Below, in pieces: positions 1-64,000 of a stretch of DNA of 64,000 nt; the first letter of the stretch is position 1, and every line of letters starts with the position of its first letter. The position numbers and the translations under genes were made by a program. Source of the DNA: Mycobacterium saskatchewanense (GTDB lineage Bacteria > Actinomycetota > Actinomycetes > Mycobacteriales > Mycobacteriaceae); NCBI RefSeq assembly GCF_010729105.1, contig NZ_AP022573.1, forward strand, positions 5,518,001 through 5,582,000. The letters are read 5' to 3'. Under the pieces are notes generated by a model, which was not told the origin of the DNA, did no database searches, and worked only from the letters and a program-made list of their open reading frames with translations.

Positions 1-2
1 GA

Positions 3-605
3 CAGCTCAACCAGAACCTGGCCTCGGTGACCGGACTGCTGGCCAACGACCCGAACGAGGTCGCCAACGCGGTCACGGCGCTGGCCGACGTCGTCGGCGA
101 CGTCCGGAGCTTCGTGGCCGACAACAGGGAGGCGCTGGGCACCACCTCGGACCGGCTGGCGTCGGTGTCGACGGCGCTCAACAACAGCCTCGACGACGTC
201 AGGCAGGCGCTGCACATCGCGCCCACCGAGCTGCAGAACTTCATGAACATCTACCAGCCCGCGCAGGGCACGCTGAGCGGCGCGCCGGCGTTCGCCAACT
301 TCGCCAACCCGGTGGCGTTCCTGTGCGGGGCGATACAGGCCGCGTCGCGTCTGGGCTGGGACCAGTCGGCCAAGCTGTGCGTGCAATATCTGGCGCCGAT
401 CATCAAGAATCGTCAGTACAACTTCCCGCCGCTGGGGGAGAACCTGGTGGTCGGCGCGACGGCGCGGCCGAACGAGGTGACTTACAGCGAGGATTGGATG
501 CGGCCGGATTATGTTCCGCCGCAACCAGACCCGTCCGTGGTGCATCCGGCCAATCCCGCCGACGGCCTGCGCGGCCTGCTGCTGCCGACCGGGGACGGAT
601 CGTGA
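3..605 (+). CDS. MceD-family protein, C-terminal part (5' end outside window)
   Basis: The reading frame is open from the window edge, so only the last 200 residues are present. Mce proteins form the periplasmic lipid-shuttling tube of Mce transporters. The visible part has the coiled-coil-like Asn/Ala/Leu-rich stretch of Mce proteins. It is followed by the C-terminal block typical of MceD: FLCGAIQAASRLG, then SAKLCVQYLAPI, then NRQYNFPPLGEN and a Pro-rich tail. The stop overlaps the GTG start of the next gene, so the two are probably translationally coupled. Assignment to the D position rests on these motifs and on the E and F genes downstream. Which mce operon this is cannot be told from the fragment. 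Confidence 0.85.
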   Translation, partial: QLNQNLASVTGLLANDPNEVANAVTALADVVGDVRSFVADNREALGTTSDRLASVSTALNNSLDDVRQALHIAPTELQNFMNIYQPAQGTLSGAPAFANFANPVAFLCGAIQAASRLGWDQSAKLCVQYLAPIIKNRQYNFPPLGENLVVGATARPNEVTYSEDWMRPDYVPPQPDPSVVHPANPADGLRGLLLPTGDGS

Positions 606-1735
606 CGCGCCGGCGGCACGTCGCCCTGGGCCTGCTGGCGGCGCTGGTGGTGGTCGCACCGGCCGGCTGCGGCTGGCGGGGCCTGAACTCGGTGGCGTTG
701 CCGGGAACCGCCGGGCGCGGTCCCGGCTCGTTCACGATTCAGGCGCAGCTCCCCGACGTGGGCACCCTCGAGCAGAACTCCCGCGTGCAGGTCGGCGACG
801 TCACGGTGGGCAACGTCAGCAGGATCGAGCGGCAGGGCTGGCATGCGCTGCTGACGCTCCGGCTCGACGGTGACGTCGACCTGCCGGCCAACGCGGCGGC
901 GACGATCGGCCAGACCAGCCTGCTGGGCTCGCTGCACGTCGAGCTGGCCGCGCCCACCGGCGTCCCGCCCCGCGGCAGATTGAGGGAGGGGTCGCTGATT
1001 CCTCTGTCGTCGGCCGGCACCTACCCCTCGACCGAGCAGACGCTCGCCGCAATCTCCCTGTTGCTCAACGGGGGTGGGATCGGGCAGATCCAGGACATCA
1101 CCCAGTCGCTGAGCACCGCGCTGGCCGGCCGCGCCGATGACCTGCGCGGCCTGATCGCCCAGCTCGACGAGTTCACCGGCCACGTCACCGACCAGACCGA
1201 CGACATCGTCGCCGCGGCCGAGAGCCTCAACAACCTGGTCGGCCAGTTCGCGGACCAGAAGCCGGTGGTGGACCGCGCGTTGCGGACCATCCCGGCCGCG
1301 CTGCACACCCTGGCCGACGAGCGGCAGACGCTCGTCGAGGCGCTCGACCAGTTCGGCAAATTCAGTGCGCTGGTTGCCGATTCGGTGCGCCAGACCAAAG
1401 ACACCCTGGTCAAGGAACTGAAGGACCTGGCGCCGGTGCTCGAATCACTGGCCAACGCCGGTCCCGCCATGACCCGCGCCCTGAGCCTGCTCGCCACCTA
1501 TCCGTTCCCCAAGGAGACCATCAGCAAGTGGGCGCGGGGGGACTACGCGAACCTGACCGCCATCATCGACCTCACGCTGAGCCGGCTCGACGCGTCCTTC
1601 CTCACCGGCACCCGGTTCGAGGGCAACCTGACCGAGCTGGAGCTGCAGTGGGGCCGCACGATCGGCCAGATGCCCAGCCCCTACACCGCCGGCAATCCGC
1701 TTGTCGTGCCGTATCACTGGGATCAAGGGCGCTGA
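602..1735 (+). CDS. MceE-family lipoprotein
   Basis: 377 residues from a GTG that overlaps the mceD stop (GTGA). The N-terminus has an RRR n-region, a hydrophobic stretch and the lipobox PAGC (Cys about residue 23), so this is a secreted lipoprotein, as the E member of Mce operons usually is. The MCE/MlaD domain follows (FTIQAQLPDVGTLEQNSRVQVGDVTVGNV, about residues 45-120), then a long helical region. It should form part of the hexameric lipid-import tube with the other Mce proteins. The upstream in-frame extension is rejected because it runs through the end of mceD in another frame. Confidence 0.9.
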   Translation: MTRRRHVALGLLAALVVVAPAGCGWRGLNSVALPGTAGRGPGSFTIQAQLPDVGTLEQNSRVQVGDVTVGNVSRIERQGWHALLTLRLDGDVDLPANAAATIGQTSLLGSLHVELAAPTGVPPRGRLREGSLIPLSSAGTYPSTEQTLAAISLLLNGGGIGQIQDITQSLSTALAGRADDLRGLIAQLDEFTGHVTDQTDDIVAAAESLNNLVGQFADQKPVVDRALRTIPAALHTLADERQTLVEALDQFGKFSALVADSVRQTKDTLVKELKDLAPVLESLANAGPAMTRALSLLATYPFPKETISKWARGDYANLTAIIDLTLSRLDASFLTGTRFEGNLTELELQWGRTIGQMPSPYTAGNPLVVPYHWDQGR

Positions 1736-1736
1736 C

Positions 1737-3176
1737 ATGCCGCCTCTGCCTCGACGAATCCTCATCCAGCTGGCGATCTTCGTGATCGTCGCGCTGGTCG
1801 GCGGCGCCGTGATGGTGTTCGGCTACATTCAGCTCCCCGCGATGTTCGGCATCGGGCGTTATCGGGTCACCGTCGAGCTGCCCCGGGCCGCCGGCCTGTA
1901 TCCGAGCGGTAACGTCACCTATCGGGGGACCGAGGTCGGCCGCGTCGACAGCGTTCGTCTCACCGACACCGGCGTGGCGGCGGTGCTCTCGCTGAAGTCG
2001 GGCGTCGACATCCCGTCGGACCTCGATGCCGAGGTACACAGTCAGTCGGCGGTGGGCGAGCAGTATGTTGCGTTGCTGCCGCGCAGGGCCTCCCCGCCGC
2101 TGCGGGACGGCGACGTGATCCGCGGCGACCGGGTGTCGGTGCCGCCCGACCTGGACACGATGCTGGACGCGGCGAACCGGGGCCTCGAGTCGGTCCCGCG
2201 GGAGGACCTCAAGACCGTCGTCGACGAGGCCTCCGCCGCCGTCGGCGGGCTCGGGCCGGACATCTCCCGGCTCGTGGCCGGCGCGAGCGCGTTGTCCGCG
2301 GACGCCCGCAAGAACCTGGATTCGCTGCTCACGCTCATCGATCGGTCGCGGCCGGTGCTGGATACGCAGGCCGATTCGCCTGATGCCGTACGCGCGTGGG
2401 CCGCGCACCTGGCCGACGTGGCGGGCGGGCTGCGGAACAGCGACACCGCGGTCCACACCGTGCTGGAGCAAGGCGGGGCCGCCGTCGGCGAGGCGCGCCA
2501 GCTGCTGGACCGGCTGAATCCGACGCTGCCTGTCCTGCTCGCCAACGTGATCGGCGTCGGGCAGGTCGCGTTGACTTATCACGCCGGCCTGGAGCAGTTG
2601 CTGGTGCTGCTGCCCCAGGCGGTGGCGACGATCCAGGCGATCAACGTCCCGAACCGGAACACCAAGCAGGGCTACAAGGGCGCGTTCCTGAGCTTCAACC
2701 TGCGCCTGAACCTGCCGCCGCCGTGTCTCACCGGCTTCCTGCCGGCCCAGCAGCAGCGGGTGCCGTCGTGGGAGGACCACCCGGACCGCCCGGCCGGCGA
2801 CCTGTATTGCCGGGTGCCGCAGGACTCTGCGCAAAACGTCCGCGGCGTACGCAACACGCCGTGCGTGGGCCGCCCCGGGAAGCGCGCGCCGACGGCGCAG
2901 ATGTGCAACGGCGACGACAGCTACGTGCCGCTCAATGACGGATACAACTGGAAGGGCGACCCGAACGCCACGCTGTCCGGTCAGCCCGTCCCGCAGCCTC
3001 GTTCGGCGGCCCCGCCCACCCCGGGCCCCGAACCGCTGCCGATCGCGGCCGCCGAGTACGACCCGGCCACCGGCACCTACGTCGGCCCGGACGGGCACGT
3101 CTACACCCAATCCGACCTGGCCGCACCCGGCGGAAAGGAGCACACATGGCAGACGATGTTGCTGCCGCCGAATTGA
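1737..3176 (+). CDS. MceF-family protein
   Basis: 479 residues, starting one base after the mceE stop. There is one N-terminal membrane segment (about residues 9-31), then the MCE domain with YRVTVELPRAAGLYPSGNVTYRG and the GRVDSVRL strand, then helical repeats and a Pro-rich C-terminus. This is the usual architecture of the sixth Mce subunit, which anchors the substrate tube in the inner membrane. Its last 31 bases overlap the following mas gene. An ATG 36 bases upstream is possible but would lie inside mceE and lengthen the n-region without need. Confidence 0.9.
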   Translation: MPPLPRRILIQLAIFVIVALVGGAVMVFGYIQLPAMFGIGRYRVTVELPRAAGLYPSGNVTYRGTEVGRVDSVRLTDTGVAAVLSLKSGVDIPSDLDAEVHSQSAVGEQYVALLPRRASPPLRDGDVIRGDRVSVPPDLDTMLDAANRGLESVPREDLKTVVDEASAAVGGLGPDISRLVAGASALSADARKNLDSLLTLIDRSRPVLDTQADSPDAVRAWAAHLADVAGGLRNSDTAVHTVLEQGGAAVGEARQLLDRLNPTLPVLLANVIGVGQVALTYHAGLEQLLVLLPQAVATIQAINVPNRNTKQGYKGAFLSFNLRLNLPPPCLTGFLPAQQQRVPSWEDHPDRPAGDLYCRVPQDSAQNVRGVRNTPCVGRPGKRAPTAQMCNGDDSYVPLNDGYNWKGDPNATLSGQPVPQPRSAAPPTPGPEPLPIAAAEYDPATGTYVGPDGHVYTQSDLAAPGGKEHTWQTMLLPPN

Positions 3177-3688
3177 CCGGCGGCGCAGCGCAAGTCGACG
3201 GCGACTCGGCCGTCAACGGCCGCATGTTGGTCATCGGGGCCGTGATCGTGCTGGCGCTGACCGGCCTCGTCGGGTGGGTCGGGCTGCGAGCGCATCAAGC
3301 GCACCAGGCCCAGGAGCGGCGGGCGCTCTTTCTGCAGGCCGCTCGCGAGGGCGCGCTGAACCTCACCACGATGGACTTCCGGGAAGCCGACGCCGACGTG
3401 CAACGCATCTTGAACGGGGCGACCGGCTCGCTGTACGACAGCTTCGCCAAGCGTTCGCAGCCCTTCGTCGAGGTGCTGATGCGGACCCAGTCGAAGTCCG
3501 TCGGCACGATCACCGAAGCGGGCGTCGAATCCCAATCCGGCGACCGGGCGGAGGTTCTGGTCACGGTCATCGTGCACACGTCGAACGCCGTCGCGGCCCA
3601 GCCGGAGCCGCACGCCTGGCGGATGCGGCTGTCCCTGCAGAAAGTCGGCGGCGTGCCGAAGGTGTCGAACGTCGAGTTCGTCCCATGA
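3146..3688 (+). CDS. Mce-associated membrane protein (Mas), first copy
   Basis: 180 residues, with a single membrane segment at about residues 27-48 and a C-terminal exported domain ending VGGVPKVSNVEFVP. This is the layout of the Mas proteins encoded after mceF, which stabilise or assist Mce complexes (family knowledge). Its start lies inside the end of mceF, and its TGA overlaps the ATG of the next mas gene, so mceD-mceE-mceF-mas-mas is one translationally coupled unit. Confidence 0.85.
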   Translation: MADDVAAAELTGGAAQVDGDSAVNGRMLVIGAVIVLALTGLVGWVGLRAHQAHQAQERRALFLQAAREGALNLTTMDFREADADVQRILNGATGSLYDSFAKRSQPFVEVLMRTQSKSVGTITEAGVESQSGDRAEVLVTVIVHTSNAVAAQPEPHAWRMRLSLQKVGGVPKVSNVEFVP

Positions 3689-4230
3689 CCGGGCGGCCGG
3701 ATGTCGAGGAAACCGTTGAGCCGGTCGAGGACCGGCCAGCGCGCCGACTCGGTTGGTCGCGCGCGCTGGCCCGCGGCGTGCTGCCCGGACTGGCGTTGCT
3801 GCTCGCGGCGATGGCCGGCTTCCTCAAGTGGCAGGGCTCGTCGGCCGCCGACGCCGACCGCGGACGCACCGAGGCGACCCAGGCGGCGCGGGATGCCACC
3901 GTCGCACTGCTGACTTACCGGCCCGACACGGTCGAGCGCGACTTGGGCGCCGCGCGCGACCGGCTGACGGGCCGGTTCGCCCAGGCCTACGCGGCGCTGG
4001 CCCGCGACGTCGTCATTCCCGGTGCGAAGCAGAAGCACATTTCCGCGGTGGCGACCGTCCAGTCCGCGGCGGCGGTGCAGGCGGGACCCGACCACGGGGT
4101 GGTGCTTTTGTTCGTCAACCAGACGACGATCGTCGGAACCGACGTGCCCGCTTACACGGCGTCGAGCGTCCGAGTCACCTTGGACAGGGTCGGCGGGCGG
4201 TGGCTGGTCTCCGGGTTCGATCCGGTCTGA
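3685..4230 (+). CDS. Mce-associated membrane protein (Mas), second copy
   Basis: 181 residues. An acidic cytoplasmic start is followed by a membrane segment (about residues 30-50), then an alpha/beta exported domain ending VRVTLDRVGGRWLVSGFDPV, the usual C-terminal signature of Mas proteins. The ATG overlaps the previous TGA (ATGA). It is the last gene of the mce operon here: only three bases separate its stop from the convergent cstA stop. I see no classical terminator in that space, so the two transcripts probably overlap antisense. Confidence 0.85.
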   Translation: MTGRPDVEETVEPVEDRPARRLGWSRALARGVLPGLALLLAAMAGFLKWQGSSAADADRGRTEATQAARDATVALLTYRPDTVERDLGAARDRLTGRFAQAYAALARDVVIPGAKQKHISAVATVQSAAAVQAGPDHGVVLLFVNQTTIVGTDVPAYTASSVRVTLDRVGGRWLVSGFDPV

Positions 4231-4233
4231 TCG

Positions 4234-6480
4234 TCAATCCTTGTTCGCGGCAACGGGTTTGGCCGCATCCCACTGCCGCTGCACCTCGCGTTCGCTGGCC
4301 GTGGGAAGCAGGCCTGACGGCGCGAAGAACCGCGACGGTACCGGCTCGGCCTCGGTCAGGGGACGCCCTCCACCCCGAATCGCGCTGTAGGCCACCAGGA
4401 TTCCGACGACCACCACGATGACGACGACCAGCGCGAACGCGACCGAGAGGGTGCCCTGGATGAAGGTGTTCCGGATCACCTCGTCGATCTGATGGACGTT
4501 CTTTGCCGAGCCGAACGCCGTCTTACCCGCGTGTTTGGCCGCCAGGTACTGATGGTGCTGGGTCCAGTAGCCGACGGCCGGATCCGCGGAGAAGATCTTC
4601 TGCCACGACGCCGTCAGGGTCACCGCCAGGTCCCACAGCAGCGGAACGCCGGGGATCCACGCCCACCGCAGCAGGCCCTTCTTGACGACGATCACGGTGA
4701 TGACCGTCAGCGCGATGGCCGCGAGCAGCTGGTTGGCGATGCCGAACAGCGGGAAGAGCGTGTTGATGCCGCCCAGCGGATCGGTGACGCCCATCAGCAG
4801 GATGCTGCCCCACGCCGCCGCCACCACGAGGCTGCAGGTCCAGACGCCCGGGCGCCAGCTGGGGTTGCGCAGCTTGGCCAGCGGACCGCCCAGGTTGCCC
4901 AGCGTGTCCGACAGCATGAACCGGGCGACGCGGGTGCCCGCGTCGACGGCGGTCAGGATGAACAGCGCCTCGAACATGATCGCGAAGTGGTACCAGAACG
5001 CTCGGAGGCCCGCGCCGCCGAACACCCGCTGCAGCACCTCGGACATGCCGACGGCCAGCGTCGGGGCTCCGCCGGTGCGCGACACGATCGACTTCTCGCC
5101 CACGCCGGCGGCGGCCTGGTTGAGTTGATCGGCGGTGGCCGGGCCGCCGGACAACCCGAGCCCGTTGACGTAATGCGCTGCGGTGGCCGCGGTGCCGCCG
5201 GTCTGCGCGGCCGGGGCGTTGAGGGCGAAGTACAGGTGCTGGTCGAGGATGGCCGCGCTGATCAGCGCCATGATGGCGACGAACGACTCGGTGAGCATCC
5301 CGCCGTAGCCGATCAGCCGCATCTGGCTTTCCTTCTCCAGCAGCTTCGGCGTGGTGCCCGACGAGATCAGCGCGTGGAATCCGGACAGGGCGCCGCAGGC
5401 GATGGTGATGAACAGGAACGGGAACAGCGAGCCGGGGAACACCGGCCCGTCGCCGGCGGCGGCGAACCGCGACACGGCCGGCGCTTCGATGACGGGCCTG
5501 GCGAGGCAGATGCCGACCGTCAGCAGAGCGATGGCGCCGACCTTCATGAACGTCGACAGGTAGTCGCGCGGCGCGAGCAGCAGCCACACCGGCAGTACCG
5601 ACGCCACGAACCCGTACCCGATGATCAGCCAGGACACCGTGACCGGCGAGAGGTTCAACCATGAGGCGCCCCATGATGTTTCACCCACCCAGCTGCCCGC
5701 GGCGACGGCGATCAGCAGCAGCGCGAAGCCGATGACCGACACCTCGCCCACCCGGCCGGGCCGCAGGTAGCGCAGGTAGCAGCCCATGAAGAGGGCGATC
5801 GGGATCGTCATGGCGATGGAGAACACGCCCCACGGGCTCTGCGCCAGCCCGCGGACGACCACGAGCGCCAGCACCGCGATGATGATCACCATGATGACGA
5901 ACGCGCCGAGCAGGGCGGCGGCGCCGCCGGTGGCGCCGAGCTCGTCGCGGGCCATCTGACCCAGGGAGCGTCCGCGCCGCCGGGTGGAGATCCACAACAC
6001 CAGGTAGTCCTGGACGGCCCCGGCGAACACCGCCCCGAGGACGATCCAGATGGTGCACGGCAGGTAGCCCATCTGCGCTGCCAGCACCGGGCCCACCAGC
6101 GGACCGGCCCCGGCGATGGCGGCGAAGTGATGCCCGAAGAGCACCCGCCGGTCGGTCGGCACGTAGTCGGTCCCGTCGTCCAGCACCTCCGCCGGGGTGG
6201 CGTGGTCGTCGCGCGGGCGGACGATCTTCGCCTCGATCAGCCGCGCGTAGAACCGGAACCCGATGATGTAGGTGCAGACGGCGGCGACCACCAGCCATAC
6301 CGCGTTGACGGTCTCGCCCCGCGTCAACGCGATGACGGCCCAGGCGGCGGCGCCGATGACGGCGATGATCCCGAAGATTGCCTTGTGCCGCGCGGTGATG
6401 GGGGAGCGGTCGACGATCGCGACGGGCGGCAGGGTTTCGTCGGTGCGGACATAGCTGACGTGTTCGTGCTGCGCTGTCAC
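4234..6480 (-). CDS. cstA: Carbon starvation protein A family transporter
   Basis: 748 residues with about 16-18 hydrophobic segments along the whole length. The N-terminal CstA core carries PTDRRVLFGHHFAAIAGAGPLVGPVLAAQMGYLP, a very conserved block of the family. CstA proteins are inner-membrane peptide or pyruvate importers induced on carbon limitation. The GTG at 6480 (VTAQHEHVSY) was chosen because the upstream extension enters the ligB 3' region and is low-complexity. The order cstA-ligB matches M. tuberculosis Rv3063-Rv3062. The substrate in mycobacteria is not evident from sequence. Confidence 0.93.
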   Translation of the reverse strand: MTAQHEHVSYVRTDETLPPVAIVDRSPITARHKAIFGIIAVIGAAAWAVIALTRGETVNAVWLVVAAVCTYIIGFRFYARLIEAKIVRPRDDHATPAEVLDDGTDYVPTDRRVLFGHHFAAIAGAGPLVGPVLAAQMGYLPCTIWIVLGAVFAGAVQDYLVLWISTRRRGRSLGQMARDELGATGGAAALLGAFVIMVIIIAVLALVVVRGLAQSPWGVFSIAMTIPIALFMGCYLRYLRPGRVGEVSVIGFALLLIAVAAGSWVGETSWGASWLNLSPVTVSWLIIGYGFVASVLPVWLLLAPRDYLSTFMKVGAIALLTVGICLARPVIEAPAVSRFAAAGDGPVFPGSLFPFLFITIACGALSGFHALISSGTTPKLLEKESQMRLIGYGGMLTESFVAIMALISAAILDQHLYFALNAPAAQTGGTAATAAHYVNGLGLSGGPATADQLNQAAAGVGEKSIVSRTGGAPTLAVGMSEVLQRVFGGAGLRAFWYHFAIMFEALFILTAVDAGTRVARFMLSDTLGNLGGPLAKLRNPSWRPGVWTCSLVVAAAWGSILLMGVTDPLGGINTLFPLFGIANQLLAAIALTVITVIVVKKGLLRWAWIPGVPLLWDLAVTLTASWQKIFSADPAVGYWTQHHQYLAAKHAGKTAFGSAKNVHQIDEVIRNTFIQGTLSVAFALVVVIVVVVGILVAYSAIRGGGRPLTEAEPVPSRFFAPSGLLPTASEREVQRQWDAAKPVAANKD

Positions 6481-6523
6481 GCTCAAAACCCTACGACGAC
6501 CCGGCCGCCGCCGCGCGAATGTT

Positions 6524-8053
6524 TCAGTACAGGCGACGGACGTTGTCGATCGTGTCCACCTCGGCGGGGCCCTTGTCGTCGCGGTAGCGCACCACGCGGG
6601 CGAACCGTAGCGCCAGTCCGCCCGGGTACCGCGACGACTTCTGCACTCCGTCCAGGGCCACTTCGACCACCTGCTCCGGTCGCAGCCGCACCACGTAGCC
6701 GTCGGTCGGGCCGGCGGCGAGTTCGGTGAACCGGGCGGTCTGCCAGACCAGCATCGCATCGGTCATGCCCTTGAAAGTCTTTCCCACCATGACGAATTCG
6801 CCGGTGTCCGGATCGCGCGCACCGAGGTGGATGTTGGAGAGTTTTCCGCGGCGGCGGCCCGATCCCCACTCCACGGCCAGCACCACCAGATCCAGCGTGT
6901 GCACCGGCTTGACCTTCAGCCAGCCCGCGCCGCGGCGGCCCGCCTGATACGGGCTCGCCGGCGCCTTGGCCATCACCCCCTCGTGGCCGGCGGCCAGCGT
7001 CGCGTCCAGGAAGGCGGCGGCCCGGGCGGGGTCGGAGGTGACCAGCCGGTCGACCCGGTGCGCGGGCGGCACCAGCTCGTCCAGCGCGGCCAGCCGGTCG
7101 GTGGTCGGCGCGTCGAGCAGGTCGACACCGTCGCGGTGCAGAAGGTCGAAGAAGAACACCGAAAGTGGCTGGTTCGCAACGGCCCCCGCCACATCGACCG
7201 ATCGGCCGAACCGCGACGCGGTGACCTGGAACCGGTGTGGGCGGTTGTCGGGCTGCAGCGCGATCGCCTCGCCATCGGCGATCAGGGTCTCCACCGGGAG
7301 TGCCAGCGTCGCCCGGACGACCTCGGGCAGCCGGGCGGTGACGTCGTCGAGGCTGCGGGTGTAGACGGTCACCTCGTCACCGGCCCGGTGGATCTGCACC
7401 CGCGCGCCGTCCAGCTTCGCCTCGAGAATCGTTGCGCCGCCGTGGCGTTCGAGCGCCTCGGCGGCACTCGCCGCCGTCTGCGCCAGCATCGGCCCGACGG
7501 GCCGGCCCACCCGCAGCGTGAACGCGTCCAGCGCGCCGGCCCCGCCGCCCAGGGCGGCGGCCGCCACGGCGGGCAGGTCCCCGCCCAGCATCGCCGCGCG
7601 CTGGACGGTCGCGGCGGGGATCGCGCCGGCCTTCGCCACCGCGTCGGCCATGATCCCGCCCAGCGCGCCCTGGCGCAGTTCGCCGCCGAGCAGCCTGGTC
7701 AGGAACGTCTGCTCGAGTTCGGTCGCGGCGGCGAACAAGGCGGCCAGGAGGTCGGCGCGGCGGGCCTGTGATCCCTTGCCGGAGACGGCGCCGATTTCGG
7801 AGAAGGCCGCGTCGACCGCGGTGACCGTGAGCGCCGGCACCGAGGCGGGCGGCGGACGGGAGCGCAGCGACGCCCATCCGACACCGATCTGGCGTTGCCG
7901 CAGCTCGCCGGACAGCCACGACACCACCGTCGTGACCACGCCGGGTTCCTGGGCGGCCCGGCGCAGCAGGTCGGCGATGCGGGCGACCTTGGCCAGGCGA
8001 GACGAGGTGCCGCCCACTTCGGCCGAGGTGGTCGCCACGTCGATGAGGAGCAC
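6524..8053 (-). CDS. ligB: ATP-dependent DNA ligase
   Basis: 509 residues from a GTG ([13 protein letters not shown]). An N-terminal DNA-binding domain is followed by the adenylation domain with motif [14 protein letters not shown] (lysine nucleophile), motif III region [11 protein letters not shown], motif [14 protein letters not shown], motif V WLKVKP, and a C-terminal OB domain. It seals nicked DNA with ATP. In mycobacteria LigB is an accessory, non-essential ligase beside the NAD-dependent LigA. The upstream in-frame extension is unlikely because it would run through the divergent promoter region. Length agrees with the M. tuberculosis protein (about 507 residues). Confidence 0.93.
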
Positions 8054-8113
8054 GGAGCCAGCTTGACACGGCTCGCCGACAAGCCTCCGCGACGGACGCG
8101 CTAACGTGCCCAC

Positions 8114-8123
8114 GTAACGTTAC
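8114..8123. promoter_or_regulatory. 10-bp palindrome in the ligB/SDR divergent spacer
   Basis: GTAACGTTAC is a perfect palindrome about 40 bases before the SDR start, and a TAACGT half-copy lies 12 bases to its left. The spacing suits a repressor site for one or both divergent genes. No regulator can be named. Confidence 0.3.
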
Positions 8124-8164
8124 AGTTTCCAGGAATTCTGGCACGCCACAAAGGAGAGGTCCGG

Positions 8165-8923
8165 ATGGAGATCAACGGGAAGAAGGTCGTCATCATCGGC
8201 GGCGCATCGGGGATGGGCCGCGCCACCGCCGAGCTGCTCACCGAGCGCGGCGCCGAGGTGGCGGTGCTGGACCGGCAGAATTCCGACGGCAAGACCGTGG
8301 CCGAGGCGATCGGCGGGGCGTTCTACCCGGTTGACGTCACGGACTTCACCGGAACCGAGGACACCCTGCAGACCGCGGTCGACAATCTCGGCGGCCTGCA
8401 CGTGGTGGTCACCACCGCGGGCGGCGGCATCGCCAAGCGCACCCTGACCAAGTCCGGCCCGCACGACCTCGAGTCCTTCCAGTCCGTGATCGACCTCAAT
8501 CTCATCGCCACTTTCAACATCAGCCGGCTGGCGGCGGCGCACATGGCCAAGAACGAACCCGAGGACGAGGAGCGGGGCGTCATCATCAACACCGCGTCGA
8601 TCGCCGCCTTCGAGGGCCAGATCGGGCAGGTCGCCTACACCGCGGCCAAGGCCGCGATAGCCGGGATGTGCCTCACCATGGCCCGCGACCTGGGCTCGAT
8701 GGGCATCCGGGTGCTGGCGATCGCGCCGAGCCTGTTTCTCACCGGGCTGACCGCCATGGTGCCCGACGAGATGGCGGCGACCCTGACCCGCGACGCCGCC
8801 TTCCCCAAGCGGATGGGCCGGCCGATCGAGTACGCGAAGCTGGCGGCGGCCATCGTCGACAACCCGATGCTCAACGGCCAGTGCATCCGGCTGGACGCCG
8901 GGCAGCGGTTCGCGCCCAAGTAG
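8165..8923 (+). CDS. Short-chain dehydrogenase, 3-hydroxyacyl-CoA dehydrogenase type II-like
   Basis: 252 residues. A classical SDR Rossmann fold with the cofactor motif GGASGMG at about residue 13, the catalytic Ser in NTASIAAFEG, and YTAAK (catalytic Tyr/Lys). The early IIGGASGMGRATAELL and late LNGQCIRLDAGQRFAPK blocks resemble the HSD17B10-like 3-hydroxyacyl-CoA/3-hydroxysteroid dehydrogenases, which oxidise with NAD. GGAGAG-type Shine-Dalgarno sequence lies just before the ATG. Its place immediately before the acyl-CoA dehydrogenase fits a beta-oxidation role. The exact substrate is inference. Confidence 0.85.
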   Translation: MEINGKKVVIIGGASGMGRATAELLTERGAEVAVLDRQNSDGKTVAEAIGGAFYPVDVTDFTGTEDTLQTAVDNLGGLHVVVTTAGGGIAKRTLTKSGPHDLESFQSVIDLNLIATFNISRLAAAHMAKNEPEDEERGVIINTASIAAFEGQIGQVAYTAAKAAIAGMCLTMARDLGSMGIRVLAIAPSLFLTGLTAMVPDEMAATLTRDAAFPKRMGRPIEYAKLAAAIVDNPMLNGQCIRLDAGQRFAPK

Positions 8924-9029
8924 CACCACCCGGGCCCGCGCCCTCCTCGCATTAAGTACACTCTTTAGCCAGCCGCCCCGCTTCCCCTCGAAGCGGGGCA
9001 GGCACCCAGCCCGCAGCGAGGAGGGCCCC

Positions 9030-11207
9030 ATGGGCATCGCACTGACCGACGACCATCGCGAACTCGCCGAGGTGGCCCGTTCGTTCTTGACTTCGCAGAA
9101 GGCGCGCTGGGCGGCGCGGTCGCTGCTCGACGCGCCGGAGGAGGGCCGGCCGGGGTTCTGGCAGCAGCTGGCCGAGCTGGGCTGGCTCGGCCTGCACATC
9201 GACGAGGAGCACGGCGGCTCGGGCTACGGCCTGCCCGAACTGGTGGTCGTGATCGAGGAACTCGGGCGCGCGGTGGCCCCGGGACCATTCGTGCCGACCG
9301 TCATCGTGTCGGCTGCGATCGCGAAAAACGGTACCCCCGAACAGAAGTCGCGGCTGCTGCCCGGACTGATCGACGGCACCGTTACCGCCGGAGTCGGACT
9401 CGACGGCCGGGTGCGGGTGTCCGGCGGTGTCGCCGACGGCGAGGCCGGCATTGTGCTGGGTGCCGGGCTCGCCGACCTGTTGCTGGTGGCCGCCGGCGAG
9501 GACATCCTGCTGGTGGACCGCGGCCGCGCCGGGGTGTCGGTGGACGTGCCGGACAACTTCGACCCCACGCGGCGGTCCGGACGCGTCCGGCTGAGCAACG
9601 TGACCGTGGTTGCCGACGACATCGTGCCGGGCGCCCGGGAATCCGCGCTGGCGCTGGCGCGGACGCTGCTGGCCGCCGAGGCGGTGGGCGGGGCGTCCGA
9701 CTGCGTGGACGCCGCGGTCGACTACGCGAAGGTGCGCCGGCAATTCGGCCGGACGATCGCGACTTTCCAAGCGGTGAAGCATCATTGCGCCAACATGCTG
9801 GTCGCCGCCGAGTCCGGGATCGCCGCGGTGTGGGACGCCTCGCGGGCGGCGGCCGAGGACTCGTCGACGGACGAGGCCCAGTTCCGGCTGGCCGCCGCGG
9901 TGGCCGCCGCGCTGGCGTTCCCGGCGTACGCGCGCAACGCCGAGCTCAATATTCAGGTGCATGGCGGCATCGGCTTCACCTGGGAACACGACGCGCACCT
10001 GCACCTGCGCCGCGCGCTGGTGGTGGCGGCCTTGTTCGGCGGGGACGCGCCGGCCCGTGACGTCTTCGAGCGCACCGCGGCGGGCGCCACCCGGGAGAAC
10101 AGCCTTGACCTGCCGCCCGAGGCGGAAGAACTGCGCACCCGGATCCGCGCCGACGCCGCGGAGATCGCCGCGCTGGACCGCAGCGCCCAGCGCGACAAGC
10201 TGATCGAGACGGGCTATGTGATGCCGCACTGGCCCAAACCGTGGGGTCGGGCGGCCGATGCCGTCGAGCAGCTGGTGATCGAGGAGGAGTTCCGCACGGC
10301 GGGCATCAAGCGGCCCGACTACTCCATCACCGGGTGGGTGATCCTGACGCTCATCCAGCACGGAACCGACTGGCAGATAGAACGTTTCGTCGAAAAGGCG
10401 CTGCGCCAGGAGGAGATCTGGTGCCAGCTGTTCTCCGAACCGGAGGCCGGCTCGGACGCCGCCTCGGTCAAGACCCGCGCCACGCGGGTGGACGGCGGCT
10501 GGAAGATCAACGGGCAGAAGGTGTGGACCAGCGGGGCGCAGTACTGCAGCCGCGGCCTGGCGACCGTGCGCACCGACCCGGAGGCGCCCAAGCACGCGGG
10601 CATCACCACCGTGATCATCGACATGAAGGGCCCAGGGGTCGAGGTGCGGCCGCTGCGGCAGATCACCGGCGGCTCGGAATTCAACGAGGTGTTCTTCAAC
10701 GACGTCTTCGTTCCCGACGAGGATGTCGTCGGCGCTCCCAACTCCGGCTGGACGGTGGCGCGGGCGACGCTCGGCAACGAGCGGGTGAGCATCGGTGGCA
10801 GCGGCTCGTTCTACGAGGGCCTGGCGGCGCGCCTCGTGCAGCTGACCCGGCAGAACCGAGACCGACTGGCGGGTGCCGAGATTCGCGTCGGCTACTACCT
10901 CGCCGAGGACCACGCGCTGCGCCTGCTGAACCTGCGCCGCGCGGCCCGCAGCGTCGAAGGCGCGGGCCCCGGACCGGAGGGCAACATCACCAAGCTCAAG
11001 CTGGCCGAGCACATGATCGAGGGCGGCGCGATCACCGCGGCGCTGCTCGGGCCGGAGGTGGCGCTGCTCGACGGGCCGGGTGCGCTGGCCGGCCGGATGA
11101 TGATGGGCTCGCGCGGCATGGCGATCGCCGGGGGCACCTCGGAGGTCACCCGCAACCAGATCGCCGAACGGATACTGGGCATGCCGCGCGACCCGCTGAT
11201 CAACTAG
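9030..11207 (+). CDS. fadE22: Fused two-domain acyl-CoA dehydrogenase
   Basis: 725 residues holding two acyl-CoA dehydrogenase halves. The first (about 1-350) ends in the LNIQVHGGIGFTWEHDAHLHLRR block. The second (about 365-725) has CQLFSEPEAGSDAAS, WKINGQKVWTSGAQ and the terminal GGTSEVTRNQIAERILGMPRD. Such double-length FadE proteins act on bulky acyl-CoA substrates, with FAD, in the cytosol. M. tuberculosis FadE22 is about 721 residues and sits at the same place. A likely promoter (TACACT at 8957-8962) lies about 70 bases upstream of the ATG. The GGAGGG Shine-Dalgarno fixes the start. Confidence 0.9.
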   Translation: MGIALTDDHRELAEVARSFLTSQKARWAARSLLDAPEEGRPGFWQQLAELGWLGLHIDEEHGGSGYGLPELVVVIEELGRAVAPGPFVPTVIVSAAIAKNGTPEQKSRLLPGLIDGTVTAGVGLDGRVRVSGGVADGEAGIVLGAGLADLLLVAAGEDILLVDRGRAGVSVDVPDNFDPTRRSGRVRLSNVTVVADDIVPGARESALALARTLLAAEAVGGASDCVDAAVDYAKVRRQFGRTIATFQAVKHHCANMLVAAESGIAAVWDASRAAAEDSSTDEAQFRLAAAVAAALAFPAYARNAELNIQVHGGIGFTWEHDAHLHLRRALVVAALFGGDAPARDVFERTAAGATRENSLDLPPEAEELRTRIRADAAEIAALDRSAQRDKLIETGYVMPHWPKPWGRAADAVEQLVIEEEFRTAGIKRPDYSITGWVILTLIQHGTDWQIERFVEKALRQEEIWCQLFSEPEAGSDAASVKTRATRVDGGWKINGQKVWTSGAQYCSRGLATVRTDPEAPKHAGITTVIIDMKGPGVEVRPLRQITGGSEFNEVFFNDVFVPDEDVVGAPNSGWTVARATLGNERVSIGGSGSFYEGLAARLVQLTRQNRDRLAGAEIRVGYYLAEDHALRLLNLRRAARSVEGAGPGPEGNITKLKLAEHMIEGGAITAALLGPEVALLDGPGALAGRMMMGSRGMAIAGGTSEVTRNQIAERILGMPRDPLIN

Positions 11208-11308
11208 GTCCCCTTCTGCCGGCGAGCGACCGTGTTCGTACAGCAACACGCCGTGCGGGCCGACATTATGCGGCCGCTCGCGGCCGGAGGGGAGAGGTCA
11301 AGCCCTGC

Positions 11309-11653
11309 TCAGGCCGGGGCGAACTGCGGGGCCCCGCCGCTGCCCGGCTCGGGCCGCAGGGTGACGGCCATCCCGCACGTCACCGATTCCGGTTCGCAGC
11401 CAACGATATTGGCCGCCACCCGCAGGCCGTTCTGCTCGGCGAGCTCCACGATGGCGATCACGTACGGAAGCGGGATCTCCGGGTTGTAGGGGTGGTGGTT
11501 GACCGTGTAGGTGAAGACCGTGCCCCGGCCGGTGACCGGGCGCTGCACCAGCGCGCCGCCGCATTCGCGGCATTCGCCGGCCGCCGGATGGACCCACTTG
11601 GCGCAGGCGCCGCAATGCTCGATGAGCAACTGAGACGTCGGCTCGGCTGACAC
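11309..11653 (-). CDS. DUF35 / OB-fold zinc-ribbon acyl-CoA-associated protein
   Basis: 114 residues. It has an N-terminal zinc ribbon with Cys at about residues 14, 17, 28 and 31 (CGAC...CREC), then an OB-fold ending in a Gly/Ala/Pro tail. Proteins of this family (ChsH2-like, DUF35) bind and activate a thiolase-like or hydratase partner in CoA-ester degradation. The divergent neighbour is exactly such a thiolase-like protein. GTG 11653 was chosen because a TACTGT -10 element sits 7 bases before it, implying a leaderless mRNA. A TTG at 11659 is the alternative. The much longer open frame upstream is antisense to the next genes. Confidence 0.8.
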   Translation of the reverse strand: MSAEPTSQLLIEHCGACAKWVHPAAGECRECGGALVQRPVTGRGTVFTYTVNHHPYNPEIPLPYVIAIVELAEQNGLRVAANIVGCEPESVTCGMAVTLRPEPGSGGAPQFAPA

Positions 11654-11679
11654 GACCAATACAGTACACTCTATTGGTC
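11654..11679. promoter_or_regulatory. Divergent promoter with 26-bp dyad between DUF35 and thiolase-like genes
   Basis: Perfect 8-bp arms GACCAATA / TATTGGTC flank an inner partial dyad AGT-AC-ACT. The sequence holds candidate -10 elements in both directions: TACTGT for the minus-strand gene and TACACT for the plus-strand gene. A factor bound here would control both genes. The core AGTACACTCT also occurs before fadE22 at 8955-8964. That may be a shared operator half, or merely a shared -10. Confidence 0.5.
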
Positions 11680-11716
11680 CGAGACGGGTGTCGGGTTTGG
11701 TTGGACGGCGGTGGCT

Positions 11717-12907
11717 ATGGCGCATTTCGAGAAGGACGCGATCCTGTCGGGCATCGGCATATCGAGGATCGGCCGCCGCACCGGCATTCCGGGCGTCGAG
11801 CTCACGATGGAGGCGGTGCGGGCCGCCATCGCCGACGCCGGCCTGCACGCCAACGACGTCGACGGCATCGCGACGCTGGGCGACACCCCGGCTCAGGACG
11901 TCAACGCCGAACTGGGGATCGACGCGGCCGACTGCGGGGCGGGGTTCGGCACCGGGGGCCTGCTCAGCCCCGTCATGTCGGCGTGCCGCGCGGTCGCCGA
12001 GCGCCGCGCCCGGCACGTGGTGGTGTACCGGACGATCCAGATGCTGGGCGGCACCGTGCTGCCGAAGGAGAAGGATGCGCCCGCCCCGCCGCTGGCGCGG
12101 ATGTTCGAAACGCCCGAGGGCGAGCCACGTCCCGCCGTGGGGGCGATGGACGACATCAACGAACTCCTTGCGGCGCATGCCTATTCGGCCGCGAACTGGT
12201 TGGCGCTGAACTGCCGCCGACACATGGAACTGTACGGGACCACCAAGGAGCAGCTGGGCTCGGTGGCTCTCAACGGCAGGCGGAACGCGGCCCTCAATCC
12301 GCTTGCGGTCTACCGGGATCCGATGACCATGGCCGACTACCTGGCCGCGCGGCCCGTCTCCACGCCGTTCGGGCTGCTGGACTGCGACGTGCCGATCGAC
12401 GGGTCGATCGCGGTGGTGGTCTCGAACGCGGAGTACGCCGGCGACTGCCCGCACCGCGCGGTGGCGGTGGAGGCGATCGGCGGGTCCGACGGCGCGGGTG
12501 GCTGGTTCCACCGCGACGACTATCCCAAGATGGCGATGTCGGACGCGGCGGCGCAGATGTGGTCCCGGACCGACCTGACCCCCGCCGACCTCGATGTCGC
12601 CCAGTTGTACGACGGCTTCACCTTTCTCACGATCGCGTGGCTCGAGGCCCTGGGGATCTGCGGCGACGGCGAGAGCGGGCCGTTCGTCGAGGGGGGCACG
12701 CGGATCGCCCGTGATGGCCAACTGCCGCTGAACACGTACGGCGGACAACTGTCGGCCGGGCGGATGCACGGTTACTGGGCGTTGCACGAGGGATGTCTGC
12801 AGTTGCGCGGCGAGGCGGGGGAGCGGCAGGTGTCGGAGCGCCCGCAAGTGGGCGTCGTGTCGGTCGGCGGTGGGCCCGTCGCCGGGTGCATGCTGCTCAC
12901 CTGCTGA
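11717..12907 (+). CDS. Thiolase-like protein (lipid-transfer / SCP-x thiolase family)
   Basis: 396 residues with the thiolase-like fold of acetyl-CoA acetyltransferase/lipid-transfer proteins. An N-terminal ISRIGRR..GVELTMEAVRAAIADAGL block is followed by a central conserved ACRAVAERRARHVVVYR, and the C-terminal LNTYGGQLSAGRMHGYW signature. In cholesterol degradation, Ltp-type proteins pair with DUF35 partners to act as retro-aldolases, and the divergent DUF35 gene suggests the same here. ATG 11717 is preferred over GTG 11711 (two residues more). Substrate unknown. Genuine thiolase activity is not assured. Confidence 0.8.
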   Translation: MAHFEKDAILSGIGISRIGRRTGIPGVELTMEAVRAAIADAGLHANDVDGIATLGDTPAQDVNAELGIDAADCGAGFGTGGLLSPVMSACRAVAERRARHVVVYRTIQMLGGTVLPKEKDAPAPPLARMFETPEGEPRPAVGAMDDINELLAAHAYSAANWLALNCRRHMELYGTTKEQLGSVALNGRRNAALNPLAVYRDPMTMADYLAARPVSTPFGLLDCDVPIDGSIAVVVSNAEYAGDCPHRAVAVEAIGGSDGAGGWFHRDDYPKMAMSDAAAQMWSRTDLTPADLDVAQLYDGFTFLTIAWLEALGICGDGESGPFVEGGTRIARDGQLPLNTYGGQLSAGRMHGYWALHEGCLQLRGEAGERQVSERPQVGVVSVGGGPVAGCMLLTC

Positions 12908-12916
12908 GATGGCCCG

Positions 12917-14377
12917 TTGCCGAACGTAATTGAGCCTGGGACGAGCGCGCGGCCGCAGGCGGGCCGAGCGGACAAGCTGGCGTCGACGGTCGCCCGCCGC
13001 ATCGAGGCGGACATCGTCCGCCGCGGCTGGACGGTCGGCGAATCGCTGGGTTCCGAACAGGCTCTGCAACAACGCTATGGCGTGAGTCGATCGGTGCTCC
13101 GCGAAGCCGTCCGCCTCGTGGAGCACCACCAGGTGGCCAGGATGCGCCGCGGGCCCGGTGGCGGGCTGCTGATCTGCGAGCCCGACGCCGCCCCCGCCAC
13201 CCGCGCCGTCGTCATCTATCTCGAATACCTGGGCACCACGCTGGATGACCTCCTCAATGCACGGCTGGTGCTCGAGCCCCTCGCGGCCGCCCTCGCCGCG
13301 GAGCGGATCGACGAGGCCGGCATCGACCGGCTGCGAGCGGTGCTGCGGGCAGAAGAGCACTGGCGGCCGGGGCTGCCCGCGCCCCGCGATGGATTCCACG
13401 TCGCGTTGGCCGAGCGATCGAAAAACCCCGTGTTGCAGCTGTTCATCGAGATCTTGATGCGGCTCACCACCAGGTACGCCCTCCAGTCGCGCACCGAGTC
13501 GGCCACCGAGGCCATCGAGGCGGTCGACCACATGCACAGCGACCACACCGCCATCGTCGCCGCGGTGACCGCGGGCGACGCGGCTCGGGCCAAGACGCTC
13601 ACCGAGCGACACGTTGAAGCGGTGACGGCCTGGCTGCGGGAACATCACCCGGGAAGCCGGGCACGGGTCCAGCGGGCACCGCGGCGACATGACATGGGGC
13701 CGCGGGGCAAGCTCGCGGAGTTGCTCGCGGCCAGCATTGGCGACGACATCGCCGCCGGGGGCTGGCAGGTCGGTTCCGTGTTCGGCACCGAGACGGCGTT
13801 GATCGAGCGGTACCGGGTCAGCCGCTCGGTCTTTCGGGAAGCCGTGCGGCTGCTCGAGTATCACTCGATCGCCCGCATGCGTCGTGGGCCGGGCGGCGGG
13901 CTGGTCGTCACCAAGCCCGAGGCCCAGGCGAGCATCGACACGATCGCCCTGTACCTGCAGTACCGCAGCCCGAGTCGCGAAGACCTGAGCTGCGTCCGCG
14001 ACGCGATCGAGATCGACAACGTCGCCAAAGTCGTCCGCCGGCGCACCGAAGCCGAGGTGGCCACCTTCCTCGGGAACCATCGGTCGACCGATGCCGTCGG
14101 CGACGTGCGCAAGGCCGGCGTCGACGAGTTCCTGTTCCATGTCGGCCTGGCGCAGTTGGCCGGCAACGCGTTGCTAGACCTGTTCCTGCGCATCATCGTC
14201 GAGCTGTTCCGGCGGCACTGGTCCAGCACGGGTCAGGCTCTGCCGACCCCGGACGACGCGGCGGCCGTCGAGCACGCCCACACGCGGATCGTGGAGGCGA
14301 TCGAGGCCGGCGACGACAGCCTGGCCCGTCACCGCATCCGGCGCCACCTGGATGCCGCCGCGTCGTGGTGGGTGTAG
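12917..14377 (+). CDS. Tandem-duplicated FadR-type GntR regulator
   Basis: 486 residues made of two complete GntR modules. The first winged helix (about residues 20-90; LQQRYGVSRSVLREAVRLVEHHQVARMRRGPGGGL) and FCD-like effector domain are followed by a second pair starting near residue 255 (LIERYRVSRSVFREAVRLLEYHSIARMRRGPGGGL). The two wHTH segments are nearly identical. Single-chain double FadR proteins probably bind DNA as intramolecular pseudodimers (inference). The M. tuberculosis counterpart is Rv3060c (about 490 residues). It starts at TTG 12917, nine bases after the thiolase-like gene, so it may be co-transcribed and govern this fatty-acid cluster. Confidence 0.88.
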   Translation: MPNVIEPGTSARPQAGRADKLASTVARRIEADIVRRGWTVGESLGSEQALQQRYGVSRSVLREAVRLVEHHQVARMRRGPGGGLLICEPDAAPATRAVVIYLEYLGTTLDDLLNARLVLEPLAAALAAERIDEAGIDRLRAVLRAEEHWRPGLPAPRDGFHVALAERSKNPVLQLFIEILMRLTTRYALQSRTESATEAIEAVDHMHSDHTAIVAAVTAGDAARAKTLTERHVEAVTAWLREHHPGSRARVQRAPRRHDMGPRGKLAELLAASIGDDIAAGGWQVGSVFGTETALIERYRVSRSVFREAVRLLEYHSIARMRRGPGGGLVVTKPEAQASIDTIALYLQYRSPSREDLSCVRDAIEIDNVAKVVRRRTEAEVATFLGNHRSTDAVGDVRKAGVDEFLFHVGLAQLAGNALLDLFLRIIVELFRRHWSSTGQALPTPDDAAAVEHAHTRIVEAIEAGDDSLARHRIRRHLDAAASWWV

Positions 14378-14508
14378 CGCGGCCTGCGCACCCGTATGTC
14401 GGCCGTCACGCGTATATCGGAGACGCGCGAAGGGTACTGGGAACAGAAGAGAGTGGGGGCCGGTCCAGCAGGGGGTTGGCATCAGTGATCGACAGCGAGA
14501 GGGCGTCT

Positions 14509-15477
14509 ATGACCGCGGGCACCCAGACCGAAGGGCCCGGGTTCGTTCATTCGGCGCTGCTCTACAGCTCGGAGCAGGAGTTTCTGGACTCGGTGGAGCG
14601 CTTTGTGGTCGACGGGCTGGCGATGGACGAGGCGGTTCTGGTTGCGGTGCCAGGTGACGAGTTGGCCCTGCTGCACGACGCCCTCCACAGCGGCGGCGGG
14701 CTGCTCGACGACGTGCGCATGACCGACATCACCGAGGTCGCCCGCAACCCGACCAGGTTCATGGCGATGCAGGGATCCTTCGCCGATTCCCATCCCGGCC
14801 GCCGGGTGCGCATCGTCAGCCAGCTGGCGTGGCCGGGCCGCACCGACGGCGAGCTTGCGGCTTGCGTCGAGCACGAGGCGCTGGTCAACGGGGCCCTGGA
14901 CGGATACCAGGCGACCGGATTGTGCCTCTACGACGCGAGCCGCCTCGGTGACGGCGTGTTGGCCGACGCCCGCGCGACCCACCCCCTGCTGTGGAGTTGC
15001 GGCTCGCTGCAGCCCAGCGACGAGTACGCGCCGCGGGACGTCCTGGAGCGCTGCAACCGGCCCTTGCCGGCGAACCCGGGGGCCGTCACCTACCTGGTCC
15101 GCAGCTCCGGCGACCTCAGCCCAGCCCGGTCTTTTGCGGTCAGGTACGCCGGCTGGATCGGGCTGTCGCGGGCGGGCATCGAGGATCTGCAGTTGATCGC
15201 CACCGAGCTGGCCACCAACAGCCTGATGTACACCGACGGAGCCTGCCGACTGGCCTTCTGGCGGGAGGATGAGCACCTGGTCTGTGAGGCGCGGGACACC
15301 GGACGGTTCGACGACCCGCTGGTCGGGCGCCTCGACCCGGGTCCCAGCGGCCCGGCGAGCCGCGGCCTGTTCCTCGTCAACGCCATCTCGGACCTGGTGC
15401 GCACGCACACCACGGCCACCGGCACCACGATCCAGGCCTACCTCCGAGTCGACCCGTCGCCCGCGCCGAACGGCTGA
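14509..15477 (+). CDS. MEDS sensor domain fused to RsbW-like ATPase (anti-sigma factor type)
   Basis: 322 residues. The first part (about 10-170; FVHSALLYSSEQEFLDSVERFVVDGL) matches the MEDS/DcmR-like sensory domain. The second (about 200-310) is a histidine-kinase-type ATPase with N box ELATNS, G1 DTGRF and G2 RGLFLV. No phospho-acceptor His domain is seen, so it resembles RsbW-type anti-sigma kinases rather than a sensor kinase. ATG 14509 has a GAGAGGG Shine-Dalgarno. A GTG at 14485 is an alternative. No sigma factor or anti-anti-sigma gene is adjacent, so its partner lies elsewhere. Confidence 0.8.
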   Translation: MTAGTQTEGPGFVHSALLYSSEQEFLDSVERFVVDGLAMDEAVLVAVPGDELALLHDALHSGGGLLDDVRMTDITEVARNPTRFMAMQGSFADSHPGRRVRIVSQLAWPGRTDGELAACVEHEALVNGALDGYQATGLCLYDASRLGDGVLADARATHPLLWSCGSLQPSDEYAPRDVLERCNRPLPANPGAVTYLVRSSGDLSPARSFAVRYAGWIGLSRAGIEDLQLIATELATNSLMYTDGACRLAFWREDEHLVCEARDTGRFDDPLVGRLDPGPSGPASRGLFLVNAISDLVRTHTTATGTTIQAYLRVDPSPAPNG

Positions 15478-15482
15478 CCGCC

Positions 15483-15671
15483 CTACCTGGCGGCCGGTTG
15501 GCCCATGTCGAGTGACGGCGGGGCCTGCGGGGGCGGCGCCACCACCGGGCCGGGCCCCAGCGGGGCCGGGGGGTGGGGAAGGAGCGCACACCCCGTCATC
15601 GGCGACACAGCGAACAACGTGGCCGCCAGTGCGCCGGCCTTCAGCAATCTCGTCCTGCGGTCATCTTGCAT
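15483..15671 (-). CDS. Small Pro-rich lipoprotein
   Basis: 62 residues: a short basic start (DDRRTRLLK), a hydrophobic stretch, the lipobox MTGC (Cys about residue 28), then a Pro-rich mature part (PHPPAPLGPGP, PPPQAPPSLD). This is a convincing lipoprotein signal on a protein too short for a catalytic domain. It converges with the MEDS/ATPase gene, with five bases between stops. No family recognised. Confidence 0.6.
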   Translation of the reverse strand: MQDDRRTRLLKAGALAATLFAVSPMTGCALLPHPPAPLGPGPVVAPPPQAPPSLDMGQPAAR

Positions 15672-15850
15672 CGGCTCTGCCTCTCATCGCGGGGGCGTAG
15701 CAGCGGTTCAGCGACGCCACGACCCGGATGCTATCCGCGTGCCGAGCGGCTCTGACCCGTTGAGCAGCAACGATTTCCCGGATGTTGGACGTGTGTTCAA
15801 TATGTTCTGCCCGGCGTAACAAGGGATTTGCATCGACCGCGCGTGGGGTC

Positions 15851-15954
15851 TAAAGTCACCGCTCGTGCGTCTTCTTGAGCGTGCGGTAGTAGCCAGCACC
15901 CGCAGCGGGGTCTGATCCAGACCGACCCCCCGCTGCGGGTCGAATGCTGCTGGC
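15851..15954 (+). ncRNA. LEU-type leader (attenuator-like RNA element)
   Basis: A -10 box TAAAGT (15851-15856) lies 8 bases before a GTG that opens a 16-codon peptide. Nested complementary segments follow: GCCAGCA 15892-15898 with TGCTGGC 15948-15954, then a perfect 13-bp stem 15898-15910 with 15928-15940, and a small inner hairpin GGTCT/AGACC 15909-15913 with 15919-15923. The peptide stop codon lies inside the structure, as in attenuation. Actinobacterial leuA genes are known to carry a conserved structured LEU element with Leu codons, and this fits that class. Base pairing was read by eye, not folded by program. Confidence 0.65.
15865..15915 (+). CDS. Leader peptide with tandem rare Leu codons
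   Basis: GTG start, 16 residues MRLLERAVVASTRSGV, stop TGA. Residues 3 and 4 are CTT CTT, unusual in a GC-rich genome that prefers CTG/CTC, and two GTA valines follow. The GTG lies 8 bases after a TAAAGT -10 element, so translation is probably leaderless. It would serve as a leucine (perhaps general branched-chain) sensor for the following gene. It is too short to be found by ordinary gene calling. Confidence 0.6.
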   Translation: MRLLERAVVASTRSGV

Positions 15955-15990
15955 GTCGGTCGCTCCTGCTGATCAGAGAAGACCGACACC

Positions 15991-16512
15991 GTGACTCTTA
16001 CCTCTCCGGACTTCGACACCGTCAACGTCGACTCGCCCCGGCGCACTGCTGCTGACTGGTTCGCCGACCATTTCGGCGTCGCCCTGCCGCGGGGGCTGCG
16101 CGAGGGCGCCGGCGACCTCACGTGGGACGCCTTCGTCGCCGCGTACGCCCCGACCTCCGGCCCGATCCGGCTGGGCCACTGGGCGTGCACCGACCCCGAC
16201 CGGCCCGCCGGCCGCCTCGGGCCGCAAGCCCGCAACTTTCGGGCCGTGATCGCCGTCGGCGACCGCATCGCCACCTCGACCGCCGCGGCGGGAGGGCCCG
16301 TCGCGGCCCTCACCGCGATGCTGCACGAGCGCGGGTTCACCCTCGAGACGCTGAAGTTCCACCAGGTGCGTTCGGCGGGCTGCACCGCCACATTTATCCA
16401 CGGCAGCAACGGAATCCGCGCCGAGTGGGCAATGGGTGTGGCCGACGACGCGACACAGTCGGCCCTGCGCGCCGTCATCGCCTGCGCCAACCGGCTGGCC
16501 GGCGCTGCCTGA
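15991..16512 (+). CDS. Stand-alone LeuA allosteric (regulatory) domain protein
   Basis: 173 residues. The C-terminal two-thirds (ARNFRAVIAVGDRIATSTAAAGGPVAALTAMLHERGFTLETL, then TATFIHGSNGIRAEWAMGVADDATQSALRAVIACANRL) resembles the leucine-binding LeuA dimer domain of 2-isopropylmalate synthase. The N-terminal part (SPRRTAADWFADHFGVALP) resembles the linker before it. The TIM-barrel catalytic domain is absent. It is preceded by a LEU-type leader, so it is probably leucine-responsive. It could modulate LeuA by hetero-oligomerisation, or be an orphan leucine-binding protein. GTG 15991 follows a GAGAAG Shine-Dalgarno. Confidence 0.7.
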   Translation: MTLTSPDFDTVNVDSPRRTAADWFADHFGVALPRGLREGAGDLTWDAFVAAYAPTSGPIRLGHWACTDPDRPAGRLGPQARNFRAVIAVGDRIATSTAAAGGPVAALTAMLHERGFTLETLKFHQVRSAGCTATFIHGSNGIRAEWAMGVADDATQSALRAVIACANRLAGAA

Positions 16513-16522
16513 CCCGCCGGAG

Positions 16523-18004
16523 TTACAGCGGACGCAGCACGATCGGCATCCCGTCCTTGGGCACCGGCATGCCGCCGTAGTCCCACTCGGCCTGATAGCC
16601 GGCGTGGGGCAGTTCGAGCCGGTATCGGCGCAGCAGGCGATGCAGGATCGTCTTGATCTCGAGCTGGCCGAACACCATGCCGATGCACTTGTGGGCGCCG
16701 CCGCCGAACGGCGTGAACGCGTAGCGGTGCCGCTTGTGCTCGTTGCGGGGCTCGGTGAACCGCTCCGGGTCGAAAGTCATTGGATCGGTCCATAATTCGG
16801 GGAGCCGGTGATTCATCCCGGGGTAGGCGATGACGTTGGTGCCCTTGGGGATGTAGTAGCCCAGCAGGTCGGTGTCGCGCACCGTCCGGCGCATCGCCCA
16901 CTGCACCGGGGTCACCAGCCGGATCGACTCGTTCATCACCAGATCGAGCGACTCCAGCTTTTCCAGCGACTCGATGTCGAGCGGCCCGTCGCCGAGCCGG
17001 TCGGACTCGTCACGGCAGCGCTCCTGCCACTCCGGGTGGGCGGCCAGCTGGTAGACCATCGTCGTCGCGGTCGACGTCGAGGTGTCGTGCGCGGCCATCA
17101 TCAAGAAGATCATGTGGTTGACGATGTCCTCGTCGGAGAAGCTGTTGCCGTCCTCGTCCTCGGTGTGGCACAACGCCGACAACAGGTCGTTGCCGTCCTT
17201 GCCGCGCTGCTCCTTGACCCGCTCCCGGAAGTAGTTCTCCAGCAATTCGCGCGCCTTGAGGCCGCGCCACCACGTGAAGGGCGGAACCGGCGTGCGGATG
17301 ATCGCGTTGCCCGCCCGGGTGGTCACCGCGAAGGCCTTGTTGACCTTGGTGACCAGCTCGCGGTCGGTGCCCGGCTCGTGACCCATGAACACCATCGATG
17401 CGATGTCCAGGGTCAGCTCTTTCATCGCCGGGTAGAGCAGGAACCGCGCGTCGTTGATCACCCAGTCGCTGGCGACCGTCTGCGACACCACCTGGTCCAT
17501 CTGCTCGACGTAGGACACCAGCCGGGACCGGACGAACGCCTCCTGCATGATCCGCCGGTGGAACATGTGTTCCTCGAAGTCGAGCAGCATCAGCCCCCGC
17601 TTGAAGAACGGGCCGATCACCGGGACCCAACCCTGCTGCGAGTAGTCCTTATTGCGGTTGGAGTAGATGACCTGCGCGGCGTCGGGACCCAGCGCCGCGA
17701 CGCCCGGCAGCACCGGCGAATCACCGAAGACGACGGGCCCCTTGGTCTGGTACAGGAACATCAGGTAGTCCGGGCCGCCGCGCAACATCTCGATGATGTG
17801 GCCGATGACGGGGAGCCCGGCGTCACCCATGACCGGCTTGAGCCCGCTGCCCGGCGGCGGATCGGCGAGCTTGTGCTCCGGGAAGGTGGTGTTCAGCAGC
17901 CTGCGTTCGACGACGCCCATGCCGGGAAAGTTGTTGAACGACGGCGTTAACCGGCGGCGCGCCTGGTCGAGCAGGTAGTGCGGGGTGCTGATGGTGGCGG
18001 CCAT
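16523..18004 (-). CDS. cyp136: Cytochrome P450 CYP136
   Basis: 493 residues with all P450 hallmarks: I-helix AAHDTST (about residue 290), ExxR in NESIRL, the PERF-like FDPERFTEP, and the heme loop FGGGAHKCIGMVFGQLE with the Cys ligand. It is a soluble heme monooxygenase. Mycobacterial CYP136 has a sterol- or terpenoid-like hydrophobic substrate range, not settled. Position next to a divergent TetR and an SDR matches Rv3059-Rv3058c-Rv3057c. A 22-bp palindrome lies 72 bases upstream of its ATG, so it is likely a target of that TetR. Confidence 0.92.
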   Translation of the reverse strand: MAATISTPHYLLDQARRRLTPSFNNFPGMGVVERRLLNTTFPEHKLADPPPGSGLKPVMGDAGLPVIGHIIEMLRGGPDYLMFLYQTKGPVVFGDSPVLPGVAALGPDAAQVIYSNRNKDYSQQGWVPVIGPFFKRGLMLLDFEEHMFHRRIMQEAFVRSRLVSYVEQMDQVVSQTVASDWVINDARFLLYPAMKELTLDIASMVFMGHEPGTDRELVTKVNKAFAVTTRAGNAIIRTPVPPFTWWRGLKARELLENYFRERVKEQRGKDGNDLLSALCHTEDEDGNSFSDEDIVNHMIFLMMAAHDTSTSTATTMVYQLAAHPEWQERCRDESDRLGDGPLDIESLEKLESLDLVMNESIRLVTPVQWAMRRTVRDTDLLGYYIPKGTNVIAYPGMNHRLPELWTDPMTFDPERFTEPRNEHKRHRYAFTPFGGGAHKCIGMVFGQLEIKTILHRLLRRYRLELPHAGYQAEWDYGGMPVPKDGMPIVLRPL

Positions 18005-18075
18005 GAGGCTCCTTTGCGCTCCTGTTTAACCCTCGGGAGGGTGACAGCGGTCACTTGAGGCCTATCCTTCGGGAA

Positions 18076-18097
18076 AAACTTGACGCCTGTCAAGTTT
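18076..18097. promoter_or_regulatory. TetR operator between cyp136 and divergent TetR gene
   Basis: Perfect inverted repeat AAACTTGAC-N4-GTCAAGTTT, 9-bp arms, in the spacer between two divergent starts. This is the size and placement expected of a TetR dimer site, and probably gives autoregulation plus control of cyp136. Confidence 0.7.
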
Positions 18098-18130
18098 GCT
18101 TTTCGTGCGTCGTGGTGCAAGGTCGGGAGG

Positions 18131-18778
18131 GTGAGCAGCCATGCCGCGAGCCCGGAGCCGGTGATCCGACGCCGCGGTGACAAGCAGCGCCAGGCCATCC
18201 TGCAGGCGGTGCGGGAGCTGCTGCAGGAGAAGCCGTTCGCGGAGCTGTCGGTCAGCACCATCAGCCTGCGCGCCGGCGTGGCCCGATCCGGGTTCTATTT
18301 CTACTTCGACTCCAAGTACGCGGTGCTCGCGCAGATCCTGGCCGAGGCGGCCGAAGAGCTGGAGGAGCTGACCCATTACTTCGCGCCCCGCCAGCCCGGG
18401 GAGTCGCCCGAGCAGTTCGCCAAGCGGATGGTCCGCAGCGCCGCCGCGGTCTACTCCCACAACGACCCCGTGGTGGCGGCGTGCAACGCCGCCCGCCACA
18501 CGGACGCCGAGATCCGCAACATCCTCGAGCGGCAATTCGAAGCGGTGCTGCGGCAGATCGTCGCCGTCGTCGACGCCGAGATGAAGGCCGGGACCGCCGC
18601 CCCGATCAGCGACGACATCCCGACCCTGGTGCGCACCCTCGCCGGCACCACGTCACTCATGCTGACCGGTGACCCGCTGCTCGTCGGCCCGCAGGGTCTT
18701 CGGGTCGACGTCGAGCGCCGCGTGCGCGTCCTCGAGCAGCTGTGGCTCCACGCCTTGTGGGGTGGCGGAGCGGGATAG
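18131..18778 (+). CDS. TetR-family regulator (cyp136-linked)
   Basis: 215 residues from GTG 18131. The N-terminal helix-turn-helix is clear: RRRGDKQRQAILQAVRELLQEKPFAELSVSTISLRAGVARSGFYFYFDSKYAVL. The FYFYF tract in place of the usual LYRHF is characteristic of the Rv3058c-like group. The C-terminal ligand domain is helical. Other in-frame GTGs (18161) are possible. It lies divergent to cyp136 and 27 bases before an SDR gene, so the TetR-SDR pair is likely one transcript controlled from the 18076-18097 palindrome. Confidence 0.85.
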   Translation: MSSHAASPEPVIRRRGDKQRQAILQAVRELLQEKPFAELSVSTISLRAGVARSGFYFYFDSKYAVLAQILAEAAEELEELTHYFAPRQPGESPEQFAKRMVRSAAAVYSHNDPVVAACNAARHTDAEIRNILERQFEAVLRQIVAVVDAEMKAGTAAPISDDIPTLVRTLAGTTSLMLTGDPLLVGPQGLRVDVERRVRVLEQLWLHALWGGGAG

Positions 18779-18805
18779 CCCGTTACCGTCGGTATCGTCG
18801 CGGCC

Positions 18806-19738
18806 ATGGCACCCAAGGATTCCGGGCGGTACTTCGCCGGGAAGCGATGTCTCGTCACCGGCGCGGCGAGCGGCATCGGCCGCGCCACCGCGCTGCGGCT
18901 GGCCGCGCAGGGCGCCGAGCTCTACCTGACCGATCGCAACGCGGACGGCCTGCGGCAAACCGTTGCCGACGCCCGTGCGCTCGGCGCCGACGTGCCGGAG
19001 CACCGGGCCCTCGACATCGCCGACTATGACGAGGTGGCGGCGTTCGCCGCCGACATCCACGCCGGGCACCCCAGCATGGACGTCGTCCTCAACATCGCCG
19101 GGGTGTCGGCCTGGGGCACGGTCGACCGGTTGAGCCACGAGCAGTGGACCAAGATGATCGCGATCAACCTGATGGGTCCGATCCACGTCATCGAGACGTT
19201 CGTTCCCGCGATGGTGGCGGCGGGGCGGGGCGGTCACCTGGTCAACGTGTCGTCGGCGGCCGGTCTGGTCGCGCTGCCTTGGCACGCCGCCTACAGCGCC
19301 AGCAAGTACGGCTTGCGCGGGCTGTCGGAGGTGCTGCGCTTCGACCTGGCCCGGCACCGGATCGGTGTCTCGCTGGTGGTGCCGGGCGCGGTGAACACTC
19401 CGCTGGTCAACACCGTCGAGATCGCGGGCGTCGACCGCGAGGACCCGAAGGTCGCACGCTGGGTCAACCGGTTCACCGGCCATGCCGTGTCGCCGGAGAA
19501 GGCGGCGGACAAGATCCTGGCCGGGATTGCCAGGAATCGCTACCTGATCTACACGTCTCCCGACATCTGGGCGTTGTACGCGTTCAAACGGCTGGCGTGG
19601 TGGCCGTACAGCGTGGCGATGCGGCAGGTGAACGTGATCTTCACGCGCGCGCTGCGGCCCGCGCCGGCGCCGCTAGTCCGGCATGGCCAGCTCGAGGCGC
19701 ACCCCCAGCAGCCGGACCGGGCGGTCGAGCTCGAATAG
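18806..19738 (+). CDS. Short-chain dehydrogenase (cyp136-linked)
   Basis: 310 residues: CLVTGAASGIGRATALRLAAQG (NAD(P)-binding), NIAGVS, catalytic Ser in VNVSSAAGL and YSASKYGLRG. A C-terminal extension beyond the SDR core carries a hydrophobic patch (IYTSPDIWALYAFKRLAWWPYSVAMRQVNVIF), suggesting membrane association. It probably oxidises or reduces the CYP136 product or another lipid. The last 66 bases overlap the convergent dinB2 gene. An earlier stop would have avoided this, so the C-terminus may be variable between strains. Confidence 0.85.
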   Translation: MAPKDSGRYFAGKRCLVTGAASGIGRATALRLAAQGAELYLTDRNADGLRQTVADARALGADVPEHRALDIADYDEVAAFAADIHAGHPSMDVVLNIAGVSAWGTVDRLSHEQWTKMIAINLMGPIHVIETFVPAMVAAGRGGHLVNVSSAAGLVALPWHAAYSASKYGLRGLSEVLRFDLARHRIGVSLVVPGAVNTPLVNTVEIAGVDREDPKVARWVNRFTGHAVSPEKAADKILAGIARNRYLIYTSPDIWALYAFKRLAWWPYSVAMRQVNVIFTRALRPAPAPLVRHGQLEAHPQQPDRAVELE

Positions 19739-20707
19739 GTCGAGCACGCGCAGGGCGGCGGCGGTGATGACGTCGCGGTCGGTGGTGGGGGCGTCGAGCT
19801 TGCGGATCTTGGTGCGGGTGTAGAACGTCGCGGTTCGCACGGTAATCGCCACCCGCGTGACGAGCCGGCCCGCCGCCATGACTTCCTCCAGGGCCTGCCG
19901 CGCCAATTCGGTGACGGCCGCGTCCATTTCGGCCCGGTCGGTGAGGTCGTGGGGGAAGGTGACGACGTGGCTGCGCGAGCGCGGGACCCAGGGCTCGGCG
20001 CTGACCTCGGTGTCACCGCCGCCCTTCGCGAGCAGCAGCAGCCACAGGCCCGTCCGCGGGCCGAACGTGGCCGTTAGCAGCTCCGCGTCGGCGTACGCGA
20101 GCTCCCGCACCGTCGTGATCCCAATGCCGGCAAGCTTTTTCGCGGTCTTCGGCCCCACGCTCCACAACGCGTCGACCGGGCGGTCGGCCATGAGCGTCAT
20201 CCAGTTCGCATCGGTGAGCGCGAAGATGCCGGCCGGTTTCGCGAAGCCGGTCGCGACCTTGGCGCGCTGTTTGTTGTCGCTGATGCCGACCGAGCAGGAC
20301 AGCCCCGTCTCCGAGGAGACGACGGCGCGGATCTGTTCGGCCAATCGCACGGGGTCGTCGACGCTGGCGCCGACGTAGGCCTCGTCCCAGCCCCACACTT
20401 CGACCGGATGACCCAGATCCCGCAGCAGCCCCATCACCTGTTGGGACGCCGCATCGTACGCCGGCGGATCCGACGGGAGGAACGTCGCGCCGGGGCAGCG
20501 GCGGGCTGCGGCGCGCAACGGCATCCCGGCGTGCACGCCGAATTCTCGGGCCTCGTACGAGGCGCAGGTGACGACCTTGCGCGGTTCGGTGGGGTTTCCG
20601 CTGCCGCCGACGATCACCGGCAGTCCGGCCAGGTCGGGATGGCGTCGCAGCTCCACCGAGGCCAGGAACTGGTCGAGGTCGACGTGCAGCACCCAGGCGC
20701 CTGCCAT
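19673..20707 (-). CDS. dinB2: Y-family DNA polymerase IV homologue DinB2
   Basis: 344 residues. Catalytic palm motifs HVDLDQFLASVE (first Asp pair) and WGWDEAYVG (Asp-Glu), the KVVTCASYEAREFGVHAGMPL finger, helix-hairpin-helix VGPKTAKKLAGIGI and a little-finger domain with HVVTFPHDLTD. It is a translesion polymerase. Mycobacterial DinB2 lacks the clamp-binding tail of DinB1 and readily incorporates ribonucleotides (published family knowledge). The ATG at 20707 overlaps the stop of the upstream TetR gene (TGATG), so the two are coupled. M. tuberculosis has the same pair (Rv3055-Rv3056). Confidence 0.92.
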   Translation of the reverse strand: MAGAWVLHVDLDQFLASVELRRHPDLAGLPVIVGGSGNPTEPRKVVTCASYEAREFGVHAGMPLRAAARRCPGATFLPSDPPAYDAASQQVMGLLRDLGHPVEVWGWDEAYVGASVDDPVRLAEQIRAVVSSETGLSCSVGISDNKQRAKVATGFAKPAGIFALTDANWMTLMADRPVDALWSVGPKTAKKLAGIGITTVRELAYADAELLTATFGPRTGLWLLLLAKGGGDTEVSAEPWVPRSRSHVVTFPHDLTDRAEMDAAVTELARQALEEVMAAGRLVTRVAITVRTATFYTRTKIRKLDAPTTDRDVITAAALRVLDLFELDRPVRLLGVRLELAMPD

Positions 20708-21315
20708 CAATGTCCGCAGAGTTTGCGCGCCACGCTCTCAAAGGCGTCGCCGAGTGACTGCAGGGTGTGCCCGCCCTCGTCGAGCTGGTGCTCGACGTAA
20801 TCGACATCGAGCAGAGCGAGCAGCGCCTCGGTCTGGGCTTCGAGGTCGCCGGTGGTGTGGGCTTCCTGCAGCAACACCCGGACGTGCGTGCGTTGCACCA
20901 TGGCGGGGGCGTTGTAGCGGGACTGCGGATCGTTGTTGACCGACGACAGCAGTGCGTGATGGGCGTGGACGAACCGGATCCGGTCCCGGCCGAAGGCCAC
21001 CAGCCGATCCAGGGGCGGCGCGTCGGGTCCAAGCGGCGGGGGTCCGAACAGAAAAGCCTGCTGGCTGGCCCGCTCGTCCTCGTCGAGGAGCACCATCATC
21101 AAGCCGGCCCGGCTGCCGAACCTGCGGAACAACGTGCCTTTGCCGACGCCGGCCGCCGCGGCGATATCGTCCATGGTCACGGCGTCGGCGCCCCGCTCGG
21201 CGACCAGGTTGCGAGCGGCGTCGAGCAGGAGCGCGCGGTTGCGGGCCGCGTCACCCCGCTCGCGCTGCGCCGCGCGTGGAGCGCACACGTGCAGGCCGTG
21301 TGCTGGGTGGCTCAT
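20707..21315 (-). CDS. TetR-family regulator (dinB2-linked)
   Basis: 202 residues. HTH: RNRALLLDAARNLVAERGADAVTMDDIAAAAGVGKGTLFRRFGSRAGL, a typical TetR N-terminus with GTLFRRF. The helical C-terminal domain has several His residues (RIRFVHAHHALLSS). It is translationally coupled to dinB2 downstream and divergent to a flavin reductase-like gene, with a perfect 20-bp palindrome between. Control of a translesion polymerase by a TetR rather than by LexA is implied. No LexA/SOS box is evident in the spacer. Confidence 0.87.
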   Translation of the reverse strand: MSHPAHGLHVCAPRAAQRERGDAARNRALLLDAARNLVAERGADAVTMDDIAAAAGVGKGTLFRRFGSRAGLMMVLLDEDERASQQAFLFGPPPLGPDAPPLDRLVAFGRDRIRFVHAHHALLSSVNNDPQSRYNAPAMVQRTHVRVLLQEAHTTGDLEAQTEALLALLDVDYVEHQLDEGGHTLQSLGDAFESVARKLCGH

Positions 21316-21342
21316 CCCTGTACCTTAACGCGACCGGAATAA

Positions 21343-21362
21343 AACCGGACTATAGTCCGGTT
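21343..21362. promoter_or_regulatory. Perfect 20-bp TetR operator
   Basis: AACCGGACTA/TAGTCCGGTT is fully self-complementary, sits 28 bases from the TetR start and about 45 from the reductase start, and an extra half-site ACCGGA lies just to the left (21333-21338). It is the likely site of the divergent TetR, controlling TetR-dinB2 and the reductase. Confidence 0.75.
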
Positions 21363-21405
21363 GGGGATGCAAGGATCGAGTCGACAACAGAGGGGAACGG
21401 AAACA

Positions 21406-21978
21406 GTGGCGGAGACGAAGTCGGACATCACCATCTTGACGCTCGTGGGAAGCCTGCGCGCGGAATCGATCAACCGCAAAATCGCCGAACTGGCCGCGGA
21501 GGTCGCGCCGGAGGGCGTCGCGGTCACCGTGTTCGAGGGGCTGGGCGAGCTGCCCTTCTACAACGAGGACCTCGACCCCGCGGTGGGCAGTGAGGCGGCG
21601 GAGCCCCCAGCAGCGGTCGCCGCGCTCCGCGCCGCGGCGGCCCGGGCGGACGCCGCTCTCGTGGTCACCCCCGAGTACAACGGCAGCATCCCCGGTGTCG
21701 TCAAGAACGCCATCGACTGGCTGTCGCGCCCGTTCGGTGACGGCGCGCTGAAGGACAAGCCGCTGGCAGTGATCGGGGGAGCGTTCGGCCGGTACGGCGG
21801 GGTGTGGGCGCACGACGAGACGCGCAAGTCGTTCGGGATCGCCGGCGCCCGGGTCGTCGAGGCGCTCAAGCTGTCGGTGCCATTCCAGACGCTCGAGGGC
21901 AAGGCTCCGGCCGAGCACGCCGAACTGACGCAGAACGTGCGGGACGTCGTCGGGAAGCTCGCTGCCGAGGTCGGCTGA
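21406..21978 (+). CDS. NAD(P)H-dependent FMN reductase-like flavoprotein
   Basis: 190 residues of the flavodoxin-like NADPH:FMN/quinone reductase family. The FMN phosphate loop is LVGSLRAESINRKIAEL, the conserved VVTPEYNGSIPGVVKNAIDWLSRP follows at about residues 85-110, and VIGGAFGRYGGVWA is the third flavin contact. It likely reduces quinones, azo or nitro compounds in the cytosol. GTG 21406 has a GAGGGG Shine-Dalgarno. ATG 21367 would add 13 residues and lacks one. It is the Rv3054c counterpart and is probably repressed by the divergent TetR. Confidence 0.85.
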   Translation: MAETKSDITILTLVGSLRAESINRKIAELAAEVAPEGVAVTVFEGLGELPFYNEDLDPAVGSEAAEPPAAVAALRAAAARADAALVVTPEYNGSIPGVVKNAIDWLSRPFGDGALKDKPLAVIGGAFGRYGGVWAHDETRKSFGIAGARVVEALKLSVPFQTLEGKAPAEHAELTQNVRDVVGKLAAEVG

Positions 21979-22040
21979 CGCGGCGGAACTCACAAGCCGC
22001 TCGCCGCGGACCAGCCACTCACAACCGCTTCATCACAACT

Positions 22041-22091
22041 GCATAGCCCAAGCCGCTGCATAGCCCAAGCCGCTGCATAGCCAAAGCCGCC
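22041..22091 (+). repeat. Three 17-bp tandem repeats leading into a terminator
   Basis: Units GCATAGCCCAAGCCGCT at 22041-22057 and 22058-22074 are identical. The third (22075-22091) differs at two positions and supplies the left arm of the terminator stem. It looks like slippage expansion at the 5' base of a terminator. Confidence 0.75.
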
Positions 22092-22110
22092 AGCCACAGC
22101 TGGCGGCTTT
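22083..22110 (+). terminator. Strong terminator hairpin after the FMN reductase gene
   Basis: A perfect 12-bp stem, AAAGCCGCCAGC with its complement, and a 4-nt loop CACA. The stem ends in TTT on the plus strand and begins with AAA, so it could work in both directions. Confidence 0.8.
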
Positions 22111-22162
22111 GCTAGCTCTCGAGGGGCCCAGCCGTCGCCCGGGTCTTGTCGGTGCCCGGTGC

Positions 22163-22232
22163 TATACCAGAGCACACAAGCACGCGGCCCGACGTTTGTG
22201 ACCTGCGACACGCCGGGGGCGTGTCGCATTTT
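22163..22232 (+). ncRNA. Candidate small RNA between two terminators
   Basis: TATACC (22163-22168) is a plausible -10. The transcript would start near 22175 and end at the U-tract of the hairpin at 22204-22232, giving about 58 nt, with a possible 5' stem CACAA/TTGTG. No ORF of note lies inside. It is proposed only because the downstream terminator otherwise has no upstream gene: the reductase already has its own terminator. Confidence 0.3.
22204..22232 (+). terminator. Intrinsic terminator with U-tract
   Basis: A perfect 11-bp stem TGCGACACGCC with its complement, GGG loop, then TTTT. This is a textbook rho-independent terminator, rare in mycobacteria. It insulates the nrdHIE promoter from upstream transcription or ends a small RNA. 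Confidence 0.8.
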
Positions 22233-22275
22233 CTCCGCGAGAGGCCTTACGACCAGGGAATTTCAGAAATGTTAT

Positions 22276-22323
22276 TCAGAACATCTTGTATCTGGACATC
22301 TTGTCAGCCACTAGGTGTAGTGT
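22276..22323 (+). promoter_or_regulatory. Pair of NrdR-like boxes before nrdHIE
   Basis: Two 16-bp sequences, TCAGAACATCTTGTAT (22276-22291) and CCACTAGGTGTAGTGT (22308-22323), match the general NrdR box pattern (ACAC-W-ATATAT-W-GTGT) at about 11 and 12 positions. They are 16 bases apart, so they lie on the same helix face. The nrdF2 promoter has a pair with identical spacing, and the second boxes share CTTGTC..GTAGTGTTT context. NrdR represses ribonucleotide reductase genes in mycobacteria (published for M. smegmatis). About 210 bases of untranslated leader follow. Confidence 0.6.
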
Positions 22324-22535
22324 TTCGAGCGCCGGCAGATCCCAGGTCCACCGAGCCGGCCCGGCCCGGTGAACCTTCCGGAATCGGAGTGAGGATGGCG
22401 AAGCGACGGCTTCGGCACCGACAGCCGCACGACGGGAATCAAGGGGCTTGGCGGACCGCTGAACATTGCAAAGACGCAGTACTTGAGTAGTTGCCAGTCG
22501 TACGTCCTCCCATCTTCCGCAAAGGAGCGGCTCCC

Positions 22536-22775
22536 ATGAGCATCACCGTGTACACCAAGCCGGCATGCGTGCAGTGCAACGCCACCTACAAGGCGCTGGA
22601 CAAGCAGGGCATCGCCTACGACAAGGTCGACATCACGCTGGACTCCGACGCCCGCGACTACGTGATGGCGCTGGGTTACCTTCAGGCCCCCGTGGTGGTG
22701 GCCGGCAACGACCACTGGTCGGGTTTCCGGCCCGACCGGATCAAGGCGCTCGCCGCGTCGGCGCTCAGCGCCTAA
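22536..22775 (+). CDS. nrdH: Glutaredoxin-like NrdH redoxin
   Basis: 79 residues with the redox-active CVQC at residues 11-14 ([17 protein letters not shown]) and the NrdH C-terminal signature [12 protein letters not shown]. It is the electron donor for class Ib ribonucleotide reductase, itself reduced by thioredoxin reductase. AAAGGAG lies 8 bases before the ATG. It is the first gene of nrdH-nrdI-nrdE and probably transcribed from the NrdR-controlled promoter upstream. Confidence 0.95.
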
Positions 22776-22804
22776 ACGAGGAGACGATAGATAAGGAGGT
22801 TGCG

Positions 22805-23341
22805 GTGCATTCGCGCAACCTGGACTTGACGAGTGGCGACCCGCTTCGCCCGGCTACGCCGCCCTTGCGATCGCCACGGGACTTGACGAGTGGCGACCCG
22901 CCTTCCGCACTGGTCTACTTCTCCAGTGTGTCGGAGAACACCCACCGCTTCGTCCAGAAGCTGGGTCTGCCCGCCACGCGGATACCGCTGCACGGCCGCA
23001 TCGAGGTGAACGAACCGTACGTGCTGATCCTGCCCACGTACGGGGGCGGCCGGGCCACCCCCGACCTCAATGCGGGCGGCTATGTGCCCAAGCAGGTCAT
23101 CGCCTTCTTGAACAACGAACACAACCGGTCGTTGATCCGCGGCGTCATCGCCGCGGGCAACAACAACTTCGGCGCCGAATTCGCCTACGCGGGCAACGTC
23201 GTGTCCCGCAAGTGCGGCGTCCCCTACCTCTACCGCTTCGAACTCATGGGAACCGCCGACGACGTGGAAGCCGTCCGCGCGGGGCTCGCCGACTTCTGGA
23301 AGGAACAGACGTGCCACCAACCGTCGCTGCAGAGCCTGTAA
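22805..23341 (+). CDS. nrdI: NrdI flavodoxin-like activator with unusual N-terminal insertion
   Basis: 178 residues, against about 150 in M. tuberculosis. The flavodoxin core is normal: [18 protein letters not shown] (FMN phosphate loop), [32 protein letters not shown] and the [15 protein letters not shown] tail. NrdI supplies oxidant to assemble the Mn(III)2-Tyr cofactor of NrdF. The first 30 or so residues hold a 19-residue duplication (two copies of DLTSGDP) caused by a 57-bp in-frame insertion (see repeat). GTG 22805 has a strong AAGGAGG. A later start would be needed to exclude the insert, and no ATG/GTG with a good ribosome site exists before the core. Confidence 0.9.
22822..22901 (+). 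repeat. 57-bp in-frame duplication with hairpin core inside nrdI
   Basis: A 23-bp sequence beginning GGACTTGACGAGTGGCGACC occurs at 22822-22844 and again at 22879-22901, period 57 bp (19 codons). Between the copies is a GC-rich imperfect hairpin with arms TGGCGA/TCGCCA and core CCCGCTTCGCCCGGCTACGCC. The core is very close to the unit of the 51731-51950 array (CCCGCTTCGCCCGGCTGCGCC), so both belong to one repeat family. Confidence 0.8.
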
Positions 23342-25476
23342 CGTCCGGCGCCCACGCGCTGCCGGGGGAGACGGACTACCACGCGCTCAACGCCATGCTG
23401 AATCTGTACGACGCGGACGGCAAGATTCAGTTCGACAAGGACGTCCTTGCCGCGCGCGAGTACTTCCTGCAGCACGTCAACCAGAACACGGTCTTCTTCC
23501 ACAACTACGACGAGAAGCTCGACTATCTCATCCGCGAAAACTATTACGAGCGTGAGGTTCTCGACCAATACTCGCGCAACTTCGTCAAGTCCCTGGTGGA
23601 ACGCGCCTACGCCAAGAAGTTCCGGTTCCCGACGTTCCTCGGCGCGTTCAAGTACTACACCTCGTACACGCTGAAGACCTTCGACGGCAAGCGCTACCTG
23701 GAGCGGTTCGAGGACCGGGTGTGCATGGTCGCGCTGACGTTGGCGGCCGGTGACACCGGGCTGGCCGAGAAGCTGGTCGACGAGATCATCGAGGGGCGAT
23801 TCCAGCCGGCCACCCCGACGTTTCTGAACTCGGGCAAGAAGCAGCGCGGCGAACCGGTGAGCTGCTTTTTGCTTCGCATCGAGGACAACATGGAGTCGAT
23901 CGGGCGGTCGATCAACTCAGCGTTGCAGCTGTCCAAGCGCGGCGGGGGAGTTGCGTTGCTGCTGAGCAACATTCGGGAACACGGCGCCCCCATCAAGAAC
24001 ATCGAGAACCAGTCTTCGGGAGTCATCCCGATCATGAAGCTGCTGGAGGACTCCTTCTCCTACGCGAATCAGCTGGGGGCGCGCCAGGGCGCCGGCGCGG
24101 TGTACCTGCACGCCCACCACCCCGACATCTACCGCTTCCTGGACACCAAGCGGGAGAACGCCGACGAGAAGATCCGGATCAAGACGCTGAGCCTCGGCGT
24201 GGTGATTCCCGACATCACCTTCGAGCTGGCAAAAAAGAACGAGGACATGTACCTGTTCTCGCCGTACGACGTCGAGCGCGTGTACGGCGTGCCGTTCGCC
24301 GACATCTCGGTGACCGAGAAGTACTACGAGATGCTCGACGACGCCCGGATCCGCAAGACCAAGATCAAGGCGCGGGAGTTCTTCCAGACGTTGGCCGAGC
24401 TGCAGTTCGAGTCCGGCTACCCGTACATCATGTTCGAGGACACGGTGAACCGGGCTAATCCCATCGAAGGCAAGATCACGCACTCGAACCTGTGCTCGGA
24501 GATCCTGCAGGTGTCCACGCCGTCTCTGTTCAACGAAGACCTCTCGTATGCCAAGGTGGGCAAAGACATTTCGTGCAACCTCGGGTCGATGAACATCGCC
24601 AAGACGATGGACTCGCCGGACTTCGCCCACACGATCGAGGTGGCGATCCGGGGGCTGACCGCCGTCAGCGACCAGACGCACATCTCATCCGTTCCCTCGA
24701 TCGAGCACGGCAACAACGAGTCCCACGCGATCGGACTCGGCCAGATGAACCTGCATGGCTACCTGGCCCGCGAGCACATCTTCTACGGCTCCGAAGAGGG
24801 CATCGACTTCACCAACATCTACTTCTACACCGTGCTCTACCACGCGCTGCGGGCCTCCAACCGCATCGCGATCGAACGCGGCACGCATTTCACGGGTTTC
24901 GAGAAGTCCAAATACGCGTCGGGGGAGTTCTTCGACAAGTACACCGAGCAGGTGTGGGAGCCCAAGACAGACAAGGTGCGTCAACTCTTCGCCGACGCCG
25001 ACATCCGCATTCCGACGCAGGACGATTGGCGCCGGCTCAAGGAATCGGTGCGGGCGCATGGCATCTACAACCAGAACCTGCAGGCCGTGCCGCCGACCGG
25101 GTCGATCTCCTACATCAACCACTCGACCAGTTCGATCCACCCCATCGTGTCCAAGGTCGAGATCCGCAAGGAGGGCAAGATCGGGCGGGTCTACTACCCG
25201 GCGCCCTACATGACCAACGAGAACCTGGAGTACTACCAAGACGCCTACGAGATCGGCTACGAGAAGATCATCGACACCTACGCCGCGGCCACACAGCACG
25301 TGGACCAGGGGCTGAGCCTGACGCTGTTCTTCAAGGACACCGCGACCACCCGCGACGTGAACAAGGCGCAGATCTACGCCTGGCGCAAGGGAATCAAGAC
25401 GCTGTACTACATCCGGCTGCGGCAGATGGCGCTGGAAGGCACCGAGGTCGAGGGCTGCGTGTCCTGCATGCTGTGA
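23311..25476 (+). CDS. nrdE: Class Ib ribonucleotide reductase large subunit
   Basis: 721 residues with the NrdE signatures: [23 protein letters not shown] (first active-site Cys), NLCSEILQ (radical-site Cys in HSNLCSEI), [29 protein letters not shown] and the C-terminal CVSCML pair reduced by NrdH. It reduces ribonucleoside diphosphates in the cytosol, with NrdF. GTG 23311 ([10 protein letters not shown]) overlaps nrdI by 31 bases and matches the start of the M. tuberculosis protein. The small subunit gene nrdF2 is about 9 kb downstream rather than adjacent. Confidence 0.96.
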
Positions 25477-25482
25477 GGCTTC

Positions 25483-25546
25483 GCGCCGAGCGTGAAGCTG
25501 TTGCGACTTTCGGGCGCGAATTTCGCAGCCAATTCACGCTCGGCGC
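25483..25546. repeat. 64-bp intergenic inverted repeat after nrdE
   Basis: Perfect 14-bp arms GCGCCGAGCGTGAA / TTCACGCTCGGCGC with a 36-base loop that can itself pair (TGCGA with TCGCA). It starts 6 bases after the nrdE stop and could act as a terminator or mRNA 3' stabiliser. Its architecture is like the 50855-50911 element. Confidence 0.7.
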
Positions 25547-25614
25547 CGGTTGCGGCGGCTCGATGCTGGCCGGTCTGCCCAGGTCAGCCCCAGCAGCGGG
25601 GTATGGTGCTTGAC

Positions 25615-26358
25615 GTGGTGAGAATTCCGCGTCCACCCCATCCCAGCGTCAAGCCCGGGGTCAAAGTCGACGCGCGCAGCGAGCGCTGGCGCGAGCACCG
25701 CAAGAAGGTCCGCGGTGAGATCGTCGACGCGGCGTTCCGCGCGATCGACCGCCTGGGCCCGGAGCTGAGCGTGCGGGAGATCGCCGAAGAGGCCGGAACC
25801 GCCAAGCCGAAGATCTACCGCCATTTCCAGGACAAGTCCGACCTGTTCCAGGCGATCGGCGAGCGGCTCCGAGACATGTTGTGGGGAGCCATCTTCCCGT
25901 CGATCGACCTGAAGACGGATTCGGCCCGCGAGGTGATCCGGCGCGCCGTCGAGGAGTACGTCAACCTCGTCGATCAGCACCCCAACGTGCTGCGGGTGTT
26001 CATCCAGGGCCAGTCGTCGGCCACGCCGCAGTCGGCCGTCCAGATCCTCAACGAGGGTCGTGGCATCACCTTGGCGGTGGCGGACATGTTCGACAACGAA
26101 CTCAAGGAAATGGAACTGGACCACGCGGCCATCGAATTGGCCGGCCACGCGGCGTTCGGCTCGGCCGCGTCGGCCACCGAGTGGTGGCTCGGCCCCGACC
26201 CGGACAGCCCCCGGCGCATGCCGCACGAGCGGTTCGTCGCGCACCTGACGACGATCATGATCGGGGTCATCGTCGGCACCGCGGAGGCGCTCGGCATCGC
26301 GCTGGACCCGGACCTGCCGATCCACAGCGTGGTTCCGCACAACTCCGCGACGGGCTGA
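25615..26358 (+). CDS. TetR-family regulator (nrdE-linked)
   Basis: 247 residues. A Pro-rich basic lead (VVRIPRPPHPSVKPG) precedes the HTH, RGEIVDAAFRAIDRLGPELSVREIAEEAGTAKPKIYRHFQDKSDLFQAIG. The ligand domain is large and helical. It corresponds to Rv3050c by order and sequence. GTG 25615 is 8 bases after TATGGT (25602-25607), compatible with a leaderless transcript. ATG 25603 is an alternative. No divergent partner or operator palindrome is visible beside it, so its target is probably elsewhere. Confidence 0.85.
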   Translation: MVRIPRPPHPSVKPGVKVDARSERWREHRKKVRGEIVDAAFRAIDRLGPELSVREIAEEAGTAKPKIYRHFQDKSDLFQAIGERLRDMLWGAIFPSIDLKTDSAREVIRRAVEEYVNLVDQHPNVLRVFIQGQSSATPQSAVQILNEGRGITLAVADMFDNELKEMELDHAAIELAGHAAFGSAASATEWWLGPDPDSPRRMPHERFVAHLTTIMIGVIVGTAEALGIALDPDLPIHSVVPHNSATG

Positions 26359-26370
26359 CCGGCCAAACGA

Positions 26371-26403
26371 GATGGCCCGCCACAAAAGGCGTGACGGGCC
26401 ATC
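26371..26403. terminator. Bidirectional terminator between convergent TetR and MFS genes
   Basis: Perfect 9-bp outer stem GATGGCCCG / CGGGCCATC, extended by CAC/GTG inside with one mismatch, loop AAAAGGC. It is placed exactly between two convergent stops (26358 and 26415). Confidence 0.75.
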
Positions 26404-26414
26404 CCGAAACCGCT

Positions 26415-27986
26415 CTACTTGGTGCCGCGCCCCACGAACATCGCCAGCACCGCCCCGACGGCGGCCGCGACGGCGGCGACGACCATGGAGGCGTGCAGAC
26501 CGACCATGAAGGCCCCGTGGCTGCCCTGCGTGACCGCGTGCGCCAACGGCGCCGGCATGCCGGGTACGGTCGGGCTGAAGCCCTGGGCCACAAGCTCTTT
26601 CGCGGCGGTCAGCTTGCCGGCCACCGGGGCCGGGACGCCCGCGCCGGTGAGCTGGTCGACCAGCACGTAGCCGACCCGGCTCGACAGCACCGAGCCGAGG
26701 ACGGTCGTGCCGAGCACGCCGCCCAGCTGGATGGCCGTGCTCTGCAACCCGCCGGCGACCCCGGCGTCGTCGTCGCCCGCGTTGCCCATGATGGCTTCCG
26801 AACTCGCCGTGAGGACCAGGCCGATGCCGGCGCCCAGTAGCACGAACGCGGGCCAGAGCGCCCCGTAGCCCGAGTCGGTGCGCAGGAAGTCCAGGGAGAA
26901 CAGCGCGGCCGAGACGGCGGCCAGCCCGAGGACCATCGACGGTCGCGGACCGAACTTCTCGGTGAGGAACCCACTGAGCGGGGCCGTGACCATCAGCGTG
27001 AGGCTCAGCGGCAGCGTGCGGACCCCGGTTTCGACCGGGCTGAATCCGAGCACGTTCTGCAGGTATAGCGACAGGAAGAACACGGCGCCGAACAGCGCGA
27101 AGAAGTCGATCACGACCACCGCGGTGCCGATCGACAGCTGCCGGTTGGCGAACAGCCGCATCGGCAGCAGCGGCTCGGCCGTCCGCAGCTCGATCAGCAC
27201 GAACGCGGCCACGGCCGCCAGCCCGGCGAACAGCAGCCCGAGCGTCCGGCCCGCCAGCCAGCCCCAGTTCTGTGCCTTGATCAGCCCGAATACGACGAGG
27301 AACAGGCCGCCGGACAGCGTCACGGTTCCCGGAATGTCCAGCCGCCGCCCGCCCGCGCTGCGGCTCTCGGCGATCGCCAGGCCGCCAACCAGCAGGGCAA
27401 GCGCCGCGATCGGCGCGTTGATGTAGAACACCGACTGCCAGTTGACGTGCTCGACGAGCAGACCGCCGACGATGGGTCCGGCCGCGATCGACACACCCGA
27501 TGCCCCGCCCCAGATGCCGATGGCCGTGTTGAGCTTCTCGGGCGGGAACGCGGCGCGCACGATCGCCAACGTGGCCGGCATCAACAGCGCCCCGAAGACG
27601 CCCTGCAGGGCGCGCAGGGTGATCACGCCGCCCACGGTGCCGATCAGCCCGATTCCCACCGAGGTGACGGCGAATCCGACGACGCCGACGAAGAACGCCC
27701 GGCGCCTGCCGAACCGGTCGGCGAGCTTTCCGCCGAAGATCAGCAGCGAGGCCAGCGCCAGCATGTAGGCATCGGTGATCCATTGCAGGTCCTGAAGTGA
27801 TGCATGCAGGTCGATGGCGATGCGCGGATTGGCGATGGCCACGACGGACGCGTCGAGGCCGACCATGATGACACCAATGGAGGCGGCGGCCAGCGTCCAC
27901 CAGGGATTGCCCCGAATGCCATGGCGGCCCGGCGCGCGATGTTGGCGTTCTCCCGCCAGCTCCGGGGCGGTCAGTGCGACCGACAT
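26415..27986 (-). CDS. DHA2-family (14-TM) MFS drug efflux transporter
   Basis: 523 residues with about 14 membrane segments. It carries antiporter motif A, GGKLADRFGRRRAFF, and the motif C-like GASGVSIAAGPIVGGLLV of EmrB/QacA exporters; LDASVVAIANPRI matches motif D1. It likely exports hydrophobic drugs or a metabolite by proton antiport. The start ATG 27986 has GGAG 5 bases upstream. An upstream ATG (28001) would lie before the Shine-Dalgarno. It is divergent from a TetR gene with a 22-bp palindrome between, so a classic TetR/pump pair. Confidence 0.92.
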   Translation of the reverse strand: MSVALTAPELAGERQHRAPGRHGIRGNPWWTLAAASIGVIMVGLDASVVAIANPRIAIDLHASLQDLQWITDAYMLALASLLIFGGKLADRFGRRRAFFVGVVGFAVTSVGIGLIGTVGGVITLRALQGVFGALLMPATLAIVRAAFPPEKLNTAIGIWGGASGVSIAAGPIVGGLLVEHVNWQSVFYINAPIAALALLVGGLAIAESRSAGGRRLDIPGTVTLSGGLFLVVFGLIKAQNWGWLAGRTLGLLFAGLAAVAAFVLIELRTAEPLLPMRLFANRQLSIGTAVVVIDFFALFGAVFFLSLYLQNVLGFSPVETGVRTLPLSLTLMVTAPLSGFLTEKFGPRPSMVLGLAAVSAALFSLDFLRTDSGYGALWPAFVLLGAGIGLVLTASSEAIMGNAGDDDAGVAGGLQSTAIQLGGVLGTTVLGSVLSSRVGYVLVDQLTGAGVPAPVAGKLTAAKELVAQGFSPTVPGMPAPLAHAVTQGSHGAFMVGLHASMVVAAVAAAVGAVLAMFVGRGTK

Positions 27987-28043
27987 AGTTGCTCCGTTCA
28001 TATGTGGAGGGTGGTTACCACTTGCGGTTCCGACCATAGGCGC

Positions 28044-28065
28044 AAGTGGATGACGTCCTCCACTT
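28044..28065. promoter_or_regulatory. TetR operator in the MFS/TetR divergent spacer
   Basis: AAGTGGATGAC/GTCCTCCACTT is a 22-bp dyad with one mismatched pair. Its left end overlaps a second inverted repeat (CCACTTGCG 28018-28026 with CGCAAGTGG 28041-28049). It ends 8 bases before the TATGCT -10 of the TetR gene, so binding would block both promoters. Confidence 0.65.
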
Positions 28066-28084
28066 CTCTGGGTATGCTCGGCAT

Positions 28085-28750
28085 GTGATTTCACGCGCAA
28101 CGTCGCGCGCAAAGGGACCCAGGCCACTGCGCGCCGACGCCAGACTCAATCGCGACCGGATCCTGTCCGCCGCCGCAGAGCTGTTCGCCGAGCGCGGGCT
28201 GTCGGTGCCGCTGGAGGAAATTGCCGCGCGCGCGGGGGTGGGGGTGGCCACGCTCTACCGGCGCTTCCCCACCCGGGCCGACCTCGCGGCCGCCGCGTTC
28301 GAGCGCAACATCGCCGGCTACACCCGGGCGGTGGATCGCGCCCTGGCCAACCACGATGCATGGGAAGGCTTCCGCGGCTTGGTCTTCGAGCTCTGCGAGA
28401 TGCAGGCGGCCGACGCCGGCCTTCGCGACCTGTTGACGACGGCGTTTCCCGCCAGTAGCGCCGTCGAGCAGCGCACCAACGAGGCGGTCGAGAAGGTGCG
28501 GACGCTGATCGGCCGCGCGCAGAGCGCCGGCGTGCTGCGCCCTGATGTGGTGGCCGGGGACATCGTCGTGATGCTGCTGGCCAACGCCGGCGTGCTGCGC
28601 GCCACCGGGGCCTCGGCCCCGGACGCGTGGCGCCGTTTCGCCGCACTGATGGTTGACGCGTTCCGCGCCCGCCCCGGGCCGCCCTTGCCGCCCGCTCCGC
28701 CGGAGCAGCAACTGCGCCGGTCGGTCGCTCTGCTGACCGAGGGGCGTTGA
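28085..28750 (+). CDS. TetR-family regulator of the MFS pump
   Basis: 221 residues. HTH: RADARLNRDRILSAAAELFAERGLSVPLEEIAARAGVGVATLYRRFPTRADL, a standard TetR. The C-terminal domain (GLVFELCEMQAADAGLRDLLTTAFP) is like the SBP/TetR-C33 drug-responsive type. GTG 28085 lies 7 bases after TATGCT (28073-28078), implying leaderless translation. The longer frame would start inside the operator. It is probably an autoregulated repressor of the divergent efflux gene, released by the exported compound (inference). Confidence 0.87.
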   Translation: MISRATSRAKGPRPLRADARLNRDRILSAAAELFAERGLSVPLEEIAARAGVGVATLYRRFPTRADLAAAAFERNIAGYTRAVDRALANHDAWEGFRGLVFELCEMQAADAGLRDLLTTAFPASSAVEQRTNEAVEKVRTLIGRAQSAGVLRPDVVAGDIVVMLLANAGVLRATGASAPDAWRRFAALMVDAFRARPGPPLPPAPPEQQLRRSVALLTEGR

Positions 28751-28773
28751 CGCGCGTCAGCGGCCGGGGCGCG

Positions 28774-28802
28774 TTGACAGCCTTACGCTGGCCGGACAGA
28801 CT
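28774..28802 (+). promoter_or_regulatory. Candidate sigma-A-type promoter of the BVMO gene
   Basis: TTGACA (28774-28779), 17-base spacer, CAGACT (28797-28802). The spacer length is ideal. The -10 is weak. The monooxygenase ATG follows 48 bases later. Confidence 0.4.
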
Positions 28803-28850
28803 GAACCCCACAAAGTATCCGGTACCGGCGTTCCCAGGAAGGATCGCAGC

Positions 28851-30422
28851 ATGACCATTGCCGAGGCTTCTGCCGAGCCAGGCGCCGACCAGGGGCCGGC
28901 GTCCCAGGCCCATCAGCCGGTGCACACCCGCGCCCTCATCATCGGAACCGGGTTTTCCGGGCTCGGCATGGCGATCAAGCTGCAGCAGCAGGGCGTCGAC
29001 TTCGTCATCCTGGAAAAGGCCGGCGACATCGGTGGCACGTGGCGCGACAACAGCTACCCGGGGTGCGCGTGCGACATCCCGTCGCACCTCTACTCCTTCT
29101 CCTTCGAGCCCAAGCCGGACTGGAAGAACCCGTTCTCCTATCAGCCGGAGATCTGGGATTACCTCAAGGGCGTCACCGAAAAATACGGGCTGCGGCGCTA
29201 CATCGTCTTCAACTCGCTGGTCGATCGTGGGCACTGGGACGACGACGAGTGCCGCTGGCACGTGTTCACCTCCGACGGGCGCGAGTATGTGGCCCAATTC
29301 CTGATCTCGGGGGCGGGCGCGTTGCACATCCCGTCCATCCCCGACTTCGAAGGCCGCGACGAATTCCGCGGACCCGCCTTCCATTCTGCGGAGTGGGACC
29401 ACAGCGTCGACCTGACCGGCAAGCGGGTGGCGGTGATCGGCACCGGCGCCAGCGCGATCCAGATCGTGCCCGAGATCGTCGGGCAGGTCGCCGAACTTCA
29501 GCTCTACCAGCGCACCCCGGCGTGGGTGGTGCCGCGGTCGAACCCCGAGATCCCCGTGGCGCTTCGTCGGGCCATGGAAAACGTGCCTGGGCTGCGCGCG
29601 CTGACGCGTCTCGGGATCTATTGGGGCCAGGAGGCTTTGGCGTTCGGCATGACCAAGCGGCCGAACCTGCTCAAGATCATCGAGGCGTACGCCAAATACA
29701 ACATTCGCCGCTCGATCAAGGATCGCGACCTGCGGCGCAAGCTGACCCCGCACTATCGCCTCGGCTGCAAGCGAATCCTGAACTCCTCGACGTATTACCC
29801 GGCGATCGCGAACCCGAAGACCAAACTGATCACGGACCGCATCACACGGATCACCCCCGACGGGATCGTCACCGCCGACGGCACCGAACACAAGGTCGAC
29901 GTGATCGTCTACGGCACCGGGTTCCACGTCACCGACTCCTACACCTACGTCCAGATCAAGGGACTGCACGGGGAGGACCTCGTCGACCGGTGGAACCGCG
30001 AGGGCATCGGCGCGCACCGCGGGATCACCGTCGCCGACGTGCCCAACCTGTTCTTCCTGCTCGGACCGAACACCGGGCTGGGCCACAACTCGGTGGTGTT
30101 CATGATCGAATCCCAGATTCACTACGTGGCCGACGCCATCGCCAAGTGTGACCGGATGGGGGCGCAGGGGCTGGCACCCACCCGGGTGGCTCAGGACCGG
30201 TTCAACAACGAACTGCAGGAACACCTTTCGCACTCGGTGTGGAACAGCGGCGGCTGCAGCAGCTGGTATCTCGACGAGCACGGCCGGAACACCGTGCTGT
30301 GGGGCGGCTACACGTGGCAGTACTGGATGGCGACCCGCTCGGTCAAGCCCGAGGAGTACCAGTTCTTCGGCGTGGGTAAGGGCTCGAGGGCCGATCGCTC
30401 AGCCGTCGCCGCTCAGGCCTGA
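28851..30422 (+). CDS. Baeyer-Villiger-type flavin monooxygenase
   Basis: 523 residues. An N-terminal FAD-binding GTGFSGLG (about residue 37), the BVMO fingerprint FRGPAFHSAEWDH (FxGxxxHxxxW, about residue 178) and a second Rossmann motif GTGASA for NADPH. IGGTWRDNSYPGCACD is the typical BVMO FAD/substrate block. It inserts oxygen into ketones or S-oxidises; mycobacterial homologues also activate ethionamide-like drugs (family knowledge). The counterpart is Rv3049c (about 524 residues). The stop overlaps the convergent SDR stop by 10 bases. Confidence 0.92.
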   Translation: MTIAEASAEPGADQGPASQAHQPVHTRALIIGTGFSGLGMAIKLQQQGVDFVILEKAGDIGGTWRDNSYPGCACDIPSHLYSFSFEPKPDWKNPFSYQPEIWDYLKGVTEKYGLRRYIVFNSLVDRGHWDDDECRWHVFTSDGREYVAQFLISGAGALHIPSIPDFEGRDEFRGPAFHSAEWDHSVDLTGKRVAVIGTGASAIQIVPEIVGQVAELQLYQRTPAWVVPRSNPEIPVALRRAMENVPGLRALTRLGIYWGQEALAFGMTKRPNLLKIIEAYAKYNIRRSIKDRDLRRKLTPHYRLGCKRILNSSTYYPAIANPKTKLITDRITRITPDGIVTADGTEHKVDVIVYGTGFHVTDSYTYVQIKGLHGEDLVDRWNREGIGAHRGITVADVPNLFFLLGPNTGLGHNSVVFMIESQIHYVADAIAKCDRMGAQGLAPTRVAQDRFNNELQEHLSHSVWNSGGCSSWYLDEHGRNTVLWGGYTWQYWMATRSVKPEEYQFFGVGKGSRADRSAVAAQA

Positions 30423-31330
30423 ACGGCGCCAACGGTATTGCGCGGGGCGCGTGACTGATCGCCGTCGCGGAATCGCCGAAGTTCGCGCGCCACGATGCGA
30501 TCCAGCACCCGGTCCGAGACGATCCGGCTGATCCGCGCCAGCACTGCGGCGTCACGGCCGATGGTGTAGCGGGTCCGGGGACGCGATGCGGTGGCTGCCT
30601 TGGCGATCACCTTTGCGGCATGGTCGGCCGAAACGCCGGTTGCGCAGAATGAGCGGGCTTGCGCGGTGCTGGCGGCGATGAGGTCGCCGTAGCGCGCGCG
30701 TTGGGCTGCGGTCATGTCGGCCTGCAGTTCGAGCGCGGTGGCGATCCCCCGCTCCGGCATCGTTGTCTTCACCGCGCCGGGTTCGACGACGACGATTCTG
30801 ATCCCGGTACCGATGACCTCGCGACGCAGAGCGTCGCTGACCGCCTCGAGCGCGAACTTCGAACCGGCGTATGCGCCGTACGTCGGCAGGACGACCTTGC
30901 CGCCGATGGAGCTGATGTTCACCACGGTGCCCGCGCCGTTCAGGAGGGCGGGGAACAGCGCCTGTGTTATCGCTATGTGGCCGAAGAGATTCACCTCGAA
31001 CTGCCGGCGCCACTGCGCCAGCGGCAGCGCTTCGAACGGCGCGTTGACCGCGATCCCGGCGTTGTTGACCAGCGCGCGCAGGGGACGATGCTGCGGGTCG
31101 CTCGCGACGCGGTCGGCGATCGCGGCGATGTCCGATTCGACGGTGATGTCGAGGATCTGGGGCTCGATCCGTTCCGCGCGCAGCGCCTCGGCGTCCTGTT
31201 CTCGCCGCACACCGGCGAGGACGTGAAATCCCCTGCGTGCCAATTCCCTTGCCGTCGCCGCACCGATGCCCGTCGAGGCGCCGCTCACCACGATCAGCTC
31301 ATGACGGTCGGCGCTGTTTCGGGTGCTCAT
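30413..31330 (-). CDS. Short-chain dehydrogenase (TetR-controlled)
   Basis: 305 residues: VVSGASTGIGAATARELARRG, NNAGIAVNAPFE, catalytic Ser in NISSIGGKV and YAGSKFALE. The long C-terminal part with an Arg-rich tail resembles retinol/sterol-dehydrogenase-like SDRs. GGAGG lies 7 bases before ATG 31330. An ATG four codons upstream contains that Shine-Dalgarno, so the inner one is preferred. It is divergent from a TetR gene across two strong palindromes and is probably the main repressed gene. Substrate unknown. Confidence 0.85.
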   Translation of the reverse strand: MSTRNSADRHELIVVSGASTGIGAATARELARRGFHVLAGVRREQDAEALRAERIEPQILDITVESDIAAIADRVASDPQHRPLRALVNNAGIAVNAPFEALPLAQWRRQFEVNLFGHIAITQALFPALLNGAGTVVNISSIGGKVVLPTYGAYAGSKFALEAVSDALRREVIGTGIRIVVVEPGAVKTTMPERGIATALELQADMTAAQRARYGDLIAASTAQARSFCATGVSADHAAKVIAKAATASRPRTRYTIGRDAAVLARISRIVSDRVLDRIVARELRRFRDGDQSRAPRNTVGAVQA

Positions 31331-31347
31331 GGCGGCCTCCATAGCGG

Positions 31348-31401
31348 TTGAGTTGACGCTGTCATCTCAAACTAGCATTTGAGTTGACGTTGTCAACTCG
31401 G
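31348..31401. promoter_or_regulatory. Two tandem TetR operators between SDR and TetR genes
   Basis: Site 1 (31348-31370) is TTGAGTTGAC-GCT-GTCATCTCAA. Site 2 (31379-31401) is TTGAGTTGAC-GTT-GTCAACTCGG. The inner arms GAGTTGAC/GTCAACTC are perfect in site 2. The centres are 31 bp apart, about three helical turns, so two dimers would sit on one face. Site 2 ends 9 bases before the TetR -10. Confidence 0.8.
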
Positions 31402-31422
31402 ATACCGGCTTATGCTCGGCGG

Positions 31423-31995
31423 ATGGCGACACGAGCCGAGAGGGCCGCGGCCACCCGCCGTTCGCTGCTCGCGGCGGCGGGGGTGTTGCTCGACCTCGGG
31501 GGAGTCGAGGCGGTGACGCTGCGCGAGGTGGGCGCCCGCAGTGGCGTGTCGCGCTCGGCGGCGTATCGGCACTTTGCCGACAAGGAGGCTTTGCTGGCGG
31601 TCCTGGCGACTAATGCCCTGGCGGAGTTGGGTGATGCGCTCGAGGGATTGGTCGCCAGCGGCGACCCGCCCGAGGTGTCGTTGCGGTCCGGTCTGCTTTC
31701 GTTGATCGCCATCGGCCGCGCCCGGCCCCACCTGTACCGCCTGATGTTCACCCCGCCCGCGGGCGACCCGATCGAAGCCGCTCGCGCGGCCGAGCGCACG
31801 CAGAACCTGTTCCTGGAACTCGTGGGTCGCATCGTCGGGCCCGGGCAGGCGAGACGCTACGGGGCGGTGCTGTTGACCAGCGCCCACGGCATCACGGGCC
31901 TGGATCTGAGTGGCCACATGGATCTGGACAAGTGGCACACGAACGCCGAGGAACTCGTCGACACGCTGATCTCACTGTTGCCGCGAGCGAAGTAA
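31423..31995 (+). CDS. TetR-family regulator (SDR-linked)
   Basis: 190 residues. HTH: RAAATRRSLLAAAGVLLDLGGVEAVTLREVGARSGVSRSAAYRHFADKEALL. C-terminal ligand domain of the TetR_C_33/WHG type (GLLSLIAIGRARPHLYRLMFTPPAG). ATG 31423 is 7 bases after TATGCT (31411-31416), so leaderless. It shares the TATGCTCGGC promoter context with the 28085 TetR. It should autoregulate and repress the divergent SDR through the two palindromes. It ends 24 bases inside the convergent TetR at 31972. Confidence 0.86.
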   Translation: MATRAERAAATRRSLLAAAGVLLDLGGVEAVTLREVGARSGVSRSAAYRHFADKEALLAVLATNALAELGDALEGLVASGDPPEVSLRSGLLSLIAIGRARPHLYRLMFTPPAGDPIEAARAAERTQNLFLELVGRIVGPGQARRYGAVLLTSAHGITGLDLSGHMDLDKWHTNAEELVDTLISLLPRAK

Positions 31996-32520
31996 CTCCG
32001 CGAAAAGCAGCGCCGCCGCGTCGACCCCGGCGTCGTCGTCGGTGGCCACGAGGTCCAGGAGCAGGCCGCGGATCACGGCCAACCCGAGCCTTGCCATGGC
32101 GGGGTCGACCGGGGCGCCCGCTGCCGCCTCGACCTCGGCGAGCCAGCCATTGACGGCGTCGGGGACCATTCGGGCATAGGGCTTCTCGCCCTGGGCGGCG
32201 CGCGCGTAGCACTCGAAGAAGAGGCGTTCGGAGTTGCGCAGCTCGGGTCGCCGGACGTCGGCCCACATCGCGGCGAAGCTCGCGGCCGGATCGGCGGGCA
32301 GCTCGGGCAGCAGGCGCATCTGGCGGCGCTCGACCTCCTCGACGATCGCGACGAGTAGGTCGCCGCGGGATCCGAAGTGGTGCAACAACATTCGGTGACT
32401 CGTGCCGACGGCGGCCGCCACGTCGCGCAACGAACGGTCACCGACACCGCCCGTGGCGAACTCTTCCACCACGGCGGCGAGCAGCTGCCGGCGCCGTTCG
32501 AGGTCAGGGGTGCGCGCCAC
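31972..32520 (-). CDS. TetR-family regulator (SRPBCC-linked)
   Basis: 182 residues. HTH: LERRRQLLAAVVEEFATGGVGDRSLRDVAAAVGTSHRMLLHHFGSRGDLLVAIVEEVE, of the TetR group with MLLHHFGS. GTG 32520 overlaps the end of the SRPBCC gene by 17 bases, so both form a coupled operon. The likely operator is the palindrome over the SRPBCC start codon (32949-32966). This would be an autoregulated two-gene unit. Confidence 0.85.
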   Translation of the reverse strand: MARTPDLERRRQLLAAVVEEFATGGVGDRSLRDVAAAVGTSHRMLLHHFGSRGDLLVAIVEEVERRQMRLLPELPADPAASFAAMWADVRRPELRNSERLFFECYARAAQGEKPYARMVPDAVNGWLAEVEAAAGAPVDPAMARLGLAVIRGLLLDLVATDDDAGVDAAALLFAELLRSRQQ

Positions 32521-32950
32521 CGGTGCGGCTCAGCTGCTCCGACCGCGCCTTCAGGCCCCGCGCTTCCATGGCGAGGTATCGCTTGGTCATCGCGCTCGTC
32601 AGTCGCCCCACGAGCCCGCCGACCGGACCGCCCTGGTCGAGTCGCTGCGTGACCAGGGTGCGGCCGCCCGGTTGCGAGATCACCTGGTGGCGCGCGCTGG
32701 TCGACGCGCCGGGTGAACGCACCTCCCACGTCCACGACGTGCCGGGGTCGATGGCGGTGACCGTCCATACGAGTTTGGGCATGCGGGGCTGCTTGATCGC
32801 GAACCGCTTACCCACGGCGAGCCCCGGTCCGTCCACCGCGGCAAGCGATGTCACCGATGCGGTCCACTGCGGCCAGCGTTCGACGTCGGTGAAGACCTCC
32901 CACACGAGCGTCGCCGGAGCGTCGATCTCGACGCTGTCGTCTGTAATCAT
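32504..32950 (-). CDS. SRPBCC (polyketide cyclase/START-like) protein
   Basis: 148 residues: ITDDSVEIDAPATLVWEVFTDVERWPQWTASVTSL is the classical opening of the SRPBCC hydrophobic-cavity fold, followed by WTVTAIDPGTSWTWEVRSPG and a C-terminal long helix (MTKRYLAMEARGLKARSEQL). Such proteins bind lipids or other apolar ligands. Catalysis is not implied. ATG 32950 is preferred to an upstream start because the TetR-type palindrome overlaps it. It is first in a coupled pair with the TetR gene. Confidence 0.85.
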   Translation of the reverse strand: MITDDSVEIDAPATLVWEVFTDVERWPQWTASVTSLAAVDGPGLAVGKRFAIKQPRMPKLVWTVTAIDPGTSWTWEVRSPGASTSARHQVISQPGGRTLVTQRLDQGGPVGGLVGRLTSAMTKRYLAMEARGLKARSEQLSRTGGAHP

Positions 32951-32966
32951 GTACCAGATGGTACAT
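32949..32966. promoter_or_regulatory. TetR operator over the SRPBCC start codon
   Basis: ATGTACCA-GA-TGGTACAT, perfect 8-bp arms. It covers the ATG of the SRPBCC gene on the minus strand, so a bound repressor would block transcription start or elongation of the SRPBCC-TetR pair. Confidence 0.7.
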
Positions 32967-33192
32967 CCTCGCACGCGCTGTGCGAAGTGGTTTTGGTGGC
33001 TGGGGTTGGCGTCACGGCAGGGGCCGGTCGTTCGTCGGACACCCGATTGCCCGGGCAGACCGGCGCGCCTGAATCCGTCCTGGCGTCGGGTTGGGATCGG
33101 CCGCGAAATCGTATCGAGAAAACTTGTGTCACTTCCGTTTCGGTAGTCACAATCCGGCCACTTCTGTCGGTGGCCGTCTCTAGCTTGAGGTC

Positions 33193-34569
33193 ATGGCGTC
33201 GAGCGGAGGTGTGAGTCAGGAGGCGCTGGCGGCCGCCTTCGACACCATCGACGCCGCGATGGACAAGGGCGTGGGGATCGACTGCGACGCGTTCTCAACC
33301 CAGGACGCGTTGGCCTTCTTGGAGCGTTCTGAGCGGGTGCGCCGCCGGCTGCCGGCGTTGGAGCACCCGCTGATCAATCTGCTAGGCCGCCAAGCCACCC
33401 CGGAAGAGCTGGGCGGCAAGCTATCTCACGCAATCGCCGAGGCCGCCCGGATCAGTCGCGCCGAGGCGTCGCGACGGGTCAAAGACGCGGTCGATCTGGG
33501 TCCGCGCCGTGGGTTGACCGGCGAACGGCTCGACCCGGTGCTGGCCCACACCGCGGCGGCGCAGCGCGACGGTGCGCTCGGGCCCGAGCACGTGGGCGTG
33601 ATCCGGAAGTTTTTCCGCCACCTGCCGCGCTGCATCGATCAGCAGATCCGCGAGCAGGTCGAAGACCGGCTGGCCGTCGAGGGCGCCCGTTACCGCCCCG
33701 AGCAATTGGGCGAGTTGGGGGCGGTGCTCGCCGATTGCCTCAACCCAGACGGCAACTACACCGACGCGGACCGTGCCCTACGTCGCGGGCTGACGTTGGG
33801 ACCGCAAGGCGCCGACGGGATGTCGGAGTTGCGGGGGCGCCTGACTCCGGAGGCCCGCGCGACGCTGGAGGCGGTTATGGCGAAGCTGGGCGCACCCGGC
33901 ATGTGCAATCCCCTCGACGACAACCCGTGCGTGGACGGCAACCCGTCGCAGGAGGCCATCGACACCGACGCCCGCGGCACCGCGCAGCGCCAGCACGACG
34001 CGCTGCTGGCCGGGCTGCGGGCGCTGCTGGCCTCGGGAAAGCTGGGTCGGCACAACGGGTTACCGGCCTCGATCATCGTGACCACCACGCTGGCCGAGCT
34101 GGAGGCCGCCGCAGGTCGCGGGCTGACCGGTGGGGGGAGCATCGTGCCGATGAGCGATGTGATCCGCCTGTCCCGCCACGCCCGTCATTACCTGGCGATC
34201 TTCGACAAGGGCAAGGCCCTGGCGCTCTACCACGCCAAACGGTTGGCGTCTCCGGGGCAGCGAATCGTGTTGTACGCCAAGGATCGTGGGTGTTCGGCGC
34301 CGGGGTGCACGGTGCCCGGCTACTACTCCGAAGTCCACCACGTCACCGACTACGCCCAATGCCGGCACACCGACGTCAACGAGCTTACCTTCGCCTGCGG
34401 TCCCCAGCACCGGCTGATCAAGCCCGGCGGCTGGAGCACCCGCAAGAACGCCAACGGCGAAACCGAGTGGATTCCGCCACCCCATCTCGACCGCGGCCAG
34501 CCCCGGATCAACACCTTCCACCACCCCGAGAAGCTCCTGCGCGACGGAGACGACGAGGACGGATGTTAG
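33193..34569 (+). CDS. HNH endonuclease-domain protein, DUF222 / 13E12 repeat family
   Basis: 458 residues. DUF222 (about 30-330; [41 protein letters not shown]) is followed by an HNH motif, [46 protein letters not shown], with two zinc-type Cys before the HH. This is the mycobacterial 13E12 REP family, present in many copies per genome and often near phage-like elements. ATG 33193 lies 6 bases after TAGCTT, so it is leaderless. An inverted repeat CGGCCAC/GTGGCCG (33155-33176) covers its promoter. It interrupts the BVMO-nrdF2 order seen in H37Rv. Confidence 0.9.
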
Positions 34570-34624
34570 CAACCCGAAGCGATAGTCGAGCCTGGGCAAC
34601 CGGACGAGGCGCGGCGACACGCCA

Positions 34625-34672
34625 ACACAACTTCTTGTGTTCCGCCGGCTTGTCGGACCCCAGGGGTAGTGT
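34625..34672 (+). promoter_or_regulatory. Pair of NrdR-like boxes before nrdF2
   Basis: ACACAACTTCTTGTGT (34625-34640) matches the NrdR box pattern at about 13 of 16 positions and is itself a dyad. The second, ACCCCAGGGGTAGTGT (34657-34672), is weaker but lies at the same 32-bp offset as in the nrdHIE promoter. The shared context CTTGTC..GTAGTGTTT is otherwise seen only before nrdH in this window. Confidence 0.62.
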
Positions 34673-34708
34673 TTGTGGCCTGCGTACTGCAGTTAAACCT
34701 TCCGGTGA

Positions 34709-35695
<987 letters not shown>

Positions 35696-35698
35696 GCT

Positions 35699-35722
35699 CT
35701 CGGCGTCGAACACCGCGCCGAG
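35699..35722 (+). terminator. Possible hairpin terminator after nrdF2
   Basis: CTCGGCG (35699-35705) pairs with CGCCGAG (35716-35722), 10-base loop, 3 bases after the stop codon. No U-tract follows, which is common in mycobacterial terminators, so support is moderate. Confidence 0.45.
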
Positions 35723-35797
35723 CCTTGCCGGCGATGGCGCGGCATCACACCATAGAGAAACCATAGAGAGTGGGCGCGGGGACCTGGAGGAGCGACG

Positions 35798-36286
35798 ATG
35801 GCCCCAGATGGTCTGATCGGGTTCGTCGGTTTATTGGTCGCGCCGCTCTCGCTCGCCCCCATCGCCTTGGCCGATGACCCGTCCTGGAACGGCCAGTACG
35901 CAATCACGTTCATGGTCGGCCCGAAGTCGGGAACCAGCATGGCGGTCGGCGACCCCGAAGTGCAGCACACCTCTACCTATGGGTTCCGCTCGAGCTGCAC
36001 GGACGGGAAGTGCGTCGCCACGATCGTCAGCGGCCCTCCGCCGAGTAATCCGACGGTGCCGCAACCGGTTCAGTTCACCTGGGATGGGTCGTCCTGGGTG
36101 CAACACAGCGATTTTCAATGGGACTGCATGATGCCCGACACCACGATCCAGTGGAGTCCGGCCCATGCCGACGTGCGCTACACGCCGCAACCTGACGGGT
36201 CGCTTTCGGGCACCATGCACACCGATATCCTGAGCGGTCCGTGTCAGGGCACGATCGACATGGGCATGAGGGCGGAGCGCGCATAA
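35798..36286 (+). CDS. Secreted mycobacterial protein of unknown function
   Basis: 162 residues with a signal peptide (hydrophobic stretch about residues 5-24, likely cleavage after ALA before DDPSW). The mature part has paired Cys (CTDGKC, later C in DFQWDCMMP and SGPCQGT) and a repeated pattern FTWDGSSWVQ, TIQWSPAHADVRYTP, LSGTMHTD. It is a beta-rich exported domain of a kind widespread in mycobacteria as a secreted protein or extracytoplasmic domain. A GGAGGAG ribosome site fixes the ATG. Function unknown. Confidence 0.75.
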   Translation: MAPDGLIGFVGLLVAPLSLAPIALADDPSWNGQYAITFMVGPKSGTSMAVGDPEVQHTSTYGFRSSCTDGKCVATIVSGPPPSNPTVPQPVQFTWDGSSWVQHSDFQWDCMMPDTTIQWSPAHADVRYTPQPDGSLSGTMHTDILSGPCQGTIDMGMRAERA

Positions 36287-36423
36287 GTTACCGGCGCCGA
36301 GGTTGCCGGGACCAAGCGCCGATTAATTGCCCACGGGGATCAGCGCGTGAACGGAACATGAAATGTCCGGATCGGGCGACGCCGCGGTGGCGCTGGTGAC
36401 GCCCCTGCCGTGAGACTAAGGGC

Positions 36424-36864
36424 GTGACGAACACCTCCTCCTCGCCCGCCCAGAAGCACCACCACTTCTGCCGCTCGGTCGTTCGCTGGCTGACGGCCGG
36501 CTACCCCGACGGGGTCCCGGGGCCCGACCGGGTGCCACTGATGGCCCTGCTGCGCAGCACGCCGCTGACCGAGGATCAGATCAAGCAGGTGGTGCACGAG
36601 ATCAGCGCGAAGGAAGGCTCCCCGGAGACCGTCGACCACCCAATCGACCGCGACGAGATCGAAGCATTCATCGCCGGAACGACCCACCACGACGCGGGGC
36701 CGGAGAACGTCATCCGGGTCGCCGCCAGGCTGGCCTCCGTCGGCTGGCCCCTGGCCGGCATCGATGTCAGCGAGGTGATCCCGGGCGACGAGGACGCCGA
36801 AGCCGCAGAGCTGGCCGCCAAGGGCCAGGACTCCGAGGCGCAGCCCTCCGGGGTTGCCTCATAA
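36424..36864 (+). CDS. DUF3349 protein
   Basis: 146 residues. The core HHFCRSVVRWLTAGYPDGVPGPDRVPLMALLRSTPLTEDQIKQVVHEI is the DUF3349 signature, a small helical domain restricted largely to mycobacteria, with an acidic tail. It corresponds to Rv3046c by order and sequence. GTG 36424 lies 6 bases after GAGACT (36412-36417), consistent with a leaderless transcript. It converges on adhC with two bases between. Biochemical function unknown. Confidence 0.85.
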   Translation: MTNTSSSPAQKHHHFCRSVVRWLTAGYPDGVPGPDRVPLMALLRSTPLTEDQIKQVVHEISAKEGSPETVDHPIDRDEIEAFIAGTTHHDAGPENVIRVAARLASVGWPLAGIDVSEVIPGDEDAEAAELAAKGQDSEAQPSGVAS

Positions 36865-36866
36865 CC

Positions 36867-37907
36867 TCATAGCTTCGAGATGTCGATCACGAAGCGATAG
36901 CGCACGTCGCTCGCCAGGACGCGCTCGTAGGCCTCGTTGATGTAGTCCGGTTCGATGAGCTCGATCTCCGGGGTGACGTCGTGCTCGGCGCAGAAGTCCA
37001 GCATCTCCTGGGTCTCGGCGATGCTGCCGATGTTCGACCCGGACAGGCTGCGCCGCGCCAGCGCGAGCGGGAACGCCCCCACCTCCATGGGGTGCTCGGG
37101 GATGCCCAATTCGACCAGGGTGCCGTCGACGTCAAGCAGGTTGAGGTAGTCGTTCAGTTTCAGGTTCGCCGAGACGGTGTTCAGGATCAGGTTGAAGCTG
37201 CCGCGCAACTTGGTGAAGGTCTCGGGGTCCGAGGTCGCGTAGTAGTTGCTGGCGCCCAGCCGCAGCCCGTCCTCCATCTTCTTCAGCGACTGCGACAGGA
37301 CGGACACCTCGGCGCCCATCGCCGCGCCCAGCTTGACGCCCATGTGGCCCAGGCCGCCCAGGCCGATGATCGCCAGCCGGGTGCCCTCGCCCGCCTTCCA
37401 GTGCCGCAGCGGCGAGAACAGCGTGATGCCCGCGCACAGCAGCGGCGCCGCCTTGTCCAGCGGCAGCGAGTCGGGAATGCGCACGACGAAGTTCTCGTCG
37501 ACGACGACGGCCTGGCTGTAGCCGCCGTGCGTCGGCGTGCCGTCCTTGTCGATGGAGTTGTACGTGAACGTCGCGCCCGGCTTGCAGTACTGCTCGAGCC
37601 CGGCCTTGCAGCTGCTGCATTCGCCGCAGGAGTTGACCATGCAGCCCACGCCGACATGGTCGCCGACCCGGTGCTTGGTGACATCCGAGCCGACCGCGGT
37701 CACCACGCCGGCTATCTCGTGACCGGGCACCACGGGGTAATTCGGCGTGCCCCACTCGGCCTTCACCGTGTGGATGTCGGAGTGGCAGATGCCGGCGAAC
37801 TTGATGTCGATCGCCACGTCGTGCGGACCCGGTTCGCGACGCTCGATGGTGGTCTTGGTCAGCGGCTCCGTAGCGGAGGTGGCGGCATACGCCGAAACAG
37901 TGCTCAT
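36867..37907 (-). CDS. adhC: NADP-dependent zinc alcohol dehydrogenase
   Basis: 346 residues. Catalytic zinc residues are in [15 protein letters not shown] and GHEIAGVV. The structural zinc loop is [16 protein letters not shown]. The cofactor motif is [12 protein letters not shown]. It belongs to the cinnamyl/YahK-type ADH group that reduces aldehydes with NADPH, and mycobacterial AdhC acts on many primary alcohols and aldehydes. GAGGA precedes the ATG. The 5' leader holds two copies of ACGACGACAACGA. It lies downstream of fecB on the same strand, with 138 bases between. Confidence 0.93.
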
Positions 37908-38045
37908 TAGAGTCCTCTTCGTTGTCGTCGTCTCGTTGTCGTCGTCGTTGCGTCGCTAGATAGCTTAACTATGTGATGAAGGTCGGGCCACTTGGCTTGA
38001 GGGCCTACCCGAAAATTAGCTCAGAACCGGCCGCTTGCGCCGCGC

Positions 38046-39179
38046 TCAGTTGATCGGGGCATTCAGCAACCGTAGGTCTTCGATGATGCCACGGGCCGCG
38101 ACTAGCCCTTCGCCCGTTTGCCAGATCTCGTCGTTGACGACGTAGACACGATTGTCGCGGTTAGCCGACAGCTTGCGCCAGGGGTCGCTGTCCAGGACCG
38201 CGGCGGCGCGATCGGAGGCGGCGGGTGAGTCGCACGACACATAGACGACGTCGGCGTCCGCCGCCGAGAGGTCGGGGTTCTTGGCAAGGTCGGCGTCGGT
38301 CGCGGCGATCTCGATGTACGGCTTGTCGGTGAAGCGCTGCGCCGCCGGCCGGTCCACGCCGGCCGCGGCCAGCACGCTGGCGGGGAAGTTGCTGGCCCCG
38401 TATACGCGGATGGCATTGGCGGTCAGCTGGACGACCGACGCCTGGAAGTGGGCGGCATCGTGCGCGCTGCCGATTCGGGTGGCGCGCTGCGTGAAGCCGT
38501 CGATCAGCCCGTCGACCGCGGCGCCCCGCGACGTCGCGGCGCCGACACCCCGCAGGTTGTCTTCCCAGGCGGCGCCAGGTGCCGCGGTGAACACGGTCGG
38601 CGCGATAGAGGTGAGCTGCGGGTACAGCTTCGGTGTCAACCCCTGCGATCCCAGGATGAGATCCGGGTGGGCGGCGGCGATGCGGCCCAGGTCGGGGTTC
38701 GTCCGCGTCCCCGCGGGCGGGACGCCGTGCACCGCGGCGCCCAGGTAGGCGGGTTGACTCGACGCGCCGTCGGGCAGCGCGGCGGCGACCACCCGCGCCT
38801 GCAGGCCAAGCGCGCACAGCGCGTCGAGCTGATCACCGGACAGCACTACGATGCGCTGCGGATCCGCCGGCACCTGCGCTACCTCCGGGCTGACCCCGGG
38901 CGCGTTGCGAACCGGACGCGTCGGCGGCCCCGGGTCGGGCGCGCCGGCGTCCCGTGCGCAGGACTCGTCGGGCTTGCGGTCGTTGCCCAGCACGCCGGCG
39001 CCCGCGATCTGGGTGGTCGCGGTGACCAGGGACCGGCTCGATGTGGCGGAGTCCCGCCCGGACCCGCAACCGGCGCACGCCAGGGCCATCACCAGGACCA
39101 TCGCCAAGGCCATCGCCAGGGCCATCGCTTGGGCCCTGGCCGCGAACGGCCAAAGGGATCGGGTGGCGCCGAAATGCAC
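38046..39179 (-). CDS. fecB: FecB-type periplasmic substrate-binding lipoprotein
   Basis: 377 residues. A lipoprotein signal ends in ACAGC (Cys about residue 38), then the conserved TTQIAGAGVLGNDRKPDESCAR linker and an ABC-type helical-backbone binding domain (RIVVLSGDQLDALCALGL, HPDLILGSQG, DADVVYVSC). Mycobacterial FecB binds siderophore or heme-type ligands and affects envelope permeability (literature). GTG 39179 has AGGAG upstream. The hydrophobic core of the signal is encoded by a 12-bp tandem repeat. Only 14 bases separate its start from the stop of an IS110 remnant, so its usual promoter may be displaced. Confidence 0.92.
   Translation of the reverse strand: MHFGATRSLWPFAARAQAMALAMALAMVLVMALACAGCGSGRDSATSSRSLVTATTQIAGAGVLGNDRKPDESCARDAGAPDPGPPTRPVRNAPGVSPEVAQVPADPQRIVVLSGDQLDALCALGLQARVVAAALPDGASSQPAYLGAAVHGVPPAGTRTNPDLGRIAAAHPDLILGSQGLTPKLYPQLTSIAPTVFTAAPGAAWEDNLRGVGAATSRGAAVDGLIDGFTQRATRIGSAHDAAHFQASVVQLTANAIRVYGASNFPASVLAAAGVDRPAAQRFTDKPYIEIAATDADLAKNPDLSAADADVVYVSCDSPAASDRAAAVLDSDPWRKLSANRDNRVYVVNDEIWQTGEGLVAARGIIEDLRLLNAPIN
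39081..39128 (-). repeat. Four 12-bp tandem repeats encoding the FecB signal peptide core
   Basis: Units of the form CAGGGCCATCGC start at 39081, 39093, 39105 and 39117 with one or two differences each. On the coding strand they give repeated Ala-Met-Ala-Leu. Copy-number change would stay in frame and alter signal length. Confidence 0.75.
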
Positions 39180-39193
39180 GCGTTTCTCCTATG

Positions 39194-40242
39194 TCAAGCC
39201 GCTGCCAGTTGGCAAGGCTTTTGGCGGTTGTTGTGGTCGGTGTGAAGGTGGCGAAAGACGACGCGGGCGAGGCGGCGCTTGAGGCAACGAAGAGCTTCGG
39301 GGGCGGAGTCGCCTTGAGCGAGGCGGTGCCGGTAGTAGGTCTGGCCTAGGCCGTCGAGGCGAATCTGGGTGACGGCGATGCGGTGCAGCGCAGCGTTGAG
39401 CTGGCGGTTGCCCGAACGCGTCATCCGGACCCGGCCGTGGTGTTGCCCGACCACACCGGCACCGGCGCCACACCGCTATGGCGGGCGAAAGCTGCCTCAC
39501 TCTTGAATCGGGTGACGCCAGCGGTCTCGCCGACAAGCTTGGCCGCGGTCAGCTCCCGCATCCGGGCATCGCCAGCAGCACCGGGGCGACGGCACGCACA
39601 TGCTCACCGATGCGTTTAGCCAAGGCGTTGATCTGTTCGGTGAGTCGAGTGATGTCGGCCAACTCGTCGCTGGCCAGCTCGGCGAGCAGACCGTCGAGGG
39701 TGTTCAGCCAGTCACCGAGGATGACCCGGTGTTTGGCCAGGTCCAATGACCGAGCCACCGGGGCGCGCTCGGGATCGAGCTCGTGAATACGCCAGCGCAG
39801 CCGGTTGATCATCGCAGTCCGTTGTGCGACAAGGACTTCGCGGCGATCGACCAACAACTTCAACTCACGTGACACCTCGTCGTGAGAGGCGACGGGCAGA
39901 TCTGGCTCGCGCAGAAATGCCCGCGCGACCGCCAACGCATCGATGGGATCGGACTTGCCGCGCGTGCGCGCCGAAGCCCGCACCTGAGCCATCATCTTCG
40001 GGGGAACCCGCACCACGTTCTGACCAAATCCGAACAGGTCGCGTTCCAGACGCGCCGACAAGTGCCGGCAGTCCTCGATGGCCCAGACGACGTCGTCGCC
40101 GAAATGTTCGCGGGCCCACATCACCGCCTCGGCATGCCCAGCGGTGACCGCCGTAACGGTCTTCACCAACCTTGCGGCCCACCTCGTCGACGGCGACAAA
40201 GGTATGCGTGCGCTTGTGTACATCGGCTCCAACAACAACCAT
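39194..40242 (-). pseudogene. Decayed IS110-family transposase
   Basis: The protein must be pieced from several frames. The start MVVVGADVHKRTHTFVAVDEVGRK (DEDD domain) is followed in another frame by KTVTAVTAGHAEAVMWAREHF...IEDCRHLSARL...RGKSDPIDALAVARAFL, ending PGCGS at 39549. ELTAAKLVGETAGVTRFKSEAAFARHSGVAP follows in a third frame, then RMTRSGNRQLNAALHRIAVTQIRLDG to the stop at 39194. At least three frameshifts make it inactive. The domain order is that of IS110 transposases (IS900/IS1110 relatives). It sits between fecB and ctaD, which are adjacent in M. tuberculosis. Element ends were not found; this family lacks terminal inverted repeats. Confidence 0.8.
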
Positions 40243-40629
40243 GGTGGTTGCCTCCATTCACTGAGAGGTGACGGTTGGGCCGGTCGGCGGACAAACCTCA
40301 GTGGGGGCGGTGCCACGCTCCTATCAAGTCACGCCGGCCGGTCCTTCACACCTGGTGCCGACAAAACGCATGCACGCCAACCCGAAGGCGGCACCGACGC
40401 TACGAGCCAAGCACCAGATGATCAGGATCCCACCACCGCGATCAGCGGCACCTCACCCTGACACTGAGACCGACGCTAACATCCGGCCGCCGAGCGAAGC
40501 GTGGGGAAACGGCCCGTTCGCTGCGGTTGGCCTATTTACGACGGTTTGTAGGACCAGCCCCGCCCGGTGCGCGATAGGAGGCTAAGATTCGTCAATGACA
40601 CTGTCCGGGATGGATGTTTGGAGGAGCTG
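40243..40629. other. Spacer between the IS110 remnant and ctaD
   Basis: About 390 bases without a supportable gene. The left part is probably the IS110 flank. The right part must hold the ctaD promoter. I see no strong palindrome, terminator or repeat. Confidence 0.5.
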
Positions 40630-43652
<3,023 letters not shown>

Positions 43653-43724
43653 CGGTCGGGCGGGCAACGCGGAAGGCGGTGACCCGGCACGTATTCGGGT
43701 GCCGCGGTACGGCACGATGGTCGG

Positions 43725-44567
43725 GTGCCCGACCAAACTGACGAGGCAGCCGACCCCGATCTGCTGATCGAAATGCGCGACGTCTCGCTGCGCCGGGACG
43801 GGCGGGTCCTGGTGGGGCCGTTGGACTGGGCGGTCGAACTCGACGAGCGCTGGGTCATCATCGGCCCGAACGGCGCCGGCAAGACGTCGCTGCTACGCAT
43901 CGCGGCGGCGGCCGAGCACCCCTCATCGGGTGTCGCCTTCGTCCTCGGGGAGCGGCTGGGCCGGGTGGACATGTCGGAGCTGCGTGCGCGGATAGGGCTG
44001 AGTTCGTCGTCGCTGGCGCAACGGATTCCCACCGACGAGGTGGTGCGCGACCTGGTGGTCTCGGCCGGCTACGCGGTACTCGGCCGGTGGCGGGAGCGCT
44101 ACGAGGACGTCGATTACCGGCGCGCGATCGACATGCTCGAGAGCCTCGGCGCCGAGCACCTCGCGGACCGCACCTACGGGACGCTGTCGGAAGGTGAGCG
44201 CAAGCGGGTGCTGATCGCCCGCGCCCTGATGACCGATCCCGAACTCCTGCTGCTCGACGAACCGGCCGCCGGCCTGGACCTGGGCGGGCGCGAGGAGCTG
44301 GTGGCGCGGCTGGCCGACCTGGCCGCCGACCCCGATGCGCCGGCGCTGGTCCTGGTCACCCACCACGTCGAGGAGATCCCACCCGGCTTCAGCCATTGCA
44401 TGCTGCTGTCGGAGGGCGAGGTGGTGGCGTCGGGTTTGCTGACCGACGTGCTGACCGCCGAGAACCTGTCCGTCGCGTTCGGCCAGTCGATCGCCCTGGA
44501 AGTCGTCGACGGGCGCTATTTCGCCCGGCGCATCCGCGCCCGCGCTGCCCACCGGAGGGCCCAATGA
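43725..44567 (+). CDS. ABC transporter ATP-binding protein (orphan)
   Basis: 280 residues: Walker [14 protein letters not shown]-loop region, signature LSEGERKR, Walker [16 protein letters not shown] and H-loop VTHHVEEIP. The short signature and HHVEE are typical of the ModF/YlmA-like ATPases. No permease or binding protein is encoded nearby, so its partner is unknown. It corresponds to Rv3041c. The TGA overlaps the next ATG (ATGA), starting a run of coupled genes. Confidence 0.88.
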
Positions 44568-45415
44568 CCGAATCCAACGACCAGCCCCTCGTACCCCGGC
44601 CGGCGGCGACCGTGATGCTGATCCGCCCCGAGCCGGAGGGCTCAAAGACCGGGCTGGCCGTCTTCCTGATGCGCCGGCACGCCCGGATGCACTTCGCCGC
44701 GGGGACCATGGTGTTCCCGGGTGGCGGCGTCGACGACCGCGACCGCAACGCCGACCTGGGGTCGGGGGCCTGGGCCGGTCCTCCGCCGCAGTGGTGGGCC
44801 GAGCGGTTCGGCATCGAGCCCGACCTGGCCGAGGCGCTGGTCTGCGCCGCCGCCCGCGAGACCTTCGAGGAGTCGGGCGTGCTGTTCGCCGGACCGGCCG
44901 GCCGGTCCAGTTCCGCACCGGACGGCATCGTCGGCGACGCGTCGGTGTACCGCGACTCCCGCCACGCCCTGGCGGAGGGAACGCTGTCCTTCGCGGATTT
45001 CTTGCGCCGCGAGAAGCTGGTGCTGCGGTCGGACCTGCTACGGCCGTGGGCGAACTGGGTCACCCCGGAAGCCGAGCGCACCCGCCGCTACGACACCTAC
45101 TTCTTCGTCGGGGCACTGCCAGCGGGACAACGGGCGGACGGCGAGAACACCGAATCCGACCGGGCCGGATGGACGACGCCGCAGGCCGCCATCGACGACT
45201 TCGCGGCCGGCGAGAGCTTCCTGCTGCCGCCGACCTGGACGCAGCTGGACTCGCTCGCGGGCCGCACCGTCGAGGACGTGCTGTCCGTCGAGCGCCAGAT
45301 CGTCACGGTGCAGCCGCGTCTCGAGATCCAAGGCGACAACTGGATATTCGAGTTCTTCGACTCCGACCGGTACCACCAGGCACGCAAGGCCGGCGGGATG
45401 GGGTGGCGCCATTGA
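44564..45415 (+). CDS. NUDIX hydrolase family protein
   Basis: 283 residues. The NUDIX region is split: [18 protein letters not shown] (start of the box) and [18 protein letters not shown] (REtxEEsG), separated by a longer insert than in classical 23-residue boxes. This resembles the NUDT19-like group that cleaves CoA derivatives. It corresponds to Rv3040c. A CoA-ester role would fit the following enoyl-CoA hydratase, which starts at a TTG overlapping its stop. GGAGG precedes ATG 44564. Confidence 0.85.
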
Positions 45416-46131
45416 CCGGATCCGGGCGTGAGTTCGTCAGCGTCGTGGTGAGCGACGGCACGCGGGACGCCGGCCTCGCCATGCTGCTGCTGTCGCGGCC
45501 GCCGACCAACGCGATGACCCGCCAGGTCTACCGGGAGATCGTGGCCGCGGCCGACGAGCTAGGCCGGCGCGACGACGTCGCGGCGGTGATCCTGTTCGGC
45601 GGCCACGAGATCTTCTCCGCCGGCGACGACCTGCCGGAGCTGCGGACCCTGAACGCCGCCGAGGCCCGCACTGCGGCCGCGGTCCGGCGGCAGGCCGTGG
45701 ACGCCGTCGCCGCCATTCCCAAGCCGACCGTAGCCGCGATCACCGGCTATGCACTCGGCGCGGGCCTCACGCTCGCCCTGGCCGCCGACTGGCGGGTCAG
45801 CGGCGACAATGTGAGGTTCGGTGCGACCGAGATCCTGGCCGGCCGGGTCCCGGGGGGTGGCGGCCTGGCCCGCCTCAGCCGCGCGGCCGGGGCGAGCAAG
45901 GCCAAGGAACTCGCGTTCAGCGGACGCTTCGTCGGCGCCGAGGAGGCCCTGGCGCTCGGCCTGGTCGACGAGCTGGTGGCCCCGGACGATGTGTACGACG
46001 CCGCCGCGGCGTGGGCGCGCCGTTTCCTCGACGGTCCGCGGCACGCGCTGGCGGCCGTCAAGGCGGGCATCAACGACGCGTTCGCCGCAGGTCAAGGCGG
46101 TGCGGCGGAGTCCGCATTCGACGCCCGTTAG
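45412..46131 (+). CDS. echA17: Enoyl-CoA hydratase/isomerase family protein
   Basis: 239 residues of crotonase fold. Oxyanion-hole segments are [13 protein letters not shown] and [20 protein letters not shown], then [25 protein letters not shown] and a C-terminal helical cap. It would hydrate or isomerise enoyl-CoA intermediates in the cytosol. TTG 45412 overlaps the NUDIX stop (TTGA). It is coupled to that gene and precedes the methyltransferase by 10 bases. Equivalent to M. tuberculosis EchA17 by order. Confidence 0.9.
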
Positions 46132-46141
46132 GCTGCCCTGC

Positions 46142-47116
46142 ATGACGACGAGTTCGACCGACGCCGTTCCCAACCCGCACGCCACCGCCGAGCAGGTGGA
46201 GGCGGCCCGGCACGACAGCAAGCTGGCCCAGGTGCTCTACCACGACTGGGAGGCCGAGTCTTACGACGACAAATGGTCGATCTCCTACGATCAGCGCTGC
46301 ATCGACTACGCCCGGGGCCGGTTCGACGCCATCGTTCCCGACGAGGTTCAGCGCCAACTGCCCTATGACAGGGCTCTCGAATTAGGTTGTGGCACGGGCT
46401 TTTTCCTGCTCAACCTGATCCAGTCCGGGGTTGCGCGGCGCGGGTCGGTCACCGACCTGTCGCCGGGCATGGTCAAGGTCGCCACCCGCAACGGGCAATC
46501 GCTGGGCCTGGACATCGACGGAAGGGTCGCCGACGCCGAGGGCATCCCGTACGACGACAACACCTTCGACCTCGTGGTCGGGCACGCCGTGCTGCACCAC
46601 ATCCCCGACGTGGAGCTGTCGCTGCGCGAGGTGATGCGGGTGCTGCGCCCCGGTGGCCGCTTCGTCTTCGCCGGGGAGCCGACCAGCGCCGGCGACGTCT
46701 ACGCCCGCGAGCTGTCGACGCTGACCTGGAAAGTCGCCACCAACGTCACCCGGCTCCCCGGCCTGGGCGGCTGGCGGCGGCCGCAGGCCGAGCTGGACGA
46801 ATCCTCCCGGGCCGCGGCCCTGGAGGCGATCGTCGACCTGCACACCTTCACCCCCGGGGACCTCGAACGCATGGCCACCAACGCGGGTGCCGCCGAGGTG
46901 CGGACCGTCAGCGAAGAGTTCACCGCCGCGATGTTCGGCTGGCCGGTCCGCACCTTCGAGGCGTCGGTGCCGCCCGGGCGCCTCGGCTGGGGCTGGGCGA
47001 GGTTCGCGTTCAGCGGCTGGAAGGCGCTGAGCTGGGCCGACGCGAACGTCTGGCGCCGCGTGGTGCCGAAGGGCTGGTTCTACAACGTCATGGTCACCGG
47101 GGTCAAACCCTCCTGA
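46142..47116 (+). CDS. Class I SAM-dependent methyltransferase
   Basis: 324 residues. SAM site ALELGCGTGFFLLNLIQSG (motif I), later GRVADAEGIPYDDNTFDLVVGHAVLHHIPDVELSLREVMRVLRPGGRFVFAGEP, the ubiE/MT11 pattern. The first part (SKLAQVLYHDWEAESYDDKWSISYD) is typical of the mycobacterial Rv3038c group. The substrate may be a lipid or quinone. Sequence does not say. The final TGA overlaps a CTG that may start the next gene. Confidence 0.87.
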   Translation: MTTSSTDAVPNPHATAEQVEAARHDSKLAQVLYHDWEAESYDDKWSISYDQRCIDYARGRFDAIVPDEVQRQLPYDRALELGCGTGFFLLNLIQSGVARRGSVTDLSPGMVKVATRNGQSLGLDIDGRVADAEGIPYDDNTFDLVVGHAVLHHIPDVELSLREVMRVLRPGGRFVFAGEPTSAGDVYARELSTLTWKVATNVTRLPGLGGWRRPQAELDESSRAAALEAIVDLHTFTPGDLERMATNAGAAEVRTVSEEFTAAMFGWPVRTFEASVPPGRLGWGWARFAFSGWKALSWADANVWRRVVPKGWFYNVMVTGVKPS

Positions 47117-48306
47117 GTGCCGGGTTAGCCTTCACCGCGGACGACGTCGCCTACCTGCGGTCGCAACCCGGTGCCGCGGCGCTGCGGGAGGTCGCCGAGC
47201 TGGCGCTGACCGGCGCCACCCGGATCGCCGACGTCGCGGCGGTGCGTGCGCGGTTCGGCGACCGCGCGGCCGTTCTGGTGGAAACCACCCTGCTGCGCCG
47301 GCGCGCCGCCGACAAGCTCGACGGACTCGGCGACGTATCGGACTGGCTGTTCACCGACGAGGCGCTGCAGCAGGCCACTGCGGGTCCGGTGGCCGTGCAT
47401 CGGGCCCGGCGACTCGCCGGCGCGGCAACGGTGGTGCACGATGCGACGTGCTCGATCGGCACCGAGCTGGCCGCGTTGCACCGCGCGGAGATCGGCGCGG
47501 TCGGAAGCGACATCGATCCGGTGCGGCTGGCGATGGCGCGCAACAACCTGGGGGAGACGGCCCACCTCTGCCGGGCTGACGCCCTGCATCCGGTGACCCG
47601 CGACGCGGTCCTGCTGGTCGACCCGGCGCGGCGGCAGGACGGCCGCCGGCGCTTCGGCATCGACGACTACCGGCCCGGCCTGGGCTCGTTGATGGACGCC
47701 TGCCGCGGCCGCGACTTCGTCGTAAAGTGCGCTCCGGGCATCGATTTCGACGATGTGCGGCGCCTGGGGTTCGACGGCGAGATCGAGGTGACCTCCTACC
47801 GCGGGTCGGTCCGGGAGGCGTGCCTGTGGTCACCGGGGCTGGCGTCGCCGGGTGTGCGCCGACGGGCCACCGTGCTGGATCGCGGCGAGCAGGTCACCGA
47901 CGCGGAGCCTTCCGACTGCCCGGTGCTGCCCGCCGGCCGATGGATCGTCGACCCCGACGGCGCGGTGGTGCGCGCGGGGCTGGTGCGGCACTACGCCGCC
48001 CGGCACGGGCTGTGGCAACTCGATCCCGACATCGCCTACCTGTCCGGGGATGCGCTGCCGCCGGGAGTCCGGGGCTTCGAAGTGCTCGAGCGGCTGGCGT
48101 TCGACGAGCGGCGCCTGCGTCAGACGCTGTCGGCACTCGATTGCGGGGCACTGGAGATCCTGGTCCGGGGCGTGCAGGTCGATCCCGACGCGCTGCGGCG
48201 CCGGCTGCGCCCGCGCGGCGACGCGGGCCTGTCGGTGGTCATCACCCGCATCGGCACCGGCCCCGGGGCCCATGCGGCGGCGTTCGTCTGCCGTCCGTCC
48301 CGGTAG
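47113..48306 (+). CDS. SAM-methyltransferase-like protein with THUMP-like C-terminus
   Basis: 397 residues from a putative CTG start that overlaps the previous stop (CTGA). There is no ATG, GTG or TTG between that stop and the conserved region FTADDVAYLRSQPG. The SAM fold is degenerate: VVHDATCSIGTELAALHRAEIGAVGSDIDPVRLAMARNNL, then LLVDPARR. The C-terminal LSVVITRIGTGPGAHAAAFVC is the THUMP-like domain of this family, which points to RNA binding. It corresponds to Rv3037c. If CTG is not used, translation must begin at a later GTG and lose conserved residues. Confidence 0.8.
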   Translation: MSAGLAFTADDVAYLRSQPGAAALREVAELALTGATRIADVAAVRARFGDRAAVLVETTLLRRRAADKLDGLGDVSDWLFTDEALQQATAGPVAVHRARRLAGAATVVHDATCSIGTELAALHRAEIGAVGSDIDPVRLAMARNNLGETAHLCRADALHPVTRDAVLLVDPARRQDGRRRFGIDDYRPGLGSLMDACRGRDFVVKCAPGIDFDDVRRLGFDGEIEVTSYRGSVREACLWSPGLASPGVRRRATVLDRGEQVTDAEPSDCPVLPAGRWIVDPDGAVVRAGLVRHYAARHGLWQLDPDIAYLSGDALPPGVRGFEVLERLAFDERRLRQTLSALDCGALEILVRGVQVDPDALRRRLRPRGDAGLSVVITRIGTGPGAHAAAFVCRPSR

Positions 48307-48378
48307 CGCCGGGTACGCTGGCTGCCGGCACTCACCCGGTCGCCCAACCCCTTTAATGTTTGCGAGGACAGTTCGACC

Positions 48379-49071
48379 ATGCGTTATCTGCTAGCGGCCG
48401 CGGTGCTCGCGCCCGCGGTCCTGTTGGGCTGGCCGGCGGCAGCGCCGTCGTCGGCGGCCCCGCCACCCTGCGTCGGCCTGGGCGGCACGGTCGACGCCGG
48501 ACAACTGTGCCACATCCAGGACACCGGCCCCACTTACACGCTCAGCATGACGTTTCCGGCCGACTATCCCGACGAACAGGCCCTGACCGACTACATCACC
48601 CAGAACCGCGACGGGTTCGTCAGCGTCGCCCGCAGTTCCGGCAGCCGCGACCAGCCGTATCAGATGGAGGCCACCACGGAGCAGCACGGCTCCGGGCAGC
48701 CGCCGCATAACACGCGCAGCGTCGTGCTCAAGTTCTTCCAGGACCTCGGAGCGCACCCCTCGACTTGGTACAAAGCGTTCAACTACAACCTCGGCACCAA
48801 GCAGCCCATCACCTTCGACACGCTGTTCCCGCCCAACACCACGCCGATGGACAGCCTCTTCCCGGCCGTTCAGCGCGATCTCGCGCGCCAGAATCCCCTG
48901 GGGGCAGCGATCTTGCCCTCGACCGGGCGCGACCCTTCGCACTACCAGAACTTCGCCATCACCGATGACCAGCTGATCTTCTACTTCGCCCCGGGGGAGA
49001 TGCTGCCGGCGTTCGCCGGGCCCGTCCAGGCGTCCGTGCCCCGCAATGCGATCCCGCCGCTGGCCGTTTAA
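48379..49071 (+). CDS. Secreted RsiV/DUF3298-domain protein (TB22.2-like)
   Basis: 230 residues. Signal peptide at 1-27 (LLAAAVLAPAVLLGWPAAAPSSAA), then a mature domain with LSMTFPADYPDEQALTDYITQNRDGFVSVA and the DUF3298-type LGTKQPITFDTLF, ITDDQLIFYFAPGEMLPAFAGP. It is exported and matches the M. tuberculosis antigen TB22.2 (Rv3036c). Homologous domains bind lysozyme or similar ligands in RsiV. Esterase activity has been reported for the mycobacterial protein, but I see no clear Ser-nucleophile motif. Confidence 0.87.
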   Translation: MRYLLAAAVLAPAVLLGWPAAAPSSAAPPPCVGLGGTVDAGQLCHIQDTGPTYTLSMTFPADYPDEQALTDYITQNRDGFVSVARSSGSRDQPYQMEATTEQHGSGQPPHNTRSVVLKFFQDLGAHPSTWYKAFNYNLGTKQPITFDTLFPPNTTPMDSLFPAVQRDLARQNPLGAAILPSTGRDPSHYQNFAITDDQLIFYFAPGEMLPAFAGPVQASVPRNAIPPLAV

Positions 49072-49110
49072 CGGGCGTTCGGGGGCTCCTCGCACCCCCA
49101 CCCTCGGCGG

Positions 49111-49485
49111 CTAGACCGGCCCGGCCAGTGTCTCCATCGCGGCGGCGCCGATCGCCAGCGCCACCTGCGCGGCACCCCCGGCGAGAGGCACGAAGAACGC
49201 GGTGCGCTGGCGGGCGAGGCGGCGCACGGCGACGATCAGGGTGACGACGAAGACGACGGCGCCCCCGCCAACTCCCAGCAGCATGGCGCGATCGATCCAG
49301 GCCGGATCGCCGCACTTCCGGTAGCCGCAGGGGTCGGTGGCCATGACGAGCATGCCGAGCACACCGACCGTCACCGTGACGAGGAACGCGTGCGCGGCGA
49401 GCAGCACGATGGTGACCACGCGGTCCGCCGCCTGGCCTTGTTGGCCGGTCTTGTTGTGGGCGGCCTCGGGGTCATCAGCGGGCAC
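49111..49485 (-). CDS. Small membrane protein with three TM segments
   Basis: 124 residues from GTG 49485. Hydrophilic start (VPADDPEAAHNKTGQQGQA), then three hydrophobic segments (about 22-45, 63-85, 95-120). CGYRKCGDPAW between the first two places two Cys in an exposed loop. No family recognised. It follows the PQQ-propeller gene with 20 bases between and is probably co-transcribed with it. Confidence 0.7.
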   Translation of the reverse strand: MPADDPEAAHNKTGQQGQAADRVVTIVLLAAHAFLVTVTVGVLGMLVMATDPCGYRKCGDPAWIDRAMLLGVGGGAVVFVVTLIVAVRRLARQRTAFFVPLAGGAAQVALAIGAAAMETLAGPV

Positions 49486-49505
49486 TGAACGAGTATGGCC
49501 GCCGC

Positions 49506-50810
49506 TCAGGCCGGCGCGAAACCGTAGACCTGCCCATCGCTGCTCGCGGCCACCACACGGCGGTCGGCGCCGATGGACACCCCGACGGGGTAGCCCGTGG
49601 CGGCGGGCAGGGGGTAGCTGTTCAGCGTATGACCGTTGCCGGGGTCGAAGGCCAGCAGCGACATGCCCGGCGAGCCGTTCGCGGCCGGACCGCTGACCAC
49701 GGCGTAGCCGACACCGCCGCCGGCCAGGCTCGACGACGACAGGGGGACGGCGTCGTCGCGCCGCCACACCTGGTCGGCGTGGTCGCCCGCGTCCTTGAAC
49801 GCCGCCAGCCGGGTGTCGGGGCCGCCGCCCGACACGATCAGCCCCTGCGGGGTGACTGCGGGCGGCGTCTGCGCCAGGAAGCCGAGCGGCACGGACCACT
49901 TCACCTTCCCGTCGGCGGCGTGCAGCGCCCACAGCCGCTGGTCGCGCCCGTTGACGTACACGGTGGACCCGTCGGCGGACAACACCGGGCTGGCGATGAC
50001 GCCGGAGGTCACCGCATCGCTGGTCCAGTCGCGCACCAGCAGCGGGGTCTGGCCAGGGTGGTACTTGAGCCCGATCAGGCTCGCGGCCGGGGCGCCGGGC
50101 TGCCACACGCCGATCACCGCCGTCCCGCTGGCGGCCGAGAAGGCGGGCGCGGCCGCGACCGGGCAGCCTTGGCGGGCGGGCGCACAATCGGCCAGGCCGC
50201 GGGTGGCGTCGGTGGGATCCACCCCGTCCACCAGGTCCAGCGGACTCCCGACGACCTCTCCGCGGTGCGCGTCGAAGACCAGCACCTGGCCCAGGTGGGT
50301 GCTGACCAGCAATTGGCCGTTCCCCAGGAATCGCGGGGTGGTGGGCATCCCGATCACGGGCTGCCGCCACCGGGTCCACTGCGTGACCGGGAAGGACTGG
50401 AAGGCGCCCGGCTGGCCGACGTAGAGGTTGTCGAACCCGTCGAACAGCGGGCCGGCGAAGCCGCCGCCCTGGAACAGCCGCACACACCAGCGCTGCCGGC
50501 CGTTGTGGTCGTTCTCCCACTCCATCAGCGAGCATCCGGAGGGGGTCTGGGCGTTCAGGGCGAGGTAACCGCGCGCGCTGAGCGCCGGCCCCGCGGCCAG
50601 GCTGCCTTTGACGGACCGCGTCCACTGCAGGGAAAGCTTGGTGGCCCCGCCGATGGGGGAGTAGCTGCTGTTGGCGGCGTCGCCGTACTGCGCGGGCCAT
50701 GCTTGGGCGGGCGATGCTTCGACCCACGAATCGGTGTTACCGCACCCCGCGAGCCCGGCCACGAGGGCCGCCGCCAGGACCACCGATGACGAACACCGAA
50801 GCCCACGCAT
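49506..50810 (-). CDS. PQQ-type beta-propeller lipoprotein
   Basis: 434 residues with lipobox LAGC (about residue 18-21), so exported and anchored. The mature chain has repeated propeller blades: GYLALNAQTPSG, GNGQLLVSTHLGQVLVFDAHRG, DGSTVYVNGRDQRLWALHAADGKVKW and DRRVVAASSDGQVYGFAPA. Cofactor ligands cannot be judged. It resembles Rv3035. ATG 50810 gives a typical short lipoprotein signal. GTG 50825 is possible. Perhaps a scaffold like BamB. No enzyme motif seen. Confidence 0.83.
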   Translation of the reverse strand: MRGLRCSSSVVLAAALVAGLAGCGNTDSWVEASPAQAWPAQYGDAANSSYSPIGGATKLSLQWTRSVKGSLAAGPALSARGYLALNAQTPSGCSLMEWENDHNGRQRWCVRLFQGGGFAGPLFDGFDNLYVGQPGAFQSFPVTQWTRWRQPVIGMPTTPRFLGNGQLLVSTHLGQVLVFDAHRGEVVGSPLDLVDGVDPTDATRGLADCAPARQGCPVAAAPAFSAASGTAVIGVWQPGAPAASLIGLKYHPGQTPLLVRDWTSDAVTSGVIASPVLSADGSTVYVNGRDQRLWALHAADGKVKWSVPLGFLAQTPPAVTPQGLIVSGGGPDTRLAAFKDAGDHADQVWRRDDAVPLSSSSLAGGGVGYAVVSGPAANGSPGMSLLAFDPGNGHTLNSYPLPAATGYPVGVSIGADRRVVAASSDGQVYGFAPA

Positions 50811-50854
50811 GAGTCGGGCAAGCACCTCGGTTTCCCAAATCCTTCCTTTGCCGC

Positions 50855-50911
50855 CGAACGTCGAGTTATTGGGCCATTTACGCAAGAAAACCCGCAACGA
50901 CTCGACGTTCG
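50855..50911. repeat. 57-bp inverted repeat in a divergent spacer
   Basis: Perfect 12-bp arms CGAACGTCGAGT / ACTCGACGTTCG with a 33-base loop, extended inside by TTG/CAA. It lies between the PQQ-propeller and transferase genes. Overall layout is the same as the element after nrdE (25483-25546). It could be an operator pair or a dispersed palindromic repeat. Confidence 0.65.
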
Positions 50912-50984
50912 ACGAAGGTTTGCGAGTACAGGTGAGGGTAACCCGTCGCGATCGCGTGACTTCTCATCGTTAGGCTTTCCGGCC

Positions 50985-51722
50985 ATGACGAGCATGTGGG
51001 GGGCCCCGGTCCATCGCCGCTGGCGTGGATCCAACCTGCGGGACCCACGACAAGCCAAGTTCCTCACGCTGGCCTCGCTGAAATGGGTGCTGCGCAACCG
51101 CGCGTACACGCCGTGGTACCTGGTGCGCTATTGGCGGCTGCTGAAGTTCAAGCTGGCCAACCCGCACATCATCACCCGCGGCATGGTTTTCCTTGGCAAG
51201 GACGTCGAGATCCACGCGACGCCTGAGCTGGCGCAGCTCGAGATCGGCCGCTGGGTGCACATCGGGGACAAGAACACCATCCGGGCGCACGAGGGCTCGC
51301 TGCGCTTCGGCGACAAGGTGGTGCTGGGCCGCGACAATGTGATCAACGCCTACCTCGACATCGAGCTGGGTGACTCGGTGCTGATGGCCGACTGGTGCTA
51401 TGTCTGCGACTTCGACCACCGCATGGACGACATCACCATGCCGATCAAGGACCAGGGCATCGTCAAATCCCCGGTGCGGATCGGCCCCGACACCTGGGTG
51501 GGCGTGAAGGTGACCGTGCTGCGCGGCACGTCCGTCGGGCGCGGCTGCGTGCTTGGCTCGCACGCGGTGGTGCGCGGCGAAATCCCGGACTATTCGATCG
51601 CCGTCGGCGCGCCGGCCAAGGTGGTCAAGAACCGGCAGTTGTCGTGGGAGAGCTCCGCCGCGCAGCGCGCCGAGCTGGCCGCCGCCCTCGCCGATATCGA
51701 ACGCAAGAAGGCGGCCCGCTAG
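50985..51722 (+). CDS. Left-handed beta-helix (hexapeptide) acyltransferase
   Basis: 245 residues. Hexapeptide repeats run through about residues 70-215 (IHATPELAQLEIGRWVHIGDKNTIRAHEGSLRFGDKVVLGRDNVINAY, then VRIGPDTWVGVKVTVLRGTSVGRGCVLGSHAVV), ending in the usual YSIAVGAPAKVVKNR. CoA-dependent O-acetyltransferase of the LacA/maltose-transacetylase type, trimeric and cytosolic. It corresponds to Rv3034c. The acceptor is unknown. It ends 8 bases before the 55-bp tandem array. Confidence 0.87.
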   Translation: MTSMWGAPVHRRWRGSNLRDPRQAKFLTLASLKWVLRNRAYTPWYLVRYWRLLKFKLANPHIITRGMVFLGKDVEIHATPELAQLEIGRWVHIGDKNTIRAHEGSLRFGDKVVLGRDNVINAYLDIELGDSVLMADWCYVCDFDHRMDDITMPIKDQGIVKSPVRIGPDTWVGVKVTVLRGTSVGRGCVLGSHAVVRGEIPDYSIAVGAPAKVVKNRQLSWESSAAQRAELAAALADIERKKAAR

Positions 51723-51730
51723 AGAGATCG

Positions 51731-51950
51731 CGGTGACCCGCTTCGCCCGGCTGCGCCGCGCTCGCGGTCACCGCTGGATCGATGGCGGTGACCCGCTTCG
51801 CCCGGCTGCGCCGCGCTCGCGGTCACCGCTGGATCGATGGCGGTGACCCGCTTCGCCCGGCTGCGCCGCGCTCGCGGTCACCGCTGGATCGATGGCGGTG
51901 ACCCGCTTCGCCCGGCTGCGCCGCGCTCGCGGTCATCGCTGGATCGATGG
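51731..51950 (+). repeat. Four 55-bp tandem repeats (VNTR-like, hairpin units)
   Basis: Units begin at 51731, 51786, 51841 and 51896. The first three are identical and the fourth has one C-to-T change. Each unit carries GGTGACC...GGTCACC arms around CCCGCTTCGCCCGGCTGCGCC and a spacer TGGATCGATGG, so each can fold into a long hairpin. 55 is not a multiple of three, so the ORFs crossing it are artefacts. The remaining 51951-52102 shows nothing recognisable. The array follows the transferase gene and could stop transcription or vary between strains. Confidence 0.9.
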
Positions 51951-52102
51951 CGGTGGCATTCGCGCCGTATTGTGACGCTGCCGCCGGTGAGTCGACGCCG
52001 TAGCGTCGCGCCCTCGACACCCGGTTGTCGGGCACGTCACCGCGTCCAGCTCCTTGCCGACCTGCTGTTGCAGCTTGGTGCAACGGGGGGCCGCGCCGTC
52101 GC

Positions 52103-53431
52103 TCAGATGCTCTGATATCGGCGCAGGGCCTCGCCGCGCTCGGCGCTGTGGTCGACCATCGGCGCCGGATAGCCTTGCGGCCGTTCGCCTTTAAGCAGAT
52201 GAACATCCTCGACCGAGCGCAATTCGGGGACCCAGCGGCGGATGTAGTCGCCCGACGGATCGAACTTCTCGCCCTGCTTGGTCGGGTTGAAGACCCGAAA
52301 ATAGGGCGCGGCGTCGGTGCCGCAACCCGCGCACCACTGCCAGCCGTGCTGATTGTTGGCCATGTCGCCGTCGACGAGCTGCTCCAGGAACCACTGGGCG
52401 CCCCATTGCCATGGCAGGTGAAGGTCCTTGACCAGGAACGACGCCACGGTCATCCGCACCCGGTTGTGCATGAAGCCGGTCTCCCGGAGCTGGCGCATCC
52501 CCGCGTCGACGAACGGAAATCCGGTCTGACCGGCTTTCCAGCGCTCGAAGCGGCGCTTCGCGTCGTCGCCGGTATCGGTCTGGATGGCGTCGAAGTCCGC
52601 GTTCCAATTGCGCCAGACGCTGCCCGGCCAGTGATGCAGCACGTCGGCGTAGAAGTCGCGAAACGCCAACTCCCGCAGATAATTTGGCTCGCCACCGCGT
52701 CGCGGGTCCAGGTCGGCGACCAGGGTCCGGGGATGGATCGTGCCGAACTTCAGGTGCGCCGACATGCGGCTCGTTCCCTGGCGGTCGGGCCGGTTGCGAT
52801 CCTGCGCATAACGCTCGAGGCCGTCGTGGACGAACGCCTCCCACAACACGCGCGCAGCGTGCTCCCCGGCGGCGAGATCCAGTGCGGCGCCGGGATCCGG
52901 AATGTCGCACTGCTCGATGTCGAGCCGGTCGGGCTCGAGCCAGCCTGCCGACTCGGCGCCCGATTTGACCGGTGCCCGCCAGCCGGTCGCACGCCACTCG
53001 CGAAAGAACGGGGTGAAGACCTTGTAGGGGGAGCCGTCCTTCTTGGTCACGCGGCCCGGGGAAACCAGGTAGGGCGATCCCGTGGCCGTCAACGGCACCG
53101 AGCCCAGCGCCGCGCTCACCCGTTCGTCGCGGCGCTTTCCGAACGGCGCGAAGTCCTGCGAGACATGCACGGCGGACGCATCAATCTCCTTGGCAATGCG
53201 GGGAATCAGCTCTTCGGGCCGACCGCGGGCCACGAGCAGCCGACCGTCCAGGTTCTCGCAGAGTTGCCGCAGTGAATCGCCCAGGAATTGCAGCCGGCGG
53301 GGGCCCGCCGACGCCTCCAGCCGCGGGTCGAGGACGAAGCACGCGAGCACATCGCCGTCGCGGACCGCGGCCGCGAGGGCCGGATGGTCGAGCAACCGCA
53401 GGTCCCGGCGAAACCACAACAACGACGACAT
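52103..53431 (-). CDS. phr: Deoxyribodipyrimidine photolyase
   Basis: 442 residues. N-terminal antenna domain (LLWFRRDLRLLDHPALAAAVRDGDVLACFVLDP), then the FAD domain with TSRMSAHLKFGTIHPRTL, the Trp-rich WKAGQTGFPFVDAGMRQLRETGFMHNRVRMTVASFLVKDL and the terminal ANNQHGWQWCAGCGTDAAPYFRVFNP. It splits UV-induced cyclobutane pyrimidine dimers using blue light. M. tuberculosis has no photolyase, so this marks an environmental species. It is the last gene of mmpL-tspO-phr, 13 bases after tspO. Confidence 0.93.
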   Translation of the reverse strand: MSSLLWFRRDLRLLDHPALAAAVRDGDVLACFVLDPRLEASAGPRRLQFLGDSLRQLCENLDGRLLVARGRPEELIPRIAKEIDASAVHVSQDFAPFGKRRDERVSAALGSVPLTATGSPYLVSPGRVTKKDGSPYKVFTPFFREWRATGWRAPVKSGAESAGWLEPDRLDIEQCDIPDPGAALDLAAGEHAARVLWEAFVHDGLERYAQDRNRPDRQGTSRMSAHLKFGTIHPRTLVADLDPRRGGEPNYLRELAFRDFYADVLHHWPGSVWRNWNADFDAIQTDTGDDAKRRFERWKAGQTGFPFVDAGMRQLRETGFMHNRVRMTVASFLVKDLHLPWQWGAQWFLEQLVDGDMANNQHGWQWCAGCGTDAAPYFRVFNPTKQGEKFDPSGDYIRRWVPELRSVEDVHLLKGERPQGYPAPMVDHSAERGEALRRYQSI

Positions 53432-53444
53432 CTTCGAGGATTCC

Positions 53445-53924
53445 TCAGCGGTTGAGCCACCACACGTGGCTGGCCAGGACGGTCGCGAAACCGGTCCACA
53501 ACGCATACGGCGACAGCGCCAGCCCCGCGCGCGGGTCCGCCTCGGCCGTGCGGCGCACGAGGTCGGCGCTGCTGGCCGTCAGCACAGCGGCGCCCACCGC
53601 GGACGCTCCGAGCTTGTGGTAGCGAAAAAAGAGCCAGCTCCATCCGCCGTTGAGGATCAGGTTCACGCCCAGGGCCGCGATGTAGTGGCGGGCCTTATCG
53701 TGCTGACCCGTGGCGCGGAACCGGTCGATGGCCACGGCGGACGTCGTCGCGATGTCGGTGTAGAGCGTCGTCCATGCCACCGGGAATGCGACATTGGGAG
53801 GCTGGTACCGCGGCTTGCGCAGCCGCGCGTACCACAGCGGCACCTGTTTCGCGCTGGCCGTGCTTCCGGCGCCGGCGGCCGCGGCGACGGCAATCGATGT
53901 CCCGGCGAGTGTTGATTTGTTCAT
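53445..53924 (-). CDS. tspO: TspO/MBR family membrane protein
   Basis: 159 residues, five membrane segments. Conserved WYARLRKPRYQPPNVAFPVAWTTLYTDIATTSA (the PxW...PPxWxF-type block) and LNGGWSWLFFRYHKLG. TspO proteins bind porphyrins and carotenoids or sterols and modulate photo-oxidative stress responses. In Rhodobacter TspO controls photopigment genes. Its ATG overlaps the mmpL stop (ATGA). The link with photolyase and carotenoid genes supports a light-stress role (inference). Confidence 0.88.
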   Translation of the reverse strand: MNKSTLAGTSIAVAAAAGAGSTASAKQVPLWYARLRKPRYQPPNVAFPVAWTTLYTDIATTSAVAIDRFRATGQHDKARHYIAALGVNLILNGGWSWLFFRYHKLGASAVGAAVLTASSADLVRRTAEADPRAGLALSPYALWTGFATVLASHVWWLNR

Positions 53925-56008
53925 GGTGCGCTCCCATCTGGCGGTTCCGGAATGGCATGTGCTGCAGGACTATCGGTGCCGACGGGGTCGGTGGGCCACC
54001 AGACGCGATCTCCGACGAGGGCGAACACCGCGGGGATGACGAGCGTGCGCACGATGAAGGTGTCGAGCAAGATCCCGAGGCCGACGATGATGCCGAGCTG
54101 GGTCAGCACGATCAGCGGCAGCACGCCGAGCACGCAGAACACGGCCGCCAGAACGGTTCCGGCGCTGGTGATGACGCCCCCGGTGGCCGACACGGCGCGG
54201 ACCATGCCGGCGCGGGCGCCGCGGCCGGCCGCCTCCTCGCGGGCGCGGGCGACCAGGAAAATCGTGTAGTCCACACCCAGCGCGGCCAGGAACAGGAAAG
54301 CGAACAACGGGGTGGTGTTGTCGAGCGCCGGGAAACCGAATACGTGGATGCTGGACCAGCCGCCGAGGCCGAGCGCGGCCAACGCGCCGAGGATCGTGGC
54401 AGCCAGCAGGATCGGCGGTGCCAGCGCGGCTCGCAACAACAGAAAGAGAACGGCGAGGATCACGCCCAGGATCGCCGGGATCACCACGAGGCGGTCGCGC
54501 GTGGCGGCGTCGCGGACGTCGAGAGCCTGGGCGTCGGATCCGCCCACCATCGCCCTCGCGTCGATCGATCTCGTCGAATCGCGCAGGGCGGCAACGGTTG
54601 CGAATGCGCGGTCGGACGACGGTGGCGCGTCGGTCACCACCGACCATTTCGTCAGGCCGGTTGCCGACTGGCCGGATTGAACCGCCGACGCCACGCCGGG
54701 GGCGGCGCCGAGGGCCTGTTGGATGCGCGGCGCCGAGGCGGTCGGTGCGACGACCAGCGTGGGGTTGACCGCGCCGGCGGGGAAGTGCGCGGCCACCACG
54801 TCATAACCGCTCACCGAGTCGGCGCGCACCCGGAACTGTTCGGTCTGCGACAAGCCGATTCGGGTTCCGAGCAGGCCGGTGGCCAGTGTCAGCAGGGTCA
54901 CGATCGCGACGGCGGCCACCGGTGCGGGACGTCGGGCCACCCACGCGGCGACGCGATGCCAGGGCCCGGCCTCGATGGTCGCGCCGTCGTCCGGGCGCGG
55001 GATGAACGGCCAGAACAGTCGGCGGCCGCACAGCGCCAGTAGGGGCGGCAGGACTACCAGCACCGACAGGGCCGCCACGACCAACTCGCACGCGGCGAGG
55101 GCGCCCAGGCTGCGCGTGCTGGGCGTGGCGGCGAGGAGCAGGGTGAGCAGCGCCAGCACCACGGTGGCGTTGCTCGCGGCGACGGCCGGTCCGGCCGTCC
55201 GCACCGCTCGGCGCAGCGCGTCGCGGTGGTCGCGATGGGTTGAAAGCTCCTGCCGGTAGCGCGAGATCAGCAGCAGCGCGTAGTTGGTGCCGGCGCCGAA
55301 GACCAGCACGCTGGTGATGCCGGAGGTGGCGCCGTCGAAGCTGAGCCCCGTCAGCGACGCCACCGCGGTGCCGACCGCCGAGGCGACGCGATCGGCGAAC
55401 CCGATCACCACCAGCGGCACCAGCCACAGCACCGGCGAGCGGTACGTCGCGATCAACAGCAACGCGACCACCGAAGCCGTCACCGCCAGCAGGGTGACAT
55501 TGGCGTCGGTGAAGGCATTCGCGATGTCGGCGCCGAAGGCCGGACCACCCGTTACGTGGGCGGTGAGGTCCTGGGGGAGCCCGTCGCGGGCCGCGCCCCG
55601 CAAGGCCGCCACGCGGTCATCGAGGGCTAGGCCGGACAGGTCGGCGCTCACCGGGACCACGGCGATGGCCGCCTTGCGGTCGGTCGCGACCGGCATCGGG
55701 GGCGCCGCCCCGGCAGGCTCGGTGAGTCGCAGCATGCGGTCGCGGGCGGCCTGCGCGGCCGCGGCATCGGAGGTGTCGAGGGCAGCGCCGTCCGGCCGGC
55801 TCACCACCAGCAGCAACGGCGCCCGGCCGCCGCCGGGGAATTGCCGTGCCATCGCCTCGGCCTTGGCCGAATCGGAGCTTGGGGGCACCGACAGCGGGGC
55901 CTGGTCTGCCGCGGCGTTCTCCCCGATGAGCACCATGAAACCGATACCCAGTAAGAGGACGCCCAACCCGAGCAGCCACGAACGCCGGCTTGTGACCGCG
56001 GCCGCCAT
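53921..56008 (-). CDS. MmpL/RND-family lipid exporter
   Basis: 695 residues with two MMPL repeats, each a hydrophobic helix, a large exported loop and five helices. Conserved blocks: SFDGATSGITSVLVFGAGTNYALLLISRYRQEL and its partner PLFAFLFLAALGVDYTIFLVARAREEAA, with the proton-relay GTNY and GVDY motifs. It would export a lipid or carotenoid-like product. Corynebacterium glutamicum has an mmpL gene in its carotenoid operon, also under a MarR regulator. ATG 56008 is chosen. GTG and TTG codons just upstream are possible. A 39-bp palindrome lies 22 bases before it. Confidence 0.9.
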   Translation of the reverse strand: MAAAVTSRRSWLLGLGVLLLGIGFMVLIGENAAADQAPLSVPPSSDSAKAEAMARQFPGGGRAPLLLVVSRPDGAALDTSDAAAAQAARDRMLRLTEPAGAAPPMPVATDRKAAIAVVPVSADLSGLALDDRVAALRGAARDGLPQDLTAHVTGGPAFGADIANAFTDANVTLLAVTASVVALLLIATYRSPVLWLVPLVVIGFADRVASAVGTAVASLTGLSFDGATSGITSVLVFGAGTNYALLLISRYRQELSTHRDHRDALRRAVRTAGPAVAASNATVVLALLTLLLAATPSTRSLGALAACELVVAALSVLVVLPPLLALCGRRLFWPFIPRPDDGATIEAGPWHRVAAWVARRPAPVAAVAIVTLLTLATGLLGTRIGLSQTEQFRVRADSVSGYDVVAAHFPAGAVNPTLVVAPTASAPRIQQALGAAPGVASAVQSGQSATGLTKWSVVTDAPPSSDRAFATVAALRDSTRSIDARAMVGGSDAQALDVRDAATRDRLVVIPAILGVILAVLFLLLRAALAPPILLAATILGALAALGLGGWSSIHVFGFPALDNTTPLFAFLFLAALGVDYTIFLVARAREEAAGRGARAGMVRAVSATGGVITSAGTVLAAVFCVLGVLPLIVLTQLGIIVGLGILLDTFIVRTLVIPAVFALVGDRVWWPTDPVGTDSPAAHAIPEPPDGSAP

Positions 56009-56029
56009 GCCCTCCCACACCACCAAGCA

Positions 56030-56068
56030 ATCATTTCAGTTGCTTAACAATTAATCAACTGAAATGAT
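56030..56068. promoter_or_regulatory. 39-bp near-perfect palindrome between mmpL and idi2 (MarR operator candidate)
   Basis: Arms ATCATTTCAGTTG (56030-56042) and CAACTGAAATGAT (56056-56068) are perfectly complementary. The central 13 bases CTTAACAATTAAT add TTAA/TTAA, leaving only a C/T mismatch and a 3-base centre. It is AT-rich in a GC-rich genome. It lies in the only spacer between two divergent operons whose far end has a MarR gene. Confidence 0.75.
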
Positions 56069-56156
56069 GGCGTGGGCCGCGGGTAAGGGATGCCGTCAGG
56101 AGGCAATCAGGAGGCAATATGGAGGCCATGCACAGCATGCGGGCGGCTCGCCGGCG

Positions 56157-57203
56157 ATGAGCAGCGACCCGCACTTGATGACGACGCGCAAGCGTCGCCA
56201 CATCGACGTGTGCCTAAGCGAGCAGGTCGATTATGCGGGCCTGACCACGGGCCTGGACCGCTATCAGTTGCCCTACAACGCATGCACGCAGACCAACCTG
56301 GGCGACATCGACTTGTCCACCGACTTCTTCGGTGGCCGGTTGCGCGCTCCGATACTCATCGGCGCGATGACCGGCGGCGCCGAGTTGTCGGGAACTATCA
56401 ACCGGAATCTGGCCACCGCCGCGCAACGGCTCGGGCTCGGGATGATGCTCGGCTCCCAGCGGATCATGCTGGGCAGCGCCCTCGGGGAGCGCGCCGCCAC
56501 CAGCTTCACCGTGCGGGACGTGGCCCCCGACGTTTTGTTGTTCGGGAACATCGGTCTTTCCCAGTTGACCATGGCGGCGGCCCGGGACCTGACAAAGGCG
56601 CTCGACCGGGTGGGCGCCAACGTGCTTGCCGTGCATACGAACCCGTTGCAGGAAGCGATGCAGCACAACGGCGACACCAACTTCTCCGGCTCGCTGTCGA
56701 GGCTGCGTGAGGTGGCCGGCGAGATCGGTTACCCGGTGCTGCTCAAGGAGGTCGGCCACGGGATCGGCGCCGCGGCCGTCGCGGAACTGCTTGGTCCCGA
56801 GCGCAAACTGCCCGTCGCCGGAATCGATGTCGCGGGCGCCGGGGGTACCTCGTGGTCTCGGGTCGAGCAGTTCGTCCGGTACGGGAAGTTGCGCTACCCG
56901 CACTTGGCGGACTGGGGCATTCCCACCGCGCGCGCGGTCGTGGAAGTGCGTGCGGCGCTGCCGGAAGTCCCGCTCGTGGCCTCCGGCGGGATCCGCACGG
57001 GCATGGACGCGGCCAAGGCGATCGCGCTGGGCGCCGACGTGGTGGCGGTGGCGCGGCCGCTGCTGGCGGCCGCGATCCAATCCGCGGACGCGGTTGTGGA
57101 TTGGCTGCAGCCGTTCGTCGACGAGCTCCGGGTCTGCCTGCACGGCTGCGGCGTCGCCGACCTGCGCGGCTTGCGCGCACTCGACCTGACCCCCAGCCCG
57201 TGA
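56157..57203 (+). CDS. idi2: Type 2 isopentenyl-diphosphate delta-isomerase
   Basis: 348 residues. FMN- and NADPH-binding TIM barrel: [84 protein letters not shown] block ([19 protein letters not shown]) and [21 protein letters not shown]. It interconverts IPP and DMAPP to supply isoprenoids. In mycobacteria this enzyme type accompanies carotenoid clusters. ATG 56157 gives the normal length. It heads a plus-strand operon with the glycosyltransferase, divergent from mmpL-tspO-phr. Confidence 0.92.
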
Positions 57204-57213
57204 TGCCGGTGAC

Positions 57214-58464
57214 ATGTCGGTGATCTTGGCCTACGGCTCGCTGGGGCTCGGGCACCTGCTGCCCGTGGGCGCGCTACTGCGGGAACTCGCCGAGCGCGGT
57301 CACGAGGTCCACGTGCGCACGATGTCCGCCGGGGTGTCGACGATGCGCGATGCCGGCATCCACGCCGAGCCCGTCGATCCCGGGATCGAAGCGATCGTCG
57401 GGGAGGATTGGCGCGCGCGGACTGCGTTGGAAGTGCTGAAGCTGACGATCGACGTGCTCTGCCGCCGTGCGGCTTTGGAGGTCGAAGACCTGCGGCGAGC
57501 GGTGGATGCGGTCCGGCCGGACGCGGTGATCGTCGACGCGAACTGCTGGGGCGCGATGTCGGCCTCCGAGGCAGGAACAATTCCTTGGCTGGTCTTCTCA
57601 CCCTTCACCCCGTACCTGCGGTCCCGCGGGGTGCCGCCGTTCGGGCCGGGGATGCGGCCGCTTCCAGGCATCCTCGGTGGCTTTCGCGACGCCTCGGTCC
57701 GCCCGATTGTGCGGCACCTCTTCGACCGGCCAATGCTGCCGCGCCTCAACCGAATTCGCAGCCAGGTCGGTGTGCCGCCGGTCCGATCGGTCGACGCCTT
57801 CATGCGGCGGGCCCCGCTGCTGCTGGCGGTCGGCGGGGAGCCGTTCGAATACCCGCACCCGGGGTGGGGTGACTTGGTGCACCACATCGGGGCGTGCGTG
57901 TTCGAGCCGTCGGCGACGGAAACGCCGGACTGGATCGACGCGATCGGGCGGCCGCTGGTGCTCGTCAACACCTCCTCGATCAAACAACCCGACACCGCCT
58001 TGGGCCGTACCGCGCTGCAGGCGCTGGCCGACGAGGACGTCCACGTGGTCGCGACGTTCCCGGCGGGCGTGCCCGCCGGCCTGACGCGACCCGCGAACGC
58101 CACCGTCTGCCGATTCGTCCCGCACGCCGCGATCCTGGCCCGGGCCAGCTGCGCGATCACCCATGGGGGGATGGGTACCACCCTCAAAGCCCTCGACCAC
58201 GGCGTGCCCGTGGTCGTCGTGCCGTTCGCCCGCGACCAGGCGGAGGTCGCCCGGCGCGTGCAGGTCGCCCGCTGCGGTACCCGCCTGCCCGCCGACAAGC
58301 TCACCCCGGCCCGGCTGAGGGCCAGGGTCCGCGAGGCGATCACGATGGCCGGCGGCGCACGCCGGGTGGCCGCCGGATTCGCCGCGACCGGGGGCGTGGC
58401 CCACGGGGCCGACCTGATCGAGCAACGCGTCCTCGGGTCGACGGCCGAATCGCTGGGCCGCTAG
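57214..58464 (+). CDS. GT1-family glycosyltransferase (CrtX-like fold)
   Basis: 416 residues, GT-B fold. N-terminal GSLGLGHLLPVGALLRELAERGHEVHV and the nucleotide-sugar site AILARASCAITHGGMGTTLKALDHGVPVVVVPFARDQAEVARRV (HGGxGT and PxxxDQ). The family includes macrolide, sterol and zeaxanthin glucosyltransferases. Placed between idi2 and a carotenoid-type regulator, it may glycosylate a carotenoid or related terpenoid, but the acceptor is inference. It starts 10 bases after idi2 and its stop overlaps that of the convergent MarR gene by 4 bases. Confidence 0.88.
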   Translation: MSVILAYGSLGLGHLLPVGALLRELAERGHEVHVRTMSAGVSTMRDAGIHAEPVDPGIEAIVGEDWRARTALEVLKLTIDVLCRRAALEVEDLRRAVDAVRPDAVIVDANCWGAMSASEAGTIPWLVFSPFTPYLRSRGVPPFGPGMRPLPGILGGFRDASVRPIVRHLFDRPMLPRLNRIRSQVGVPPVRSVDAFMRRAPLLLAVGGEPFEYPHPGWGDLVHHIGACVFEPSATETPDWIDAIGRPLVLVNTSSIKQPDTALGRTALQALADEDVHVVATFPAGVPAGLTRPANATVCRFVPHAAILARASCAITHGGMGTTLKALDHGVPVVVVPFARDQAEVARRVQVARCGTRLPADKLTPARLRARVREAITMAGGARRVAAGFAATGGVAHGADLIEQRVLGSTAESLGR

Positions 58465-59024
58465 CGCACGGTGCGCCGTCGGCCTTTGGCAGCGGCCGCC
58501 TTCGGCTGGGCTGCGGTCGGTTTCGCGCGTTGCGCGGCGAGCTGCGCCTCGAAGGCCGCCATCGCTTCCATCATCGCCAGGAAAACGCGGTGTGCCGCAA
58601 GGAGATCCCGATCCGGCACATCGGCGAGCTTCGAGTGCAGTTCGTCGCCGAGCGGAGTGAAGAAGGAGCGGGCCAGCGCCATTCCGGGCTTTTCGTAGCG
58701 CAGCAACGACTTCCGCCGGTCGCCGGGATCGGCCTCCCGCCGAATGTGGCCGGCGTCGATCATCCGGTCGACCAGATAGGTGATGGCGGCGGGCGAGACG
58801 TCCATCCGCTGCCGCAATTGGGCCAGGGTGAGGGGTTCACCGGCGGTTTCGGCGACCATGATGTGTAGCAAGGCGTGAAAGTCGCTGCCGCCGACCTCGT
58901 TCTGACGCGCGAAATGGCGGCCGATGCGGTCAGACTGAGCGGTGAGCGCGCGCATGTCGGCCGACATGAGCTTCTCCAGTTCGGCCCGGTCCTGTTGCCG
59001 ATCAGCAGCGCCGCGCTTGGTCAC
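58461..59024 (-). CDS. MarR-family regulator
   Basis: 187 residues. Winged helix: LTLAQLRQRMDVSPAAITYLVDRMIDAGHIRREADPGDRRKSLLRYEKPGMAL, the MarR signature with DPGDRRKS. The C-terminus is a basic Ala/Lys tail (AKPTAAQPKAAAAKGRRR). GTG 59024 has AAGGA 8 bases upstream. Longer frames lack a ribosome site. By analogy with CrtR of C. glutamicum, a MarR protein repressing carotenoid genes, it may act at the 56030-56068 palindrome. The ligand (perhaps an isoprenyl diphosphate) is inference. Confidence 0.87.
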   Translation of the reverse strand: MTKRGAADRQQDRAELEKLMSADMRALTAQSDRIGRHFARQNEVGGSDFHALLHIMVAETAGEPLTLAQLRQRMDVSPAAITYLVDRMIDAGHIRREADPGDRRKSLLRYEKPGMALARSFFTPLGDELHSKLADVPDRDLLAAHRVFLAMMEAMAAFEAQLAAQRAKPTAAQPKAAAAKGRRRTVR

Positions 59025-59156
59025 GTGTCCGCATCCTTCTGATGAGATCCGCCGATCAGCGTATCGGCGACCGCAAGTCGCGGCCGACGAACGCCGTCGG
59101 GCGTTTCTCATTTCTAGCCGATGGATGTGCGAACGTGCGCGTCGACCAGGTTTTGG

Positions 59157-59487
59157 TCAGGATTTGGCGGGGTCGTGGGCCCAATTCATCAGCGAGTAGC
59201 GCCAGGGGTTGTGCTCGACGTCGCCCTATGGCCGTTGCGGCAGGTGGCGCCGGCGTAGCCGCCGACCTTGCGCACGTGGGCGTAGTCGTCGTCGGTGAGG
59301 TCGGCGCGCTTGGCTCTGAGTATCTCGACGATGCGCCGCCCGCTGTGATGGCCGGTCGACTCCTGGTCGCCCTGCTTCTGGCCCGCGCCGCGGGAGTCGT
59401 CGGTGGCGACCCACTTCTCCAGCGCGCGCGGTCATATTGACCGTCTCGGAGAAGTTTCGCCAAGTGGTTTCGTCGTCGTGGAGCTCT
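59157..59487 (-). pseudogene. Frameshifted DUF3140 gene
   Basis: Read from the minus strand, HDDETTWRNFSETVNMTAR is followed after a frameshift by LEKWVATDDSRGAGQKQGDQESTGHHSGRRIVEILRAKRADLTDDDYAHVRKV. After a second shift it ends WRYSLMNWAHDPAKS and a stop at 59157. These are the consecutive blocks of DUF3140, a small protein common in mycobacteria. No start codon is seen between the upstream in-frame stop and the first block. At least two frameshifts make it non-functional, unless the assembly has errors here. Confidence 0.7.
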
Positions 59488-59575
59488 CAGTCTGCGTACT
59501 TCAGTGCGTCCGGCGCGCGGACGGTTCGTCCGGCCGCCTCGGTATCCGACATAATGCCTTGTCTTTCATGCTAAT

Positions 59576-59870
59576 TCACCTCCCGGTCGCCGCGATTTCC
59601 GCGCGTTTCTCGCCCCGCCGCGCGGTGGCGGTGACGTCACGCGCGATGCCGCCGAACACCGCGTCGCGAGATGGCCGCCGAGGCGCTCCAAAAGAGTTGT
59701 CCGATAAGCCCATAGGGCTGGAAGAGCGCGCGCTGACGATACAGCGAGCCGTCACCGTCGGGGCCGCGGAGAGCTCCAGACCCAGGCGGTTTCGGTCCCG
59801 GCGGCGGCGTCGACGACCCGGCGGACAGCAGCTGCGGGACCAGTCGTGTGCCGGAGGCGACACAGCGCAT
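59576..59870 (-). pseudogene. Remnant of a DUF2867-type C-terminal domain
   Basis: Pieces in two alternating minus-strand frames: LGLELSAAP, then SLYRQRALFQPYGLIGQLFW in a second frame, then DAVFGGIARDVTATA back in the first. This order matches the end of DUF2867 domains, which follow NAD(P)-binding (NmrA-like) domains. The N-terminal two-thirds of such a protein is missing. It is probably a decayed fragment. The family call is from motif memory only. Confidence 0.45.
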
Positions 59871-59874
59871 CGAT

Positions 59875-60273
59875 TCACTCCTCCTTGTCGGGGGACGCGG
59901 TGTGAGCGGGGTGACCGTGCGTGCGCTGGCGTTCCTTCATGCCCGCTTCATGGGCGTGGCGCCGGCCGTCGGTGAGCCGGTTTCGCACCAGCCGCTCGAT
60001 GTCCTGGAAGCACCGGTAATAGCCGTCGTCGTAGTCCTCGACGACCTGAAAACTCCATCGGCCCGGCAGCACGTTGCGGCCCACGAGCTCGCGGCTGATG
60101 TGTTCGGCCAGATCCGCCTGCCCGAGGTCGCGTAACCGGGCCACCGCCTCGTCGAGTTGCTGGTCGGCCCGGCCGGTCAGCTGGTGAAACGAGTACAGGT
60201 GGCCCCGCGCCCGCTCGACGGTTTCGAGCGCCTCGGTGACCTTGCCCACCGCCTGCGCGACATCGTCCTTCAC
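59875..60273 (-). CDS. Conserved mycobacterial hypothetical protein
   Basis: 132 residues: helical start (DDVAQAVGKVTEALETVERARGHLYSFHQLTGRADQQLDEAVARLRDLGQADLAEHISREL), then a conserved Tyr/Asp stretch WSFQVVEDYDDGYYRCFQDIERLVRNRL and a basic His-rich tail. No signal peptide or membrane segment. GTG 60273 has GGGGAGGGG 6 bases upstream. A TTAA-rich palindrome lies about 75 bases upstream. Function not recognised. Confidence 0.75.
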   Translation of the reverse strand: MKDDVAQAVGKVTEALETVERARGHLYSFHQLTGRADQQLDEAVARLRDLGQADLAEHISRELVGRNVLPGRWSFQVVEDYDDGYYRCFQDIERLVRNRLTDGRRHAHEAGMKERQRTHGHPAHTASPDKEE

Positions 60274-60345
60274 CGCGCCCCTCCCCGCTTGTCAATGCCA
60301 GGGCCTTCCACGGCGCGGGAATTCAGCCTCGGCCGGAAAAGCTGG

Positions 60346-60358
60346 TTAAGTAACTTAA
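60346..60358. promoter_or_regulatory. TTAAGTAACTTAA palindrome (possible second MarR site)
   Basis: 13-bp perfect odd palindrome upstream of the hypothetical gene at 60273. It shares the TTAA..TTAA core with the 56030-56068 element and is likewise AT-rich. It may be an operator of the same MarR protein or an unrelated site. Confidence 0.4.
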
Positions 60359-60439
60359 TAGTCGAGTCGGTAACCCAAAATCGCGGTGCTTACACATGCC
60401 GGCGCCGGTGAACGTCGCGGCCGAAGCACCTTCAGCGAA

Positions 60440-60769
60440 TCAGAGCGGGGTGAGGTTCTTCTTGGCCGCTCGCCGCAGCTGGATCATGCGCGACGCGCCC
60501 ACGAGGACGGTGGTGGTCGCGCCCGCCACGGCGGCAAGAAGGTACCCCACGCCGACCGGGAGGTTCCAGTGCAGCATCAGAAAGTGAGCCGTCACGGAAT
60601 CGGTGTTCTGAGCGACGAAGACGAGCAGGACGACGAGGATCAGCAAGCCGACCACCAGCGCCCACCAGGCCGCCGCCAGTCGCGTGAACGAGGAACGGCC
60701 TGCCCGTGGGGTGGCGACCGTCGCAGGCCCAGGCGACGGCTGAGATGGAACCGATGGATTAGTGCTCAT
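60440..60769 (-). CDS. LapA-domain membrane protein
   Basis: 109 residues. Ser/Pro-rich cytoplasmic start, then two membrane helices (about 33-55 and 70-92) with VFVAQNTDSVTAHFLMLHWNLPVGVGYLLAAVAGA, the LapA (DUF1049) signature, and a basic end IQLRRAAKKNL. Such proteins take part in envelope assembly. The specific role is unknown. The ATG 60769 was chosen over a longer open frame that runs antisense to the next gene. Confidence 0.82.
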   Translation of the reverse strand: MSTNPSVPSQPSPGPATVATPRAGRSSFTRLAAAWWALVVGLLILVVLLVFVAQNTDSVTAHFLMLHWNLPVGVGYLLAAVAGATTTVLVGASRMIQLRRAAKKNLTPL

Positions 60770-60854
60770 GCTGTTGACTAGCCCGTAACGGGCCCGGCCA
60801 AACGCTCCTGGGGGTGCGGGGTTTGACCCTCCGGCCTGCGGGTATATCGGATGC

Positions 60855-61094
60855 ATGACCGTCAAGACTGCGTTGCGGAGCGCCCGAAACGGGCAACGGC
60901 GGGTGGTGGGCCTACAACGGCGCCTCTGGCTGGCGGAGTTGGCGCTGTGGCCGGCCATCCTCCTGTCGGCGGTCTTGCTGGCGGCGGGCGCCTGGCTGTT
61001 GTGGCAACGCAGGTCGGGCGTGCGCGAGGCGGCGGGCACGACCCCGCCGCCGGTCGACGTGGCGCAGCCCACCGTCGCGGGCCCCGACAGCTAG
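60855..61094 (+). CDS. Small single-pass membrane protein
   Basis: 79 residues: basic amphipathic start (VKTALRSARNGQRRVVGLQRRLW), one membrane helix (about 27-48, LALWPAILLSAVLLAAGAWLLW), RR stop-transfer and a Pro-rich tail. TATATC (60843-60848) lies 6 bases before the ATG, implying a leaderless mRNA. It overlaps the convergent DUF2784 stop by 4 bases. No family recognised. Confidence 0.6.
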   Translation: MTVKTALRSARNGQRRVVGLQRRLWLAELALWPAILLSAVLLAAGAWLLWQRRSGVREAAGTTPPPVDVAQPTVAGPDS

Positions 61095-61456
61095 CGGCGG
61101 CCAGAACGCCTCGCCGCCAACAGCACCCAGGAGGCCGCGGCGGCAGCGAACGCGAATCCCTGCGCGGTCCCAGTCCGGCCGGTCGGGTAGAGCACCCCGG
61201 CGACGTAGCGGTCGATGAACCCCGCCGCCGGCAAGGGATCCATGTCGGCGTGCCGGCGCGACCACGCTTCCAGCCACGTCAACGGGCAGGGGAGCTCGAG
61301 CCCGACCACGGCGACGCCCCAGGCAACCGCGGGCACGTGTACCACCAACGTGCGAGGCCAGCGCAGCGCGAGGAAGCCACCCGACGGGACGTACACGAGG
61401 TAGGCGAAGTGGGCCGCGACGGTCGCCGCCACGGCGGCGGCGTATCCCTTCTTCAC
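61091..61456 (-). CDS. DUF2784 membrane protein
   Basis: 121 residues, three to four membrane helices. AHFAYLVYVPSGGFLALRWPR, HVPAVAWGVAVVGLELPCPLTWLEAWSRR and GFIDRYVAGVLYP are the conserved DUF2784 blocks. GTG 61456 overlaps the stop of the Rieske gene (GTGA), so it is coupled to it and probably part of the carotenoid-type operon. Function unknown. Confidence 0.82.
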   Translation of the reverse strand: MKKGYAAAVAATVAAHFAYLVYVPSGGFLALRWPRTLVVHVPAVAWGVAVVGLELPCPLTWLEAWSRRHADMDPLPAAGFIDRYVAGVLYPTGRTGTAQGFAFAAAAASWVLLAARRSGRR

Positions 61457-62451
61457 GGCCGGGACGCGCGGACGTCGAAGCGGCGCTCGGCGTAGGCGAG
61501 GTCATCGCGCCACAGGCGGCCGGCGGCGTGGCGCATCAGCGGTGAGATCAGTGGCGCCAACCGCGACGCCCGCTTGAAACCCGGGCGGTCCGAGTGGGCG
61601 ATGGTCGCTTCCAGCACGGCGGTCCGTGGCCGCCCGTCGGGCCCCGAACCCATTGGCGTGGCGTGTGTTTCGACGACGCTGCCGACGCCCTCGCCGTCCA
61701 CGATGCGCATCACGATGGTGCGGGCCTCCGGGCAGGTGAACTCCGCGATGACGGGCACCCCGAGCCGGCCGATCCGGAAGGTGACCGCGACCAGGAAGCG
61801 GTCGGCGGCTTCGGTGGGCGTGGTGAGCACCTCGAGCCTGGCGAACGAGTACGGGTGGAACCACGCGCCGTGCCAGGGGTCGAGGCGGTTGGCGATGATG
61901 TCGGCCGGCTCGCACACCCCAACCATGCTGGTGACGGCGGCCATCGTGTCACCGGCCGGGCGCTCCGGGAGCACCGGCGCCTCCAGGGGCGCCTCGCCGC
62001 CGACCTTGTCGAGCCGCACCCATGCCAGCGTGCCGTCGTCGTGGCTCGGCAGCGGGCTCCAGCCGAACTCGCGTCGGGCGCCGTCCAGCGCCAACCCGTG
62101 CCACCGGCAGATCAGCCTGCCGTCGTCGACGATTCCGGTGGCAAGGTCGGCGCCCAGGTGGGGGCAGCCGCGCGGACCGACGCGAAGCCGGCGCAGGCCG
62201 TCGCGCCAGGCCACGACGTCCACACCGGCAACACGGGCCCCGTATGGCCGACCGGCGCGCACGTCGCGGCTCGGGGCGAACGCATACCAGTTCCCGGTCG
62301 GCTTCCGCTGGGAGCGGTTGAGCGCGGATTCGATGAGGGTCGGATCCGCCTCTCGATACGTCGGCTGCTGTGCGGCCCACGATGTGCGCGGGATGACCTG
62401 TAGGGGCAAGTCTTTGGGCCACCGTTGGCGGATCTGTTCGCGAATGTTCAT
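61453..62451 (-). CDS. Rieske [2Fe-2S] protein with DUF5914-type C-terminus
   Basis: 332 residues. The Rieske cluster site is CPHLGADLATGIVDDGRLICRWHGLAL (CxH...CxxH, about residues 96-121). The C-terminal part (about 165-330; DPWHGAWFHPYSFARLEVLTTP, MRHAAGRLWRDDLAYAERRF) resembles DUF5914, found beside CrtU-like genes in actinobacterial carotenoid clusters. It could donate electrons to, or hydroxylate with, the neighbouring desaturase. The ATG overlaps the CrtU-like stop (ATGA). The exact reaction is not established. Confidence 0.82.
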   Translation of the reverse strand: MNIREQIRQRWPKDLPLQVIPRTSWAAQQPTYREADPTLIESALNRSQRKPTGNWYAFAPSRDVRAGRPYGARVAGVDVVAWRDGLRRLRVGPRGCPHLGADLATGIVDDGRLICRWHGLALDGARREFGWSPLPSHDDGTLAWVRLDKVGGEAPLEAPVLPERPAGDTMAAVTSMVGVCEPADIIANRLDPWHGAWFHPYSFARLEVLTTPTEAADRFLVAVTFRIGRLGVPVIAEFTCPEARTIVMRIVDGEGVGSVVETHATPMGSGPDGRPRTAVLEATIAHSDRPGFKRASRLAPLISPLMRHAAGRLWRDDLAYAERRFDVRASRP

Positions 62452-63977
62452 CGTCGTGTGGCTCTTTCACGCGTGGCCAGCCACCGCAGGAGTGGCGAGC
62501 GGCCCCGGGTGGGTACGGATTGCAGCGGGTGCCCGGCCAGTCCCCATGATCTCAGCAATTCGTTGGCCGCGCACCATCCGGTGGTCGCGGCGCGTTCCAT
62601 CAGCGCCACCGGCAGGTCGATGCGGATGGCGTCGCCGGCCAGCAGCAGACCCGGATGAGGGGTGACCACTCGGGGCCGGTCATCGTACGAACCCGGGGCG
62701 AACAACGGGCAGTCATCACGCACCAGCGAAACCTCGGAAACGATTTGCGCCGCCACGGTTTCCGGGTACAGCCGGTGTAGCTGTCCGATGGCCGCCGCGC
62801 GCGAGTCGGGGGAGTGCAAGGCGTAACAGTGCAGTTCGACGACCGAGCCCTGGTGCGCCCGGGCCCATTCGGCGGCTTGGAGCTCGTAGCGCTCCAGGAC
62901 GCTGATGTTGTCCAGCGGCTTGTGGCCGGCGGTTCCCAGAAACGCCGGCCTGTCGGCCGCGACCGGGCGATCGAGCCAGAGCCGGTGCACGGCGAATGGC
63001 GGGGCGACGCGCATCCGCTCTATCTGCGCGCGCCAGGTGTCACCGGCGAGGCCGTCGGACGCGGCGACAATCCTCTGCAGGCCGGCGATGTCGGTGGCGA
63101 GCACGACGGCCTCGGCGTCGAGGTGTTCCCCGGAGTCGGTGTGCACCCGGAACGGTGCCGCGGGGCCCGCCTCGATGTGGGCCACGCCGGTGCCGAGCCG
63201 GACTCGGGCGCCGTGTTTTTCGAGGTGGCGCTGGAGCGGTCGCCACAGGGCGCTGTCGTAGTTCTCGTTGGGGACGTCGAAGATGAGTCCCTCGCTGGAG
63301 CCCAGGAAATAGATGTGGAACATGGTGGCCAGCTCGGCCGCGGACAATTCCGAGGGGTCGGCGAAGAAGCTCCGCGAAAACACCTCGAACGCCAGGTGCC
63401 GCGCGGCTTCGGGAAACCGGATGTTCGTCAAAAACGTTGCGGCGTCCGAGTTGTCGAGCCGCCGATAGATGTCGGGCACCGACACGGCGGCCAGGGGCGC
63501 CGCCGCCCGGGCGTCGATCTCGAGAAAGTCGCGGAGCCGGAAGGTGGGGCTGCGCGCGGCGAAGGCCACGGCGTTCCACGGCGGGGTCTGGGGCAGCCCA
63601 CGGAAGCTGTCGCGCCGGCCGGCGCCGTCGATGAGCGGATAGTCCTCGACGGGGGTGAGCATCCGCAGCTGCGGGTCGATGCGCGCCAGCAGGGCCCGCA
63701 GGTTGTAGTACTGGCGGAAGAAGGCGTGGAAACCGCGGTTCATCGCCAGCGGCGACGCGCCGTGCTGCTCGGTCCAGCCGCCCACCCGGCCGCCGAGGTA
63801 GTTCTCGCGTTCGATCACCTCGACGGCGACGCCGCGTTCGGCCAGCCCGGTGGCGGCGGTCAGACCCGCGATGCCGCCGCCGACGACGACCGCCCGCGGG
63901 CGCGCCGGCAGGGCGTCGGCATTCGGCAGTCCCTCTGGGGCCGCGAACGTCTCACGGCGGCGATCGGTCCCCGTCAT
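62448..63977 (-). CDS. crtU: FAD-dependent carotenoid desaturase/methyl-shift enzyme, CrtU-like
   Basis: 509 residues. FAD site VVVGGGIAGLTAATGLAERGVAVEVIERENYLGGRVGGW, then MNRGFHAFFRQYYNLRALLARIDP, the block that separates CrtU (isorenieratene synthase, beta-carotene to aromatic rings) from CrtI phytoene desaturases. PHPGLLLAGDAIRIDLPVALMERAATTGWCAANELL is the C-terminal FAD block. Aromatic carotenoids are known in pigmented mycobacteria. Start ATG 63977 overlaps the stop of an upstream gene. A general amine-oxidase role cannot be excluded without the rest of the cluster. Confidence 0.75.
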   Translation of the reverse strand: MTGTDRRRETFAAPEGLPNADALPARPRAVVVGGGIAGLTAATGLAERGVAVEVIERENYLGGRVGGWTEQHGASPLAMNRGFHAFFRQYYNLRALLARIDPQLRMLTPVEDYPLIDGAGRRDSFRGLPQTPPWNAVAFAARSPTFRLRDFLEIDARAAAPLAAVSVPDIYRRLDNSDAATFLTNIRFPEAARHLAFEVFSRSFFADPSELSAAELATMFHIYFLGSSEGLIFDVPNENYDSALWRPLQRHLEKHGARVRLGTGVAHIEAGPAAPFRVHTDSGEHLDAEAVVLATDIAGLQRIVAASDGLAGDTWRAQIERMRVAPPFAVHRLWLDRPVAADRPAFLGTAGHKPLDNISVLERYELQAAEWARAHQGSVVELHCYALHSPDSRAAAIGQLHRLYPETVAAQIVSEVSLVRDDCPLFAPGSYDDRPRVVTPHPGLLLAGDAIRIDLPVALMERAATTGWCAANELLRSWGLAGHPLQSVPTRGRSPLLRWLATRERATRR

Positions 63978-64000
63978 GACGGGGCGTCCGCGAGGAACGT
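63974..64000 (-). CDS. 3' end of the gene upstream of crtU (partial)
   Basis: The last eight codons read TFLADAPS and then TGA, overlapping the CrtU-like ATG in ATGA fashion. The overlap implies a coupled upstream gene, in other mycobacteria usually a lycopene cyclase subunit or another crt gene. The fragment is too short to identify. Confidence 0.45.
   Translation of the reverse strand, partial: TFLADAPS

Follow-up and report, generated by a model that had tools for sequence, protein, structure and literature searches.

A LEU-type leader with conserved valine codons precedes a gene for a stand-alone LeuA regulatory domain in Mycobacterium saskatchewanense and its relatives

Why would a leader of the kind found before leuA stand in front of a gene that encodes only the regulatory end of LeuA, and to which amino acid would it respond? 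The question is raised by a 64,000-nucleotide stretch of the 6.0-Mb chromosome of M. saskatchewanense, referred to here as the window, in which a compact unit of leader and orphan gene is flanked by a P450 gene on one side and a MEDS/HATPase protein gene on the other. A preliminary description of this DNA had noted a -10 box, a 16-codon leader with tandem CTT codons, and stems preceding a gene for a barrel-less LeuA domain, all of which we confirmed, and had proposed leucine as the signal. By eye, the end of a P450 gene also adjoins the orphan gene in eight Mycobacterium loci (L084, L086, L087, L088, L089, L091, L092 and L094), so this neighbor appears to be kept within the genus. Elsewhere in the window, GntR and FCD each match twice within the single ORF at positions 12917-14377, a transcription regulator doubled within one chain.

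All features of the unit are on the forward (+) strand. The -10 box TAAAGT (15851..15856) is followed 8 nt downstream by a leader ORF of 16 codons plus TGA (15865..15915; VRLLERAVVASTRSGV, then stop), and from this spacing the leader mRNA is probably leaderless. The ORF contains tandem CTT Leu codons (15871..15876), present in the window but not conserved in the family, and tandem GTA Val codons (15886..15891), our proposed stall site, which overlap the 5' arm of stem P1 (15886..15953; arms 15886-15893 and 15946-15953, with 7 of 8 pairs formed in the window, two of them G-U). Hairpin P2 (15898..15940; arms 15898-15910 and 15928-15940) has 13 bp, and its loop holds the leader stop codon and, 4 nt past that codon, arm A (GACCGAC, 15920..15926). 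Arm B (GTCGGTC, 15955..15961) is complementary both to A, with which it would form a pseudoknot, and to arm C (15981..15987), which is the same word as A and lies between a Shine-Dalgarno-like sequence (AGAGAAG, 15975..15981) and the start codon. The orphan gene (15991..16512) has 173 codons. Counting one preselected start per distinct leader, we found that TANNNT ends 6-10 nt upstream of that start in 112 of 125 cases (at 7-8 nt in 103), compared with just 14 of 2500 randomly chosen places. For Streptomyces lividans, the leuA leader is likewise reported to be leaderless and to have no typical terminator (PMC8079986).

The gene had been described as a stand-alone LeuA regulatory region, and its product, made up of linker II and the regulatory domain, indeed matches only LeuA residues 435-643. 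Similarity to the regulatory domain (PF08502) is present in both fold and profile, with the window protein scoring 15.9 bits against the Pfam LeuA_dimer gathering cut-off of 24.9; identity to LeuA is about 26% and the predicted structure has a pLDDT of 90. Compared with the C-terminal region of LeuA in PDB 3fig, 1sr9 and 3hpz, the orphan lacks the TIM barrel and subdomain I. Its identity to the regulatory domain that binds isoleucine in citramalate synthase (PDB 3f6g and 3f6h), a crystallized domain of a full enzyme, is 13%, and it differs from that domain in being encoded by a gene of its own. The orphan proteins form one group in the tree, were detected, with an E cut-off of 1e-9, in about 163 of the 201 genomes of the family, and have near-invariant residues of their own (F123, H124, Q125 and W146). 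At the leucine site, A536 is kept in 52 and G533 in 63 of 65 members, while L535, V551 and Y554 are replaced conservatively in most of them by I/V, I/T and F, respectively; A558 and the A565-A567 stretch are not kept, and the A565-A567 loop is shortened, in a part where the alignment is uncertain. Judged from these residues, the leucine pocket appears to be partly changed. We considered and rejected an identity as isopropylmalate or homocitrate synthase, as the 173 residues include no catalytic TIM barrel; "homocitrate synthase", given in 8 of 120 listed records, is thus a misleading database name. The best reading of the product is a regulatory subunit.

A search for the core leader motif found 141 of 150 loci. 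The nine that it missed comprise eight of genus g3 and L050, in which a leader can nevertheless be seen. A leader peptide was obtained by scan in 136 of the 141; the remaining five are L099, L100, L148, L174 and L175, and in the first two the leader ORF appears to end early, at TAG. We then asked of these relatives whether the proposed pairings covary, as the preliminary description had suggested they should if the element were real. P1, P2 and A:B were jointly paired in 94.1% of cells, compared with 30-57% for slid controls, and their 33 double-changed cells were reached by 0 of 500 shuffles; the number of further pair types was less striking, with 38 of 500 shuffles reaching it. The most constrained part was A:B, paired in 99.8% of 525 cells (76 sequences), with double changes at 3 of 7 pairs in 9 cells, a number of cells that again 0 of 500 shuffles reached, and the expected covariation was thus borne out. 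P2 was paired in 96.6% of cells over the 12 pairs counted, and P1 in 84.5% (76 sequences), the inner five pairs at 95.9% and the outer three at 61.1%; double-changed pairs and pair types of P1 were not above shuffles (286 and 334 of 500 reach them). The B:C pairing beside the start codon was formed in 87.1% of cells, with double changes at 2 of 7 pairs in 9 cells (1 of 500 shuffles), and its double-changed pairs and pair types were likewise not above shuffles (124 and 399 of 500). In 41 of 76 leaders, A and C differ at no more than one of their seven positions.

To what known element is this leader related? A covariance model, R1, built from the 76 orphan leaders only, was run against the whole genome and returned the orphan leader itself at 125.4 bits, then, with 42.6 bits and E 2.4e-6, the leader of this genome's leuA, followed by an antisense self-echo at E 0.5; 150 of 5048 first-look candidates were scored in this search, and its E-values are rough. 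The leuA match (G000:C1:3295366-3295494) ends at the leuA start codon, so that leuA keeps its own LEU copy about 2.2 Mb from the orphan locus, and the suspected kinship with the LEU element is upheld. R1 matched 136 of 151 family genomes, the 15 missed including all ten of genus g3. Twelve further matches were fetched by hand: eleven lie before either leuA itself or a second copy of it, and the twelfth, L224, is a leader of the orphan type. The orphan leader and the LEU element are paralogues. With the actinobacterial leuA element, as given by Seliverstov et al. 2005 (PMC1262725), it has in common the leader ORF, the stop codon in a hairpin loop, the A:B pseudoknot and the site directly before the gene. 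It differs in that the gene encodes a stand-alone regulatory domain rather than LeuA, that LLL has become mostly LVV with GTA codons, that the stem between Leu codons and Shine-Dalgarno sequence is not conserved, and that there is an extra B:C pairing beside the start codon, although B:C was looked for in orphan leaders alone.

Several observations concern the edges of this family. Orphan genes of genus g3, which we guess to be Corynebacterium-like, have a diverged leader (L171, L173 and L176); by eye, L171 and L176 show a P2-like hairpin and an A:B-like pairing without Val-Val. Besides LeuA, some genomes encode a second LeuA that shares about 51-56% identity with it and has a LEU-type leader of its own (L215, L221, L230, L231 and L233). 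In L215 and L230 its regulatory end (GPVQLKDW, TQQSIGS) resembles the orphan by eye, and among the second-LeuA loci tblastn at 1e-4 found an orphan only in L221 and L231. In the leuA ORF of L222, which comes from the genome of L123, two stretches some 60 residues apart both match LeuA residues 554-569, a pattern that recalls the M. tuberculosis leuA repeat insertion; the ORF of L124 is similarly long.

The leader peptides point to valine. Val-Val occurs in 129 of 136 orphan leader peptides, the exceptions being L002, L011, L029, L162, L163, L164 and L180, and among 89 distinct ORFs it is written GTA-GTA in 73 and GTA-GTT in 16, with neither GTC nor GTG. In ten genes of the genome, GTC and GTG together supply 288 of 300 Val codons, and GTA 1.3%. 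Most leaders that we read end in VVA(S)TRSGV or LVVxRRSGV before the stop, typically as ..LVVATRSGV or ..AVVASTRSGV in Mycobacterium and ..ILVVxRRSGV in other genera. At codons 7 to 9 before the leader stop, leuA leaders have Leu-Leu-Leu, whereas orphan leaders have mostly Leu-Val-Val, or Val-Val one place earlier. All 29 readable Mycobacterium leuA leaders contain LLL, mostly as ..LLLGRRDGV (28 were counted by script and L122 by eye; L127, cut by a contig end, was left out), and by eye eight leuA leaders of other families have at least three Leu. Second-LeuA leaders, also read by eye, are mixed, with LLL in L215, L221 and L230, FLL in L231, LVL in L233 and none seen in L232. These comparisons suggest that a run of leucine codons was largely replaced by rare valine codons and that the regulator is tuned to valine supply.

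The same stall codons occur in another leader of this genome. The leader of its own ilvB (L242:1202-1261) ends in MLVVISRRVGA before the stop, with LVVI encoded by CTC GTA GTA ATT; a GGGGGTTTTTT run lies downstream of the SRRVGA-stop. In M. tuberculosis ilvB1, changing the LVVI codons to AAAA abolished induction, according to PMC13236596. The orphan leader shares with the ilvB1NC transcription attenuator the L-V-V stall codons, with RR after them and little sequence left before the stop. It differs in that ilvB1 uses a Rho-independent terminator, whereas at the orphan a scan, which found none at this genome's ilvB either, detected no terminator-like site and P2 is not followed by a T run. From the shared LEU scaffold and the ilvB-matching codons, the orphan leader can be read as a LEU scaffold fitted with ilvB-type stall codons.

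Could the element instead be a plain leucine-responsive LEU attenuator, with CTT CTT as the sensor and the Val codons fixed merely as one side of P1? The window itself looks the part: of 339 Leu codons counted in ten of the genome's genes, only 7 are CTT, and the CTT CTT region can form a perfect 7-bp pairing with the Shine-Dalgarno region, which 6% of shuffles reach and which resembles the base stem of Leu codons and Shine-Dalgarno box in the published LEU element (Seliverstov et al. 2005, PMC1262725). P1 is moreover conserved, and since GTAG is its 5' arm, pairing may account for part of the GTA codon bias. Across the family, however, that base stem was paired at 51.2%, equal to shuffles, and tandem Leu was found in just 42 of 136 leaders (46 when the longer in-frame start is used in L006, L029, L048 and L065), with no Leu at all in 17. 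At the four GUAG pairs of P1, every change to another standard pair falls on the non-coding 3' side, and the Val-Val codons are only GTA or GTT. Leucine as the main signal, the reading given in the preliminary description, therefore did not hold up across the family, and we consider a plain leucine attenuator unlikely. Leucine may still contribute, as Leu is encoded one or more times in 119 of 136 leaders, and the CTT CTT codons with their 7-bp pairing may add to the signal in the window's clade.

We favor a LEU-derived, valine-tuned leader before the gene of a regulatory subunit, an explanation that, taken as a whole, we believe about as readily as we doubt it. The anatomy, homology, conservation and codon change described above are its foundation, and the origin, stalling, direction of control, ligand and target that follow are proposals. 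A copy of an actinobacterial leuA LEU leader, together with the C-terminal third of a LeuA-type enzyme, would have become a separate gene, most likely in an ancestor of Mycobacteriaceae (in the GTDB sense). The leader ORF, probably leaderless, would be translated while it emerges. When charged Val-tRNA, or branched-chain amino acids generally, were scarce, the ribosome would stall at Val-Val and leave A free, so that the A:B pseudoknot forms with P2, C and the ribosome-binding site stay open, and the gene is translated. With good supply the ribosome would run on to the stop codon, which lies 4 nt upstream of A, and would cover A; B:C would then form and access to the start site would drop. Pseudoknot-free folding of 107 leaders did not reproduce this switch, as the mean B:C probability was about the same in all ribosome states (0.64 for RNA free of ribosomes, 0.70 when a ribosome occupies Val-Val and 0.68 when it occupies the stop codon). 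Also unfavorable to the account are the seven leaders without Val-Val, the five loci that yielded no peptide, the nine loci that the motif search missed, the Leu still found in most leaders, the possible share of P1 pairing in the codon bias, and the double-changed pairs and pair types of B:C and P1, which do not exceed shuffles. As our scan found no terminator-like site at the orphan leader and there is no T run after P2, control at the level of translation or Rho is the likelier, but no more than that, since the scan also found none at the genome's own ilvB.

The pseudoknot might also respond to a protein or another ligand, the leader ORF being translated with its codons sensing no amino acid. 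In work cited by PMC1262725, altering the leader of Streptomyces coelicolor leuA was of some consequence, yet not in the way that classical attenuation would predict, and for that reason Seliverstov et al. invoked a protein in the case of leuA; A:B is, too, the most constrained part of the orphan leader. This would leave unexplained why a shared scaffold carries gene-specific stall codons (LLL before leuA, mostly LVV before the orphan), why rare GTA codons are kept, and why the same codons stand in the genome's ilvB leader, matching the LVVI shown to be needed in M. tuberculosis ilvB1, and we doubt that it is the right account. That the gene is a functionless remnant of a second LeuA with its leader carried along would fit the absent catalytic part, the apparent partial loss of the leucine pocket and the low identity to LeuA, but is very improbable for a single tree group so widespread in the family, with near-invariant residues of its own, a confidently predicted fold and a covarying leader.

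If the valine-tuned leader precedes a regulatory subunit, on what would the subunit act? LeuA consumes ketoisovalerate, the valine precursor. Sharing the domain and using ketoisovalerate, LeuA is the obvious candidate, on which the subunit may act; LeuA at the ketoisovalerate branch point would be the likeliest target, and its restraint would spare ketoisovalerate for valine when valine is short. A more specific version, which we put forward tentatively and think improbable in its entirety, is that a valine-gated attenuator, arisen from a leucine attenuator through altered stall codons, controls a free allosteric subunit, which would associate in trans with LeuA and throttle ketoisovalerate use, its remodelled pocket binding an amino acid other than leucine. 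Were this true, a shortage of valine, sensed by the ribosome, would restrain leucine synthesis post-translationally.

No description of this orphan regulator was found in the literature that we searched. The orphan leader offers a second gene on which to probe how the LEU element acts, a question left by the 2005 paper. If the valine tuning is true, the orphan leader would show how an attenuator in nature switched its amino acid by codon replacement while keeping its RNA scaffold. Together these data point to a candidate regulator for the synthesis of branched-chain amino acids in the family that includes Mycobacterium.
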